From Hesseltinella vesiculosa (lineage: Eukaryota > Mucoromycota > Mucoromycetes > Mucorales > Cunninghamellaceae), in NCBI GenBank assembly GCA_002104935.1, contig MCGT01000038.1:124001-188000 (forward strand): DNA of 64,000 bases. Reading direction: 5' to 3'. Positions 1 through 64,000 of the stretch are shown here, piece by piece (position 1 is the stretch's first letter; each line of letters begins with the position of its first letter). The notes under the pieces were generated by a model. That model was not told the origin of the DNA. It saw only the letters and a program-made list of their open reading frames with translations, and did not search any database. The position numbers and the translations under genes are program-made.

Positions 1-138
1 GTTATGAAAAGCTTTAATTCCGATCATGGGCATTGGTCATAATCATGAAATCACCTCCTTTAAATGGGCTAGAAGCAATCAGGAATGATTTTTTTATTTT
101 GCTTCTCAACGAAATTGACGATGACAACAGGAAAGGAG

Positions 139-1391
139 TCACAGATACAGACTTTGGTCTTGCAACAAGTAGTAAGACTGAATTTCATCCAAGATGGCCA
201 GGTTGTGGATAGATGGCTGTATTTTTCGCGAGTCAGAATTTGATGAAATGAAGTGTGGGAATGAAGGGCCAGCCGACACCACCGAAGAAGGGGTCGAAAA
301 ATAACAGGAACGGGGTTCAGGGGTGGAAGAAGGTGAGATGGAAATATCGGACTGCATCAAGTTATCAAATGCAGTCACAGGATTGTGAGTAACACACTTG
401 GCAGATAAATCCGGTATCAATGACATCAATGCCGAAAAGTTTTGTTTCAGTGCATCAAAGTTGTGTGTCTTCAACATATGCATCGGGTCGATCGAGGCTT
501 GCTGACTTTCGGAGAAATCGCCGCAGCGAATCCACGTTTCTTCGTCATATCCTTGCGACTGCAACTGCTTTTGGCACATGGAAAAATCCACGTGATCTAC
601 GTCCAGTTCCAGCTGGCCCTCTTGTTGGTTTTCTTGGGATTGCACTAGGCGAATCTGACGCACGTTATCAAATGCAATAGTCATTCGAAAAAAATGGCCA
701 TTGTCCTGCACTTGCCACACAAACAAGCGTTCCAAGGGAAGACAGAAGCATTGTAAATCCCATTCACGACAATAAGTCGAGGATAAATAGCGAGTCCAAG
801 TGCCAATTTGCAGTGCATTAACTGGCATGATGGCGGTGGTGGTGGAATGGAGAGCTAAAATAAAACGGAGATTAAAAAGAGGCAGTGAGCAGATCCGAAA
901 AATAAGGAGAACATGCTTGAAACTCTACCTTGGCATTTAGCACCTTCAGACATGGCCCGAGCTGGGGATAGTGAGGTGCTTAGATCGGTATGTTGCGTAG
1001 TGTCGTAATGGGTGCTTACTGCTCGTTGGGAACGATGTTTTTTCAATGAGGAAGCCTCTTCATAGCGCTCAGGCGTAAGCAAGGCGCGAAACGTGGGCTG
1101 ATACCGAGGAGACGATTTTGCCATGGGGGATTCAATCCAGCCTGTTCGCACATTGGGTAGCAATAAGGCACGGCCATCTGAATTCGCTTCAAGTTTTCTT
1201 GCTTTGGCGCGGCGGTTCTGGAACCATATCTGAATAGTACGTTCTGACACGTCCAACTCCCGTGCTAATCGACTTCGAATTGCAGTGTCTGGTAGAGAAT
1301 TGGTTACAAAAGATTCTTGCAATACTGCCACCTGGCTTGGTTTCAAGTGGGTACGCTTGCGAATATGAGTAGGTCGAGTTTGGGTATGCAT
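139..1391 (-). CDS. Homeodomain transcription factor (two exons)
   Basis: Probable nuclear DNA-binding regulator of about 392 aa. A complete homeodomain sits at about residues 10-68 and ends in the helix-3 signature IQIWFQNRRAKARK. Exon 1 (1391-929) joins exon 2 (854-139) across a 74-nt GT-AG intron in phase 1, and both reading frames continue correctly. The second half carries a conserved-looking block (TWTRYLSSTYCREWDLQCF, then a hydrophobic strand-rich stretch) that I associate with fungal Phx1/Pah1-like homeobox proteins. It ends in a Gln/Ser-rich low-complexity tail. The start is the ATG at 1391, because the longer open frame upstream runs through a poly-T/Phe stretch typical of non-coding sequence here. 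The target genes cannot be told from the sequence. Confidence 0.85.
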
Positions 1392-2464
1392 TTCTTTTTT
1401 GAAGGGATGATAATTTATAAAAAAAAACGCTCTGGAACGTATAAGTTGACTTTTTTTCAAAAAGATGGTAATCGATATTCGACTATGGTGTGATTGCCCA
1501 GCAAACACGTCAGAGAGAATAAGGTAAAAAAAAAAAAAAAAAAAAAGAACAGGAAAACGAGTGAGGAAATAAAAGCACTCGTTTTTATCAGGACAGAAAA
1601 GTTGCAAATGGAAACTGATTTGTGTAATTGAAGGGAGTCAGGTAACACAAACGATGCTTATCGGTGCATAAAAAAAATACAATCAAACTCCCTTTTTCTA
1701 CTTTTGAATGTCGAACGTATAAGGCAGGGTATTTCGCCTCCTATCAGGAAATTATTTCATGCGCGATTCTTATCGAGGGTCAATTCATTGAGAAGGGATA
1801 TGATGTGGTTCATTTTTCAAGGCTGCTTAGGCGTCCTGTTTTGTGACAGTAAATATAAACAATGTAGTCAAGTAGCAGAACAGCACAGTACACCATTATA
1901 AATCCAAGAAACATGGTTCTCGTAAAAGCCAGATTACAGTGTTTATCTTTTTATCAACTAGGAAAGCTGATCTGTCTGTGCGCAAGAAAAAAACAGGATG
2001 AACAAATCAGGACGAATGACCGAGGAGCGCCACCGTGATCCTCCTTATTGAGCATCATGGCTCCCACATGACTGAAAAAACAAAATTCGCCAGTTGCCAA
2101 TGCATGTCGCTAATACATGTCTGTTTGGGAAAGAAAACCATCGTTCATGCAAAAGCACGAGTTGCCTTTTTTTTTTTTTTTTTTTTTTTTTGCAAATCAA
2201 TCAACTCGAGTTCCAAAGAAGGCTACAGGAAACAGAAATACTGGCAGATTATTTGCTCGACGACAATAGTAACTGTCAAAAGAGTGTTATAAAATGCTGA
2301 TGGGCTATCAATGAGTTCAATAGTTTGTGCAACCGAAAAGATCCGCCTCCTTGCGCGCTCTTCAGAGTACGTCAAAACAAAAAAACTCCAAACACTTAAA
2401 CCCCCTATTTTCTTTTAACCCTCCTTTATTTATTGCTTTTCCATCTACTTGCCTATTCATTCAA
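1392..2464. other. Intergenic region with A/T homopolymers
   Basis: Shared upstream region of the homeobox gene (leftward) and the dehydrogenase gene (rightward). It contains poly-A (about 1527-1546) and poly-T (about 2167-2191) tracts. The short open frames in it are low-complexity and match nothing I recognise. I see no RNA gene here. Confidence 0.6.
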
Positions 2465-4519
2465 ATGAGATGGACATTGTTTGCTCAGCGACGCTTTTCC
2501 TCAGTCACTAGACCCGTCAGTCTAACTGTTGAAAAATTTCCAGGGTACAATCGAAACCATCGGTTTAAAAAGGTTGGACCAAATAGGCAAGAGCGCGTGA
2601 TCTAGAAATCCTTACCTTTTTGCTTTAATCATGCTAGCTAACTGACGATGACGTTTCTTATTTTGAGTCAATTGTTGGGAAGCGTGGATATATTTGTAAC
2701 GTTGACGAATTGAGTCCATACAACATTGACTGGATGAACAAATTCCGGGGCCAATCACCTCTCGTTTTATTGCCACGCAATACACAGCAAATCTCTGACA
2801 TTCTGCAATACTGCAATGAACAAAAGTAGTAGTAAAATGGATCCTTTTTGAGGAAAAGAGGGGCTTGGCGGACTATGGCTGAAGCTGACTTAGTTCTGTA
2901 TTGACCATTCATCTCATTAGGCTGGCCGTTGTGCCACAAGGAGGGAATACCAGTCTTGCTGGCGGCTCGGTGCCTATTTTTGACGAGATCATCCTAAGCA
3001 TGCGGCACATGAATCGTATCCGTTCGTTTGACAATGTATCTGGTAAGTTTACGTTTATAAAAATACAAATCTAAAAGAGCGCATCTTCCAGGCATCCTCA
3101 CTGCTGATGCTGGCTGTATTCTCGAGGTATTGGATAATTGGCTGGCAGAAAAAGGCTACATGATGCCTTTGGATCTTGCTGCAAAAGGAAGGTAACTATA
3201 AAGGTATCTAGCCCCTGGAAGATGAATGATGCATTGCTTTTATTTTCAAGTTGTCAGATTGGTGGTAACATTGCCACAAATGCTGGAGGTTTGCGATTGC
3301 TACGATATGGATCATTACACGGCTCTGTCCTAGGGCTTGAAGTTGTGTTGCCCAATGGCACTGTGCTCAACAATATGTCAACACTACGCAAAGACAACAC
3401 TGGCTTCGATTTAAAGCAGCTGTTCATCGGCTCGGAGGGAACTATTGGTATCATCACAGGCGTTTCAATCCTGACACCATTACGATCAAAGGTAATCCGG
3501 TAGTAGTCAAACACGTGTTTTATTGTCAGTTTCTTTTCGGATTTGTTTTAGGCTGTTAACGTCGCCATGCTTGGGCTGAATTCATTTGAGGACGTGCAAG
3601 ACGCGTTTAAACACGCGCGTCTCGAGCTTTCGGAAATTCTATCAGCGTTTGAATTTTGGGATAACCAGTCTTTTCAAATATACAAGAAACACTTTCCATA
3701 CAAAGATATCATGACCAAGGACTATCCGTTTTACATTTTGATCGAAACAAGCGGTTCTAATAAGCGACATGATGATGAAGTAAGAAAGATGAAATAAGAT
3801 CTAGACAGTCACTTATGAATTTCTGGACGACGCGATAGAAACTGACAGACTACCTCGGACAAATGATGAACAATGGTATCGCTCAAGATGGTGTTGTGGC
3901 CCAAGATCAAAAGCAAATTAAAGATCTATGGGATGTAAGAGACGGATTGACTGGAGCACTAGGTAAGGAACCAGCTGTATACAAGTATGATATATCCATA
4001 CCTGTTGCCAACATCTGGCATTGTGCGCAAGATATGCGCCATCACCTTTGCATGGGCGGCGTGTTTGGTGAAAAGGATTCACCTGTCACTGATGTGGTGG
4101 CCTATGGACACATAGGCGATGGAAACGTTCATTTGAATATCGTTACAAAAGATCTCGACACTCGTGTCTCGGATCTAATTGAACCGTACTTGTTTGAATG
4201 GGTTGGTCCGTACAAAAGAACTGGAATGCCCATACGCTACCACATATCGCTTCTAACGTCGTTCATCTCTTTCCTTAGCAAAGCACCAAGGATCGATAAG
4301 TGCCGAGCACGGACTAGGAGTTGCCAAAAATGAATTTTTGGGCTATTCTAAAACGCCAGAAATGATTGAGCTGATGAAGACATTGAAAAACATACTGGAC
4401 CCCAATGGAATCCTAAACCCTTACAAGGTATGAGATGAGAAAGGCACTGTGTGCCGTTTTTACTCGTTTAACGCTTTTTTTTTTTTTGTGACATCAAACA
4501 GTATCTTCCACAAACGTGA
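2465..4519 (+). CDS. FAD-linked D-2-hydroxyglutarate / D-lactate dehydrogenase (mitochondrial)
   Basis: Oxidises D-2-hydroxyglutarate (or D-lactate), probably in mitochondria. The N-terminus ([17 protein letters not shown]) is Arg/Ser-rich and acid-free, like a presequence. The spliced product reads [17 protein letters not shown], then the FAD-binding type 4 domain: [31 protein letters not shown] and a [17 protein letters not shown] block with [10 protein letters not shown]. The C-terminal FAD-oxidase domain has [12 protein letters not shown] and [11 protein letters not shown], ending [17 protein letters not shown]. About eight exons. All junctions can be placed at GT-AG sites, for example the donor after TGGGTTG at about 4205 and the last acceptor at about 4501. 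The layout matches the DLD2/DLD3/D2HGDH family. D-2-HG versus D-lactate cannot be settled by eye. Confidence 0.9.
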
Positions 4520-4701
4520 CTAACCAACCAATCGGAGTACCTTCAACTATTCATTTCAATAAATTCGCCACCCTGTGATTCATTAATTTCCAAGGATCTG
4601 ATTCTGTACCATAAGAGTGGGAGGGATTGCACCTCTCGAGCGCAGTCGGAGCATTGGAAACGGAAACTTTGGGCAAACAAATATTTCATTGGTGTTTGCC
4701 C

Positions 4702-4708
4702 TATAAAA
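4702..4708 (+). promoter_or_regulatory. TATA-box-like TATAAAA
   Basis: TATAAAA lies 32 nt upstream of the ATG at 4740 of the secreted-protein gene. If it works as a TATA box, the 5' leader would be very short or translation would begin at the second ATG (4746). Confidence 0.4.
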
Positions 4709-4739
4709 CCTTAAAGATGTGATTCATTTCACTTTTTCT

Positions 4740-5591
4740 ATGAGCATGATCTTCAGGGGATTAATTTTTATTTTCTTGCAACAATTCTTTTTGCCGAAAT
4801 TCGCCACTGCAGTCGATGATTGCGCGTCAACTATCAGCGAAACTACAATTTACACCACACAAACTGCGACTGAAATAAACTCACAACACATCTCTACCGT
4901 TACAGCTACTGCTTTTACCCGCACAGAGACTGCATTTACAACAACTGTGCTACAAGCTACAAATGGCCTGAACATAACTACAACAGTGATAACTCTTCCC
5001 ACGTTTGTAGCCACCACGACCATTGCTGCCAAAACAGATACTTCGTTTTCGACTTTTACCTTCTACACGGAAACGGTTCTAACCGCACTAACCACAAGCC
5101 GCATATCTGTAGCAGGGTTGACAACTACAGCAACCACTACTGCAGCGACCACAACCGTCGTCAATACAATAACCAGTTTGCACAACGTATTGTCATACAC
5201 AATAGTGCCTTCTCCGGTTGTGGTCACAGTGAATGTTTCCAGCTGTTCTCTTGTTATCTCTCAGTACTTATGCCGTGGAATAACCACCGACTTCGACCAT
5301 TATGCACTTGAGTACAAAGAAGGGTTCGATGACTTGAATTCATGTGTGCAATATTGCACTGGTAAATATGGATCTGGAACGTGGGGTGAAGTGCAAACCG
5401 CCAAGAGCGGCAACAAGCTCAAGTGTGAATGTGCAAGAGGAATTTATACGACATCTCCAGGTTCATATCCTTGTATAAACAATCCTTTTGGTGACGGTAT
5501 GGCCGGTCAAGAAGAACAAACAGGGTTCGAAACTGGGACTATTGGGGGCTCCATGTGGGCAGCTTTGGGGAATACCACAGGTAGCTGCTAA
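4740..5591 (+). CDS. Secreted or wall-anchored Thr-rich protein with Cys-rich C-terminal domain
   Basis: Intronless, about 283 aa. The ATG at 4740 opens a signal peptide (MSMIFRGLIFIFLQQFFL). Residues about 25-170 are Thr/Ser-rich with short repeats such as TTTTAATTTV, which suggests heavy O-glycosylation as in fungal wall proteins. The last 110 residues hold eight or so cysteines (SSCSLVISQYLC, SCVQYCTGKYG, KLKCECARGIY), resembling a WSC-like or other small disulfide domain. No transmembrane helix or obvious GPI signal is seen at the C-terminus. Probably an extracellular or wall protein. The WSC assignment is tentative, because only the CxxYC and CxCA pattern supports it. Confidence 0.7.
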   Translation: MSMIFRGLIFIFLQQFFLPKFATAVDDCASTISETTIYTTQTATEINSQHISTVTATAFTRTETAFTTTVLQATNGLNITTTVITLPTFVATTTIAAKTDTSFSTFTFYTETVLTALTTSRISVAGLTTTATTTAATTTVVNTITSLHNVLSYTIVPSPVVVTVNVSSCSLVISQYLCRGITTDFDHYALEYKEGFDDLNSCVQYCTGKYGSGTWGEVQTAKSGNKLKCECARGIYTTSPGSYPCINNPFGDGMAGQEEQTGFETGTIGGSMWAALGNTTGSC

Positions 5592-5829
5592 ATATATCCT
5601 CTGTCTTCCATTTCAAAGCAGTACTAAACAATAAACACCTCAGCCATTAGCATTTAAGGCACCTGCAGCACTGTTCATATGCCAAGCCGCGGAGTAGAGA
5701 CCAAAGAAGAAAAAAAAAAACGGGATCCCCTTTTTTGTCTGCTATAGTGAATTTCTGGCAAGTGAATCATGCATGAAAAAAATGATAGTGAGCTAATGCT
5801 ACAAATGAAAACACTCTGTACAGGTAGTC

Positions 5830-7908
5830 ATGACTGAAAATATCGAGGATATCAAGGCTTTATTCTTTGTGCGATTCCATTATCAAAGAGGCAACGAGCT
5901 TGCTTGGCAATATCCTCCAGGTAAAAACGCATCCGCCCAAGTTTGCAGCATGACTTTAGAGCAATCAATATACTTATCCTTTTCTTTAGATGCTGAATTG
6001 AAAGGGGTCGAATATCAAGCTATTTGCAGTGGCCTACATCTCGTTGAAAATGATGTGATGTAAGACCTCAGCCTACTTTAATGGTAAGAGAAGTTGTGCT
6101 ATTGCTAATATTATTTTGTAGCTATTTTTCAAGAGAATGTGACTATGGAATGGCTGTATTCAAGAAGACAAATATTGAACAGGAGCGGGGGGCATTGATG
6201 CATGCCCTGGGAGTTATTTGTTCGCATCAACACTTGCTTTGGAAACATATTCCATTTTTAAGAGAACAGCTGGGGTAAGAACTCCTGCAACAAAGAAGAA
6301 TACCAGCTGAATAATTTTTGATACCGTTTAAATGATAGCCGTCCAGATCTTATTACGGATCAGCTGGAGATACAAAAAGATTGGGTAGACTACTTTCAGC
6401 TGTCTCAGCAGTCAGCCAAGCAAGAGCCTATCCATCCATTGGTCACCCAACAATTACCATCTCAGTATCTTCAGCCGTTTGACACAATGCATACGCTCAT
6501 CACGAGCTACCTTGCCACTGTCATGTCCTACCCAGAATCAAACAGTCTAAGCCATGATGATCCTGCATCGTCTACCATGGATCTGCTTTCCACTTTTGGT
6601 CCAAATATCTTTGCTATATGGAAATCCATTCTTGCTCGACAACGAGTCATGCTGATTGGCTCAGCTCCTCCAATGCAACGCCTGTGCCATTTTGGTAATG
6701 TTATTCCCAATGGGCCGGAAAGCCCTCGTTCTTGCTACTCACCCACGTCCGTTTATAGTTCATATTCTCTCAATATCGAGCCAGCTACCTTCTTCGGTTG
6801 GCTTCTCTGTGCTCCCTCCTCGAGTCAAATTCAACGTCGGGATCAATGAAATTGATGTCATGGAAATGGATATGGGCACAAGCTACATTGCATGTAAGCA
6901 GGAGGGATGACAGATAATCTAGATATTCCTTATTTTAATTGAATTAGGTACTTCGGATACGATTTTTGACATAAAGACAAAACTTTACGACACACTTGTG
7001 AGAATCCCTTCCCCAGAATCAGCATCATCCCACCAGTATCACACTGTAAATGGCTTTATCAGTAACAGTAATCAAAAATATGCCGCCATCACTCGGAGTG
7101 TCTTCCCTCTGAGCCAGGCAGACATAGCCCATTACCAAATCCTATGCCAGCATATTCCAAATCTACCCGCACATCCGACATTACCATCGTCTAGCAAAAC
7201 ATCATTGATGAATTCCGATTATAGTCTATACAAATGTGCTGCCTGGCTATCTGGCTGTGGTGACATGTTGCAGCACGTCATTTTTACCGAACCCCCGTCC
7301 AAATTCCGTGATAGTTATCATGCCCTGATATCACCCATTGGATCCATCCATGCCATGAACACTACAATTGGCAATTCGCCATTAGCTGCGCAGCAGGTCA
7401 TTGACGAAATCCATATACCGTCGAACGATCGAGACGCCACGGACCCCAATGCCCATAATTTGCAAGGTCCCCTTTCACAATCCTTGTCAGAAATGTCAAA
7501 ACCGTTCACGTTTCATTCCGAAAGCAAGCCACACCTCGAACATTTCATCCCATGGTAAACCATGTGCGGAAAGGGATAACTAAGCTCCTGACTTTTTTTT
7601 TTCCCAGTCTCTTCCAGCTCATGTCACATCATATATTATCAATGCTTCAGAGCATTATTGTCGCCTACGATAACCAGCAAATGGGACCACAGCCCATCGT
7701 GCAGATTGGGCTGCGGGATATAATTCACCTTGGCCTCGACCCTCGATCTGACCAACCTTTCCTCATGACTTTGGGTCGGTTGTATTTCGACAGAGAAATT
7801 AAATTATCCTGTCTGCGAGATATCTCCGCTTGCACCATTTGCTCCTGCTCATCCGGTTGCTGCCTATCCAGTCAACAAAATGATGGACATGGTGATCTGG
7901 AAATTTAA
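5830..7908 (+). CDS. DENND11/LCHN-like (DUF4484) protein
   Basis: Multi-exon gene. After splicing, the N-terminus reads IKALFFVRFHYQRGNELAWQ, then LKGVEYQAICSGLHLVENDVI, YFSRECDYGMAVFKK and ERGALMHALGVICS. This is the diagnostic order of the LCHN/DENND11 family (DENN-related, membrane-traffic regulators; yeast Anr2 belongs here). Junctions seen: donor after CCTCCAG, donor GTAAGA at about 6060, donor at about 6692 into TTCATATTCTC, donor after GGCACAAGCTACATTGCAT, and a 3' intron at about 7555-7607. Each restores the frame. The C-terminal IGLRDIIHLGLDPRSDQPF resembles the family's end motif. Likely cytosolic or peripheral on membranes. The GTPase partner is unknown. Confidence 0.7.
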
Positions 7909-8501
7909 CTTGTCTATTTACTTTCATACCCTGACCCCTACCCCCTACCCCCTACCCCAGCCCCATGCCACTCTTTCTGGAAAAGAAATAAAATATGCCA
8001 GTTCGCTGCTGGCTACACAGGTCATACTCTATACCGCCCTCACGGAGTCTGATGTCGCTACTTGAAAATATCATGCCAGTTCCGAGCGTTGGCTATTTTT
8101 GAACTCAGCATTTGCCCAAAAAAAATCTGTGCTTCAGTAAGGAATTGGAAAAGTAAAAAACTTGGGTGGCCACATAAGTTTTATATTTTTAGTTTTTGCA
8201 TTTAATCATACGCTCTACACACAGTGGTCATCAGCGAATACAACATCATCCTCGATATTGAAACGGAATCCAAAAGTCCAAAGTTCAATCCGTCCTTAAC
8301 AAACTACTGCAACGTCGCCGTTTTCTTCTTTCAATGTCATGCTTGTTCAATGTTTCTCTCCTCAGTTTGGCTTGACAAAAAAACTCAAAAACTCGTGCTA
8401 CGCACAAGAAATTGCTTCGCCTGCATTTGAAAATAATCTGGAGGTTCTCCCGATTGGACTGCCTCCTAAAAGTATTTATTTGCTTGAACAACATTATACC
8501 A
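7909..8501. other. Intergenic region with CCCCTA minisatellite and transposon relic
   Basis: The 3' flanks of two convergent genes. About 7930-7962 has a short (CCCCTA)n-type run. About 8250-8480 is related to the right end of the inverted-repeat element at 36.4-37.6 kb (listed separately). No coding sequence is supported. Confidence 0.5.
8250..8480. mobile_element. Degraded copy of the 36.4-kb inverted-repeat element (right end)
   Basis: Blocks shared in order with 37340-37575 include AATCCAAAAG, TTCAATGT, CTCTCNTCAG, TTGGCTTGACAAAA, GAAAATAAT and TCCCGATTGG, then CCTNCTAAAA. The terminal part (ATTATTCACGGCTCAACT in the good copy) is lost. This is a dead fragment of a dispersed family. Confidence 0.6.
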
Positions 8502-9863
8502 TTACAAGCAATCATCAACGGTGGCAATCAAATCGTGAAGCATGTCATAGCATTCATTCAATAGAGCAACGCACATGGCTTGACCTTCGGGGATATTACC
8601 ATCTTCGTCATAAAAAACGCCATTTATGCGCATATTATCGATGCTGGCCAACTTGAGTTGATAGGGATAAAGGTCACGCGCTAGAATGGAATAGGCATAC
8701 CTGTGAGAACACAAATCAAGTGAAACAAGGAATCATTACCTGAATCTGGTCGACCATACTTCGTGACTTCCACAAGGCACCGACGTACAGTGCTTAATTG
8801 ATTGTAAATTGGCATAATGGCCTCGCTTACAGGTACGTTTTCACTCAGCATTTTCGTGATGAGCCGATAGCATCCTCGCAGTAAAAAGTTGATCAAGGCT
8901 TGGCCATCTGGCACTGCATTTTTCTCGCTTTTGGGGTCCCGGAATTTGCCATTTTGCCGTAGCTTTTCGATTTCTTGAAGTTGGAGCTGAGGGGTAAAAA
9001 CAAAGGAGAACGGAGGGGGGGATGAGTCTTTTCCAGTGGAAGCCGGACCACTTTTCATTTTATTTACCTGGAATGTATACAAGTCAGTTTCACGTAGTGT
9101 CCAGCGATGGGTGAGTGCCAGGCGTTCAAGTTGGTTTTTAATTTCTTTCAACCGATCAGCGATTGGCTTCAGGCTGTCTGAGATGCAGTCGGTCGAAGCA
9201 ATCAGGTCGTGTGTTTCTTCATAAAGCTGCTCCAAAAGTCCCACAATCAAAGCCTGACCTTTAGGCACAGTTCCGTCTTTAGGAAAGAGACCAGACTTCA
9301 AATTATCGATTTCTCTTAACTACCAAAAAGAAGTGTTTCTTGGGTAAGGCGACTTACATTTTAGAGTGCACTGAGGTACCTTTTCCTGGTAGGGGTAGAT
9401 GTCACTGGCTTTATAACCTGAAGGGCGCTGGGCAACAGCTGATAATTGCCCACGTAGTTCTACCAAGTCTTCATGCAGAGGCTTTCTAGGAAGTGCAAAG
9501 GATTAGCACATGGATTTGACTAGCTTTTGGACTATATGTCTTTACAATTCTGGTGATACTTCGCGAATACTGGTTAAAAGGGAATTCAAGGCTTCCTCTA
9601 TGAAATAAAAATGAATAGTCAAATTGAGCGAGAATAAGGCGGGCATGAAAGGGAAGCTTACTGCTTCGGCTGTATTTCTTTCTGAGCAGTTCCAGAAAAT
9701 AAACTGAGTAATCACTGGTAGGTTCCTGATTAATGATGCTGCCAACATCGTCTAAACGGTCTTCAATTTCCACAAGTACTCGATCAGTATAAATGCCCAT
9801 TTGATTTAGCTGATCCAAGTACCGCTAATTTCAGTGAAGACAAAAAACACTGAGGTTTTGGTT

Positions 9864-9910
<47 letters not shown>

Positions 9911-10350
9911 TCAACCGTCACCAGCTGTGCATACACAGCAGGATCTACTCAAAAAGAATGACTTAGGGCACAAACCTATCATATTTTATGCTGCATCAAT
10001 TACATTCTCGATTGCGACCGATGCTCATAAAAAACAAGGATAACAGCGACATAACGTCGTCCAAGACATCGTTGACTCGATTGCGATTGAGCCTGTTCCA
10101 AACATCACCTGCTCGAACGTTTGCAAGGTTTTCTAGCTGCTGCTCTGTTTGTTTGTAAAGGGGAATAATGTCATCCGTCTTTGCGTAACTACTTCGATCC
10201 TTTTTTAAGGCTGAAAGTCGATTCCTAATTGTGATCAGATGTTCAAGAATAGATGACTCTAAATTTCAAAAATAATGCAAAGAGAGAAATATAAGGAAGA
10301 ATATATGGATCATTTATCATACCTTCTAATGGGATGGACGTTGAGTTCAT
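8502..10350 (-). CDS. DUF2408 (UPF0662 family) protein
   Basis: Multi-exon gene from the ATG at 10350 (MNSTSIPLE). Spliced segments include ILEHLITIRNRLSALKKD, PLYKQTEQQLENLANV, LQEIEKLRQNGKFRDP, VPDGQALINFLLRGCYRLI, YNQLSTVRRCLVEV, LYPYQLKLASIDNMRINGVF and IPEGQAMCVALLNECYD. These are the helical repeats of fungal DUF2408 proteins (S. pombe SPAC30C2.08-like); the function is unknown. The last intron is best placed with donor GTATGG after ACGAA (56 nt), because the more obvious GTAATG donor breaks the frame. One intron carries a 42-nt T run on the plus strand (9866-9907). Confidence 0.8.
9866..9907 (+). repeat. 42-nt poly-T tract inside an intron
   Basis: Uninterrupted T run (poly-A on the sense strand) within an intron of the DUF2408 gene, the longest homopolymer in the window. 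Its length is liable to sequencing error and to polymorphism. Confidence 0.9.
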
Positions 10351-11581
10351 TGGGAACAATTAAACGTTATCGAATTTGTGGGAAAAAAAAAAAAAGTAGA
10401 ATAAAAAAATGGTTGATCGGTTTTTTTTGTTCCGTTCCCTTCCCATTTGTCTGAAGTCATGCCTGCTCAGTGAATACTAAACTGCCATACGGGCAACATG
10501 GTATCAACTAGGTTTTCAGTAACCTTCAGTATGCTCGAGGAGCTTTTTGTAGGCAAAAGAAATCCAATCCACAGGCAAATTTTTCGCAAGCCAGTGCATG
10601 CCAACGCAGATCTGAAGAGTGCTCCGCAGGCGATAAAAATGAAAAAAGGACATCGAACGGCGTCGAACACTCCGAAAGTGACTAAAAAAAATCGATTCCC
10701 AAAGATGCCTCTGCACTCTATTCGATTCCCATGAAGTCACTCCAGCAAGTGGCCAACTGTAGATCGCCATTAAATCTGTCAAGGCCGATATTTTACCACG
10801 ACCACCCCTTATCATTTGCTACCTGCATGACTAGCTTGCGACCCGGAGGAGGTCGATTTTGGCTAGGTTTTTGGCTGTCAAACGCTTTTCTGTCGTTTTT
10901 CTCGTTCTTGACGTTTTTTTTAGCTGGATGATCGGAGATTGTAATCCATGGTTCTTGAACTTTGGCAGAGCAACCATGCTTAACTGACACGATTTTTTTA
11001 CCATCATTAGCCTTCGTCAGTATCTATATGTACACAAAATCTGAATTGGATCCATTGGTTCAAAAGTGATCTACAACGTTTTTCGATTTTTCAAAATCTA
11101 CGAGGGTTCGTTCTCTGACCATTTTGGTCCAAAACATGGGGAGGCAAATGTGAGCCAAGTATCGACTCTCCATCAATCGTCACCAAAATATCCATGGCAC
11201 TTGTATATGATATGCACTGTTCGTGGTTAAGCTATCCAGGCTCAGCTGTTACTTCATGGTGACCTACATTTGTATAAACACATGTCTATCCAGCCAAAAT
11301 CTGGCAGGAGGGGAGATGGAGTGGTGTTAAGCATTAATTTTTTTTAAAAAAAAAAAGCTTTGCGTGCGCTGGAGACCTGGTTTGTGAGAGGTAGAGATTA
11401 GGTTTGTTCGTGCATTCCAAACTTGGTTTACGTGCAATGAAGTTTATTTTGCCTCTGAAAAAAAAAACCAATTTGCCCGCTAAATTTCTTCCTGCACGCC
11501 AATCAACAAGAAAAACTGCATTGGTACGGTGCAGACCTCAATATTTTTGGTGCAGTAAAAGTAGGGTATGAATGCTGTTGT
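10351..11581. other. Intergenic region of 1.2 kb, possibly holding a dead gene
   Basis: Minus-strand frames at about 10516-10815 (a stretch reading CVGMHWLAKNLPVDWISFAYK) and about 11030-11190 (VTIDGESILGSHLPPHV) look protein-like but are short and interrupted. I could not join them at good splice sites and do not recognise a family. They may be gene relics. Confidence 0.35.
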
Positions 11582-13790
11582 CTATGTTGGCTGACCAGTC
11601 TTCTCGTCCTGCTTCTTCTTTTCAGCGAGTTGAGCTTTCTTCTTTCGCCGCTTGGAGCCTTCGATCATATCCCTGATGAAAAAATAAAATAAAATAATAA
11701 TTGAAATGTACGTTAACACGTTATAATACATGCGCCACACGCACACAACTTACTGCAGCTTTTTAACCCGCTTGCGGTCATATTTTGATGTGGTGTCAAT
11801 AGCATCGCGCTCAACTTTGCCTTGTTTCAACTTGCGTCTTTGCAGTTTGCTACATGGAAGAAAAGACATCAGCATCAAACGTAATATCCATTTTTTTCTT
11901 TTAGCACCGCTTTACTTTGGTTTTTTGAGGGACATCATCCATTCGGGTACATCGCAGCCAGATTCACGCATAACATTTGCAATAGATCGCAGGTAATCAA
12001 AGTCTTCTTTTGTGTAGTAAGTGATTGCTTCACCATGACGACCAGCACGCCCTGTACGACCAATGCGATGAATGTAACTCTCGACTGATTGGGGGAAGTC
12101 GTAGTTGATGACCAAGTTCACGCCTTTGAAATCCAGACCACGTGACATCAGTTCAGTCGCGATTAACACCCAGATGCGACCTAGCCGGAATTGATCTATG
12201 ATACTTTCACGCTACCAAAAGGAAATGCAAGTGAGACGTCCATGATCATGACTTTCTTAGTATCTATCTCTACCTGAGCTTTTGTTCGATCGGAGTGAAT
12301 GACTTCAACGTTGATCCCATCATATACTAGTTCCTTAAAGAGCTCCTTGGCACGGTCGATGGATTGGACAAAGATCAATACAGGTGGCCTGATGCCAGCT
12401 TTGATGTACTGGCGCAGAGCAACCATTTTCCCAGCTTCATTGCCGGTAAATAAGAGTTGTTGTTTGATGGTGTTGGTAGCAGCATTTCTAAGAAGTTAAA
12501 GAAGGGTCAGCTCCACTTATGATTCATATCACACCCAATTTACTTCGATCCAATAACCATGCGGATGGGGTTCACCATAACGGATTGGGCCAGCTCTTCC
12601 AAAGTGGACGAGAAAGTTGCACTAAATAGGGACTTGCGCACAACGGACCCTTTAAACGCTTCAAATATTTCATCCGTTTGTTCCAAGAAGCCACGTTCCA
12701 GAAGCTTGTCGGCTTCATCCAGGACAAGATGGCGTACCTTGGACAAATCAACTTCACTTTCTCGTACAGCAAAAATGAGCCGCATTGGAGTGCTAATCAA
12801 AATATCTAACCAAGCACCAATTAGGCAACAACGAAAAAAGCTGACACCCGAGTGGAATTCCTCTTTTTACCATATTTCTGTCTTTCCTCAGGTGTTTGCA
12901 CTTTTTCAGCAGCAGTCATAGGCTTTGTTAACAAGTGCGTCTTGAATTTTGTACCAACCGTCATCTTGGCCAGTTCCCGGCCGATCTAGAGTAGGAACCA
13001 AAAATAATAAGAAATGCTGATATTACCTATTTTAACATCAACACTTGCCTGTTGAGCCAGTTCGCGGGTGGGGGCAACGATCACAGCACGATAACCAACG
13101 CTAGCATGTGCCTTGAGATCTTGCAGCAGAGGAAGAATGTAAGCCAATGTTTTGCCTGAACCAGTGGGAGCAAGAGCCATGAGATCGCGATGCTTTAATA
13201 TGATAGGTATCGCTTGCATTTGAACTGGCGTGGGTGTTCTGTATTGATTGACGGTGAGGTTTTTCATCAAATTGATGTCGAGGTGGTAAGGCGATGACGC
13301 CAATTTCTGGAAATGATCAAAAGGATCAGGTACATCCGTCCCATATACTCGAATCTGCTGTTGTTTGCGAAGTGTATTGGCGTCATGGGCCGTCCATTTG
13401 TCGCTGTCTCTCATCAATGGCTCTAATTCTACGGCTTGCATAAAAAAAAGTTTTAAGAGGGAGACAGGAGGAGTGCTTGGTTATTACCCTGATCTCTTTG
13501 GTTTTTGATATGTTGATTGACCCTTTTCCCGCCATCAATCACGGTATGTGTCGTTTTGAAAAAATCAAGCTCATCCAACAAATCATCCCTAGCTACTGTG
13601 TCCTTGGTAACGTCAGTCTTTCCAGACTTTTTGGTCTTGAGGTATTAAAAAAACCCCAATGCTCTGGTTAGATCAACTTAAATCTTCATCCATCTTAATT
13701 CTAGTCGCTTACTTCGAACAGATCGACATCATGCTTGAACCTGTCCTTGTTAAAAGTAGTACCACCACCAAGCAACTTGAAGAGATCCAT
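11582..13790 (-). CDS. ROK1: DEAD-box RNA helicase Rok1/DDX52
   Basis: ATP-dependent RNA helicase of small-subunit ribosome biogenesis, nucleolar. It starts at 13790 with [18 protein letters not shown], the Rok1-type N-terminus. Motifs in order: [13 protein letters not shown] motif ([17 protein letters not shown]); I (APTGSGKT); Ia ([10 protein letters not shown]); II ([14 protein letters not shown]); III (LFSATFSS); IV ([15 protein letters not shown]); V ([15 protein letters not shown]); and VI ([13 protein letters not shown]). The C-terminus is lysine-rich ([18 protein letters not shown]) and ends at 11582. At least seven exons, all with short GT-AG introns. DVPDPF upstream of the Q motif separates it from other DEAD proteins. 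Confidence 0.92.
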
Positions 13791-16069
13791 TTTGTAAAGC
13801 ACAAAAGAAAAAGTCGACAGAAGTTGTGTCCGCAGCGCACTTGCCAAAAAAAAAAAAAAAAAAAAGCCACAAGCCAAAATTCCAGCCAGCCATGCTCTCA
13901 AAAAATGGTCAATTGAAATACTCACACTGTACAGTGCAACCGCGATTAATTTGAATCTCATTGCTTTATTTTTAGCTGATACTGATGTGTCTATTTTTTT
14001 TTTTTTCCTTCTGAGCTACTTAATGGGGAGATGCTTGTTCCAGTAAGTTGTGAGCTTGTATGGCCGACTGACCGTCCAAGACACCCTGAGCTTGAACTGC
14101 AGTGCTCTTGCATCTGAAGCATGACCAGGGGTTCTCTCCACTTGGAATGCATGTTCCAGTAAGTTGTGAGCTTGTAAGGCCGACCGACCGTCCATGACAC
14201 CCTGGGCTTGAACTTGAGTACTCTTGTATCTGAAGCATGACCAGGGGTTTCCAAGGAGCTACCCAGAGGAATAGAGTCATTCAATGTCTCGTTTACCGTG
14301 TGAGAACGTATTCTGAGTGTGACTTCAAGTAAAATGTTTAAAATAGGCACTAGAGTTCACACCGTCTTGGTTTTGGCGAAGCCAAGGTTCAGAACACAAC
14401 AAGCTATGATCTATGCCATGATCTTCTCTGCCTGGCTCTTTTTTCCAAAGAGAGCATTGATATGAACAAGCTTGGTGGCTGTCTTTCTTTCCAGATTCAT
14501 GGTAATTGCATTGCAACATTTGGATGTGTCTTAAACCTCCTTTTCACAACTAACTTCTGATCTAGGGTTTGGCATTACATTTTACCTCATGCAATTGCAG
14601 CATACGGGTCTTTACACGATGATTGAATAGGACACTTGGAATTTCCTCGATCAATCAACGACCTGCCTACGTTCATCAATCTCTCAGCACTCACAACCCT
14701 TCTCCGTGTTGGCGACGCTTTTTGGCGCTTGTGCCGCCGTGCCAATGACCCCTCCATCATCACCTCACGTTCCACGCCTACACCTTCTTGCCTTTACGAA
14801 GCAATATCTGCTACCAAGTGCTCTTCTCGTGAGTGTTCAATTCGCTTTGAAAAGTAGGCATAAAAATAAAGGACACACCCACCACCTTTATCTTATCCGT
14901 TTCCCTGATTCTTTTTTTTTTCTCAAAGTAAAGGAAAGAAAAAAATACATCTATCATTTATAATGAAATTACATGTGCAATTTCATCACGTCATGTTTTT
15001 TTTTTTTTTTTTTTTGTACGCGTGAATGAGATAATTCAGAGCGATTGCCTATTACGACATTTGTCCAAGCATTTGTGAGAATGCCCAACAAACCCTTTGA
15101 AATCATTCAGCCTCTAGCAACTGGAAGCTTCGCTGATCCGGGTCATCAACGTTTCCTTCTCGAGAAACCTGTACACACCATGGACTTTACGTACCAAAGT
15201 CTCGCAAACATGTGTATGGAATGTCTAAGACCCTGTATTTCACGCACCCACTTACCCTTGGCACAGCGTCAACACCATGGCTGAATTTTTCAACTACGTG
15301 GTTTAGTTTTTTACCATTGTCACAGTTGCCCTTTCGTTGGACTCCATCATTGCCATGTTGTATTCAAATTCCGCCATTTATTTAAAACTCAACTGTTCTT
15401 CCGCCCTCTTTCTCTTTCCAGTGGATTCCAAGCGAAATCATGGCAAGACTCTCACCCAAGCCACTAGTCATGCAGGCACTGGGGTTGGTACAAGAGTGGG
15501 CAGTCACTTTCCACTAGGTGGAAAATGGCAAGCATATCTTGACAGTATACCATCGTCCTTGTCACCAATGAAGCCCGTACGTCGATGATACGCCCTTTCT
15601 GCCGCCACCGCATCATTCACCTCCGCAAAACTGTTTATAGCAAGTCGAAACTGAACCTGGGCACCTCTTTCTGCGTCAACCTCTCCTGCGAAGAGTACCA
15701 GAAACAAAGAAACAGCTTTGGTCGGGACGCCCTTTCCTTTACCTGCATTGCTTTGTGGTGCTATGGACAACTGGCGAACTGTGAAATCTTATGAGCGACT
15801 TTGAAATCTTCCGAACGACTTTATACAAATGCACCATGCTCTGTAAGTGTGAGGCGGCGGCTACGTCATCAAGACGTGAAAACTAAGTAAGTATATCATA
15901 AAAATAGAACACAGCACCATCTCATTTTTTCCCCTGCTGTGCATCTTCGGTGTCCTTCCTTTCTTGAAATTTTTGTAAGTCCATTTATACTGAATTCACC
16001 CCATTTTATGCCACTTTTGATAGTTTGTTTTACATCTTTTCTCTTGGAGTTTGCGACTTTTTTGTTTAA
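13791..16069. other. 2.3-kb intergenic region with a 116-bp tandem duplication
   Basis: Contains the duplication listed below, poly-T runs (about 14999-15015) and short frames on both strands (about 14636-14857, 15045-15284 and 15504-15770) of no recognisable family. The frames do not join at convincing splice sites. It could hold old transposon debris or a fast-evolving gene; I cannot tell which. Confidence 0.4.
14037..14250. repeat. 116-bp tandem duplication (two copies, second incomplete)
   Basis: Copy 1 starts at 14037 and copy 2 at 14153, both with GTTCCAGTAAGTTGTGAGCT. They stay alike through CTGAAGCATGACCAGGGG at about 14130 and 14247, differing by scattered substitutions. On the minus strand the unit encodes a repeated peptide (GRSVG.TSSQLTGT). 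Whether it is translated is unknown. Confidence 0.8.
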
Positions 16070-19004
16070 TTATAGTGAATGTTCTCCAGAACCTCTGTTT
16101 TTAAATTCTTTAAATGGGAGAGTCACTGATACTCGGCGAATGGCAGATGAAGCAAACAGATCGGGGGCTAAAAAGATATCAGGACAGCTGGATCGTGACA
16201 TTGACTGGCGACCACAGCCAGGCGTACTCCATTGATCGATCTCAGACTGTTTATCCAGTGAGCACTTGGAATAAGGTTGGCAGATTAATGGATTTCCCTG
16301 TGCCTGTGAATTGGGGTGCACGGAGCTGTCAAATAAACTGCTGATGGGAGAAGAAGAGTAGTTAAGTGGTTGATAATTCTGTTCTGAGCGGGGGAAAGAA
16401 AGTTGGCGTGGTTGATCAAGGGGCAATTGCTCATGAGTGGATAAGATAAACAGGGGTAACGTGGAGACACTTCCAATATATGTCCTATCCTGGCGTAGCT
16501 TAGGACCATGAGATTGAAAAGGGGATTGTGGCTGCATGTTATCTTTGTTAGAGGGGATTAAGAAAGGGGAAGACGAAGTGAGCGAACTACAAGTGGCTGT
16601 GGATGTGGCTGAGGGTACCGTAGCTTGGTCGAACTCTGGCTCCAATTCCAAGGACAGCTGATCTTCTTTACACATTTTGCGAAGGTGGTTTCTGATGGGC
16701 TGGATCGCCAAGGATGCGTTATGGCGCACGCGAAACACAGTTAGTCCCGATGAAAAGGGAGTAAAAGACCATTGTACTCGATCACTTGTGGAGGTGCTGC
16801 GACTTTCTGGATAAAGCACAAATAGCAGCTCAACGTTTGGCCATAGGTCTTGCCATTGTGCTGCTATTTTTTTCCCCCAAGCCTCGGCCGAGGTTGACGT
16901 GGCAATAGCTTGAAGCGGTGGTGAGAGCATACCTGGTATGTTGCTTGCAGGATTTTCACCCTGCAATGACACAGCAAATTGCCATTCGACAGTAGATTTT
17001 GATTGAAGGTACTTCACCAAGGCAGGGAGTTGAGTACGCGGCCCGTAAAGCGACACTTGATCCGAACCATTGCGCTCTGGCCAACAGATCTGAAGACCAC
17101 ATTTACGGTAAAATTCGCGCATCGTGATTCTGAAACCATGTTGGTACGCCAGCTGCGTGTGCAAATGCAACGGCACATTGAATTGTTGGGTAGTGTAGTA
17201 TTTGTCTTTGTCTGAAGCAATGAAGTCCATGATGGCGTTTTCCAGTTGGGAGAGGCTTGCCTTGTTTTTTGCGGGGGTGCGTGCCACTACATTGTGCTCG
17301 TTTTCGAAATAACCTCCTAGATCTTTGTATTCGTCGGAACCGAAGAATTTGACATAAGCGCCGTATTTCTTCATAACACGTTGAATATTCTTGCCACCGA
17401 CACCAATAATGCGACGATGGTAAGCGTCAGGAACATAAAACGACGTTTCAGCGGGAAGTTCTTCCTGGAGCATAGCCAGACCATCCATGGCATTGGTAAT
17501 CGAACAGCTTTCAATGACGACATCAATGTTGTATTCATTGGATGTCGAGATATAAAGCACTACATCGCAGGCTTTCATGATCTTGTTGATTTTGCCATTT
17601 TTCTTTCCACTAATGAATTCACGCTGCTCGGCTGCCAGCTCGATCAGAAACTGTACGGTTATCAGCTCGTGCGCAACGAATGGCAGAAGACGCACGATTC
17701 TGCAGGCCTGCTCAATAGCATTGACGTGCCCAATAAGCTTCATCTGGGGTTTATCGCACCCATAAAACATCAACTCCACCCCGGACTTGCTGCATATCTG
17801 ATCTATGATGCTCACGACGCAGCTGTAGGAGCTGAAAACCCCTTTCAAAGAACCACCCCCATCAGAGTCATCGCATATAGGTTGGCCAAAAACAAGTACT
17901 GCCTCATAAATATCATATATCTATTACCGGTGAAAAGTAAATATTACACAGACTCTCTTCTAGATCTTCTTACCAGGTAATTGAGAAGGCGCAGCGTTCG
18001 TTCAGCACGAAGGCGATTTTCGGCATAAACGGTGATTGTACTACATCCAGATCCAAGGGCAGGAAAGATGATCACTGAGCCATTGTCCCGCATGATCTTA
18101 ATCAGCTGTGTCTGTCGATACCGCATTATCCAATCCAGTTTCAATGGCTTGACGGTAGAGTCCATTTGGAAAAAGCTCTTCCTCTACCGGAAAAAAAAAG
18201 TGAGCTGAAGTCACTTAACTGCTCTTCCTTACCTTTTCCTCAGCAATACTTCTGACCGTTTCCTTAATACGTGCCACACTGTCAGATGAGCCTGTCAAGT
18301 AAAGTGGATCCATGCGCTGCTCAATTGGGATGGATGTGTAGTGAATATCTGAGATCTTATAAAATGGAGACTGAAGATAGACATTAACGCCTGCTTCCTC
18401 CATAAATGTCTGGATAGCCTGATGTTTTCTTCCAGCCACCAAATGCTGTAAATAGCAAGGTATATTTATAGCGGTCATTGTTAGTCCCAGCTGCTGATCC
18501 AATGCCAGCAGCACTTGCAGCCTGGTATTTTCCACTGCATCAAATGACCCATTGATGACTATGGATGGCTTTGAATGACATTGAACAAGGATGGTGGTAT
18601 TGTTTTCCACGGCAATGTCACTCAAAGTATCATGTAACTGTGATTGCCGGGCAATCACATCCGAGGCAAACGAAGCTATCACTGCTTGATGCTATTTGCA
18701 GTGGGGGAAAAAAAAGTGAGCGATGGACACCTCATAAATGAAGTACCTTTATGGGGGTTTGACGCAATATGTGACTTCGTACGAGCATGACTGTGCTGGA
18801 CGATCCAACCAGGCAGATTTGTAAATATTGTGATGGCTCTTCCTCATCCTGTTGTGCGAGCGAATAGTCACTCACCTGGACAGTTTGAAGCTGGGGGTTG
18901 TTCTTCACCACATCATTTTTGATCTCCGTTAATTTTTGATCACCATTACTGAAGAATGGTTCAAGTTGCTTCATAGACACGGAGCATGCTGACATTTGTG
19001 GCAT
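16070..19004 (-). CDS. Multi-KH-domain RNA-binding protein (Khd4/BicC-like)
   Basis: Large RNA-binding protein, probably cytoplasmic. Several KH-like modules are visible across the exons: an N-terminal block (LQICLVGSSSTVMLVRSHIL), TILVQCHSKPSIVINGSF, IIFPALGSGCSTITVYAENRL and a clear GxxG KH domain, YHRRIIGVGGKNIQRVMKKYGAYVKF in two overlapping pieces, with NVVARTPAKN following. That last module is strongly reminiscent of the fungal Khd4 family (multi-KH, mRNA-fate regulators). The C-terminal 250 residues are Ser/Pro/Gln-rich and disordered. The start is taken at 19004 (MPQMSACSVS). A GTAAGG just upstream raises the possibility of a further 5' exon. Exons: 19004-18732, 18682-18215, about 18174-17970 and 17848-16070. 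Confidence 0.75.
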
Positions 19005-19275
19005 GCTTCCTTACCTCAAAGACTATGAATGAAAAGAGCTTTTTTTTTACTCTTTTTCAGCAAGGAAAAAATGTTAAACTCCAAACAAATTCTCAAGTAA
19101 CAAACACATGCTTGGTAGCAGTTGCAAAAATAGGAACAATGAAAAAGGTCTATCGTTGCTGATTGGTCAGCTAGGTTTTTGGCATTTTGCATTTGATTGT
19201 TCATTTTTTGCCCTTCAAAATCTATATCTTCCCCTCAAATTTTGGTATTAGTTTTCTTTCTTTTATCTTTTACAC

Positions 19276-20636
19276 ATGTGTGACATTATATACAAGCATG
19301 ATTCTAATTTATATCTCGACAACATTGAAAAAATCAAGTTCTACGCATATGGACTCTTTCAATTCCGAGGTCCGTGTGATTTGACACCTGTGCAAGTGGC
19401 TGGACGCTTCTTTAAGCTTGCAAAAGCTTGTCATCCCTCTTTGTTCCATACCAAGAAGCATACTACAGAGACCATAGATGAGGCGGTGCACAGTTTTGTG
19501 GCGCTTGGAGTCATATTTAACATACTCTCTTCCCCTGCCATTAAGAAACAATATGATTGCACAGGTTACATGGCTGTGACAGCAAGCCCTGACCAAAAAG
19601 CAAATGACCCTCGCAGCTGGCTATCTTATGCATTAGGAGTTTGGTCTGCCTTGAATCTCCTCCAAAACCACGTTGATGTTTCTTTTTTGGATTGCCCTGA
19701 ACCAAGTAAAAAAACAAAACAGATTAGGGAGGCGCTGTATCAATGTGCATCTTCTCTCGCGTTTTAGGTTTGTCTGCCGGATTAATTCCACTGAGTCGCG
19801 GCCCACCCCAGCCTTCCGGTGTAACTTTGCTTTCTGACATGTCTATGTCAGTGACCAACCTCGCTGCAAGCAATGAGGAAGTTCGTGTTTACAATAGTCC
19901 CTTTGCTAATCTTGGTGCGTACGACCTAACCAACATGATCAAGCGTCCTGGGAACCAAAGTAAGTATTCACCTCCGTCAAAATATGGAGAAAATTACTAA
20001 TGCTTAACAACTTTACTACTTCTTTTATCGAACACGCCTGCACATCCACTACTCGAAGTGCTTTCCATTTTCTCGCCTTTATCGATTGATCATAACCGCA
20101 GCTCTGCTTCCTGCATATCTGATGTGGAACGAGGGAGTCATTGGTCGGAACAATCTTTGGATAACATGATGACGGACGATATATTAGATGACGAGGGAAG
20201 CGGTTATCATGAGTCGTTTATTGACAATTCAGAAGACTGTCTGGAGAGACCTGACTTGGCCGGAATCACACGCAGCAGTATTGATGCCTCCAACAGCATG
20301 GACAATAGCTCACACTCCACTTTCAAGAGCGAAAAAGTCCATCGGTCCAAAACAAGCCCTCGACGCAAAGCTGGAAGTCTTATGGAAACGATGGTCGATG
20401 AGGCACACGAACGGCAGCGTGACAGAGGCCGTCGAATGGTTCAAAGATTGAAGAAACTTACCACTGCCTGGGAAAACTTGGATCGCAAACATGGTACCAA
20501 ACGGAAGCAGCTACCTACCGACGAAGAATTCGATCGCATTCAGGCCCAAGTAGAAGCTCGCCGAGAAAAGAACAATAATCGCAAGACTTGGCTTTTTAAA
20601 TCCCATGATTTTGCATACCTGCAGGAAAAAAAATAA
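19276..20636 (+). CDS. Degenerate J-domain protein of unknown function
   Basis: Exon 1 (19276 to about 19705) encodes YAYGLFQFRGPCDLTPVQVAG, then RFFKLAKACHPSLFH, FVALGVIFNILSSPAIKKQYD. This is the helix II-loop-helix III layout of a DnaJ domain (LTPxQV..RF.KLAKxxHP), but the obligatory HPD is HPS. Introns end at about 19768 (acceptor before GTTTGTCTG) and about 20057 (acceptor before TGCTTTCC), both keeping the frame. The C-terminal half is acidic, then strongly charged and helical (RMVQRLKKLTTAWENLDRK, FDRIQAQVEARREKN). Without HPD it should not stimulate Hsp70 ATPase, so a scaffold or J-like role is inferred. Divergent from the KH-protein gene, 271 bp apart. Confidence 0.6.
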
Positions 20637-20704
20637 GAAAAAAAAGCTGCCTTCTCTTTTCTCTACTTTTCATCTGCTTGGCAATAAAGTGAATTGCGAA
20701 ACAA

Positions 20705-21280
20705 ATGTGGTCCATGCTGATTGCCTATATACTTATTGTCATACTGTTTTATGTGGAATACCGCTACGAGTCTGTGCGATCCACAACCATGCTACAAACT
20801 GCCGGAAATGATCAAGGTACAACGTCACTCCTCCTGATAGCTTGGACATTAGCACTGTTTGCTGGTTTGATAGTGCCATGGACAGGGCTAGGTGGCAGTT
20901 TTAGCGTATCAACTGCCGGCTATGTGTTTACATGGATTGCGCTTGGCTGGATTATGGGAGCCATTTTGCTATTGCGTTGGTCGATTTACTCCAACACGTT
21001 CTACATACGAGCTATTGCCACCACTGACGACCAATTCCTATGTACCGATGGTCCTTACAAAATCATCCGACATCCTGGTTACTTGGCGTTTATCCTCGCC
21101 TGGTGGGGGTTTGCTGTTGCATCTGGTAATTGGATATTGACAATGCTACTTGGCCTCGGTATGACTTTTGTCTATATCCGCCGAGTGCTTGCTGAAGAAC
21201 AGATGATGCTCGAACGATTTGGCGTTGACTATCAGCAATATGTAGAAGAGACATTCCGGTTACTTCCCTTTGTGTTCTGA
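20705..21280 (+). CDS. ICMT/phospholipid-methyltransferase-like membrane protein
   Basis: Single exon, 191 aa. Four to five hydrophobic segments (about residues 3-18, 40-60, 70-95, 120-150) and the family signature near the C-terminus: TDGPYKIIRHPGYLAF, then R..LAEEQMMLERFGVDYQQY, ending RLLPFVF. This is the isoprenylcysteine carboxyl methyltransferase / PEMT-like fold, which binds S-adenosylmethionine with RHPxY and the EE pair. Probably in the ER membrane. It is shorter than Ste14 and closer to the bacterial-type isoprenylcysteine methyltransferase-like group, so the substrate is not certain. It follows the J-like gene by about 70 bp on the same strand. Confidence 0.75.
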   Translation: MWSMLIAYILIVILFYVEYRYESVRSTTMLQTAGNDQGTTSLLLIAWTLALFAGLIVPWTGLGGSFSVSTAGYVFTWIALGWIMGAILLLRWSIYSNTFYIRAIATTDDQFLCTDGPYKIIRHPGYLAFILAWWGFAVASGNWILTMLLGLGMTFVYIRRVLAEEQMMLERFGVDYQQYVEETFRLLPFVF

Positions 21281-21982
21281 TAAATGCGAAGTAATAAAAT
21301 ACGTCTAGGCTGCGTTGGAATGAGAGAGCAGAGCACGGGGAACACTGTCACTAAAAACCGCCAGAAAATGGCATACGTCAAAGGAGTTCTCGGTGCGTTT
21401 ACGAACGCGTGTTTTTCCCTATCACAAACTGACCTTGATAAGGCGAGTTGAAAATGGAAAATTTGAGCACAATGCAATAACGCTCAAACCTTCCGAGAGG
21501 AGCTAATGGATCAATGTCATACAGCACCGGTACAGCATCTGCATTCATTTGCCATTTGTTTGGTGACACTGCCTGTGATAAATACAATAGACGTCAAACC
21601 ATATTCTATTCAAAGTATTGCAAAAGCCCCCAGCGCGCCTTCCCTGAACCTGAGGTATCCAACCACAAACACGTAAACGGAATGGGGAGCAAAATGCACT
21701 GCCAAAAAGTTCAACTTTTTGAATCCTGTGGAAAAAACAAAGCCTGTGTGTTTCTATCTTGCAATGACACTGGCAAAATCACACGCTCTCATACTTCTAT
21801 CGCCTGCCAAGAATCTATACTCTCTTGGACGAACTCAACAACCGCCGGATATTGGTGAATACACAGCAAGCTGCGTGCCAATAACCAAAGGTCAAATCTT
21901 CTCTTGTTCAACTGCCTACTTTCTCCTTTACGGGCATATATTTTTATTCATGAGACTACAATTTATTTCAGAGAAAGGATGC
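21281..21982. other. Intergenic region with possible exon relics (minus strand)
   Basis: A minus-strand stretch at about 21440-21575 reads AVSPNKWQMNADAVPVLYD and LGRFERYCIVLKFSIFNSP, ending at a GTCAGT donor-like site. It looks coding, but I could not identify a partner exon or family. Confidence 0.3.
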
Positions 21983-22955
21983 TCACATCACGACGCATCC
22001 TCGTTTCTTTTTCTTGATGGCTTCGGGAGGCACACCCATTGTAGCTTGCACAGCTTTTTGAAAGATCTCCTTTACACCCCGGCCGATCTTTGCTGAACAC
22101 TCCATGTAGGCATAGGCCTCAATTTGCTTGGCTACTGCCTTGCCCTTTGTAGAAAAAAATGATCAGACAAAACCGCTAAAAAAAACCATAGTCCCTACCT
22201 GCTCCGCAGTGACGGGAGTAACATTTGATTTTTTCAATTCGTGCAGCAGTAACGGATCGTCGCGCAGATCTTGTTTTAAAGCAATCAGCAAGAATGGCTT
22301 ATATGGACAGAATTTTTTAACTTCAGGAACCCACTAAAAATAGGACAGTTACATCAATTATATGTGCCAGCGTAAAAAAATAAAAGAGCATTATACCTTT
22401 TCCACGACGTTTTCCAGGGAATCAGGCATATCAATTGCAAATGTGATTAATAAAACATTGGTATCAGGATAGGAGAGTGGGCGTAATCGATCATAGTCTT
22501 CTTGACCTACTCAAATATAAGGATGCATGTGAGATCACGACAATTAGGTTATTGTTATTGTTATTGTTATTGTTATTGTTGTTGTTGTTGTGATTACCGG
22601 CGGTGTCCCATAGGTCCAATTCAACATGATTATCATCAACGTCGAAATCTTTGACATAATTTTCAAACACGGTAGGCACATGGCTCTATTTTAAAATGAC
22701 AAAAACCGTAAGAGATAAGAAAATACAAGTTCATGCGAGAGAGCAAGGTAGAAAGGACCATACAGATGGGAACTTCTCATGGGCAAACATGGTAAGGAGC
22801 GACGTCTTACCTAAAAAAAATTTGTATTCGAAATGATAAAACAGTACTGTAAGAAAGATTTTGCCCTAATAAACGCTTATCAAGTAATCGTCCACTTTAC
22901 CACAACCACCGTCTCCAACAACCACCAGTTTTCGGCGAAGCCCTCCTGTAGACAT
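21983..22955 (-). CDS. Rho-family small GTPase
   Basis: Membrane-anchored GTP switch acting on actin, polarity or wall synthesis. It starts at 22955 with [20 protein letters not shown] split by an intron inside the P-loop. Then follow switch [11 protein letters not shown], switch [34 protein letters not shown] (a variant of the usual TKxD-type G4), a Rho insert region and [12 protein letters not shown] (G5). The protein ends in a polybasic stretch and a CAAX box, [10 protein letters not shown], so prenylation is expected. Five or six exons. The intron after DTAG contains an (AAT/AAC)n microsatellite. VFENY plus the insert place it in Rho rather than Ras or Rab; the exact subgroup (Rho1/Rho2/Rho4-like) is not resolved. 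Confidence 0.9.
22545..22592 (+). repeat. (TTATTG)n/(TTG)n microsatellite in a Rho intron
   Basis: Runs of TTATTG followed by TTG inside an intron of the Rho gene. It creates a spurious poly-Asn frame on the minus strand. Confidence 0.9.
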
Positions 22956-23493
22956 GGCTTTTAAAAGTTAAGCAGTTGAAGAAGAAAAGGTGGCGTTGCA
23001 CAATTTTCCTGATTTTTTGAAAACAAAATTGTTTGGATTACCATATTCGGTCTCGCTCGATTTTAAAAAGCAATCCGCCTTCAACCAACAGTATAGGATG
23101 TTGGGCTTTGACATACGCGAGATATTTGTGCTCCAAGATGCAGAAGTCCAAAGTCCTACCGATCATTTACTATTTCAATGTCAACGATTTTTTCTTTAAA
23201 TTTTGTATCTGGTCTAATGACATCCAGCTCTTCAATGTAACACGCATCAATTTGGTTTGACAAAAGCAGCTCAAGATGTTCCCTTTTACTGTACTTGCGC
23301 GGGCAAGAAATGGTTGCGGCACTTGATTTTACTTTCGCGCGTACTAGAAAATAATTTAGCGTTTCGCCCGATTGGTTTACCTGCTAAAAAAAACCATGAT
23401 GGTGAAAATCCCTTAGGTTGCTGTGGTTCCTGGTACAGAATAGCAGTTTACTTTGGTTTAATGATTGTACGGTACGATCCAGGGTATGAGCAA
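22956..23493. other. Intergenic region between Rho and Rad4
   Basis: The upstream region of Rho and the 3' side of Rad4. It is mostly occupied by a degraded mobile-element copy (23220-23400, possibly starting near 23033). No gene is supported. Confidence 0.5.
23220..23400. mobile_element. Degraded copy of the 36.4-kb inverted-repeat element (right end)
   Basis: TTTGACAAAAGCAGCTCAA, CACTTGATTTTACTTTCGCGCG, ACTAGAAAATAATTTAGCG, TTCGCCCGATTGGTTT and CCTGCTAAAAAAAA match 37440-37575 with few changes, in the same order and orientation. The outermost terminus is replaced by unrelated sequence. Weaker similarity may extend left to about 23060 (TTAAAAAGCAATCC). Confidence 0.75.
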
Positions 23494-26300
23494 CTAATCG
23501 AAAACTAACTCATCGCCCACATCTTCGCTATCACTGGCAGGTTCGTCAGTGTTGCCTTGACATAGTTCAGTATCACAGCTGGGAGAAGCGCCACCATTTA
23601 CCAGTGTCCTCAACCGATTGTCTTGGATGAAATTACTTGCCCCAATTTGTTCAGTCTTGCCACATTTTGCATGCTTTTTCAAGCATTGGTCCCATACTGC
23701 GCCGCTGCGATGGCTGGCCCATGCTGAAGCTGATGTTGAACCTTGATTCCCGTATTCGTTATCAATGTGATCGCTGATTATAGCTGATAATTCATCTTTA
23801 TGTTGCTGACGAAGCTCCTGTCGCTCGCGCTTGGCCTGGTCTTTTTCGTGTCGGATTTGCTCGTGCTCACACCATGCCTAATTATTGGCCAATCAAATAA
23901 TGAGAAAACCTTTCCATAATTTGTACAGTAATTGTTGACTTGCTTCTAACAAAATATCACTGGCTTCCTCATCAACGACGATTCCTTTGATAACAGGAAT
24001 GGCATGGCCACGGCTGAACTCGAAATCAATCTGCAAAAAAAAAAAAAAACCAACGGCTACTTAGACCACAACAGGGAATCGTCTTTCGTTTTCACTTCAT
24101 ACCACGGCTTCCGCAAAATCTATTCCCAGATACCTTGCTACTTTCGCTATACCTGGCCCTAATTGTAGGGAAAGGATGAAACATGGTTGGCGAAGTAAAA
24201 AAAAATATGTACAGACTGCTTTGCTTACGGTCTATATGAACAGACCCTGGAGGCAACATGCTTGACGTAAAGAGATCCAAGCATCCGAATTCGTTTTTGG
24301 GAACAATGCCCTATTGCAAATGCCTCGATAACTTCAGTGTTACACTTCTTGGTTTGATACTCCAGGCTTACATTAACCACCGGAGGCGCTTGATAGAGTT
24401 CAGTTTGCCAACGGCCAAAGCAATCGGCAAGAGGAATGTCACCCTGCAACTTTGCTTGTTCGAGCCAACGCTTTTTTTCAGTGGTAACAGCGCGGACAGT
24501 AACTTGCTTCGCTGGCGCTTGGTCAGTTTTGACGACGCGCCCTTGCTTGATCCACGTTTCCCGGGTGTGGACAGTGTGGATGCTTGAACGCGGGTATATC
24601 TTTTCGCCTTTGATGTGCCCAATGATGGGTGTATCATCAGGGTAAATAACTTGTTGCTTGGTCAGATGGCGCTGCAGCGCAAAGTGCGGATGGTTACGAA
24701 AACCTTGCAATGAATTGGGCAGCTGTTCATGTTGCCGCAAGGACTCTAGCTCTTCCTGTTCAGCTACTTCGCGAGTAGTTTTGTTCCCATTGAGAATGGC
24801 CATCAGCAGATCGGACCAGCGGTGCCACCCGATTTCTTTCTCTCGCTTGGTCAGGTCTCGTTCACGTAGGCTGAGGGATCGTTGCCAGTGGGTCGTGTAG
24901 CGTTTGGTAACATCTATTACACGGCAAAGATTTTGATCCCGTTGTTGATGCAGCGGCGGAGATTCCATAGCCAAGACCATGGACATAAGGTTACGTCGGT
25001 CCGACACGCCTGGTTCCATGAGTAGGGGTTTGTTATATAACTGCCGTACAGGGTCAATACAGATCCATCGATTGACATAAGGATCCCATATTTCGCTCCA
25101 AACCGTCGGAGGCTTAGCCTTCTTTTGCTGATAGATATTGTGCTGCTTGTGGTGGGTGTCTACGGGTAGGTTGGCTGTTGTTTTTGTAGCTCGCAAAGGG
25201 AACTTCACTACGGAGTCCCCCTTATTTTCGTCTGCTGAGACTTGTGCTAAATGGAGGAGACTGTAAGTAATTGGGATTATCCACCTATTGCCAAATCAAC
25301 TTGCAAGCGGTGGGAGGCACACTGAGTGATCCGGAGGTTGACGCTGTGTTGGAGCTCGCTTTTCGCTTAGCAGGTACACGATAAGGCATGGGTTGCAAAG
25401 AACAAATTAACCGTGCATCAAAGCCAAGGGTACGCAATAAAGCTGTGAAGAGCTGAGCTGACAAGTCGCGGCTACCCTTTTTTTCAGCAAAGTACTGTAC
25501 AAAGGCCACAGCATCAGGTATGATCTCAGTATCTTGCAAATCAAAGCGTTTGACATGCGTACCAAGGGCCTAGTCAAGTCTTAGAATTTCCCCCTATATA
25601 TCTTCCAGCTGCTTACTTACTTCCAAGAGATCGGTATAAAGGGAGTGGTCCCACTCACGCAAATTGTATTCATCAAATGAGCGTGTCATCAAGCCATGGC
25701 TAATCACATCAAAATAGTCGTACCACCATGCCAGAAGCCATTTGACACAAGTAGTAAATTCGTCTTCGCCTTTGTCCTTTTGCTTACTTTGCAGCTGGAT
25801 ATAATCTGGAATAACTGACAAGCACACAGACTTGAAATAGCAGTGATGTGAGATTCTGAGTTCGTTTTAAGCAGGTACTGAGCTTACTTGGACGTCATTT
25901 CTCGAACACCATGTGTTTCGAATCATAAAGTGGCTGATCAGAACAACCACATGGCTATTGTGCATCCAATCACGAAGCTGCCTTTGATAGGCCATCTCCA
26001 TTTTCGAAAGTCTTAAAAGGAGAGAAGTTGTCAGAGCAAAATGTATTTGCACGTCGCTGTTTCTTCTTACTTGGGAGCAACGACACGAGGGGTTTCCATA
26101 ACCACTTCGACATCGTGGTAGATAGATTGATCGGATATCATTTCGGCATTGAAGTAAGTTGGCAGGTCGATTGTTTCCCATTGGTCGCTGTCGCTATCTT
26201 CAAGGGAATGATCACTGGTATCTGGAGGGGGCAATTGTTCAACACGCTTTTGTCTCTTCACTGATGGTGATTTTTTCTTAGCTGGCTTGCGTTTTCCCAT
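23494..26300 (-). CDS. RAD4: DNA damage recognition protein Rad4/XPC
   Basis: Nucleotide-excision-repair damage sensor (partner of Rad23), nuclear. It starts at 26300 with a basic, NLS-like N-terminus (MGKRKPAKKKSPSVKRQKR). The transglutaminase-like part is spread over exons (FTALLRTLGFDARLICSLQP, then PPTVWSEIWDPYVNRWICID). After it come the beta-hairpin domains: VTKRYTTHW (linker), ELESLRQHEQLPNSLQGFRNH and HFALQRHLTKQQVI (BHD1), KIYPRSSIHTVHTRETWIKQGR (BHD2, given in part), WQTELYQAPPVVN and GNIPLADCFG-like (BHD3), and FAIGHCSQKRIRMLG-like text. The C-terminal exon is charged (KDQAKRERQELRQQHKDEL) and ends GDELVFD. About eight exons. Length and order fit the family. Confidence 0.93.
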
Positions 26301-26971
26301 GCTAATGAGGACTGTTTATGGTGGGTGTTCTGCACAAAAAACGGAATACTGCGAAAGTGCGAAACGAAACCGCAGTTGCTCATTGAGCCTTTTTCTGCTG
26401 GCTGAAGTTACTTTCAGCAATTTAATTGGCTGAGCAGCCATCTCAATTGACTTCATTTTTTTCAGCGTTCAAAAAAAAGCCAAGGGAATGGGATTTGACC
26501 AGAAACCATCAGAGTGCCCTCAAATGCTCGATCTCTTCCCATTGGCTCGATATTGGTATTTTCTAAAGGCGAGATTGTTAACATATCTTCCCTTCATGGC
26601 AAGTTGGTTCTGACTGTCATGTGTATCAAATATTCCTGCCGGTGGGAGGCCCTGTTTTCATTTTTTAGGCTTTGAATCTCACTAAATCCAGGAGTCTGCT
26701 GCTGGACCTTCGTTCCAAGGTTTATTTTTTTTTTCTCAGATGTTTTCTTAAAGAAAGAGAAACTGACACGCTTCAAGCCAACAGTATTTAAAATGAAATT
26801 GTGCGACTTGCCCCCCCCCCTCCATCAAACGGCGGTCGTACAAGCAATATAGAAAAGACATCAAAATGGAAGCTGTCCACCTTTTTTACTTTCATTTTTC
26901 TGTATTAAAACCTCATTATTTTCTTCCATCTTTTCCATTTCTTCCTCATTACTTTTCACCCTGGATACTAA
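26301..26971. other. Intergenic (divergent upstream regions of RAD4 and protease)
   Basis: AT-rich, with a C run at about 26813-26822 and pyrimidine-rich stretches just upstream of the protease start, as is usual for highly expressed fungal genes. No gene is seen. Confidence 0.6.
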
Positions 26972-28234
26972 ATGGGAGCCAAACTGTTCTGTATCGCTTT
27001 GTTGGCTATGATTAGCATTAGTCAACAAACAACTACCAATCCGTCGCTCGTGCGTTTGCCAGTGCGTCGCCTAGCTCCATCGCTTTCACATCACCCGATG
27101 AGCAAACGCGATATTCTTGGCAGCTTGACTGGGGAAGTTTCCACCGCAGTTCTCAATGACATCGAACTCTATCAATTGGGCGTCCAAATCGAAGTGGGTA
27201 ACCCCCCTCAAAAATTTACATTGCTGCTTGATACCGGCAGCTCAGACACTTGGGTGCCTTCTCAGAAATGTACAGCCCAAGCAGGCTGTTTGTCGGACCG
27301 CAAGTACAACAGCGAAGTTTCGTGGACCTTTGACCACAGTACTGAGATCCCTGTCAACATCAGCTACGGTATTGGCTACGCCAGTGGACACTATTTTCAA
27401 GACGATATGGCTGTTGGTTCCCTGACAGCTACCAACCAGACTCTCATTCAAATCGACATCAACGACGGTCCCATTGCCGATCAAGCCTACAGTTCCAACG
27501 ATACAATCATTGACGGTATCTTTGGCGTCGGTTTCCCCCACGGCACTCTCATGTCGCAAATTAAGAACACGACGTATGAACCCTACCCCATGGCCCTGTG
27601 GTCCCAAAACAAAATCCAAGCCCCTGTCTTCTCCTTGACTATGGACAAATCGTCGATGGCTGCCAATACTTCAGATTGGATCGGCCATATTACATTTGGC
27701 GACATTGACCAGACCGTGACCACCAGCAGCCCTGTAGAATACACATCGGCGATTAAGCGTTCTGACGGAAACTATTCCTACTGGGCCGCCAATGTCTTCG
27801 GCTTTCAATACAACAACGGAACCAACCTCAACTACAGGTTTAATGAACCCACCACCTTTCTCATCGACACCGGATCTAACTACATGTACCTGCCCCCTGC
27901 ACTAGCCGATGACCTGGCCACCACACTGTCCCAAGGCACCGCAAAATGGGACAATTCCTCGTCCATTTACATCGTCGACTGCAATCTCTTGAATGATAAC
28001 ACCACCCAATTTTCGGTGTGGTTCCCCAAGGACGCCAATGCAACCGACTCCTTCCCAGCCGCTTTGCCAATTTCAAGCATTGTCGGTCACAATATTGACA
28101 CCAAGCAGTGCTTCTTCTACTTTACTCACGCCCCTCCAAACATCATGTTTACACTGGGCAACCTTTGGATCCGTCACTTTCTCTCTGTCTTTGACTTTGG
28201 CAAACATCGTATCGGTTTTGCCCCACTTGCCTGA
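26972..28234 (+). CDS. Secreted pepsin-like aspartic protease
   Basis: Intronless, 420 aa, family A1. Signal peptide about residues 1-20 (MGAKLFCIALLAMISISQ), then a basic propeptide with a KR site near residue 46. The first catalytic motif LLLDTGSSDTWV has Asp87, flap tyrosine is in NISYGIGYASG (about residue 132), and the second catalytic motif FLIDTGSNYMYL has Asp299. There are many N-glycosylation sequons, two or more disulfide pairs (Cys100/Cys106 and C-terminal), and the usual end WIRHFLSVFDFGKHRIGFA. No GPI signal, so it is probably secreted or vacuolar. Codon usage is biased (CCC, ACC, AAC endings), unlike the neighbours, as in a highly expressed gene. Confidence 0.95.
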   Translation: MGAKLFCIALLAMISISQQTTTNPSLVRLPVRRLAPSLSHHPMSKRDILGSLTGEVSTAVLNDIELYQLGVQIEVGNPPQKFTLLLDTGSSDTWVPSQKCTAQAGCLSDRKYNSEVSWTFDHSTEIPVNISYGIGYASGHYFQDDMAVGSLTATNQTLIQIDINDGPIADQAYSSNDTIIDGIFGVGFPHGTLMSQIKNTTYEPYPMALWSQNKIQAPVFSLTMDKSSMAANTSDWIGHITFGDIDQTVTTSSPVEYTSAIKRSDGNYSYWAANVFGFQYNNGTNLNYRFNEPTTFLIDTGSNYMYLPPALADDLATTLSQGTAKWDNSSSIYIVDCNLLNDNTTQFSVWFPKDANATDSFPAALPISSIVGHNIDTKQCFFYFTHAPPNIMFTLGNLWIRHFLSVFDFGKHRIGFAPLA

Positions 28235-28297
28235 CGTGCTGTCCCTTTTTGTAGATTCCCTTAAATACATTAAAAGTTTTATGTGTCGCATTAAAGT

Positions 28298-29254
28298 TTA
28301 TTCAACCCGACCCTTGAGAATACGGACAGGATCCCTAGGTCTGTCTTGAGCATCTGTAGCAACAAGCCCCATACGCTTGACCACATTCATGCCATCCTTT
28401 ACTCGGCCAAAAATCGCATGTTTACCTAAAGTGTGAAATAAGAAAAAAAAAGTGGTGTCCAGCCATCATTTTTTTAGGGACTGCTCTGCTGCTTTACCGT
28501 CCAACCATGGTGTAGGTGCCAACGTGATAAAAAACTAAAAGAAAAAGAAACCGCCGGAGAAGAGTGAGTCTTCTCATCATGACACTCTTGATTAGCTTTC
28601 CTACCTGCGATCCGTTGGTATTAGGCCCTGAATTGGCCATGGAGAGTATCCCAGCCCCGGTATGTTTCAAGCCGGGATGGATTTCGTCAGCAAACTTTTC
28701 ACTACAAAAAAAAAATAATACACATGAGAGCAAAATAAAGAGATCATCTGCTTTCTCTACCCGTAAATTGAGCGGCCCCCCCGGCCTGTGCCAGTTGGAT
28801 CACCACCTTGTATCATAAAATCCTATAAATATAAAAGAGATAGATGGATGATGCTTAAATTCAATGAACTCTGTATATGCTGACAGGTACTTACTGTAAT
28901 TATACGATGGAACTAGTGAGGAAAGACAGCAGTGTGAGAAACCAATAAATTGCCTCTATCAATTGATTTTTCCATGATCAAACTTACGCTAACACTATCA
29001 TAATAACCATTCTTAGCCTAGCAAAATGTGTATAAAAAGGATGAGGAATCAATGCTAGGGGAGGTTGGATCATACTAATTCATAAAAGTTTTGGCAGGTT
29101 CTATCCATTGAAAATCAAAAAATCAGTAATCAGTATCGAACTCTTTCGCAGATTTCATTCTTTTAATTTACTTTGGGGCATGGTCCCAGTATAATTCGAT
29201 TTCAACGATCCCCATTGACGTTTCTAGAATAACATTTCCCTGGTTTGGTGGCAT
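28298..29254 (-). CDS. Cyclophilin-type peptidyl-prolyl isomerase, PPIL1-like
   Basis: Small cyclophilin consisting of the isomerase domain only. PPIL1 and its S. pombe orthologue bind the spliceosomal protein SKIP/Prp45. The N-terminus [20 protein letters not shown] is PPIL1-like. Then come [23 protein letters not shown], the [14 protein letters not shown] core, [33 protein letters not shown] (active-site region), [12 protein letters not shown] and the tail [14 protein letters not shown]. Seven or so tiny exons; some introns are only about 40 nt, and exons such as YYD and FYELAK are very short. It is divergent from the SNIP1/Pml1 gene with 187 bp between start codons. Confidence 0.88.
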
Positions 29255-29441
29255 TGTGTTTTCCAATGTCGTGGGTCGATCCAGACAGGAAACGAGGAAC
29301 CGCGCATTTTTTTTTTTTTGGGTTGGGGATTCGAAAGAATCGCTCCGATTGGCTGCTGCTTCTGAAGAGGACGACAGTTGTCCGCAACAAGTTCTTTTCA
29401 TTTTTTTTTGCTCCAAAGGAAAAGAAAATAAAAGCGACAAG
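29255..29441. promoter_or_regulatory. Shared divergent promoter (cyclophilin / FHA protein)
   Basis: The only sequence between two head-to-head start codons. It has poly-T tracts at about 29307-29318 and 29400-29409 that could exclude nucleosomes. No TATA box is seen. Confidence 0.5.
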
Positions 29442-30281
29442 ATGTCATCTAGATCACGACAACGATCTCGATCACCTCACCGTCGTAAGGATTCAAGGTC
29501 TCCTTCGCTACTTCGCCGTCGCCAAAAGCAATCATCCGATCGCCTATCGACTTACAAAAATTACACTTGGGGTGGTCGATCGCCCTCTCCAACTGACGAA
29601 CGTGATCAATCTCCTGCCGAGCAGCCCAACTTTGGTCTCTCAGGAAAGCTTGCTAAAGAGACAAATATAGTCCAAGGGGTGGAGCTCAAATACAATGAAC
29701 CCCATGAAGCTGCCAAGCCAATCCAGAAATGGCGTCTCTACGTATTCAAAGGTGAAAAGCAACAAGGCAAGCAAAATATAACGCGCAATCTTGAAGAAAT
29801 GCATCATGCAAAGACTCAATTGCTTTTTCTTCTTGCTGCTAAATGATAACCAGATTTACTTCATGTTCATCGCGCAAGTGCCTATTTGTTTGGTCGGGAT
29901 CGAACGGTACGTATCCGTGCACACTTGCCTAAAAATGACCCAATTCTATATTTGTATCTCTTCTAGATTGTGGATATCCCTGTTGAGCACCCTTCCTGCT
30001 CCAAGCAGCATGCTGTGCTACAGTTTAGGCAGGTCCAAGACAAAACAACGAGACAAATGGTGGTAAAGTAAGTTGCCAACTGTCCATTTTTGTTCTGCTT
30101 TAACATAGAGATAGCTAACTTTACCGATAGACCCTACATCATCGACCTGGAATCGACAAATGGGACATTTTTGAATGGGGATAAAATACCATCCACACGC
30201 TATGTAGAATTGCAGGTGAAAGACGTGCTCAAGTTTGGTGAAAGTACGCGGGAATACGTATTGTTGCATCCTGAAACGTAA
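29442..30281 (+). CDS. FHA-domain splicing/RES-complex protein (SNIP1/Pml1-like)
   Basis: Nuclear protein of pre-mRNA retention and splicing. The N-terminus is an RS-type region (SSRSRQRSRSPHRRKDSRS). A conserved lead-in follows (PNFGLSGKLAKETNIVQGVE, LKYNEPHEAAKP, KWRLYVFKG). The FHA domain is then assembled over exons: LLHVHRASAYLFGRDRT, IVDIPVEHPSCSKQHAVLQF, PYIIDLESTNGTFLNGDKI and the end REYVLLHPET. GR-x-DR, SxxH and STNGTxLN are the phosphothreonine-binding elements. Four to five exons, with all junctions in frame (for example, donor after CGAACG at about 29906 and acceptor at about 29967). Length fits Pml1/SNIP1/DDL. Confidence 0.9.
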
Positions 30282-31315
30282 TGGAGCACAATACCTGATA
30301 TCACACCTTTATATGAACAGAAGCCCTCAGAAGCCCCGTCCGTCATGGTTTGCTTTGAATTAAAAAAAACCTCCTGTGCATAAAGCAAAAAGGCCGTCGA
30401 AGTTGGTTTCGATATGCCACGAGTTCACTATTGGTCGTCGGGAAAGCGGATTTGGTCGCTGGGTGCTTGTCTTGAATGTCACAGAATCGCTGCTCACACT
30501 CATCTGCGTTGTACCCTGACAGGCTCACCGACTGTGCCTAAAGATGGCATAAAGCTGCACGTCTTCGTGGCCATCGACTGAAGCTTGGATCTATGCAAGG
30601 AAGTCCCACTCCATGTCACCCAAGTCGATCACTTTTTGAGATCCCCAAGGCTAATAGACGAATCCAAAATGACGCAGCGAAAGCTAACAGAATCGCCACC
30701 CTTAAAAAATAACCGACGTACCTGCTATTAATTTTGTCCTGCGCGCCAACCAATACTGAAAACAATGTACTGTGTTCGTGCTGCACATCAGTAACATTTA
30801 TTGTAGTGCTCGCTCAAATTGATGACCGACGCAGGAATTTGTCGTACCCCTCTCGCACGATAAGCTCCTTGGTAGTCGTCGTCAACAATGCCCTGTCTTG
30901 CTCCCCATGTCCCTCCCGCCCCGAAATCGTAAAAGAATCTGATATCTTGTTTGTTAAAAGTGGACCCATGTTTTATTTGGGCTATACTTCCAATATGCCT
31001 CGGTTACTGCCATCTGTTTGAAGTGATGACAGTGCCCGACACAGGTCAGGTTGAAAGGCGGAGAAAACAGTCTGGCTCAGCTCTCACTAGCTTTTTTTTC
31101 GCGGTCCTCTCTGGATTAGTCAACCATCATCAAACTCACCCGGATTCTTTTTCTGTTCTTACTTTGCAGCTTTTACTTCCAAATTAAATGTAACATATGC
31201 GTTTTTTACTATAACTCAAAATCTGCTCGTGCAATAGATCAATGGTAATACAAGGAGTGGGAGAGGGCATGTACGTGGTGTGATATAAACTATAAGACTG
31301 ATATTTTATGGGGGA
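30282..31315. other. Intergenic region holding a Fanzor-element relic
   Basis: Includes the 30852-31141 block shared with the 3' flank of the Fanzor gene (listed separately). A short stretch at about 30530-30580 (KDGIKLHVFVAID on the plus strand) faintly resembles the TDGVQMHVVF motif before RuvC-I of Fanzor and may belong to the same relic. Nothing else is recognised. Confidence 0.45.
30852..31141 (+). mobile_element. Orphan right end of a Fanzor-type element
   Basis: Shares ordered blocks with 41403-41777: CCCTCTCGCACGA/CCCCTCGCACGA, AGCTCCTTGGT/AGCTCCTGGT, TCCCTCCC, AATCTGATA, ATCTGTTTGAAGTG, GCCCGACACAGGT/GCCCGATACAGGT, CTGGCT, CTCACT and TCAACCATCATCAA/TCAACCTTCATCAA, followed by CTCACCC. 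The protein-coding part is not present in recognisable form, so the element is dead or internally deleted, yet its end is kept. Confidence 0.75.
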
Positions 31316-32326
31316 TTAAAGAGAGCTGCGGCGGATGGGAGGGAATGCCACGTCAAAATCATGGTTATTGATTTGGATCTGCGGTAAATGAGGGTCCAGT
31401 TGGTTTGGCAAGTGATAGAAGCTTGAACGTTTTTGATCCATGTCAACAGGTATCAAGAGGTGAGGTTGATACGTGAGAGAGGGCGTAGCCAAGTACATGA
31501 AGCCACGCCATTCCTCGGCTAACGATCGGTCAGCTGGCTCCAGCCTAACCTTGAAGGCTGTGGGAAAACTGGCGTCTGTCATGATGAGCGACGAGCGCCC
31601 GTCCGATAAAGCTTCTAGTCGCACCTGATTTTTGTAGTCAAATCGCACCATACCTTTACGACCAAAGTCGTCGTCTTGTTCAAACCACCAGCTTGGTACC
31701 ATGCTCCGGCGCAGGTTATCGCCTAATTGCAGCAAGGAGGGGGAAGTCTTGGCGTCCAAATGTTCGCTTTCTTTATCGGTAATAGAAGGAGTAGAGACAA
31801 GGAGTGATGAAATAGGTTCTCCTTTTTTTTCAACGTCCTCTTTGCTGCTGTTGTGTGATGGTGGCATGGATTTCCGACGGTCATCATTCATAGAGGGTTG
31901 AGGCGAGAGCTTGCCTGTTAGATTGGACACTGACTTATTGGCAAAAAACTGTGTGACTGGCCGGCGACGCTGTGAGGGAGCCAATGGTTGTACTTGCTTT
32001 TTGGGAGGAGCGGGAGCAAAGCGCACAGGGTGGGACATATTCTGGATTGTGATGTGGGTATGGGATGCGTTGGCGCTGAAGGTGTGTTCTAATTCCTGCT
32101 GATGATTAGGGGCTAGATTTTGCCATTGGTCCGAACCATTCGGCAAATGCGACCACACTGGTTCTAACGTGCGGAAAATGCCTCGAACTTCTTGGTCATA
32201 ATGCGAGTCAAGACTGGACTGTGCGCTTGAGGCCGACGAGATGGAGTGGGTAGGTGAGTGCCTTGGTTTGGGTAGTTTCTTACTCTTGGACTTCTTGGAT
32301 GAGTAATTGATAGAAAATAATTTCAT
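31316..32326 (-). CDS. Hypothetical protein with two WWE-like stretches
   Basis: Single exon, 336 aa. It opens with a basic Ser-rich region (SSKKSKSKKLPKPRHS). Residues about 50-105 (PVWSHLPNGSDQWQNLAPN, LEHTFSANASHTHI) and about 210-265 (VPSWWFEQDDDFGRKGMVRFD, VRLEALSDGRSSLIM) both follow the W...W..F/Y...LE pattern of WWE domains, which bind ADP-ribose or protein partners. The linker is Ser/Pro-rich and probably disordered. No orthologue is recognised. The WWE call rests on pattern only. Confidence 0.55.
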   Translation of the reverse strand: MKLFSINYSSKKSKSKKLPKPRHSPTHSISSASSAQSSLDSHYDQEVRGIFRTLEPVWSHLPNGSDQWQNLAPNHQQELEHTFSANASHTHITIQNMSHPVRFAPAPPKKQVQPLAPSQRRRPVTQFFANKSVSNLTGKLSPQPSMNDDRRKSMPPSHNSSKEDVEKKGEPISSLLVSTPSITDKESEHLDAKTSPSLLQLGDNLRRSMVPSWWFEQDDDFGRKGMVRFDYKNQVRLEALSDGRSSLIMTDASFPTAFKVRLEPADRSLAEEWRGFMYLATPSLTYQPHLLIPVDMDQKRSSFYHLPNQLDPHLPQIQINNHDFDVAFPPIRRSSL

Positions 32327-33251
32327 TTTGAAAAGGATAAGATAATAAGAAAGATGAAAGAATTATACAAAAGGACCCGTTTTTGGTGTGATGTCTTTAA
32401 ATAGGTCACATCTCCCGTTTTTTCATTTTGTTACCCAGGTTAAAACTCTCTGCGCCAGACACGTTACTTTTTTCTTTTTCGTGTATACGCCACTCGGTCA
32501 AACTACCATCAACCCGACCTCTTTTGTACTGGGTTTTCATTGAAACAAAACAATGCACTGTCAGGTAAATAAAGCCTCCTTGGTTATTTTTACTTTTTTT
32601 TTTGGGGGGGGGGAGGTAGCTCAATTAGGTAACGGCATAACACAGAACGTGCTTTGCTTCTTCCCAGCAATACGATCAATGGCATATTTTTGATACCAAA
32701 ATTATTCCTGTAAACAATCAAACCTTGGTCCAAGCCCATTTTGGAAAGAAGAGAAGCATCTTTTTTTTTTTTAGCCAGTACCCGGAAACTGCAGTGCAAA
32801 ACACGTTTTATTCGCCATTTTTGTCAATCACTGTGTGACAGTTGACAGCTTTGCGCAGCCACGTTTTTCTTCATTTCCAGATCGAACATCAGAGGACGAG
32901 TCAAATGTGACACTTGGGAAAATAGTCACAGGCTAACTCATAGAAGTAGGTCGAGTTCAACGTTGTTATGCAATGCATTGGCAAGATTGGTGGATGGTTT
33001 GATTTTTGTCCAGTTTTTGGAAGGGCCCCTTTGGTTTTTTAATAAAAGTAGAAATACGACACATGGTTTATCAATTAATAAACTGTCATTACGTTTCCAT
33101 AGACGCTGGAAGAACAAGTCGATTGGCTATGACCAGCTTGCCTGTTCATTTGACTACCTCATCGACTCAAAACTCCGACTTATCCACACAGTAACTCAAG
33201 CGGAAAGTTAATGCACTACTTTATAGATCTCAACGATTCTCGTAGTACTGC
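32327..33251. other. Intergenic region without a recognised gene
   Basis: AT-rich with G/T homopolymers (about 32590-32612) and short frames of no known family. A tRNA-like fragment at about 32612 was examined and rejected. Confidence 0.5.
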
Positions 33252-33714
33252 CTATAACTTCATGACAACGCAGTGTAATTTATTCATTAAACAAGCGTAG
33301 AAGCTCAGGTACCGCTCGATAAGACGCACAAGAATGGGTTTGCCGCAGTCGCCGGTGCCAGACCAAACCATGAATAATTTGTCGTGGTTTCCAGGCACAA
33401 GCAAAGATCCTGCAGAACGTTTGAAGTATGCGCGCACATCATTGTCGGGCAGGATGTCTATGATCTTTTTTCTACGTCGGCCCTGTGCTCAGAGCTGGGC
33501 GAGCAGTCCGATGAGATCGATGTATAATCGCTCGGGGGTCCCTTGCGGGTGCTTGCATCAGTGAATCGAAGGACAGGCCGTTGAAATTGATGGCTTTATA
33601 TTCGGCAAGGCGGAGCAGAAACCTGAGACAGTCGTCCTGTCCAGCTCCAGACTTGTTCAAGTTGTCACTTTGTTGGTTCATCATCACGAGCCATGTACCT
33701 TGGTTGCCCCTCAT
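33252..33714 (-). pseudogene. Broken primase-helicase fragment (D5/P4-type SF3 ATPase)
   Basis: On the minus strand, one frame reads IIDILPDNDVRAYFKRSAG, SLLVPGNHDKLFMVWSG and then a Walker A-like GTGDCGKP followed by ILVRLIERYLSFY. This matches the pattern of the D5/P4 primase-associated helicase domain (evr.yf...a..L..gn...fmiwsG.G.nGKs.l..li...l..Y) found in large DNA viruses, plasmids and related elements. An in-frame TGA and a frameshift at about 33495-33560 separate it from the upstream piece (LYIDLIGLLAQL, and DDCLRFLLRLAEYKAINF in another frame). The P-loop Ser/Thr is Pro. It is therefore a relic. Confidence 0.65.
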
Positions 33715-33802
33715 TTTTTTTTTTTTGACATAAAAGCTCTTTTTTTATTATCAAAGATTAAGCACCGAACGGATTCGGTAGGTTGCTTGTTTAACATCTT
33801 TT

Positions 33803-34144
33803 TCACTTTGTCTCAAAATACTCATTCTTATTTTTACCATGAATAAAGGTGTCATATTTACGTTTAGCAGTCAGAATTACAACAACACGCTTGCCAGCCT
33901 GGGATTCATCGTCCTCGTCGCCAGTCTCCTGGAATTGCTGCTTGATGGCCAGGAGTTTCTTCTTTCCGTTCTGTGCTTCATCGATGATTGTAGACGTATA
34001 CGCGAGGTGCTCACTTACCGGTATATTAATTATGCTGTCAAATTGTTTCGTGCTGGCATAAGGTAACGGAGGCCTTATTACTCTTCTGGCTTCTTTTTTT
34101 AACTCGGATAATAAATATGTTTTCAGTAAACCACCAGATATCAT
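33803..34144 (-). CDS. Unidentified short reading frame, possibly exon(s) of a relic
   Basis: MISGGLLKTYLLSELKKEAR continues to PPLPYASTKQFDSIINIP, followed by a good donor (GTAAGTGAG), or the frame reads on as SEHLAYTSTIIDEAQNGKK for 113 aa in total. It lies immediately upstream, on the same strand, of the primase-helicase relic and may belong to the same element. No family is recognised. Confidence 0.3.
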   Translation of the reverse strand: MISGGLLKTYLLSELKKEARRVIRPPLPYASTKQFDSIINIPVSEHLAYTSTIIDEAQNGKKKLLAIKQQFQETGDEDDESQAGKRVVVILTAKRKYDTFIHGKNKNEYFETK

Positions 34145-34438
34145 TTCGACTCATACATGTATCTACCGAAACTGAATAAAAACGTCAAAATTTAAGGGAA
34201 AGACGCACATCCTAGCCAAGTATGAATAAATACAGTATGACAAATTTTCAAAGGTCAGAGACAGTGCCCCAAACCAGAAGGCAGACCTGCCCATCAAATA
34301 AGTTAAAAATCAACCCAGTTTCTATTCACGCCTCCCTAAAATGAAAAACCTGAGACACGAAACGTTCAACTTTTTTGTGAGACCTCCTTTCACCGATTAT
34401 TTTTTCCTTTTTTTTTTCTACTCCAACTCCTTGTCAGC

Positions 34439-35166
34439 ATGGTAAGAACCTGAAAATGTTGGGGGAGAAAATCAAGCTATAATAATATGAGTCGCATCAT
34501 TTTCAGTCAGATCAGCTCGACCCAGCACAAATATCAGAACTTCGAGAAGCATTCGATTTGTTTGACCGAGACAAAAATGGATTCATCGATACAAAGGAGC
34601 TCGGAGCTGTTATGCAATCCCTCCAAATGAACCCGTCTGATGCCGAGTTGCGTGATATGATTAATGAGGCTGATGCAGATGGCAATGGCACCATGGATTT
34701 CAGCGAGTTTTTATCGCTGATGGCAAGGTAATGCTATCATCAACAAAGTAGGCGGGTTTGAAATACCGTTTTACGTACGTCATAGAAAACAGCGCGACAC
34801 AGATACGACTCAAGAACTACGCCAAGCGTTTCAAGTGTTTGACAAGGATGGCAACAATTACATCTCCAAAGACGAACTACGTCAGGTTATGGACTCTGTG
34901 GGTAAGAACTGTTTAACAGGGAGGGGAAGTGTTCCAGGTAAAAGACAGGGTTAAACGCGTTCAACCTTGCGCTCATTTGTTTAGGTGAAAAATTAACCCA
35001 AGCTCAGCTGGAAGAAATGATTCAAGAAGCCGACACTGGTAATGAATGCATAAAAGATTACAAAACCAGGAGAGTAATGCCGCATCTGGTAACTCAAATT
35101 TTCTGTTTTTAAGATGGGGATGGACGTATCAACTATGAAGAGTTTGTCAAAATGATGGCCAAGTAA
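34439..35166 (+). CDS. Calmodulin or close calmodulin paralogue
   Basis: Ca2+ sensor of about 149 aa. Exon 1 is only the ATG (34439-34441), with a donor directly after it. Exon 2 starts at 34507 with [19 protein letters not shown]. Four EF-hands: [36 protein letters not shown] and [12 protein letters not shown]; each has Asp at position 1 and Glu at position 12. Helices match calmodulin ([35 protein letters not shown] end). It differs at many positions from the nearly invariant calmodulin sequence ([30 protein letters not shown]), so it may be a divergent calmodulin or a paralogue. Five exons; the last intron splits EF-hand 4 after ADT. Confidence 0.88.
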
Positions 35167-35271
35167 TAAAGAACGTTGTTTTTTATTTACAAAATTGCCT
35201 CTAGACGCAGAGAAACATGCTTCGTCCATTATTGCACGTGAGATAATCCTTATTCTTCGGTGTGGCCAATA

Positions 35272-36351
35272 TCATTTTTGAATTACGGGCTTCTTGATCA
35301 TGGGAAGTCCAAGCGCAATTCGAACGTATGGAATTTTCAATGTGATATTTTGTGCAACACTATACCAAGATGAGACCGTCCAATATAAACATATAGCCAT
35401 AGGAGCATGCGCTGCTACAGGAATAAAAGCTAATGCAAGGCACCGGAATCCATTATTCAAGACTGATTGCGATACTGTTAGTTTTTGATGCCGTGTAAAC
35501 CACTCATTTAGCTAGAAAGCCGTGAGCACAGCAGAAAATATGTTAACTGATATGACCCACATGTATATCCATTATGATGTACCTCTACATTTATCAAGTT
35601 ACCAGCACCGATCAAAAATGGAAAAACCATGGTCGCGTCTGCAGCGGTCAAATCTATCCAAGGACCGAACCCTTCATGATTCAGACCCGCAAAGGGTGAT
35701 TCGCGTAAGCGCCCTAGCCAAGGTAATGGCATCCCCAGCAAATCACGAACCGTCAATGTCATGCTAATGAACAACGGTATCTGCACGTATGGTAAAGTGA
35801 ACAACTTCCAGCGGCTACAACCATTTTGAGCGTAAATCTGCTTGACTTTTGCACGATACTAAAAATAAAAGTGAGCATTGTATGGATACAAACAGAAAAA
35901 AAAATACCTGACAATTCAATTCCTTTTGATATCCTTTATAATCGCCTTTGACCTGCTTTGCTACACTGACCTTGAGTGTCTCTGCCCAGCTGTTCAGTAT
36001 GGGGCTTAATTCGATCATAGTCGCCATGATCCTTTGCTGATATATGGCTAGGGGCAGTGTGATTGCAGATCGCAAAGCAAGAGTCCCAAGAACAATGGTA
36101 GAAGCCCAAGATAATCCAAAAAGATCATGCATGGCGATTAGAGCGTGCTCATTTACTTCAAGAAAAGCGGGCATGGCTGTCTCGGTTACAGTGCTGTCAA
36201 TGTTTATTGGTGTATTTGAGCCTGTAGTCACATCCGATAGCTGGGCGTTACTAGTAGCAAATCTTTTTCCCAAGCAAAGAGGGCTGTACCTTGTGTTGGT
36301 GCGAAAACTGCATGATACTGAACGGATCCGTAAAGCTCTAAAAGAAGTCAT
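35272..36351 (-). CDS. COX18: Mitochondrial inner-membrane insertase Cox18/Oxa2
   Basis: YidC/Oxa1/Alb3 family protein that exports the Cox2 C-terminus. The N-terminus (MTSFRALRIRSVSCSFRTNT) is a presequence. Then come FGLSWASTIVLGTLALRSAITLPLA split over TM1, the QQRIMATMIELSPIL loop, and the matrix segment YRAKVKQIYAQNGCSRWK, which is Cox18-like (IYxxxxC.P.K). TM segments TLPYVQIPLFISMTLTVRDL, GPWIDLTAADATMVFPFLIG and ALAFIPVAAHAPMAICLYW follow. It ends PMIKKPVIQK. Four exons. The W.DL..AD.....P loop is shared by Oxa1 and Cox18, so paralogue choice rests on the cysteine-containing loop and the short C-terminus. The mobile element starts about 54 bp upstream of this start codon. Confidence 0.82.
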
Positions 36352-36404
36352 GTTTGATCAACGAATAAAGAAAATAAAAAAAGGGAAAAAAAAAAAAAAA
36401 AAGG

Positions 36405-37592
36405 TTAGTTGAGCCGTGAATAATTTTTTTTAGCAGGCAAACCAATTGGGCGAACCGCTAAATTATTTTCAATTGCGCGCGAAAGTAGAATCAAGTGCAT
36501 GCGAAAGTTAAATCTACTGCACGCAAGCCAGATATTTCATTGCAGTTAGGTGAATCGCGAAAAAAAAAAAGACGAGGACGATATAGAAAGGGGGCTGTTG
36601 GAATTTGGCCAGGTTGGAGCACACTGGAGTAGCAGGATTTTGGAAAGGTTGGAGAGCACTGGAGCTGTTGGACATTGGATAGGTTGGAGAGCACTGGAGC
36701 AGCTGGATATTGGACAGGTTGGAGAGCACTGGAGCAGCTGGATATTGGACAGGTTGGAGAGCACTGGAGCTGTTGGATTTTGGACAGGTTGGAGAGTACT
36801 GGAGCTGTTGGATTTTGGACAGGTTGGAGAGCTCTGGAGCTGCTGGAATTTGGACATTTGGATTTTTTTGGGCAGGTTGGAGAGCACCGGAACTGTTGGA
36901 TTTTGGGCATTTGGATTGCTTGGACTTTGGACATTTGAATTGTGTAACTAACCCAAAAAATAAGCAAATAAAAAACAAACCCCTTTTCGCTACAAGAATT
37001 AATTTAGAGCAATTTTGCACTGTGAATTTTTATCGAATGGTCTGGGAGTCCCCTGGCGAAAATGGCCGATTTTTCGTTTTTTAAGCTGGTGAATCGGAGG
37101 TGTCAAAATAATACTGGTCGAAAGTTGGCTGGGCGACCTTCACCAATCGACTTGAGTTTTTCAGTACCAACATCATTTATGCATTTGCGCTCCCTAACAA
37201 AACTTCACATGGATCTAACACTCAAAAGTGCTGGGTAGCATCTTTTTTTTTTTTTTTAAAATGGAAATGTGGAAACTGGTGGTCAAATTCAATCGCCGCA
37301 CAATGGCGGTCATCAGCCTACCTAACCTCGATATTAAAAAGTAATCCAAAAGCCAATGTCACCCTTTACAAACGGTTCTAATGCTGGTAATATCTTCTTT
37401 TGATGTTGTGCCTGTTTCAATGTCACTCTCATCAGCTTGGCTTGACAAAAGCAGCTCAAAAATGTAGGTCCTTTGGAAGTGGCAATAATGGTTTTGCGTG
37501 CACTTGATTTAACTTTCGCGCGCACTAGAAAATAATTTAGCGGTTCGCCCGATTGGTTTGCCTGCTAAAAAAAATTATTCACGGCTCAACTA
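36405..37592. mobile_element. Non-autonomous DNA transposon with long terminal inverted repeats
   Basis: The left end 36405-36518 and the right end 37480-37592 are inverted copies for about 100 bp: TTAGTTGAGCCGTGAATAAT, TTTTTTTAGCAGGCAAACCAA, GGGCGAACCGCTAAATTATT, GCGCGCGAAAGT and ATCAAGTGCA can be read inward from both ends with few mismatches. No transposase frame lies between; the interior is a 35-bp minisatellite plus unique sequence. The outermost bases are consistent with a TA target duplication (TA before GTTGAGCC and after GGCTCAAC), as in Tc1/mariner-type elements, but this could also be part of the repeat. It sits between COX18 and a Prp6-like fragment. Relatives occur at about 8.3 and 23.3 kb. 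Confidence 0.85.
36605..36935. repeat. 35-bp minisatellite (about 8-9 copies) inside the element
   Basis: Unit AGGTTGGAGAGCACTGGAGC plus TGTTGGATTTTGGAC, with copies starting at 36681, 36716 and 36751 and onwards exactly 35 bp apart. Flanking copies are more diverged. The unit has no stop codon in several frames, so the period of 35 produces long but meaningless frames on both strands. Confidence 0.9.
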
Positions 37593-38026
37593 AAAACCTG
37601 ATTCCCGCCAAATGATGGTGGAAATCCGGTACAGTAAAACAAATTCGCAAGGCGAAGTCGCAAGCCGTTGCCGCATTTGGAAAGGGTATTGCTACCATTT
37701 GGGAAAGAATTCGCTACTGCCGATCTTGTGAAGAAGGGAGCCGCGTTTTCAAATAAAAAAAAAAGAGTAAGGTTCGCTTGATGGTATATGGCTTTCATGA
37801 GAAGTGCATTTGCAGCATCGTGCTTCCCTTCTTGAGATTCTAAATGGATAGCTTGGACCCACAGGCGAGGTTCCATGGGGTAGTCAGCCAAAAGTTCTTG
37901 CAGGATGGCCCGTACCACGGCGTTGGGGATGCTGTCCAGGCTATCCAACATGGTACGCAAATGATCAACAGCATTGGAGTAGCCAGGTATTTCGGGAGGA
38001 CCGTTGATAGGAGGTGGGGTTGTCAT
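37593..38026 (-). pseudogene. Fragment resembling the HAT-repeat C-terminus of Prp6
   Basis: From the ATG at 38026, YPMEPRLWVQAIHLESQEGK and HDAANALLMKA match the pattern of Prp6/PRPF6 HAT repeats (P.LWLE..RLE...G....A..LM.KA). After a T-rich stretch, NTLSKCGNGLRLRLANLFY again resembles the following Prp6 block (DALKKC..DP.VL...A.LFW), with the intervening text eroded. The frame runs into the inverted-repeat element's edge and stops at about 37586. It is likely a broken copy. Alternatively it is the 5' exon of a HAT/TPR gene cut by transposons. Confidence 0.45.
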
Positions 38027-38164
38027 TGTGCCGTGCTGGATGTGGGTGAAGAAAAAAAAATTGCAAAAAGCGGCTCATTGTGATTTTTAAACCTCGCACG
38101 CGACTTTTTTTTTTCCTTCTCTTTTTGCTTATTTTTTTTTTCACCCTTCCAACTTCCTTGCTAC

Positions 38165-41100
38165 ATGGAGAGAGAACAACCGCAACGCCGCCCTTACATA
38201 GGCTCAAAGCACCACCTCCAAGCACTGTACATCACCTTGATAAATGTGCCAGAGCCTGTTTACACCAACCTAACAGGGAACTTTCAAGAGTTCCAAGCCA
38301 ACAACGGCCTGACACAAGAGCAAGCCATCCTTGTACTCTCATGGGCTGAAAAACACAGATCAAGTAAGTCATCTGGGATAACACTGCTTCAGTTTTTTTT
38401 TTCCTCACCTTTTCATCTTCTTGAAACCCTCTCAAGCTCTTCGATTGTGTCAAGATTGCGGATCTCCTCATCACCTGACTCGCAGGTCGCGAGATTGTCC
38501 ATTCCACGACCGTCAGCAAGGACGTAAATTTCTGCCTTCATTTTCATGTGAAAACCTGCTGACCTCATTTTTTGTCACTTGTCAGCCATCACGGCTACGA
38601 CAGCTAGGGACCCTGATACCGCGGCTGACATTCGAAGAATGGTGCAGCAAGGTGCCCAACAATTTCAGGTGGCAGCTGCCAACCCAAACCCGCCTGAAGT
38701 TTGTCCTACCTGCAATCTGACTGGACACTCAAGCTCTGCAAATCGTGCCTGCCCATTTCATCCCACAAGCAAAGCTGAATTTATGAAACGCCACATGCCT
38801 GGCCATGAACAATACACACGAATCAAAAGCTTCGAAGCTTTCGTGCGAAAGCCATTTGTGGACCAGTTACGACAAGCAGTGTCCGTCAAATCTGAATATC
38901 TCAAGAATGTCATGACTCGCCTTCAACTGTTCATGTCAGATTATGCCGCCAACCATGCCTCTGATCTAACCCCCTTCCTGCTCCACCAAAACGGCCTCTA
39001 CCTGGTCTCCCAGCTCATACGTGGTCGCCGTGATGAATTTGTCACCAAGTCTGCCCAAGACCCTCGTGTTCCTGCTTCCTTGCTCCGCCATTGGGACAAT
39101 GATTACCATGTCACTTTGGCCCCCTATGACACCTATGACCAGCCGGGCCACACTGCGGAATTGACCATGGCATGCAAAGAGCAAGCAACGGCAAACAAAA
39201 ACCACATCAGCAAGAACTTCGAAGGACGGGTGAAAGCCTTTATCAAATTCCGGTTCGCTGTCGATGGCGAGGTAAAGCAGAGGTGAAAAAATAAGCATGG
39301 GTTGACTTTTCCGTGCTTGACTCTCTTCCATTTTTTTTTTTTTTAGTTGCCTAATAGCAGTGCCATGGGTGCCATCAAAGCCTATGCCTACGACAACTTT
39401 GCGCTCCGCCAACCAGATCCATCACAGCCCATTCCCGAAGAAATCCCTCACCACCATCGACGTCTGATGAATGATGTGATCATTGAGTTACGAGAGATGA
39501 AGCCATCAGAAGAAGACATCACCGCACAGACATTGCATGCCGATCCAGCGAAATACCTTCCCTTGCTTCGAAGTATCCTCGACGTGTATGACTATCATCG
39601 ATCTCTGCCCGAGACTGACGATGATCCAGTCACATTGCCATCATTCACGCTTCTCCCAATGCCCTCGAACCGCCCACGCTTTATCACCATCACAGCAGAG
39701 AACCTACCTTCCCTTGTCAACCGTCCCCACCACCAAATAAGCCGTCAAACACCCCGTCGCGTCCCACCGTTTATGGAAAAAATGGATCTCTTCTGGGACG
39801 TTTTCCGCCTTGACAAATATGGTTATGGAAGGCAAGTTCAGGAGACACAGCGACAAAAAAAAAAGGGGGGGCAAGTGGGCTAATTTTATACATGACTTTC
39901 TAGTGTGGATGATGTGAACAATGAATGGCATTATGGTCGTATGTTTTCTGGTGTGTTGCGCACGGACGGTGTCCAAATGCATGTCGTGTTTGCAAGACTG
40001 CCAACAGGACCAAAACCACCTCTACTATACGCACAAGACTTTGCCAATACGACTTACCCCATGCACCAATATGCGCTGTCGGGCACAGACCCTGGACGTC
40101 GAGCGGTCGTCACCACGTCCTTTGGATCTGGATCGGAGCCACACCCCATACGTAGAGTGTCTGCCAAGGAATACAAGACGATAACCAAAGAGACCGTACG
40201 TCAGAAGCACCTGAATGACAGGAAAAATAATGTGCTCTTACCTCTTCCTGGCGGCACTATGGCAACGATGGCGACGATTGAATCGGAAACGCCGACGACG
40301 ACCACATGCGACGTAGTTGAATTTCGGCAAGCCGTCTCGCACAAACTCCGCCATCTGACGTCGACAATGGCATTTTATGGAAGCCACTCATCGAAAGCCC
40401 GATTTGAAGCAAAGAAGGGTCAGCAACGAGGAGCCGCGGCCTGTGTCAACATCATGTTGACCGGGTCTGCCAAATATTGCAAGGCCAAGCGAATGAAAGC
40501 CAAGACGAGGAAAAACCGACGCCGGCGTCGCAAGTTGAGCCAGGAAAAGCGGGCAATCAAGCAGCAGATTGTTCGTTCTGACTATGTTGCTGTCGATACC
40601 CAGATCGCTGATGTCGACAACCAAATCGCTGTCCAAGAAGCCGCCATGGATGCCATTGTTTCCGGGATCATGGATCTCGACCTGTCACAAAACCAAGCCA
40701 TCCAAAGCGCACTGAACACACAGGTGACCGCCCACGAGCTCATGGTCAACACACTGGAACAACATCGACTGCTCCTGAAAAACCAAAAGGAACAACTGCA
40801 ACAAAAGTTCCTGGAACTGAACCATAGGTAGGAAATGGAATAAAAAAAAAAGGGAATCTGACTATTCCACCTCTTCTTTTAGCCCAAAAAAGTAAACCTG
40901 AAGTCGCCCTTGGAAAAAAAATCGTGCTCACTTTTTTCTTCCCCTCCTAGTCCTATGAAGAAACGATACCATGGCTCCCGCCCTCAGCAACAAGGTCCAT
41001 CCTTGGTGGCGTTTGGTGCTGCAATGATTGGTCGCGATGGGGCCAGAATCCGAGGGCATGCAGTTGGACGAACGGATGCTGTCCGAAATCACCTACTCGA

Positions 41101-41495
41101 ACGCCAGTCCCGTGCCCTTGCTCTGGTACTGCACACAGACGAATACTTGACCAGCCAGGCAAGTGCTTTTTTTTTTTTAGTCAGAAGACAAGTGACAAAT
41201 GTACGATTTTTCTTCTTATATCTAGGCTTGCAATGTCTGTGGAGGCCAATTGTCACCCGTTGCCAACAACAACAACCAACAAGGCATCTTTGGCCTGAAG
41301 CACTGCACTGCCTGCTGCATGTTTTGGGACCGAGATGCATGTGCAGCCAACAACATGCTTTGGGCTGCGCTCTCAACGCTGGAGGTTGGGGCCCGGCCTG
41401 CTCCCCTCGCACGACCAGCTCCTGGTGGTCCACATCATCGACGTCCGACTCTCCCCCTCATCTCCCTCCCACCGCAAAATTGTAAGGAAATCTGA
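38165..41495 (+). CDS. Fanzor protein (eukaryotic TnpB homologue, RNA-guided nuclease family)
   Basis: Spliced product of 952 aa from seven exons: 38165-38363, 38437-38523, 38586-39271, 39347-39831, 39904-40827, 40951-41158 and 41226-41495; total 2859 nt, all in frame. Introns 4 and 6 are GC-AG (AG|GCAAGT, CAG|GCAAGT). The N-terminus has two identical-spacing zinc modules, C-x2-C-x4-H-x7-CPFH (residues 71-90 and 135-154), followed by a helical region (EYLKNVMTRLQLFMSDYAAN). The nuclease core: LRTDGVQMHVVF; RuvC-I SGTDPGRRAVV (Asp548); SSKARFEAKKGQQRG; RuvC-II region SLVAFGAAMIG without the canonical Glu; the alternative Glu858 in TDEYLTSQ; target-nuclease-type zinc finger Cys865/868/890/893; and RuvC-III WDRDACAANNM (Asp900). 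A basic NLS-like stretch lies at about 679-703. Family members are guided by a short RNA from the transposon end. No transposase accompanies it here. Confidence 0.92.
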
Positions 41496-41785
41496 TAACT
41501 TGATTGTTTTATGTGAACTCATGTTTTTATTTAGAGTTTTTTTTTATTTTTTTTATACTACCAATTAGTCTTGGTTACGGATGACTTTTTTTTTTTTCAT
41601 CTGTTTGAAGTGTAGGCTTTGCCCGATACAGGTAAGAATCGAGAGAGGGTGAAAAAAAAAATCTGGCTTGGCACTCACTGTTCGTTTTCGTCGCTCCTGC
41701 TCTACCCTCTCTTGATTGGGTAAGTACCAACAAAAAACAGTTCGGATTGGTCAACCTTCATCAAGCTCACCCCACCCCTTCCCTT
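41380..41785 (+). ncRNA. Candidate omega-RNA / right end of the Fanzor element
   Basis: Overlaps the last 115 nt of the Fanzor frame and runs about 290 nt past the stop. It contains blocks that are also kept in the coding-dead copy at 30852-31141 (see that entry), including ATCTGTTTGAAGTG and GCCCGATACAGGT, and ends near TCAACCTTCATCAAGCTCAC, after which similarity stops. In TnpB and Fanzor loci the guide RNA is made from the 3' end of the gene and the adjacent transposon end. Position and conservation fit this; transcription and structure are not shown. Confidence 0.45.
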
Positions 41786-41865
41786 TTTTAACTTTCTTAG
41801 GTTTCTGCGCCTTTTTTTTTATTTGCTCTTTTTGCGACATTTCCATTCCTATCAAGTGTAACCCA

Positions 41866-42787
41866 ATGAGAATCTACACCAAGACTGGGGACAAGGGTAT
41901 ATAGATTAGCAAATAACACTCGATTTTTGAACCTTACTCGTAGGAACATCTAGTTTATTCAATGGCGAAAGACGAGCTAAGGATGATGACATCTTTGAAG
42001 CACTAGGAACTACTGACGAGCTCACAAGTCATATTGGGTAAGATGACTGCGAAAAACATTCTTCCAATCTTGCAGCATAACCTCTTTTTGTTCATTCAAT
42101 GAAGTTTAGCCTTGGAATATCTTGAAGACAACGGGGAAACATTTTTGATAGAATGCCTTGAAAAGGTAAGCAGTATGCCGTCGAATATCGTTTGCTCAAA
42201 GTCTTTTTTTTTCCAGGTGCAAAGCTGTCTGCAAGATATAGGCTCAAATATTGCCACCCCTCGTGAACGAGCTAGTGAATGTAGACGAGGTCAAACTCCT
42301 TCATCTTTCTCTGGAGCCAGCTACTCAAACTACTTAACTTATTTGTGTGTTGGGGGGGGGAATTTAGATCAAACGTCTTTTGATATAGATGCCTGTCTGG
42401 TTAAAGAGCTGGAATCATGGATTGACAAGATCGATGAGAGCTTGCCCAGATTGACGAAATTTATATTACCGGTATGGAAATGCTGCTTTTTGATTATTTA
42501 TATTTGATGATGTTTTTAGTCTGGCGGTAAGGCAAGTGCAGTGCTCCATGTTGCAAGAACAGTCTGCCGCCGAGCTGAACGTCGTGTTCAACCTCTGACC
42601 CGAGACCATATTTGCGACGACAGTGTTGGAGTATACTTGAACAGGTATGAATGCGTAATATGGATATACCAAGTATAGTGGCCGCATTTCTCATTTATTT
42701 AGACTGAGTGATTTTTTATTCAATGCTGCTCGACTCACTGCCAAAAATGAAGGCAAACGAGAAAAGATATACACGAAGCCTCAGTAA
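41866..42787 (+). CDS. Cob(I)alamin adenosyltransferase (PduO/MMAB type)
   Basis: Makes adenosylcobalamin from ATP and cob(I)alamin. It starts [11 protein letters not shown], continues [113 protein letters not shown] and ends [14 protein letters not shown] with [13 protein letters not shown]. TKTGDxG, LGTTDEL and [12 protein letters not shown] are the ATP- and cobalamin-site motifs. About six exons. No clear mitochondrial presequence before this ATG; an upstream exon could supply one. Its presence implies B12 use, for example by methylmalonyl-CoA mutase, which is unusual among fungi. It begins about 80 bp after the Fanzor element's end. Confidence 0.92.
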
Positions 42788-43332
42788 ATATGTGTTCATT
42801 TGCCCAAGACTCTTTTGCAACAAAGTCGAAGAGCCATGACATTTGTTGATACTAAAGCAGCACCGACAAAAAAGCCTGTCCATTCAAGAGTCGGCCATCA
42901 CCAACTGATATATTCGTTTGGCGTCACCTTGACTAGTTTCGAATAAAAAAACTGATTTCTTTCATTAAATGGCCACCTTGGAGAGTATCTGTGGTAACAG
43001 ATGCAAGATCCAGTTCCACCTCGTTGGTTGACGGATGTTTCAACAAGTTCACGACACGAGCAACTTTTTTTATTTCCGACCGAATGATGGGTACCAACCT
43101 TTAGTAGCAGAAAAAGATTGAGCTAAAATGTATTCAAATTGCATCTTTGATAATTGTTTGCAGCGCAGGTTTTTATTTGAAACGGTGATGGTATTATAGA
43201 GAGTGAAGGGGCAACGGGACAAAGTTGCTTCATCTTTACCAACTTTAAGCCTTGAGTGTGCTCTTTGAATGGTTGTCTCTTTTTTTTGCGTCCAAGCATC
43301 CATGTTATTCTTTTGTCCTAGTCTTCCTTGTC
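42788..43332. other. Convergent 3' region
   Basis: The 3' flanks of the adenosyltransferase and LUC7 genes. Short frames only; no gene or RNA is recognised. Confidence 0.5.
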
Positions 43333-44718
43333 TTACCAGCGCTGAGGAGAGCGTGAACGGGTGTGTCGACTATTTTCTCTGCGGCCACGGTTGTAGCGTT
43401 CCATCTCTCGGTTCCAATCATCGTCACTGTTGTCACGTCGGGGGTCACGAGGGCGGCGATGGTCGACGCGATTGAAATCATCACCTCTTCGGTAGTCTCG
43501 GTCATTGCGTCGGTAAGGGCGATGGTGGTCTCTACTAGAGGGTCGGCGTCGGTAGGAGTCATATCGTGATCGGGAGTCATGATGTCGATGATTCTATAAA
43601 AAACGCGGATGGAGTTAGTTTGCACGATTTATATGCGTACAACAATGAAAAAAAACTTACATCTTGCTCATGTAAAGCTTCACGAATTTTGGCATAGCCA
43701 ATGTGTTGTTTTCCTTCAAAGTGAGCACCCGGCTTATCTCCAGCCTCGTTAGTGACCAACAATGCCCCACATACTTCACATACTTCCATTCGCTTGTCTG
43801 AGCGTTGCATTTGCGACTGGTTCTGTAGTAGGCAAAAATAAAAAGTGTCGATGAGATTCGTTGAAAACGCACACCTCATTCACAACTATACATCTTTCAT
43901 AGTCTTGAGTTCTTCTTCTAATTTTTCCACTTGGTCCGTTAGTTCACTGGCTTCGTCCACGCGACCTTCCTCACCAGCCTCTTCACTCTAGAAATGAAGT
44001 AAGTGCCTTGCCAATTTTTCATTCTTGGAGTTACCTGCTGCAATAATTCCTTGATTTTCACTTCCAACAAGACTTGTTTTTCTTGATGCTCTTCAATGGC
44101 GATTTCTTTATGCTAAATAAGAATAGACGAGAAAAAGAGATGAATGGGAAGTCGTCAGGCGGGCAGGTTTTTCCCCAGGCACCTCTTTCTTTTTCTCATC
44201 TTGCTGATTGACGCGATCATAACCATGATTAATCTTGCGTGATACTTCCGAGATGAGTTGTCGCAGAAACCGATAGAAGTCTTCTTCATATGTATATCTG
44301 GACTTCTCAGATTGCTGGTATTTTTCACGTAATCGATCATTATGGATCTTGTTGCACGGACCTGACCAAGATTAAAAGAATTCAGTGAGCTAAGTATGAA
44401 TCAAGCAGAGCAGACTTTGATTCATTTGTTCATTAATTTTACCAAGATCAGACTTTGTATTGGTGAAAAGCAAATGGGGACAGAATCGGACCAAATAGTT
44501 TTTGCAAACCTTTGAATATGAACAATAAATAAATTAGAAAAATTTGTGAGCCGTTTGAGCGACTTATAAAAAAATTAGAGGCTTTACTGCATCATCCCAA
44601 AAGTCCTTGTCATCGACGTCTACGTATTGAGACATCAACTCTGCTAGCATAGCCTTTTGATGATCTAGAAATAGGACACGATGAATGTCTACATTCAACC
44701 TTTTGCTTCCTTACCCAT
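43333..44718 (-). CDS. LUC7: U1 snRNP protein Luc7 (LUC7L)
   Basis: Splicing factor that stabilises U1 at 5' splice sites, nuclear. The first exon contains ATG plus one base (44718-44715). Exon 2 reads DHQKAMLAELMSQYVDVDDK, then the first zinc finger CKNYLVRFCPHLLFTNTKSD with the downstream Cys/His (PCNKIH), and IHNDRLREKYQQS. A coiled coil follows (HKEIAIEEHQEKQVLLEVKI, LTDQVEKLEEELKTMK). Next comes the second zinc finger, MEVCEVCGALLVTNEAGDKP with HFEGKQHIGYAKIRE, and an RS/RD/RR-rich tail (SRSRYDSYRRRPSSRDHHRP) ending in SPQRW. Eight or so exons. Divergent from DIS3 with 139 bp between start codons. Confidence 0.92.
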
Positions 44719-44857
44719 TGTAAAGCGTAGAAAAGATGATGAGATTGAAGAAAGAAAAATTACTAAAAAAAAAAAATAAAAAACAGCACTCCGCATGATT
44801 CAAGTGCCAGCCACTTGATTTTTTGTTCTCTTCTTTTCTTTACATTGCTCCACTCCC

Positions 44858-47800
44858 ATGCTTCGAAAAAAGACATTTGTCAAGCGCACGCGAAAGGGAA
44901 ATGTGATCAAAGTGGTCAATGAACATTATCTCAGGGATGATATTAGCTGCTCATCGCAATTGTGCACCAAGTGCCCCCACTTTAAAGATCCTGTTTTATC
45001 TACCCTACCCCGATCTACAAGCACATTACCCAATCACTACCTTGTGCCAGATACAAACGTGTTTATGAATCAGGTGAGGAGAACATTGGCCAGAAACTTG
45101 ATCAAAGTAAATATACTCATTACCACTCATGCGATACATTTTTGTCTAAGCTGGATCTATTGGAGCATAATGCGATCAAGGATGTTGTTATTTTAGAAAC
45201 AGTGCGAGACGAACTGCGCCATCTCAGTATGCCAGTATTCAATCGTTTGAGCACTTTGCTTAGCGACACCACCAAACGGTTCTATCTATTTGCCAATGAG
45301 CACCACAAGTAAGTAGCAGTAAGAAGAAGGACCCTACGTGTTCTAATATAACTCCTCAAAGGGATACCTATATTGAAAAACTCCATGGCGAGTCACCCAA
45401 CGATCGAAACGACCGTGCTATTCGAGTGTCTGCTAAATGGTACAAGGATCATTTCAAAGACCACGGATTACAAATCGTCATGCTTACCGATGACCGCGCC
45501 AACCGTGAAAAAGGTGCTGCCATTGGCTTAAAGGCCGTCTCTGGTACTGCGCAGATAACGAGATAAAGGACTCCTATGTAACTAAACCCCCCTTTTGATT
45601 ATTTGTAGTAACGGATTATGTCAAAGGATTTGTGGATGTGCCTGAACTAGCAGATATTGTGTCCCACGCCAAGGACGCTAATGCGAAAAAAGAAGACATC
45701 ATGTATGAACAGGTAATAATAATCTGACCTGGCCGCCGACCAAGTTTGATGTTGAGCTCTCCATATCTATCTTTTAATTAATATTACCATTATTATTATA
45801 TTTAGCACTTGTCACCAACTCAAATCCAGCACGGTATCAAAAAAGGAACATTGTTCCAAGCTAGTTTACAAGTCAGCACACACAACATACATGAAGCCAC
45901 GGTTTCAGGTGAAGTAGATGGCGAAGCGCGCACCATCTATGTACTTGGTCGGAAGCATATGAACCGTAGTATTCAAGGTGACATTGTGGCTTTGCAGCTT
46001 CTACCTGCCTCCGAATGGAAGCGCTCGGCCTCGATGGCCATGGAAGACAGTGATGACGAAGAAGCAGGAGTGGGAGACGGAACCGACATGACAAGTGTCC
46101 AAGATGGTCCCGGGGAACCCACTGCCAAGGTCGTGGGGATTGTGCGCAAGAAATGGAGACCGTAAACTTGGCAAAAAAAGAAAAAAAAAACCAACTTGAC
46201 GTGGAAAATCACTGACACCTACCTATAAATTCGGTAGATACTGTGGGGCTCTGGCAAGGAAGTCTGTCCATTCCAAACCTGGCTCGACTGCAAAGGAGAC
46301 TGTCATTTTCCGCACTATGGACCGGCGTGTGCCTCCCATCAAGATCCAAACCACTCAAGCCCATGCACTCATAGGTCAGCGTATTGTTGTGGCTATTGAT
46401 TCGTGGCCCGTGGACTCCATGTAAACAAGTGTGGCACCTTGGCTATATGTCGCACGTACTAACTCTTTTTTATTTAATTTATGAAACATAGGTTGCCTCT
46501 GGGTCATTTTGTAAAGGTACTTGGTAGCTCGGGCGACCGTGAAACTGAAACAGAGGTGTTGCTACTGGAACACGATGTCCCATACCAGGAATTCTCCAAG
46601 CGGGTGCTGGCCGACCTTCCCTCTGAAGGGGACGATTGGGTTGTCACCGATCAACATGTGCACCATGAAAAACGACTGGACTTGCGTGATCGAAATATCT
46701 GCAGTATCGACCCCCCTGGCTGTACGGATATCGACGATGCCCTACACGTGAAAGAACTAGATAACGGTCACTTTGAAGTCGGTGTTCGTAAGTCATTGAG
46801 TTTTATTTGAGAGCTATGGCTTATGTAGCCATTTCGTTTTTTTTTTCTCAGACATTGCAGATGTAACTTACTTTGTGAAACCCGGGCAAGCTATGGACGA
46901 AGAAGCAGCTGGGCGGGGTACGTCCGTTTATTTGGTGGATAAGCGCATTGACATGTTACCATCGCTGCTTGGCACCAGTAAGTACCTCGGGAGAAGAGAG
47001 GGAGAAAAGGGCTCAGAGCCTCACCCTTTGATTACTTTCTCTCTCTTCCATTAAGACCTCTGCTCGTTGCGTTCCAATGTGGATCGCCTCGCATTTTCGT
47101 GTATTTGGGAAATGACTGAGGAAGGCGAAATCGTGGATGTCAAGTATACCAAAAGTATCATCCAGTCCAAGTATTCATTTACCTATGAAGAAGCTCAGAC
47201 TCGCATTGATGATGAGTAAGTGCCCGCGCAATGCCTCTTTGAAACATTTAGCGTTCCTCACACATCTCCTTTCCAACTATTTTATTAATTGCAGACGCAT
47301 GCAAGACGATCTGACTCGAGGTATTCGCCGTCTGAACAAGTATGCGAAACGATTCCGTGCCGCACGCATGGCACGTGGTGCTCTGACACTTGCCAGCCCA
47401 GAAGTACGCTTCCAGCTGGAGAATGACTCACAGGACCCCGTTGACGTGGAAATGAAGGAGCTCAAGGAAACCAATGCCCTTGTAGAAGAATTCATGTTGT
47501 TGGCCAATATCGCTGTTGCTGAGAAGATTTACAAACATTTTAGGAACTCGGCCATGCTGCGCCGCCACCCAAGCCCACCTGCTTCTAACTTTGATCAGCT
47601 GCGAGATGTGCTGCATGAATATAACCTTGACCTGGACTTACAATCATCCAAAAGCTTGGCCGACTCTCTAAATCTTGCATGCGTTGACGGTGATTCCTAC
47701 TTTAACACTTTGGTGCGTATCATGACGACTCGATGCATGATGCAAGCTCAGTACTTTTGCTCAGGTACCGAATCTGAACCTGAATTCCGCCATTATGGCT

Positions 47801-48512
47801 TGGCAACTCCTATCTACACCCACTTTACTTCGCCTATTCGGCGTTATTCTGGTAAAGCCGTTTCAATAATCTGACGCTCTCCTCGTACGCTGATTTTTTT
47901 TTTTTTTTTTTGCATGTAGACGTGATAGTACATCGGCTATTGCAAGCAGCCATTGACCCCGATGCTGTATATGGTAAAGAGCTGACGGACATGGCTAAAA
48001 TGAAGGACCAATGTGACGGTAATGAAAAGATATTGTAATTGGCACATGCCACGCCCATTGTCTAACTTTTTTTTTAATTGTGTATGGAAGTCCTTAACCA
48101 CCGTCACAGAATGGCACAAATGGCAGGCCGCAGCTCAGTGGAACTCTACACGAACCTGTTCTTCAGAGGCAAAACAGAAGTTGAAATGGGCCGTGTAATC
48201 AGGGTGCTAAAGAACGGTTTTGTTGTGTTGGTGCCCAAGTTTGGCATTGAGGGCATCGTTTATACCAATGCCCATGACAGCCCATTCCATCTGGAGGAAA
48301 CTAGCAATCAGCTAGTGGCCAACGACGTTACCATAAAGATTTTTGGGCATGTCAAAGTGCAAATTACAGTCGAAGGCGACCAAGACGGCATGCGCCAAAA
48401 AATGAAAATGCAGCTGGTCGAACCCGTAGTTCCAGGCGTAAGCGTTCAACCTACCTTGAAACGTGCCTTACCAGAGTCCACCATCGAAGAAACCAAGAAA
48501 GCTAAGGTTTAG
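44858..48512 (+). CDS. DIS3: Exosome catalytic subunit Dis3/Rrp44
   Basis: 3'-5' exoribonuclease and PIN endonuclease of the RNA exosome. The N-terminus [20 protein letters not shown] leads into the CR3 cysteine motif (CSSQLCTKC). The PIN domain follows ([39 protein letters not shown]). Then cold-shock domains ([40 protein letters not shown]) and the RNB domain: [19 protein letters not shown] with the catalytic Asp cluster, [33 protein letters not shown], and [20 protein letters not shown]. The C-terminal S1 domain reads [20 protein letters not shown]. It ends at 48512 in a basic tail (IEETKKAKV). About 14 exons. All active-site motifs look intact. Confidence 0.95.
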
Positions 48513-48792
48513 ATGCATGCCATGGACAAAAAAAAAGTTAAAAATTAAATAAAAAAAAGAATGGCCATCGTGCGGCTTCATTATTGTTTATCAACAGGAA
48601 GGGTATCAGTGGTACTAACGTTAAATAAAAAAGTGATGAACTATTGAAAAAAAAAAAAAGGAAAGAGAAGAGACAAGAGAGACCATTGATGTTATGCAGG
48701 ACAAAAACTGAAAGAATGGAGGGTGGGCATAAGAACATAAGATGGGTCATAATAGAATTAAAAAAAGAAACTGATGGCAGGGTGAATCGAAT

Positions 48793-50009
48793 TTAGAAGG
48801 AAGGCATGATGGGCTGAGTTAAAGATGGTACGGAGGTATTGGAGATTGAGGGATCGGTGGGAATATCGTAATATCCCATGGAAGAGTGAGCTTGTGAAGG
48901 ATAGGCAGGCTTTTGTTGGTAAAAGTCCAAGATAGCATGATCTCCCAGTGGTGATGTCGTCGTGTCCAATGACCAACCTGGAGTTCCACAACTACTGCTG
49001 TTGGTACTGCAACAGCTGCTCAAGTCTGGTTGGTCTATCCAGGTTGCGGTTTCCTGGGGAAGCTCCGAGGCGCGTCGCAACTGCAGAACGTAAAACCCTT
49101 TGTCAATTATGATAAACTTTTAGTCTGCCTACTTACCTGTATGGTGTGCTGATTGTCCCAAGAAGGAGAATGGGTATCATTTAAAATAGGGCAAGATTGA
49201 CGTCTCGAGGTGTTCTCTTGTAAAGGGTGGACAGGCAATGTCAACCAGGGCTGGTCCATTAGTAGTATGGATGAGGAAGGCGAGGAGGTTGGGGTATGAT
49301 GCTGTTGCTGTTGCAGTTCTTCCATGGGATAGAACAAGGGGGTTGAAACCTGGCTCAATGTTGTTGAAGCTAATGACATGGATCCAGGTGTGGACCCATT
49401 AGGAGTAAGCAAGTACGAAGGACTGGTAGGCGTAGTTTTGGAGGACGAAGGTAAGATGGGCGTTGTGGAAGCGGAGTTTGGAGCAGGACTAGCGGTGGCG
49501 GCATCTTCGCCGCTCAGCAGAGATTTGCGTTTCTGCAGCTTGGCCTTAGCACGGCGGTTCTGGAACCAGATCTGTACACCACGGGGAGTCATATCAAGCT
49601 GCTGAGCAAGATACCGTCGCACAGCAGCATTGGGCTTTGTATTTTCCATGAAGGCCTTTTCTAGAATCTTGAGCTGCGCACGGGAAGTCCGGCGGCGATG
49701 CTTGATTTCGAATGGGTTGTAAAACGTAGGCCGGAAATCGCTTTGGTAGTCAATCAATGAGTGGTAGTCCTGGCCAGTTCTGGCGTATTGTTGAAGATGG
49801 TAAGGGTAATAGATATGCGATGTAGGTGAAAAATAACCATTAGACGACATCATGGAGGCATTGGTAGCTGCTGCATTGCCTGCAGCTGCTGCCACTGCAG
49901 CCATGCTCATGTTGTCCAAGGATGCTGCAGGGAACACCTCGGTATTGCTGGCAGCTTTTTCACTGAAATGGAATGGTTGATCGAAAGATTGAATGGTATC
50001 GGTGGCCAT
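48793..50009 (-). CDS. Homeodomain transcription factor (Pho2/Phx1-like)
   Basis: About 386 aa, two exons. Exon 1 (50009 to about 49137) ends at HTIQ|GTAAGT. Exon 2 runs about 49077-48793 (LRRASELPQETATWIDQPDL). Homeodomain at about residues 103-162: HRRRTSRAQLKILEKAFM, NAAVRRYLAQQLDMTPRG, VQIWFQNRRAKAKLQKRK. Ala-rich (AAVAAAAGNAAATNAS), Ser/Thr/Pro-rich and short Gln/His-rich stretches flank it, as in activators. It is not a close copy of the homeobox protein at 139-1391 (different N-arm and C-terminus). The upstream 1.4 kb is gene-free, which suggests extended regulatory sequence or 5' UTR introns. Confidence 0.88.
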
Positions 50010-51407
50010 GATATTATAAATAATTAAACGAGGGAATCTAAAGATATTCTAAGAAGTAAATAGAAAAAATGAAGGCTGTATAAAAGGCTCTGAGAAATAA
50101 TAAAGAAATACTTTTTGATATTTGCGTGAACAACCATGTCATTTTTATACACTTGCCCAAGAAAAAAATTACTGGCAGGGGGATTCCAATGAATTCTAAA
50201 AAGGGATGAAAAGAGGAGGAAAGAAAAAAAAAAAGAACCGAAGAGGGGGGCAAGTAAAGGAAAAAGTTCATTGTGCGTGTCAGTGTCAATGGGCTACAAG
50301 CTTTTTTTTTTGAGGCTGAAAGCTCAAGCAAAGCAAGGACCCTGTTTTTTTCAAAAAGGAGGCAAAGCCTTAAACAAAAGAATGGCTATTGAGAACGACA
50401 GCTTGCGTGGGTTTTTTTTTTTTTTTTTGACACGAGATTCATTTCATTAAAAAAAAAAAAAGCGAGAGAAGGAGAGAGGGGGGAAGTTACTTCGTAGAAG
50501 GAAGAGGGGACTTGGTCATCTTCCGTGACAAAAGGGAACGAAATCCTCCTTGGGCTATAAAGACTAACACTTCCCATACATTTCATTTGCTTTTCGTTTA
50601 ACCTAAAGCAAGGTTTCAGTTGAAGGTACTTTTTGAAAGTAAAGGAGGGACACAATATTAAAAATAAACAGGGATACGAGTATGGATACACTGACCCTCT
50701 GATATTTTGTGTCTAAATCGTGTGTATAACAAATATAAAGTCCGCTGGTGGGTTTTTTTTTGGTGATCATCGTTATGCTGGAGACTGGATGGTGTGAAAA
50801 GACAAAGCGCGCTTACCAGTATCCTGAGATCATCTTTACTTTTTTTTCTTGTAATATTTCATTTAAGCAACATGTGCAAACTATAAAGTCATATTATATC
50901 GTTGCTCTCCCGACTAAAATTAATAAAAATTACCCTGATCGTGTAATCTGATTTCATAGGTCCTCCTGCTTCCCACTTTACAACAATAGGTCAAAGGACA
51001 GGGCAGACCCCCTCTCTTGGACTTTTTTGACTTTGCACTGCCCCTTCTATCTTTCGGTGTTCCTGAAGGTTGAAGATGAAGTCTTGGCCATTCCCTCTCC
51101 CCTTTGTCCCTGCAAAACGTTGACAATATATCTCGCATTTTTCTTAACAAACGACCCCATTTTTTTCCCTCTCACTGGCCACCTCCTTTATCTGCTTTGA
51201 TTACATCATGCTACAAGTTTTATTCTATCCTTTTTACTTTCGTCCTGTTCCCTTTGCCTCCTAATTTTGCTCAAATTCTTTTTTTCTTTATCAACCATTT
51301 CAATAATAAACAAGTTAAAGTAAAATATTGATGGGCGGTGGCGGCAAAGAAGCCTTGAATATGTCCTCGAAAGCCGAGTTAAAAAGGAAAGAGATACCTT
51401 AGACGAT
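50010..51407. other. 1.4-kb gene-free upstream region of the homeobox gene
   Basis: Homopolymer-rich (T runs at about 50412-50428 and A runs at about 50449-50461), with long pyrimidine-rich stretches at about 51150-51310. No coding frame of note. A promoter or 5' UTR role for the leftward homeobox gene is inferred from position. Confidence 0.5.
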
Positions 51408-53889
51408 CTATTCGTCCTTTTCCTGCGTATAGCCCCTAGCAATCCCAGATCGACCTTCTTCTACAACACTTGCTTCGTCTTCACCAATCTTAGGGTCCAA
51501 GCCTTGATACGATCGTTTCTGCAGGTAGTCTCCTATTCATAAATAAAAAATAAGCAAAAAGGAAACATTGCCCGCCAAAAACGAGAGGCAAAGAGATGAC
51601 AATGCGTTTCCATTTCCACGCCAGTGACCCGACCTCCTTAACTGACACTCACTTCCCCCCTTTTTTTTTCTTCTTCTTCTTCTTACCTGCCGTGCTGTTC
51701 AACAGCTGGGTGATAGTAGTTTCCTGATTACGTAAAGTTAGGCCAGATAACTGACTTGTCAACGCCATGGCATCTTCTTTTTGACGACAAAGGGGATATG
51801 GTCGGAGTCCAAAACAAATGAGAAATCAGAAGGAAGACAGGTTAGCTTGGTGTTCGCTTATTCATAACCCTTTTCTATGTCTTACCCGACGTATGTCTAA
51901 CTTTTTGGAAGGGATTTGATACATATTGTCCAGTGATTAAAGAAAAGTGCCCCTCATCATCACTAGACCCATCATCCTTCTCCTATTTAAAAAAAGGAAA
52001 AAATAAGTGCCTTGAAAATCGCCACATCTGACTATATATTCCAAGCGTGATACCCTTATGAGAGCCAACATACCTCGTCGTATTGGAAATCACCAGATCG
52101 CAAGTGTGGTAAGAGCTTGGAGAAATCCAGCACATAATTGCCTGTCCATTCAGCAGATCTACAACAACAATAGCAACAACAACAACATCACCACCAACAG
52201 CAGAAGTCAGCAAATAACTCTCCGAGGAATATAGGCCCAGGCGGTAAAAAAAAATACGCTTTCAATTAAGCTTACTTCATCAAAGCCAGTTCCAATTCGT
52301 ACGGCGTGACAATGGGTCGGTAGAATTCCTAAAAGAGAGGCGATGCAAAAAGAAAGTGGGTCCGTAAGGGGCGGTCTTTCTCCTTTTTTTTTCGGGAGTG
52401 ATGGCACACCACGCGCAAGAGAGAGAGAGGGAGAAGGGGGGGGGGGGAGAATGGAAGGGATGAGCGTACCTTTGAATCGATCAAAGAATTTTCAGGGCAG
52501 GCCACCAGAACGTAACAATCGATTTCCATAAAGTTTGCCATCTTTGCCACATTCAGTTTGCCCATGACAAACAGATACCATTTGCGTCTTGCAGCCACGA
52601 TCACTTTTTTCAGATGCTCTATGATATTCATATAGGAGGCTTCACAAAAAGAAATAAGCTAAGTACGCTCTCGAAATTACATTTTCTTACCAACACCAAG
52701 TGTGCCAACCACAATCCCAATGGTCATCGCATCCTTAGCCTTTTGCACCATAGTATACCTAATATGTAATTTTTAAATAATAAAATCATTTACAAATGGT
52801 TTCTGGAGAATTTACAGTTGATACCTTTTCATTAGTCTTCTATTAACAGCAACAGTTTCCTGGCGGCCTTGATTGGTACTTGGATCAAACGAGTAAACCT
52901 AATTCGAATGCAAAAAAGATGGGCGTTTAGCGCCATACTTCATGACTGCACTGCACGTCTTGCAATATCTCTATTATTGCCTGGCATTGGTTGTGAACCA
53001 TCATGACATTGTTCATAGTTGGGCCATCATGACCAATAAAAAAAATCACACAGTCATTAAGGGCCACACCATCAGGTAATTCGTAATGGCGGCCATTTTG
53101 CTGATTGGAGACGGACGACAGTTCATGTTTTACATTAGAACCTCGGTTTTTGGCGGAATTACCACATCCTCCACAGCATTCATCATCCAAATCATCTTTG
53201 CACGTTGAAGGAAGGGGCAGAGAATGGACATCTTGTTGCCTTATCCTTGTGGGGATTATTTGCGTATAGTGCCGTTTTAACTGGTTGCACATGTCGTCCA
53301 TAGCATACGAATACTCCACATTGCTCATCAGTATGATCGGCTGAGTTTGATTAGGCACCATGCTCGTCAACTTCTGGACACTCCGTTTTACATCGATCGG
53401 TAGATGCCCAAATATGTAAAGCACCGGCAAATGACTTGTTCTGAAAGAGCACGCAAAAAGAAGGTTACAAGTTAGGAAAGGCAAAGGATTGGGAGAAGAT
53501 ATGGAGAGAGGACAGCAAAAGGATTCTTACGGTGAAAGACAAGAATGGCCATAGTGAATAATGACCTGGGCTTGAACATGCTGCGATGCCACTTCGTCTA
53601 CACAGCAGCTTCCATAGGACGTGTCAGCCAGGACAAAAAATTCGGCGTTGGGTACTTTATCTTTGAGCATGGAAACAACTGCATCGGCATCAGAAAGCAT
53701 CTCATCCGGAAATTGCAGCGCCACTTTGATAAAGTTGTTCTGAAGTAAATAGGTCACTGTTCGATCCAACTCGTACAGATTCTGTAATTCGGTCATATTG
53801 GTATGTCGATTGATCTTGATCACTTCGCGGTTCATCACTGATGAACCATCATCGTTCATCGTCACAGGGCCAGTCGCTTCGGCTGCCAT
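51408..53889 (-). CDS. DPH2: Diphthamide biosynthesis protein Dph2
   Basis: Part of the Dph1-Dph2 radical-SAM complex that starts diphthamide synthesis on elongation factor 2, cytosolic. After the start at 53889 ([13 protein letters not shown]) it reads [60 protein letters not shown] (Fe-S cysteine region), [29 protein letters not shown]-like text, [77 protein letters not shown] and [20 protein letters not shown]. Eight to nine exons. An in-frame ATG further upstream (53964) reads through a Lys/Phe low-complexity stretch and is less likely. A Cys-rich insert (CCGGCGNS) at mid-length is unusual. Confidence 0.92.
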
Positions 53890-53993
53890 CAAATCTCTTA
53901 CAAAAATTGACCAAGAAAAAAAAAAAAATAAGGCTTTTTTTCTCGCCTCGCTTTTTTTTCCCACCTGCTTTTTAATCTTCCACTTCCTATTTT
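53890..53993. promoter_or_regulatory. Shared divergent promoter (DPH2 / Pelota)
   Basis: 104 bp between head-to-head start codons, with A/T homopolymers at about 53918-53929 and 53952-53959. No TATA box is seen. Confidence 0.45.
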
Positions 53994-54652
53994 ATGAAGG
54001 TAAGAATGAGAGAAAATCTTTGCAGCAGCACAACCTCACAACTTCAACTAGCTCATTAGCAAAAGTATTGAAAAAGACAGCACAGGATCAGTCACATTGC
54101 TCCCTGAAGAGATGGAGGACATGTGGCATGTGTATAACCTCATCACCAAGGATGACCAGATCAAGGCCTCCACCATAAGGTGAACACTACACCCTGTTAC
54201 TGTATTCCACGTAGCCTATTAACCTCTTGTCTTTTTTTATCCTATGGTTTTGTAGACGCCTCCAGTCGGAGAGCTCCACAGGATCTTCAACAAGCCAGCG
54301 CATCCGATTGACATTGACAATCACAGTGTCCAATGTTGAATTTGATCCGTTAGTGGGTTTGCTGCGGATAAATGGTCAAGTCGCTTGTGAAAATCCTCAC
54401 GTCAAGGTACACAAAATATAAGGGAGGGGAACTTCCAATTCGAATTTGCTTCAATTATGATAGATGGGCAGCTTCCACACTATTGATTTGGAACTGAATC
54501 GAAACTTCACCTTGCTAAAGCCTTCTTGGGATACCATTGCTTTGGAACGTGTGGAAGATGCTTGTGATGTCACCAAACAAGCTGAAGTTGCTGCAGTGGT
54601 TTGCCAGGAAGGTGCGTGTGAAACATATGACCCCCTCCCCTCCTCCTCATCA

Positions 54653-54748
<96 letters not shown>

Positions 54749-55675
54749 CCAGCCTATTTCTCACTGACCTTATCGAGTTAGGACTAGCCAATGTTTGCTT
54801 CCTGACACAGCATATGACTGTAGTTAAACAGCGCATCGAAATCCCTATTCCAAGAAAACGTAAAGGTTCAGCTGCCAACCATGACAAAGGATTGACAAGA
54901 TTCTATGACCAAGTATACCAAAACATGCTGCGGTTGATTGATTTTAATTTTGTGAAAGCCATCATTTTGGCCAGCCCCGGATTTGTCAAGGTTTTTTTGT
55001 TGCTGTTGTTTAAAAAGCTTTATAGCTCACTCCATGCTTCTTTCCCTTTCATCAGGACCAGCTATATGACTACATCTTTGATCAAGCTGTGGTAAGACGA
55101 GGCAGGTGAGCGTGCATAAACAAACCGGAACAATAAACCCCTCCCTCTCGTCACCTTTAGAAAACTGACAATAAGGTCCTATTTGAAAATCGGTCTAAAT
55201 TTATTTCTATCCATTGTTCCAGCGGCCATAAGCATGCACTGAACGAAGTGATGCAGGAACCCTCGATCCAGGCCAAACTTGCCGACACCAAGGCCGCACG
55301 CGAAGTTCAGGCATTGGAGTCGTTTTACCAGATGCTCAATTCAGACCCTGACCGGGCCTTCTATGGCTACAACCACGTGGCCCTGGCCCATGATCGAGGT
55401 GCCATCAGTACCTTACTGGTCACCGATGAACTCTTCCGCTCTGCTGATATCCAGACACGTACAAAGTATGTTCGACTTGTGGAAGATGTCCGTGCTGCTA
55501 ATGGTAGAGTCTTTATCTTCTCAAGTCTCCATGTCTCTGGTGAACGTAAATGACAAAAAACAAATAGATAAACTCTTCTCAATTTTCTTTTTGTTTAGAA
55601 CTGAATCAATTGACTGGCGTCGCTGCAATACTGACATTCCCTATTCCTGACATTGAAGACGAACCTCACGATTAA
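53994..55675 (+). CDS. DOM34: Ribosome-rescue factor Pelota/Dom34
   Basis: Works with Hbs1 to dissociate stalled ribosomes. Exon 1 encodes only MK, with the donor straight after ATGAAG. Exon 2 reads [20 protein letters not shown], then [20 protein letters not shown]. The next exons give [145 protein letters not shown] and ends with a short acidic tail [15 protein letters not shown] and the eRF1-like domains 2 and 3 are family marks; like all Pelota it lacks the GGQ of eRF1. One intron carries a (TC)n microsatellite. Confidence 0.95.
54655..54750 (+). repeat. (TC)n microsatellite, about 85-90 bp, in a Pelota intron
   Basis: An almost pure TC run inside the intron between the VVCQE and GLANV exons. 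It is long for such a short intron and lies upstream of the acceptor, where it extends the polypyrimidine tract. Confidence 0.95.
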
Positions 55676-55756
55676 GAACGCCTTTCTTCAACATCCTAAT
55701 AAATCATCATAACTAAGTACCTTTTATTGTCCTAAAAAAGAAAAGAGATAATGAGT

Positions 55757-57437
55757 CTATGCTACTTCTGGACAAAATCTGTTTTCGTAAAACACAAGAC
55801 CCGATGGGCTTTCGTCTCGGCACAGCGCACCCAATTGTTCGATCATCTTCAACAAATAAAAGGTAAGATACTGTGCACTTTTTTTTTTTTTACCTTGAGC
55901 TGTTCCAAGGCGATGACCAAAGACCAGTTTTCAAGTGAGGCAAGTTGAAGGGCAGTGATGTAGCCACTTTGCTTGGTATGGCGTAAGATGCGCGCAGCTG
56001 ATCGACGTTCATCCATGTCTACAGACTGGATGGTTAGAATTCCGTTGCTTTCCAGTTGGCGTACACGAAAAGGCAGCTTTAGGCGGTCGAACTGGAGGCT
56101 GGCCTTGGATATGTCCTGTGGTGAGATCAAGGCCACACCACGGGCCCGGTTGAACAGACAGTAGATATCGGTCAAGGTCCAAATATCATGCTGCTTATTG
56201 GTCATTAATTTGGTCAAGAATTCGCAGAGCTCACGAGCGAGTTCCTGGTGATAGATCGAGCCTGCCATGTCCCGCGTTACAGGATTTGTGATACCTAGAT
56301 TAACCATGTATCCGCGCAGCATCGACAGATCTTTGTCGTTGGGGTCCTTGTTTAGCTTATTCGATATCCTTTCAGCCAGGTGCACCATCTCGGTAGCCTT
56401 GGTCATTAGCTGGTCCAGGTCTTTAAACCCCTCAGTCATGGCGTCATTGTGCTCTTCTTGCATTTGGCTAATCTTTTGCTGGATTCCGAATATCCCAACA
56501 GCACGTGGTTGCTGTAGCTTCTGTTTAACCGATAGCGGCACCATGGACGTATCAGTTGCCAAGTTCCAAGCCTTGCGATCGAGCACACCTGCCAAATGTT
56601 GTGCAAACAGCTGCAAACCAGACTTGCGAAAGGCTACTTGCACGATGGCCATCGAAGGTGGTTTATTTATTGGTGAGGGCGTAGTGGCGAGTGTAGGGCC
56701 TGAAGATGACGAAGGCGAAGGCACTGGTTGGTCAGTTAATGGAGTATCGCACATTTCGCAATGAGACATGCTCTGATGATTTGTAAAGGTGCAAGACGGA
56801 CAGCTGTTATTGTTGCTCCCAGATGTGTCTTCATTTTCCTGCTTCTGATTTACCGAGGTGCGGACACCACAAAGGGTGCATTTGTCACTCAGCAAAGTGT
56901 TGTCATGTGAGCATATCGGGCATGCCCAGGTCCCAACAGTCGCTGCTACTTGAAATGTTTTGGTGGCCTGCGTTGACAATGAGTCAGATTCCAAGGCGAC
57001 CAGATCCGTGGTGCGCATTGCTATCTTCCAGATGTCCTCGTCAACTGTGAGAATCAGTTTGGGAGATGATCGTAGAAACCCGTTCTAAAAAAGACCAATA
57101 CATTATTATCCATTTTTTTTCTTTCTTTTTTTTTTTTACGTATTGCTCCATGGTCGTCACAGAGTTTAGATGTAGATCCACTGAATGCGTCTGCGGATTC
57201 TTTCTATCCACATAGATTATCCTATGGCTTGTCAAATATAATACCCCATCTTGATACCCATCTAACTTATTCTTTCTATACGAAATGAATGTAAGATTTT
57301 GATTGCTTTGTTGCTATAAATTAGATGTCTAACTTTTCATAGAGGCCACAGTTAGATTGCTGGATGAGCAGAGTTTCATTAGGTAGAAGCTCTGGTCGCT
57401 TAGAAGTATTTAAGACTGTCGGTCGAAAGAAATGCAT
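55757..57437 (-). CDS. VPS36: ESCRT-II subunit Vps36 with two NZF fingers
   Basis: Endosomal sorting of ubiquitinated cargo. It starts at 57437 (MHFFRPTVLNTSKRPELLPN, then ETLLIQQSNCGLYEK), the first strands of the GLUE domain; the next exon (about 57235-57140) gives GVLYLTSHRIIYVDRKNPQT. Two NZF-type zinc fingers interrupt the GLUE domain: WACPICSHDNTLLSDKCTLC and SCPSCTFTNHQSMSHCEMCD. The second GLUE half (SMAIVQVAFRKSGLQLFAQH) and the winged-helix region follow (DLDQLMTKATEMVHLAERIS, LYCLFNRARGVALISPQD). The last exon (55850 to 55757) encodes MIEQLGALCRDESPSGLVFY, ending FCPEVA. The two-finger arrangement is like yeast Vps36, unlike animals. Confidence 0.9.
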
Positions 57438-57485
57438 GAATAGTGTAAACAAGAAAGAAAACAGTGCTCACTTTGCCTTTATTTT

Positions 57486-58219
57486 TCAACAATCTGAAAG
57501 AACCGTAAATGTGACCTTTCCCTTTTTGGAATTGTATCCGAGCCCGATGACTTCCTCAAAGCGTTTAGCGTCGATTGAGTTGGATGCTTTAGGATGGTCT
57601 GCAAGGAGAGCCAATGCTCTTGTCCGAAGCTCAGAGATGGACATGGCGTCCTGAAAAGAGTTATGAATACGGTGAGCTCGTGTCTTTATCTTGGGATGAA
57701 GTTGTATGATACATACCTTTCTGCCTTTCAAGAGATGTTGCAACGCTGCTTCGATTTGCTTGGATTCGCTAGTGGCCAACTTCACGGATAACCAGTCACC
57801 CTTTCTTATTTTCGACTTATCTTTTTTGGCTCTCTTCATTTCATTGGCAGTGATGTCGTCGTTGGCCGATCTTTTTGCTCCGTTTGACTGCAACTGTTCC
57901 ATAATGCTTGGTGGCTGAATTTGACCTTGTTCCACCGTGTTTTCTTGTCTACTAACTGGTCCTGAATTCTTTTTGGGGGCTTTGTAGCCTTTGACGTATT
58001 TTTCGGTTTCAGTCATGCATTGATTGTGAGCATTTATTGTGTTGCGATCGAAAGTTTGGTGACAATCAATGCAAGTAAATGGGGCATGGCATCTCATTTG
58101 GTGCGCTTTGCATTTTGGCTTTTTAACAATGTCACCGCAGCCTTCACACTGGAAACTATTTATAAACGATCAATCACTTCACAAGAAAATCATAGTGCAA
58201 ATCTGTCTTACCTGACCAT
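57486..58219 (-). CDS. LYAR-type C2HC zinc-finger protein
   Basis: Nucleolar or nuclear protein of the LYAR family (cell-growth or ribosome-linked). Exon 1 (58219-58212) encodes MVS, and exon 2 opens FQCEGCGDIVKKPKCKAHQM, then RCHAPFTCIDCHQTFDRNTI, NAHNQCMTETEKYVKGYKAP. The paired CxxC...H...H/C fingers and TEKYVKG are diagnostic. A charged linker (KRAKKDKSKIRKGDW) and a C-terminal helical region (ALQHLLKGRK|DAMSISELRTRALALLADHP) follow; the latter is joined over a 60-nt intron. It ends at 57486. Confidence 0.85.
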
Positions 58220-58729
58220 TTTAAGAGAAAAAGGAAAAGTATTCAAGCCTCTTAGCAACTTTCACTTAAAATTTCGAAAAGAACCTGGGTTTCAAAAAGG
58301 GAAGAGCGGAAGCACTGGCTATCTCTTTTTGAATAGATGGTGTATTGTTGCTGATTCGGGGATCAGAGATGTAGTAACTATGTATTAAAAAGGCTTTTGG
58401 CTAGTCTCATCATGTGGTGGCGTTGTGTTTAGCGAAAAGGGATTCCAAAGCTGCGCTTTCTCAATTACCGTGGGCGACACAAAGTAGACAATGAAATGGT
58501 GAAGATACTTTTGTCAGGCTGGATTTGCTGTCAAGAATACAGTATGAAATACAGTATTTGAAGGCGGTGACTTGCTCAGTATGTTCGTCTTCCCAGAAAT
58601 GTGGTTTGACAAGGCACATTTCAAATTGAGATGAAATGACAGTATGGATATTCTCTTTGCAAAGAGTAAAAATTGCTTTGGGTTTGTAAAGAGATTTATT
58701 CACAGGTCAAAAATAAGTCATAGAAATGG
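58220..58729. other. Intergenic region with a doubtful small frame
   Basis: A minus-strand frame at 58461-58703 (80 aa, starting MNKSLYKPKAIFTLCKEN) lies just 3' of the Pop3-like gene. No homologue is recognised and codon usage is weak, so it may be 3' UTR. Confidence 0.3.
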
Positions 58730-59535
58730 CTATTGACTCTTTGATATGATTACTTTGGTATTGAATTGTTCGTAGCCTGACTGTGAAAGCCATTTTGCAT
58801 CAACAGATGGGACGCACTCTACATCTTGGCGAAAATTTACCAACTCTGAGGAACATGCCAGCTGTAAATAAAAGTGAGAATTTTGCTACGATGAAATACA
58901 TTAGCTCCGTACCTCGACAAGCATCATGGATAGTTGAGTAGTCCCTCTTCTTAATGCGATTGATATTGGCTTCTGCGCTTCTGCTGGTAACTGGACTAAC
59001 TTAACACGCGCCAATGCTGTCATTGTGAGGATATGCAAGCCTATTTGCTGGGGGAGTACATCACGCTTGCAAATAAAAACGACAGGAACATGGTCATTAG
59101 GAACAGTTGGATTGCGTATCATGCTTTCTAGGCGTTTGGTGACACTGTTAATCCCGATATGCAACAAACTACATTCTGGGGGAACAAGAGTAGAGGACGT
59201 GGCGAGATTACCACTCTGTCGTCTGTAGCGCATTCCGCGTGCGTCTTCAGCTTTTAGTAGCCTAAATACAATGAAAAAAAAATATAATATAAGAAAATAT
59301 TGTTTATGCCTACTTGAACAAACTACATCAGCAATTGGTCAAGCAATCTCAGGGACAAATCGGCTGACAAACTGGGCCTATTAATAACTGTTATTAGACA
59401 TGGAATACTTATGTGAGACATTTACCACTTGGTGATAAATGGTGTACCGAGAACACTCTTATAAACTGATCGTTTATCTTTTGATCTCTGCCTAACGCTA
59501 TCGCCATTCCCGGAAGTTGATTTTGTAGGAGTCAT
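58730..59535 (-). CDS. POP3: RNase P/MRP subunit Pop3-like
   Basis: Small protein of the RNase P/MRP ribonucleoprotein, L7Ae-related fold, nucleolar. It starts at 59535 (MTPTKSTSGNGDSVRQRSKD) and continues KRSVYKSVLGTPFITKW, the conserved N-terminal motif of Pop3. The large exon gives LLHIGINSVTKRLESMIRNP, VPVVFICKRDVLPQQIGLHI and LTMTALARVKLVQLPAEAQK, matching the L7Ae-like core (VF.C..D......LP....L......VKLVQLP). The last exon ends KVIISKSQ at 58730. Three to four exons. The assignment rests on two motifs and overall size. Confidence 0.75.
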
Positions 59536-60127
59536 CTTATAGAATAATAAAGTGGAAGAAAAAAGGTAGAAAGGTAATCCCGTAAGCCACTGCACTTTCA
59601 GTAAATCCGGAGAGCACGAATTCTAGCGTATCTCCCTTTTGCCCAGAGGACTTACCAAGCGTGGTCCCAAGTGTTAAGTCTGCTGAGTACCCACTCTGTT
59701 ACTAATGTTCACAGCATCGGCTAAATTTGGTAAATCAATAACGCTTGATATCTTTCCTAGATTGCTCCTCTATGAAGATCACCTCCCAATCCATCGATTG
59801 AAAAAAGTTATCGGTCGCCTACTGAGTAAAGCCAGGTGCAAAAATCAATGACGTTTGGTGGCCAGTGCTGTACGACAAAGCATCTTCTAATATATGCGCT
59901 TCATTATAACATCCCGAACGATGAATTGATGCAGACACTCCCGCACTATGGCCAAGGCAAGGCAGGTATACTGTTTCAACGGACAACCACTCCACACCTC
60001 GAAAGGAACACGTGAGTCGATCAGTGGCCTCCCTCCTCTCCTGACTTGAATCCTACCGATAACATCTGACTGACCCTCCTACGGATGGCAGTATTTCTTA
60101 GTTTTGATTCGCATACCGGCATTTTCT
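59536..60127. other. Intergenic region without a recognised gene
   Basis: About 600 bp, less AT-rich than other spacers. No open frame of length and no clear 5S rRNA or tRNA boxes were found by eye. Confidence 0.5.
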
Positions 60128-61125
60128 TTATTTCAGTGTGCCATTCGTCACCATTTGGAATAGGGGAAGAGGATTAGTTTGATTTTTTTCGTTACTTGTG
60201 TTGTGTTGGCTACGAAGGCTTGCTGGAGTAAAGTACCGCGCAAAAAGGTCCTGGCTACAACCCGCTTTAAAACATGCTTGCCAATCCATTTTGCCCCTAG
60301 TCTCCATTTGTGTTTCCTTGAATGAAGTAATAAAGCGTATGCCATCCACTTTTTCATTACTGTCACCACCATTACTGCCACCAATACCACAGTTCTTGGA
60401 CGATAAATTACGAATAGGAAGAGCCACTTCAAGAGATATTTCGATCGACAAATCGCTAGTGTCACCATCATCATCACACATGGCGGAAAATCCTCTCGAC
60501 TTTCTGTTGTATTCCAATGTACGGTCAATTAAGTTGCCCACCTTCGCCGTGTGTTGAACTGGTTCATCAGCGTTTGCTTGTGGTTTTCTTCAATGTGTTG
60601 TGTGGTATACGAGATTCAAAGTGGTTATTTAATCAAGTGATTGATTGGGGGACAAGAAGAGAAAATAACAATGGAGTCCTCAGATGGTGGTGGATAAATA
60701 TTGTGTTATAGGCAGGGGCTCGATAGTTGCACGAGTTATGTGAGGGCGGCTGGTTGGCTTCAAGTTCAGTTCCGATTCCACGGATTTCTTGGCGAAGGCA
60801 TAAAAAGTACAAATGAATGGGTCTTCAGGATGTGAGTGTCGCAACACGCAAGGCTGATCTTCAGTGAAGAAAATGGAGAGTGCAAGCCAAAGAGGATGCA
60901 CCCGCTTGATTAGGTAACAAGATGCATTTCTTCGCCCATAGATCTGCTGCTTGGTACAGCAGGAGATATGGCTTACTTACTTCTTGTAGGCTGAGTCCAA
61001 TAGAGTCTTGGGCTGGACTCGATGGACACAAAAGATCAAGACAATAAGTTCGCATTAGTACCTTTCAACAGTATCGGTGCTATAACACATGTCTCGTCGT
61101 AAAAATGATGCGTTCCCTATGTGCT
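60128..61125 (-). CDS. Unidentified spliced gene (C-terminal exons)
   Basis: Minus-strand exons join at good sites: HIGNASFLRRDMCYSTDTVER is followed by VQPKTLLDSAYKKQQIYGRR and NASCYLIKRVHPLWLALSIF, then DPFICTFYAFAKKSVESELN and, further 3', a 137-aa frame (60541-60128) with MGNLIDRTLEYNRKSRGFSA, DLSIEISLEVALPIRNLSS and a low-complexity Gly/Ser/Asn segment. Donors GTACTAATG and GTAAGTAAG fit. I do not recognise the family. KKQQIYGRR.ASCYL faintly recalls the QKSYG.EKRF.C motif of CSL DNA-binding proteins, but this is not enough to assign it. Confidence 0.45.
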
Positions 61126-61449
61126 GAAATTAGATCATAATAGATTGCAACGAATATTGGATCGTCAAGCGAGGAATAAGAAGCAGATCCGACCGAGAAT
61201 TATCTTTCCATTTACAATCATCGACAGCAGTATGTACAATGACGGACATCCAAGAGACTTTTCGCAATTTTGTCAACAATGGCTTCGGTTTTCACAATCG
61301 CTTTGCTAAGTTTATCGGTACTTGGAAGGTACAGGCGGCATAGCGTAAAGATTCAACGCGACTAACAAATAAGAGAGGAGAGGCACATAACTATTTCTCG
61401 AGAGCCCATTTGTTCAAATGAATCATACCGGTGCCTGAATTAGACAGTG

Positions 61450-61881
61450 TCATGGCCAACTGTTATGATTGTTGAACACACTCTTATGATAGTACCGCAC
61501 TGTGTGGGTATGAGTTCGGTATAAAAATGAGAAAAAAAATAAGCGCGTCCACTTCATTTTAATGTACGGGCTCCGTACAGTTACGTAAATTTGGGTACTC
61601 TTGTTACGCATGGATTGGGAGCTGGATTGGGTAGACTTGGTACATTTGGTGGCTCCAGCCACCTTCCGTCCTGTGATTAAGAAAAAGGCATTGCCACTCA
61701 TTGCATCTCGCAACGCTGAGAAATTTTCACGGGGAGAGCAATGCTGACATCGCGGGTTGTTGTTGGCGAACAAGCGCGAAAAAAGTATTGACTGGGTGCG
61801 AGGGAGATCGATGGACTGCGATGGATGTTGGCGAGTATCCTGTGGAATCCATGCAGTAGGGCGTCGATGGAAATCTAGCAA
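61450..61881 (-). CDS. Unidentified frame, perhaps 5' exon of the gene at 60.1-61.1 kb
   Basis: 143-aa frame: FHRRPTAWIPQDTRQHPSQS, NNPRCQHCSPRENFSALRDA, FFLITGRKVAGATKCTKST, ending in low-complexity sequence. It has a CxxC pair and Ser/Gln-rich text like a fungal regulator. It is on the same strand as, and upstream of, the preceding entry, so both may be one gene. No family is recognised. Confidence 0.35.
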   Translation of the reverse strand: MLDFHRRPTAWIPQDTRQHPSQSIDLPRTQSILFSRLFANNNPRCQHCSPRENFSALRDAMSGNAFFLITGRKVAGATKCTKSTQSSSQSMRNKSTQIYVTVRSPYIKMKWTRLFFFSFLYRTHTHTVRYYHKSVFNNHNSWP

Positions 61882-62008
61882 GTGTAGTGTTGGGTAGCTA
61901 ATCGCACAGAGGGGAAAAAAGCAAGCATCATTTTAATGCCCTTTCCATACTTAAGCACTGTCATCATCAACGTCAACATCAACTCTATTCATCTTGTCAA
62001 AAATATGG

Positions 62009-62100
62009 GTTCATGAAACGTCACCTGCTTAGTCGTTTCCAGTATATCTGAACCAAGAGCTTCGAAACATTAGTGCGAAAACCATTGATGAACATGCGAA
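62009..62100 (+). pseudogene. Relic of a Fanzor gene (N-terminal region)
   Basis: Plus-strand translation reads FMKRHLLSRFQYI, stop, TKSFETLVRKPLMN. In the intact gene at 38779-38864 the same span is FMKRHMPGHEQYTRIKSFEA, followed by FVRKPFVD. The DNA agrees too (ATGAAACG.CAC.TGC, AGCTTCGAA, GTGCGAAA.CCATT). A TGA breaks the frame and the rest is lost. Confidence 0.8.
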
Positions 62101-62198
62101 AAATATCCTCTTAGGCCCAGCCACATCACAGCTAAAATTTCTGCAACACTTCCGCCTTTCATTCTACCTCAACTAGAAAAAAAAAAAAAAAAAGTACA

Positions 62199-63877
62199 AT
62201 GGCATTTGGCATTGACAGTAACAGGAGTGCCAAAGGCACAGGTAAATCATATTACATACACAAAAGGAAAGGCACTTAGATCTCCAAGTAGTTGTTAATG
62301 ATGCAAGGCATGAAAATTTCTTGAAATGGCTAAAGAAGCATGATTTCCCTGGTACAAAATTACGATTAGCAACATTTAAAGGTAAACCATATTTGAAAAA
62401 GCATTAAATTTATAAACACGGACATTTTATGGCAGATACGGGTCGTGGTATGATGGCTACGGATGACATCGCTACTGGTGAGGTTCTTGTGCAAGTTCCA
62501 AAACGTCTGCTGATTTCTAGTAATCAGTTGCAGACGGTATACGGAGATCATTCACTCAGCCCGCACCAATTGCTTGCAGCTCATTTAATTTTGTTAAGAA
62601 GCGAAGTAAACAGCTGGTGGAAACCATACCTTGATCTCCTACCCAACCATTTCAAAACTCTGCCGGTCAATTTTTCTGAAGAGCATTCAGCGTTGCTGCC
62701 ACCATCGCTGGCAGGTAGTCCTAAAACGGAATAGAGAGCACGGTTTGAGTTATTTACGCCATACTTTATTTTTACTTCGTTAGACGAAATCCTCCAGCAG
62801 AAGAGAAAAATCCAAGACGACTTTGACGCTGTTTTGGCGTTCTTCAAGGTAAACTGTGTTATAATCTTACCTACCTTAGATAATTATAATTGAGCAAATG
62901 TAGGGTCGACAGGACATCTCACTTATCGCCACCGTCACATTGGACATGTTTAAATGGGCCTGGCTTTGTGGTAAGGTATAATCTTCATTCCACGATCCTA
63001 TATTGAATTACTTCCGTAGTAAATACACGTAGCATCCATGTCAGATCAACTAGTAGGCGAGTAAAGGACTGCGACATCGCATTGGCTCCGCTTTTAGATT
63101 TTCTTAATCATTCAAATGAAGCTCAGGCAAGATATTTTTTATGGCAATATTGACTTCTAATTGAGACCATTAGATCGAGAGTGGACTAAATTTGCATACA
63201 CAGTGCTTCGAAATCAAAACACTTACCCCGTACAAGGCAGGCGAGCAGGTTTTTATCAATTATGGGCCACACGATAATCAAGCCATTTTCCGTGAATACG
63301 GGTTTGTCCTTCCAAAGAACGGCTACAACTTTGTCAGTGTTGATAATGAAGTTTGGAAGCTTTTTGAAGAATGCGAGTCAATTCAAGATGCAAGGAGAAA
63401 AAGGCAAATATTGTGCGACTCTGGGTAATACTGACCGTTCTGGAGTATGCTAAAGACACGCTAACATATTTTAATAGTTACGAAGGGTAATCTGTGCGAT
63501 TAATTATGGGGCATGAGAAAGAAAACTAATACTGCTTGTTTAGAGACTACACTGTTAAAATGAACGACATCTCTTACCGATTGGTGTGTGCTCTAAGACT
63601 CTTAGCTACAGGCCCAAATCATCGAAAACAGATTGACTGGCAAGAGATGATTATGGGACACGCGGAGCACATCGATGACGAAAACGAGAGAAAAGTAAAC
63701 GAAATGCTCATCACTGTGTGCAGTCGTGCGTTAGCCGATTCCAAACAAAAGCATGAGCTTCTATCAACGCAAGGTACATCCATCCACCCGCTCGGTCATT
63801 TATTCTTGAATCAAATTTGGGCGGAATCAATTGCGATTCTCGAAAACGCTGTTGAGCAATCTTCAAAATGCCTGTAG
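62199..63877 (+). CDS. SET-domain protein lysine methyltransferase (SETD3/SETD4-like)
   Basis: RuBisCO-LSMT-type SET protein that methylates a protein substrate with S-adenosylmethionine. The first exon (MAFGIDSNRSAKGT) joins DLQVVNDARHENFLKWLKKH, then FPGTKLRLATFKDTGRGMMA and TDDIATGEVLVQVPKRLLIS. The SET core is split: ATVTLDMFKWAWLCVNTRSI, IALAPLLDFLNHSNEAQ (the NHS of SET motif III), and GEQVFINYGPHDNQAIFREY plus GFVLPKNGYNFVS (motif IV, YGxxxN). The C-terminal substrate-binding domain is helical (INDISYRLVCALRLL-like; HAEHIDDENERKVNEMLITV). Six to seven exons. YGPHDN..F..YGFV favours SETD4/Rkm-type over histone SET proteins. Confidence 0.85.
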
Positions 63878-64000
63878 ATCGCGTTAGTATTACAGTGCCA
63901 ATGTACTGTAGAAAATCAGGATTGATTAAAACCTGCATAATGCATGTCTAGAAAATACAGTTTATATACAGTAAACCAGCTTTGTAGTACATGCATGTTT

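Follow-up and report, generated by a model that had tools for sequence, protein, structure and literature searches.

Does an intron-rich locus of the fungus Hesseltinella vesiculosa (Mucorales, Cunninghamellaceae) encode a genuine Fanzor, that is, a eukaryotic relative of the CRISPR nucleases, and if so, where in its transposon would the guide RNA be made? The locus lies in a 27-Mb assembly of 85 contigs. The window, by which we mean the whole 64-kb stretch analyzed, corresponds to C32:124001-188000, and C32 is used below as the label of its Fanzor gene and element. Our analysis indicated that C32 very probably encodes a Fanzor1, a predicted RNA-guided RuvC nuclease, and that this is the only gene still intact in a Tc1/mariner-type element of 4.2 kb inserting at TA. 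The main new point, which we put forward provisionally, is an RNA module directly after the stop codon together with a likely terminal intron.

Exon structure of the C32 gene

A sequence-only reading of the window had joined seven exons, from 38165-38363 to 41226-41494, into one open frame of 952 amino acids, and this join was reproduced. Taken by itself, such a frame says little, because 144 splice combinations at the locus give frames of more than 850 amino acids. The gene model was checked by protein-to-DNA spliced alignment, run on eleven sequences. The same six introns, in phases 1, 1, 0, 2, 2 and 0, were recovered in the relatives C23a, C35 and C33 with zero stops and zero frameshifts, at identities to the C32 protein of 46%, 46% and 45% (430/928, 430/928 and 417/924 residues, respectively). 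C15 also has six introns in the same phases, with one stop. Six introns were likewise present in C64b, together with a stop and frameshifts, in C12b, where the fifth uses another donor and further lesions occur, and in C62, which has one extra intron and four frameshifts. The alignment reached only part of C12a, and for C3 and C7 it was not meaningful in the orientation used. The predicted exon model of C32 is fixed by the intron positions and phases of these relatives.

In this model, all features of which are on the forward strand, exon 1 (38165..38363) is defined by frame joining and by the spliced alignment of relatives. Exons 2 (38437..38523) and 3 (38586..39271) carry, from 38448 and 38702, respectively, two N-terminal motifs that we take to be zinc-knuckle-like. 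Exon 4 (39347..39831) is followed by a GC-AG intron (39832-39903), and exon 5 (39904..40827) contains the RuvC-I aspartate D548 at 40088-40090, within TDPGRR. Exon 6 (40951..41158) contains the relocated glutamate E858 at 41141-41143 and precedes a second GC-AG intron (41159-41225), after which exon 7 (41226..41481; unspliced coding segment 41226-41494) provides the four-cysteine (C4) finger and the RuvC-III aspartate D900 (41334-41336). The GC donors of introns 4 and 6 read GCAAGT at both sites in all four close copies compared, C32 included, and are replaced by GT in C23a, C35 and C33. Among public gene models of close copies, P0001 runs out of frame past DEYLTSQ and P0002 has no Glu segment; both are wrong around the catalytic residues because the GC-AG introns were apparently missed.

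A seventh intron is predicted at 41482..41534 on the same strand. Its removal would create a T|AG stop and a protein of 948 amino acids, while the unspliced frame gives 952. In C23a, C35 and C33, the stop made by the equivalent intron is T|GA, and the same intron is found in C15. On these comparisons, the product probably has 948 amino acids, with a seventh intron at its stop codon.

Active site and membership in Fanzor1

We then compared the protein with published Fanzor signatures. D548, E858, C865, C868, C890, C893 and D900 all stand where the earlier reading had placed them, and the canonical RuvC-II glutamate is indeed absent, the sequence from residue 813 being VAFGAAM. The Fanzor fingerprint, as described in the portion of PMC10711439 available to us, consists of a RuvC-I DPG and a glutamate that precedes the zinc finger by six residues. 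C32 has the DPG (T547-D548-P549-G550), and six residues separate E858 from C865, in agreement with the claim of a relocated glutamate. D548, P549 and G550 are invariant in all three rows of the family alignment A3, as are all three catalytic acids. The order of motifs known from Fanzor/TnpB proteins, D...[TS][TS]XX-C4 finger-X(5,50)-RD, is also present (D548, T861-S862, C865/868/890/893 and R899-D900), with a spacing of 312 from D to [TS][TS], above the range of 125-275 given in 2013 in the accessible part of PMC3627910.

The profile hit that the sequence-only reading had led one to expect was obtained only in part. For the C32 protein itself, the Pfam domain TNB (PF07282) scored 22.4 bits, below the cut-off of 26.3, and NCBIfam gave no match. 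TNB was matched by all three family members scanned (best 1.7e-07), and TnpB models of NCBIfam match one or two relatives. A PDB search with the C32 protein returned no Fanzor1 and only the TnpB-like protein L79 (E 0.69); with the family profile there was again no Fanzor1 among four matches, two of which were to LaTranC (0.035 and 0.11), the others being weaker. Because these direct searches found no Fanzor1, membership rests on an intermediate profile, that of the canonical Fanzor1s which the H. vesiculosa genome carries at loci L001, L002, L003 and L007. In hhalign comparisons with these, the TNB part matched at E 2.8e-18 with E858 and D900 aligned, and the RuvC-I part at E 9.6e-13 with the DPG motif aligned; the canonical profiles in turn match SpuFz1 at 2.9e-7 and GtFz1 at 0.0095. 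Hence, with the DPG and the relocated glutamate, the TNB matches of the family and the profile homology to the canonical Fanzor1s of the genome, the proposed Fanzor identity stood. Provisionally, these sequence comparisons point to C32 as a divergent, large and genuine new Fanzor1 lineage. The protein exceeds the 600-700 amino acids of most Fz1 (PMC11423790, from the text available). An AlphaFold2 model of P0003, a public relative at ~45% identity, was computed from a 3-sequence alignment and discarded at a mean pLDDT of 39.5.

The element and its ends

The gene is carried by an element of 4227 bp (37632..41858, forward strand), the ends of which were placed by comparing C32, C45, C64, C15, C30 and relatives. 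TA target sites flank it at 37630..37631, shared with a neighboring TA-flanked repeat, and at 41859..41860, as placed by comparison of copies. The left terminal inverted repeat (TIR; 37632..37655, forward) is imperfect, and the right one (41832..41858, reverse) contains one GCGAC motif; the inner limits of both are approximate. The left end near 37632 is common to the copies, most right ends consist of GTG and then TA, with C64 deviating there, and the ends of distant relatives resemble those of the C32 element. A TIR pattern based on relatives, with up to three mismatches allowed, found 17 genomic sites versus 0 for its reversed control, the ends of the C32 element itself not being among the 17.

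Tc1/mariner elements are recognized by a TA target-site duplication and CAGT/CACT-type TIRs, and the C32 element has flanking TA sites and such TIRs. No empty site was seen for it, no transposase gene was found inside it, and its ORFs include no IS607 recombinase. Carriage by a eukaryotic DNA transposon with TIRs and TA sites, and not by IS607, is what is expected of a Fanzor1. The genome contains at least 164 DDE_3 matches, and no transposase element with the TIR of C32 was found in it. At one locus, C33:202358, a DDE_3 match lies nearby.

Upstream of the gene, on the reverse strand, lies a divergent ORF of 86 codons (37769..38026), which is Prp6/HAT-like and frameshifted in copy C64. A relative matched hPrp6 at 2.4e-5 summed over repeats, with no single stretch passing alone. 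We considered it as the start of a transposase and set this aside in favor of the weak Prp6/HAT similarity; it is probably what is left of a passenger gene.

Copies and the state of the C32 element

C32, C45 and C64 are mutually 99.0-99.4% identical over ~3.95 kb, and the frame is open in all three. C15 is 87.8% identical to C32, and its exon 1 contains a stop. The ratio dN/dS was 0.184 for C32-C15 (dS 0.34), 0.233 on 23 changes for C32-C45 and 0.304 on 16 changes for C32-C64. As judged from these alignments, the Fanzor family of C32 is under purifying selection. The statement that relatives within the window are broken was borne out: a search with the C32 protein and the ORFs of nine other loci as queries found three fragments, at 15415-15791, 58442-58519 and 62001-62093. 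Further fragments occur elsewhere. The wider family has 83 exon-level matches in the genome, and PF07282 has 46, the split TNB of C32 not among these; therefore H. vesiculosa holds many Fanzors. In the protein database, where word-sharing candidates were scored, we found 2 and 3 related proteins, all from H. vesiculosa, the closest being 96-97% identical.

These copies can also be read in another way. C32 could be a Fanzor without function despite its intact frame, copied recently from an element that was once active and still to acquire stops, and we regard this as a real possibility, albeit somewhat improbable. Its right end lacks 17 bp of the terminal stretch present in the near-identical copies C30 and C64, the acceptor segment is absent from C45, and the terminus of C64 is changed; the exon-1 stop of C15, the stops and frameshifts of C12b, C62 and C64b and the three broken fragments within the window all fit such a history. 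The low dN/dS between the close copies (0.23 and 0.30) argues in the opposite direction, though on only the 23 and 16 changes mentioned. So does the intactness of the catalytic residues, and of those splice sites that were compared, in C32, C45 and C64, but C45 carries Gly in place of D898, two positions ahead of the catalytic D900. Furthermore, GCGAC occurs once at the right ends of C32, C15 and C45 and twice in C30, C64 and the C33-type ends; the single motif, being shared with C15 and C45, is no clear sign of a defect in the right end of C32. Since right ends vary among copies, an intact protein is no proof of an active element. With its ORF intact and its family under constraint, the copy may be active, as had been suggested.

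A structured module after the stop codon

Following predicted intron 7, a structured exon at 41535..41631 (forward) contains three hairpins, at 41560-41575, 41577-41604 and 41610-41629. Hairpins in the same order, with different letters, are found directly after the predicted stop in three families (C32 type, C23a type and C33). In an alignment of seven sequences representing these three independent families, 94.6% of 129 cells were paired and both sides had changed in 7 of 20 pairs, as compared with 30-47% pairing when the partners were slid by 1-3 columns. None of 500 shuffles reached the covariation score or the percentage paired, and 5 of 500 reached the number of both-side pairs. The number of pair types was reached by 299 of 500, so that this measure gives no support. 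C33 is only partly in register, with a bulge in the second hairpin. The folding z-scores of four module sequences were -1.9, -3.0, -3.5 and -2.4.

Between C32 and C15, the segment 41535-41636 is 96% identical; the seven coding exons reach 81-91%, and no other segment compared exceeds 92%. A motif pattern 3' of the hairpins occurs at 12 genomic sites, 11 of them belonging to this Fanzor group, as 3' ends or fragments, and one lying at C16. Rfam gave no match in the window at gathering scores. From the position, pairing and conservation of the module, we infer a candidate omega-RNA scaffold. In the canonical families L001, L002, L003 and L007, a hairpin with an unrelated stem stands just before GTAAG in four of four.

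Splice-like signals at the right end

Beyond this module, a terminal intron is predicted at 41720..41800 (forward, GTAAGT..TAG), with a possible upstream donor at 41632. It would leave a terminal exon, or right end, at 41801..41858 (forward), and the flank beyond would be the guide; this assignment draws in part on the Fanzor layout in the accessible text of PMC10432273. The rule for such signals, drawn up after inspecting the ends, was GTAAG[TC] or GTGAGT and, downstream of it, a pyrimidine-rich TAG situated 46-60 bases from the end. The nine right ends examined first all agreed with it, whereas 0-5 of 2000 shuffles of each sequence did so and, across the 64-kb region, 27 of 7510 overlapping windows. 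In a wider set, from which L001, L006 and L007 were left out for their unusable ends, 14 of 18 right ends agreed: C32, C15, C23a, C35, C33, C12a, L068 and L069 (DYG-type elements), L070, L002, and L003, L004, L005 and L008 (four copies of one canonical family). C30 and C64 fell outside the rule; they keep the same acceptor, but beyond the limit (>70 bases), since their ends are longer. The acceptor is absent in C45, which has an intact ORF, and in the fragment C43. The ends form about six diverged groups (C32 type, C23a/C33, DYG, L070, L003 and L002), each with at least one end agreeing with the rule; the last 138 bp of C23a and C33 are 90% identical. Taken together, the donor and acceptor signals likely mark an intron that separates the structured exon from the guide end. 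Against this reading, C32 and C15 are 90.5% identical from the donors to the acceptor, with 19 gap columns, and, gap columns aside, this stretch is not clearly freer to vary than the coding exons. We also considered AATAAA in the right end as setting the RNA end and set it aside, as it occurs in only 9 of 18 right ends and is absent from C32.

Alternatively, there may be no omega-RNA; the hairpins would then belong to an ordinary 3'UTR, and what look like splice signals to transposase-binding DNA. We consider this account possible but rather improbable. It would fit the distance of the hairpin module from the right end and the absence of the acceptor from C45 and C43, and GGTAAGTT and AACTTACC of the C33-type ends could pair mutually. 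The different layout of the hairpin before GTAAG in the four canonical families is a further point in its favor. However, the covariation, together with its slid controls, points to RNA and not to a DNA site, and a donor and acceptor at similar distances in 14 of 18 ends of diverged groups, against 27 of 7510 windows, also speak against it. Finally, nuclease-dead TnpB relatives exist, but that this nuclease has been kept as an RNA-guided DNA-binding regulator and not as a cutter is very improbable, the three catalytic acids being invariant in the three sequences of A3.

Proposed mechanism and comparison with known Fanzors

For C32 as an RNA-guided nuclease, we propose the following order of events. 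The hairpin module after the stop would serve as the omega-RNA scaffold, and the DNA just beyond the right end as the guide. By analogy with TnpB and SpuFz1, protein and right-end RNA would cut an empty donor or allelic site beside a TA-containing TAM, the predicted TAM including the TA site, and repair after the cut could restore or spread the element. Mobilization would depend on a transposase from elsewhere in the genome. The intron near the right end would be spliced out of the scaffold-guide transcript. The hairpins lie ~230 bp from the guide end, which is longer than the 75-150 nt of the omega-RNAs of three Fz1s (PMC11423790, in the part available) unless the transcript is spliced. In its most specific form, the omega-RNA of these Mucorales Fanzors would itself be spliced, the host spliceosome joining a hairpin exon to a guide-bearing terminal exon, and the choice between two donors for one acceptor would yield either mRNA or guide RNA. 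We offer this as a tentative and rather unlikely model.

Several known systems share parts of this layout; the comparisons follow those sections of the cited papers that were available. SpuFz1 of Spizellomyces punctatus (PDB 8GKH) resembles C32 in its RuvC D/E/D plan, its TIRs and a putative TA site (PMC10432273, PMC3627910), as well as in an RNA encoded between stop and right end (PMC10432273), which is putative in C32. The two are linked by profile, through the canonical Fanzors of the H. vesiculosa genome. In contrast to the single ORF of 633 amino acids in the 2.1-kb SpuFz1 element (PMC3627910), C32 has a predicted 948 amino acids and nine predicted exons, and whereas the 75-nt scaffold of SpuFz1 is at the right end (PMC10432273), the C32 hairpins are on a separate predicted exon. 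PpFz1 of Parasitella parasitica has a Mucorales host and an enlarged RuvC region, as does C32; its features are an FRI insertion of ~100 amino acids and a 75-nt omega-RNA (PMC11423790). Mariner elements with only Fanzor1, such as PUl-4, share with C32 the TA site, a mariner-like TIR and the absence of a transposase, but their hosts differ, and the TIRs of PUl-4 match confirmed Mariner elements (PMC3627910), while for C32 no matching transposase element was found. The Fanzor1 elements CRe-1/2/3 are multi-exon like C32 (5 or 10 exons), but, unlike it, are Helitron elements (PMC3627910).

In the characterized Fanzors compared, the scaffold runs directly into the guide at the right end, as far as the available texts describe them. 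The main texts of PMC10432273, PMC10711439 and PMC11423790 nowhere use the word "intron". A literature search for Fanzor with Hesseltinella found no paper, and one for Fanzor with spliced found none relevant among the titles listed. In the H. vesiculosa genome, several Fanzor groups have right ends in most of which a splice-like donor and acceptor separate a structured RNA from the guide end, which makes the question of how guide RNAs are produced from transposons in an intron-rich host directly testable. In addition, the C32 locus appears to extend Fanzor1 by a large and divergent lineage, some copies of which look intact and could be used for biochemistry.

Genomic setting

A subtelomeric location of the relatives, many of which lie at contig ends, was considered and dropped. 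Contig C32 starts inside a Fanzor gene, one of two contig starts seen, which suggests breakage of the assembly. The right TA of the C32 element sits five bases upstream of the ATG of a cobalamin adenosyltransferase gene.

Between Fanzor elements that are only 63% identical elsewhere, the final 138 bp are about 90% identical, and this sequence comparison suggests that right ends have been exchanged between elements. In the stretch C64:8500-18499 (L040), the roughly 99%-identical copy of the studied Fanzor on contig C64 immediately adjoins another Fanzor element, whose right end is interrupted at that point. As for signals in the right ends, AATAAA lies inside the last 20 bp of 9 of the 18 right ends compared and is absent from that of the studied element; where the motif occurs, the RNA might have its 3' end in the flanking DNA as a result.

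The studied element is closely bordered on both sides. On the left it adjoins a TA-flanked repeat (window about 36405-37629) with long inverted ends, an internal minisatellite and many copies in the genome, one TA being common to both. On the right, a cobalamin adenosyltransferase gene (window 41866 onwards) has its ATG five bases past the element's TA, and therefore the promoter or a 5' exon of this gene may have been displaced. Upstream of the Fanzor gene, as in many elements, stands a divergent small ORF (window 37769-38026, minus strand), which has 25 matches across the genome and weakly resembles Prp6/HAT repeats. It has the look of a host fragment that was captured and that is truncated in the studied element.

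L068 (contig C57), L069 (contig C1) and a fragment at window 15415-15791 belong to a second family, Fanzor-like and with TIRs of the same type as the studied element. The RuvC-I motif of this family reads DYG where the studied Fanzor has DPG, a motif described as near exclusive in Fanzors (PMC10711439). Despite DYG, the relocated Glu is retained (segment TNEARTSMTCPFC in L069). A further DPGRR-type Fanzor family, represented by L070 (C78:39560-43600), has a TIR similar to that of the studied element and, judged by eye, is apparently related to the studied family. Two stretches of the window, 58442-58519 and 62001-62093, hold what is left of a canonical Fanzor1 and of a member of the studied Fanzor's family.
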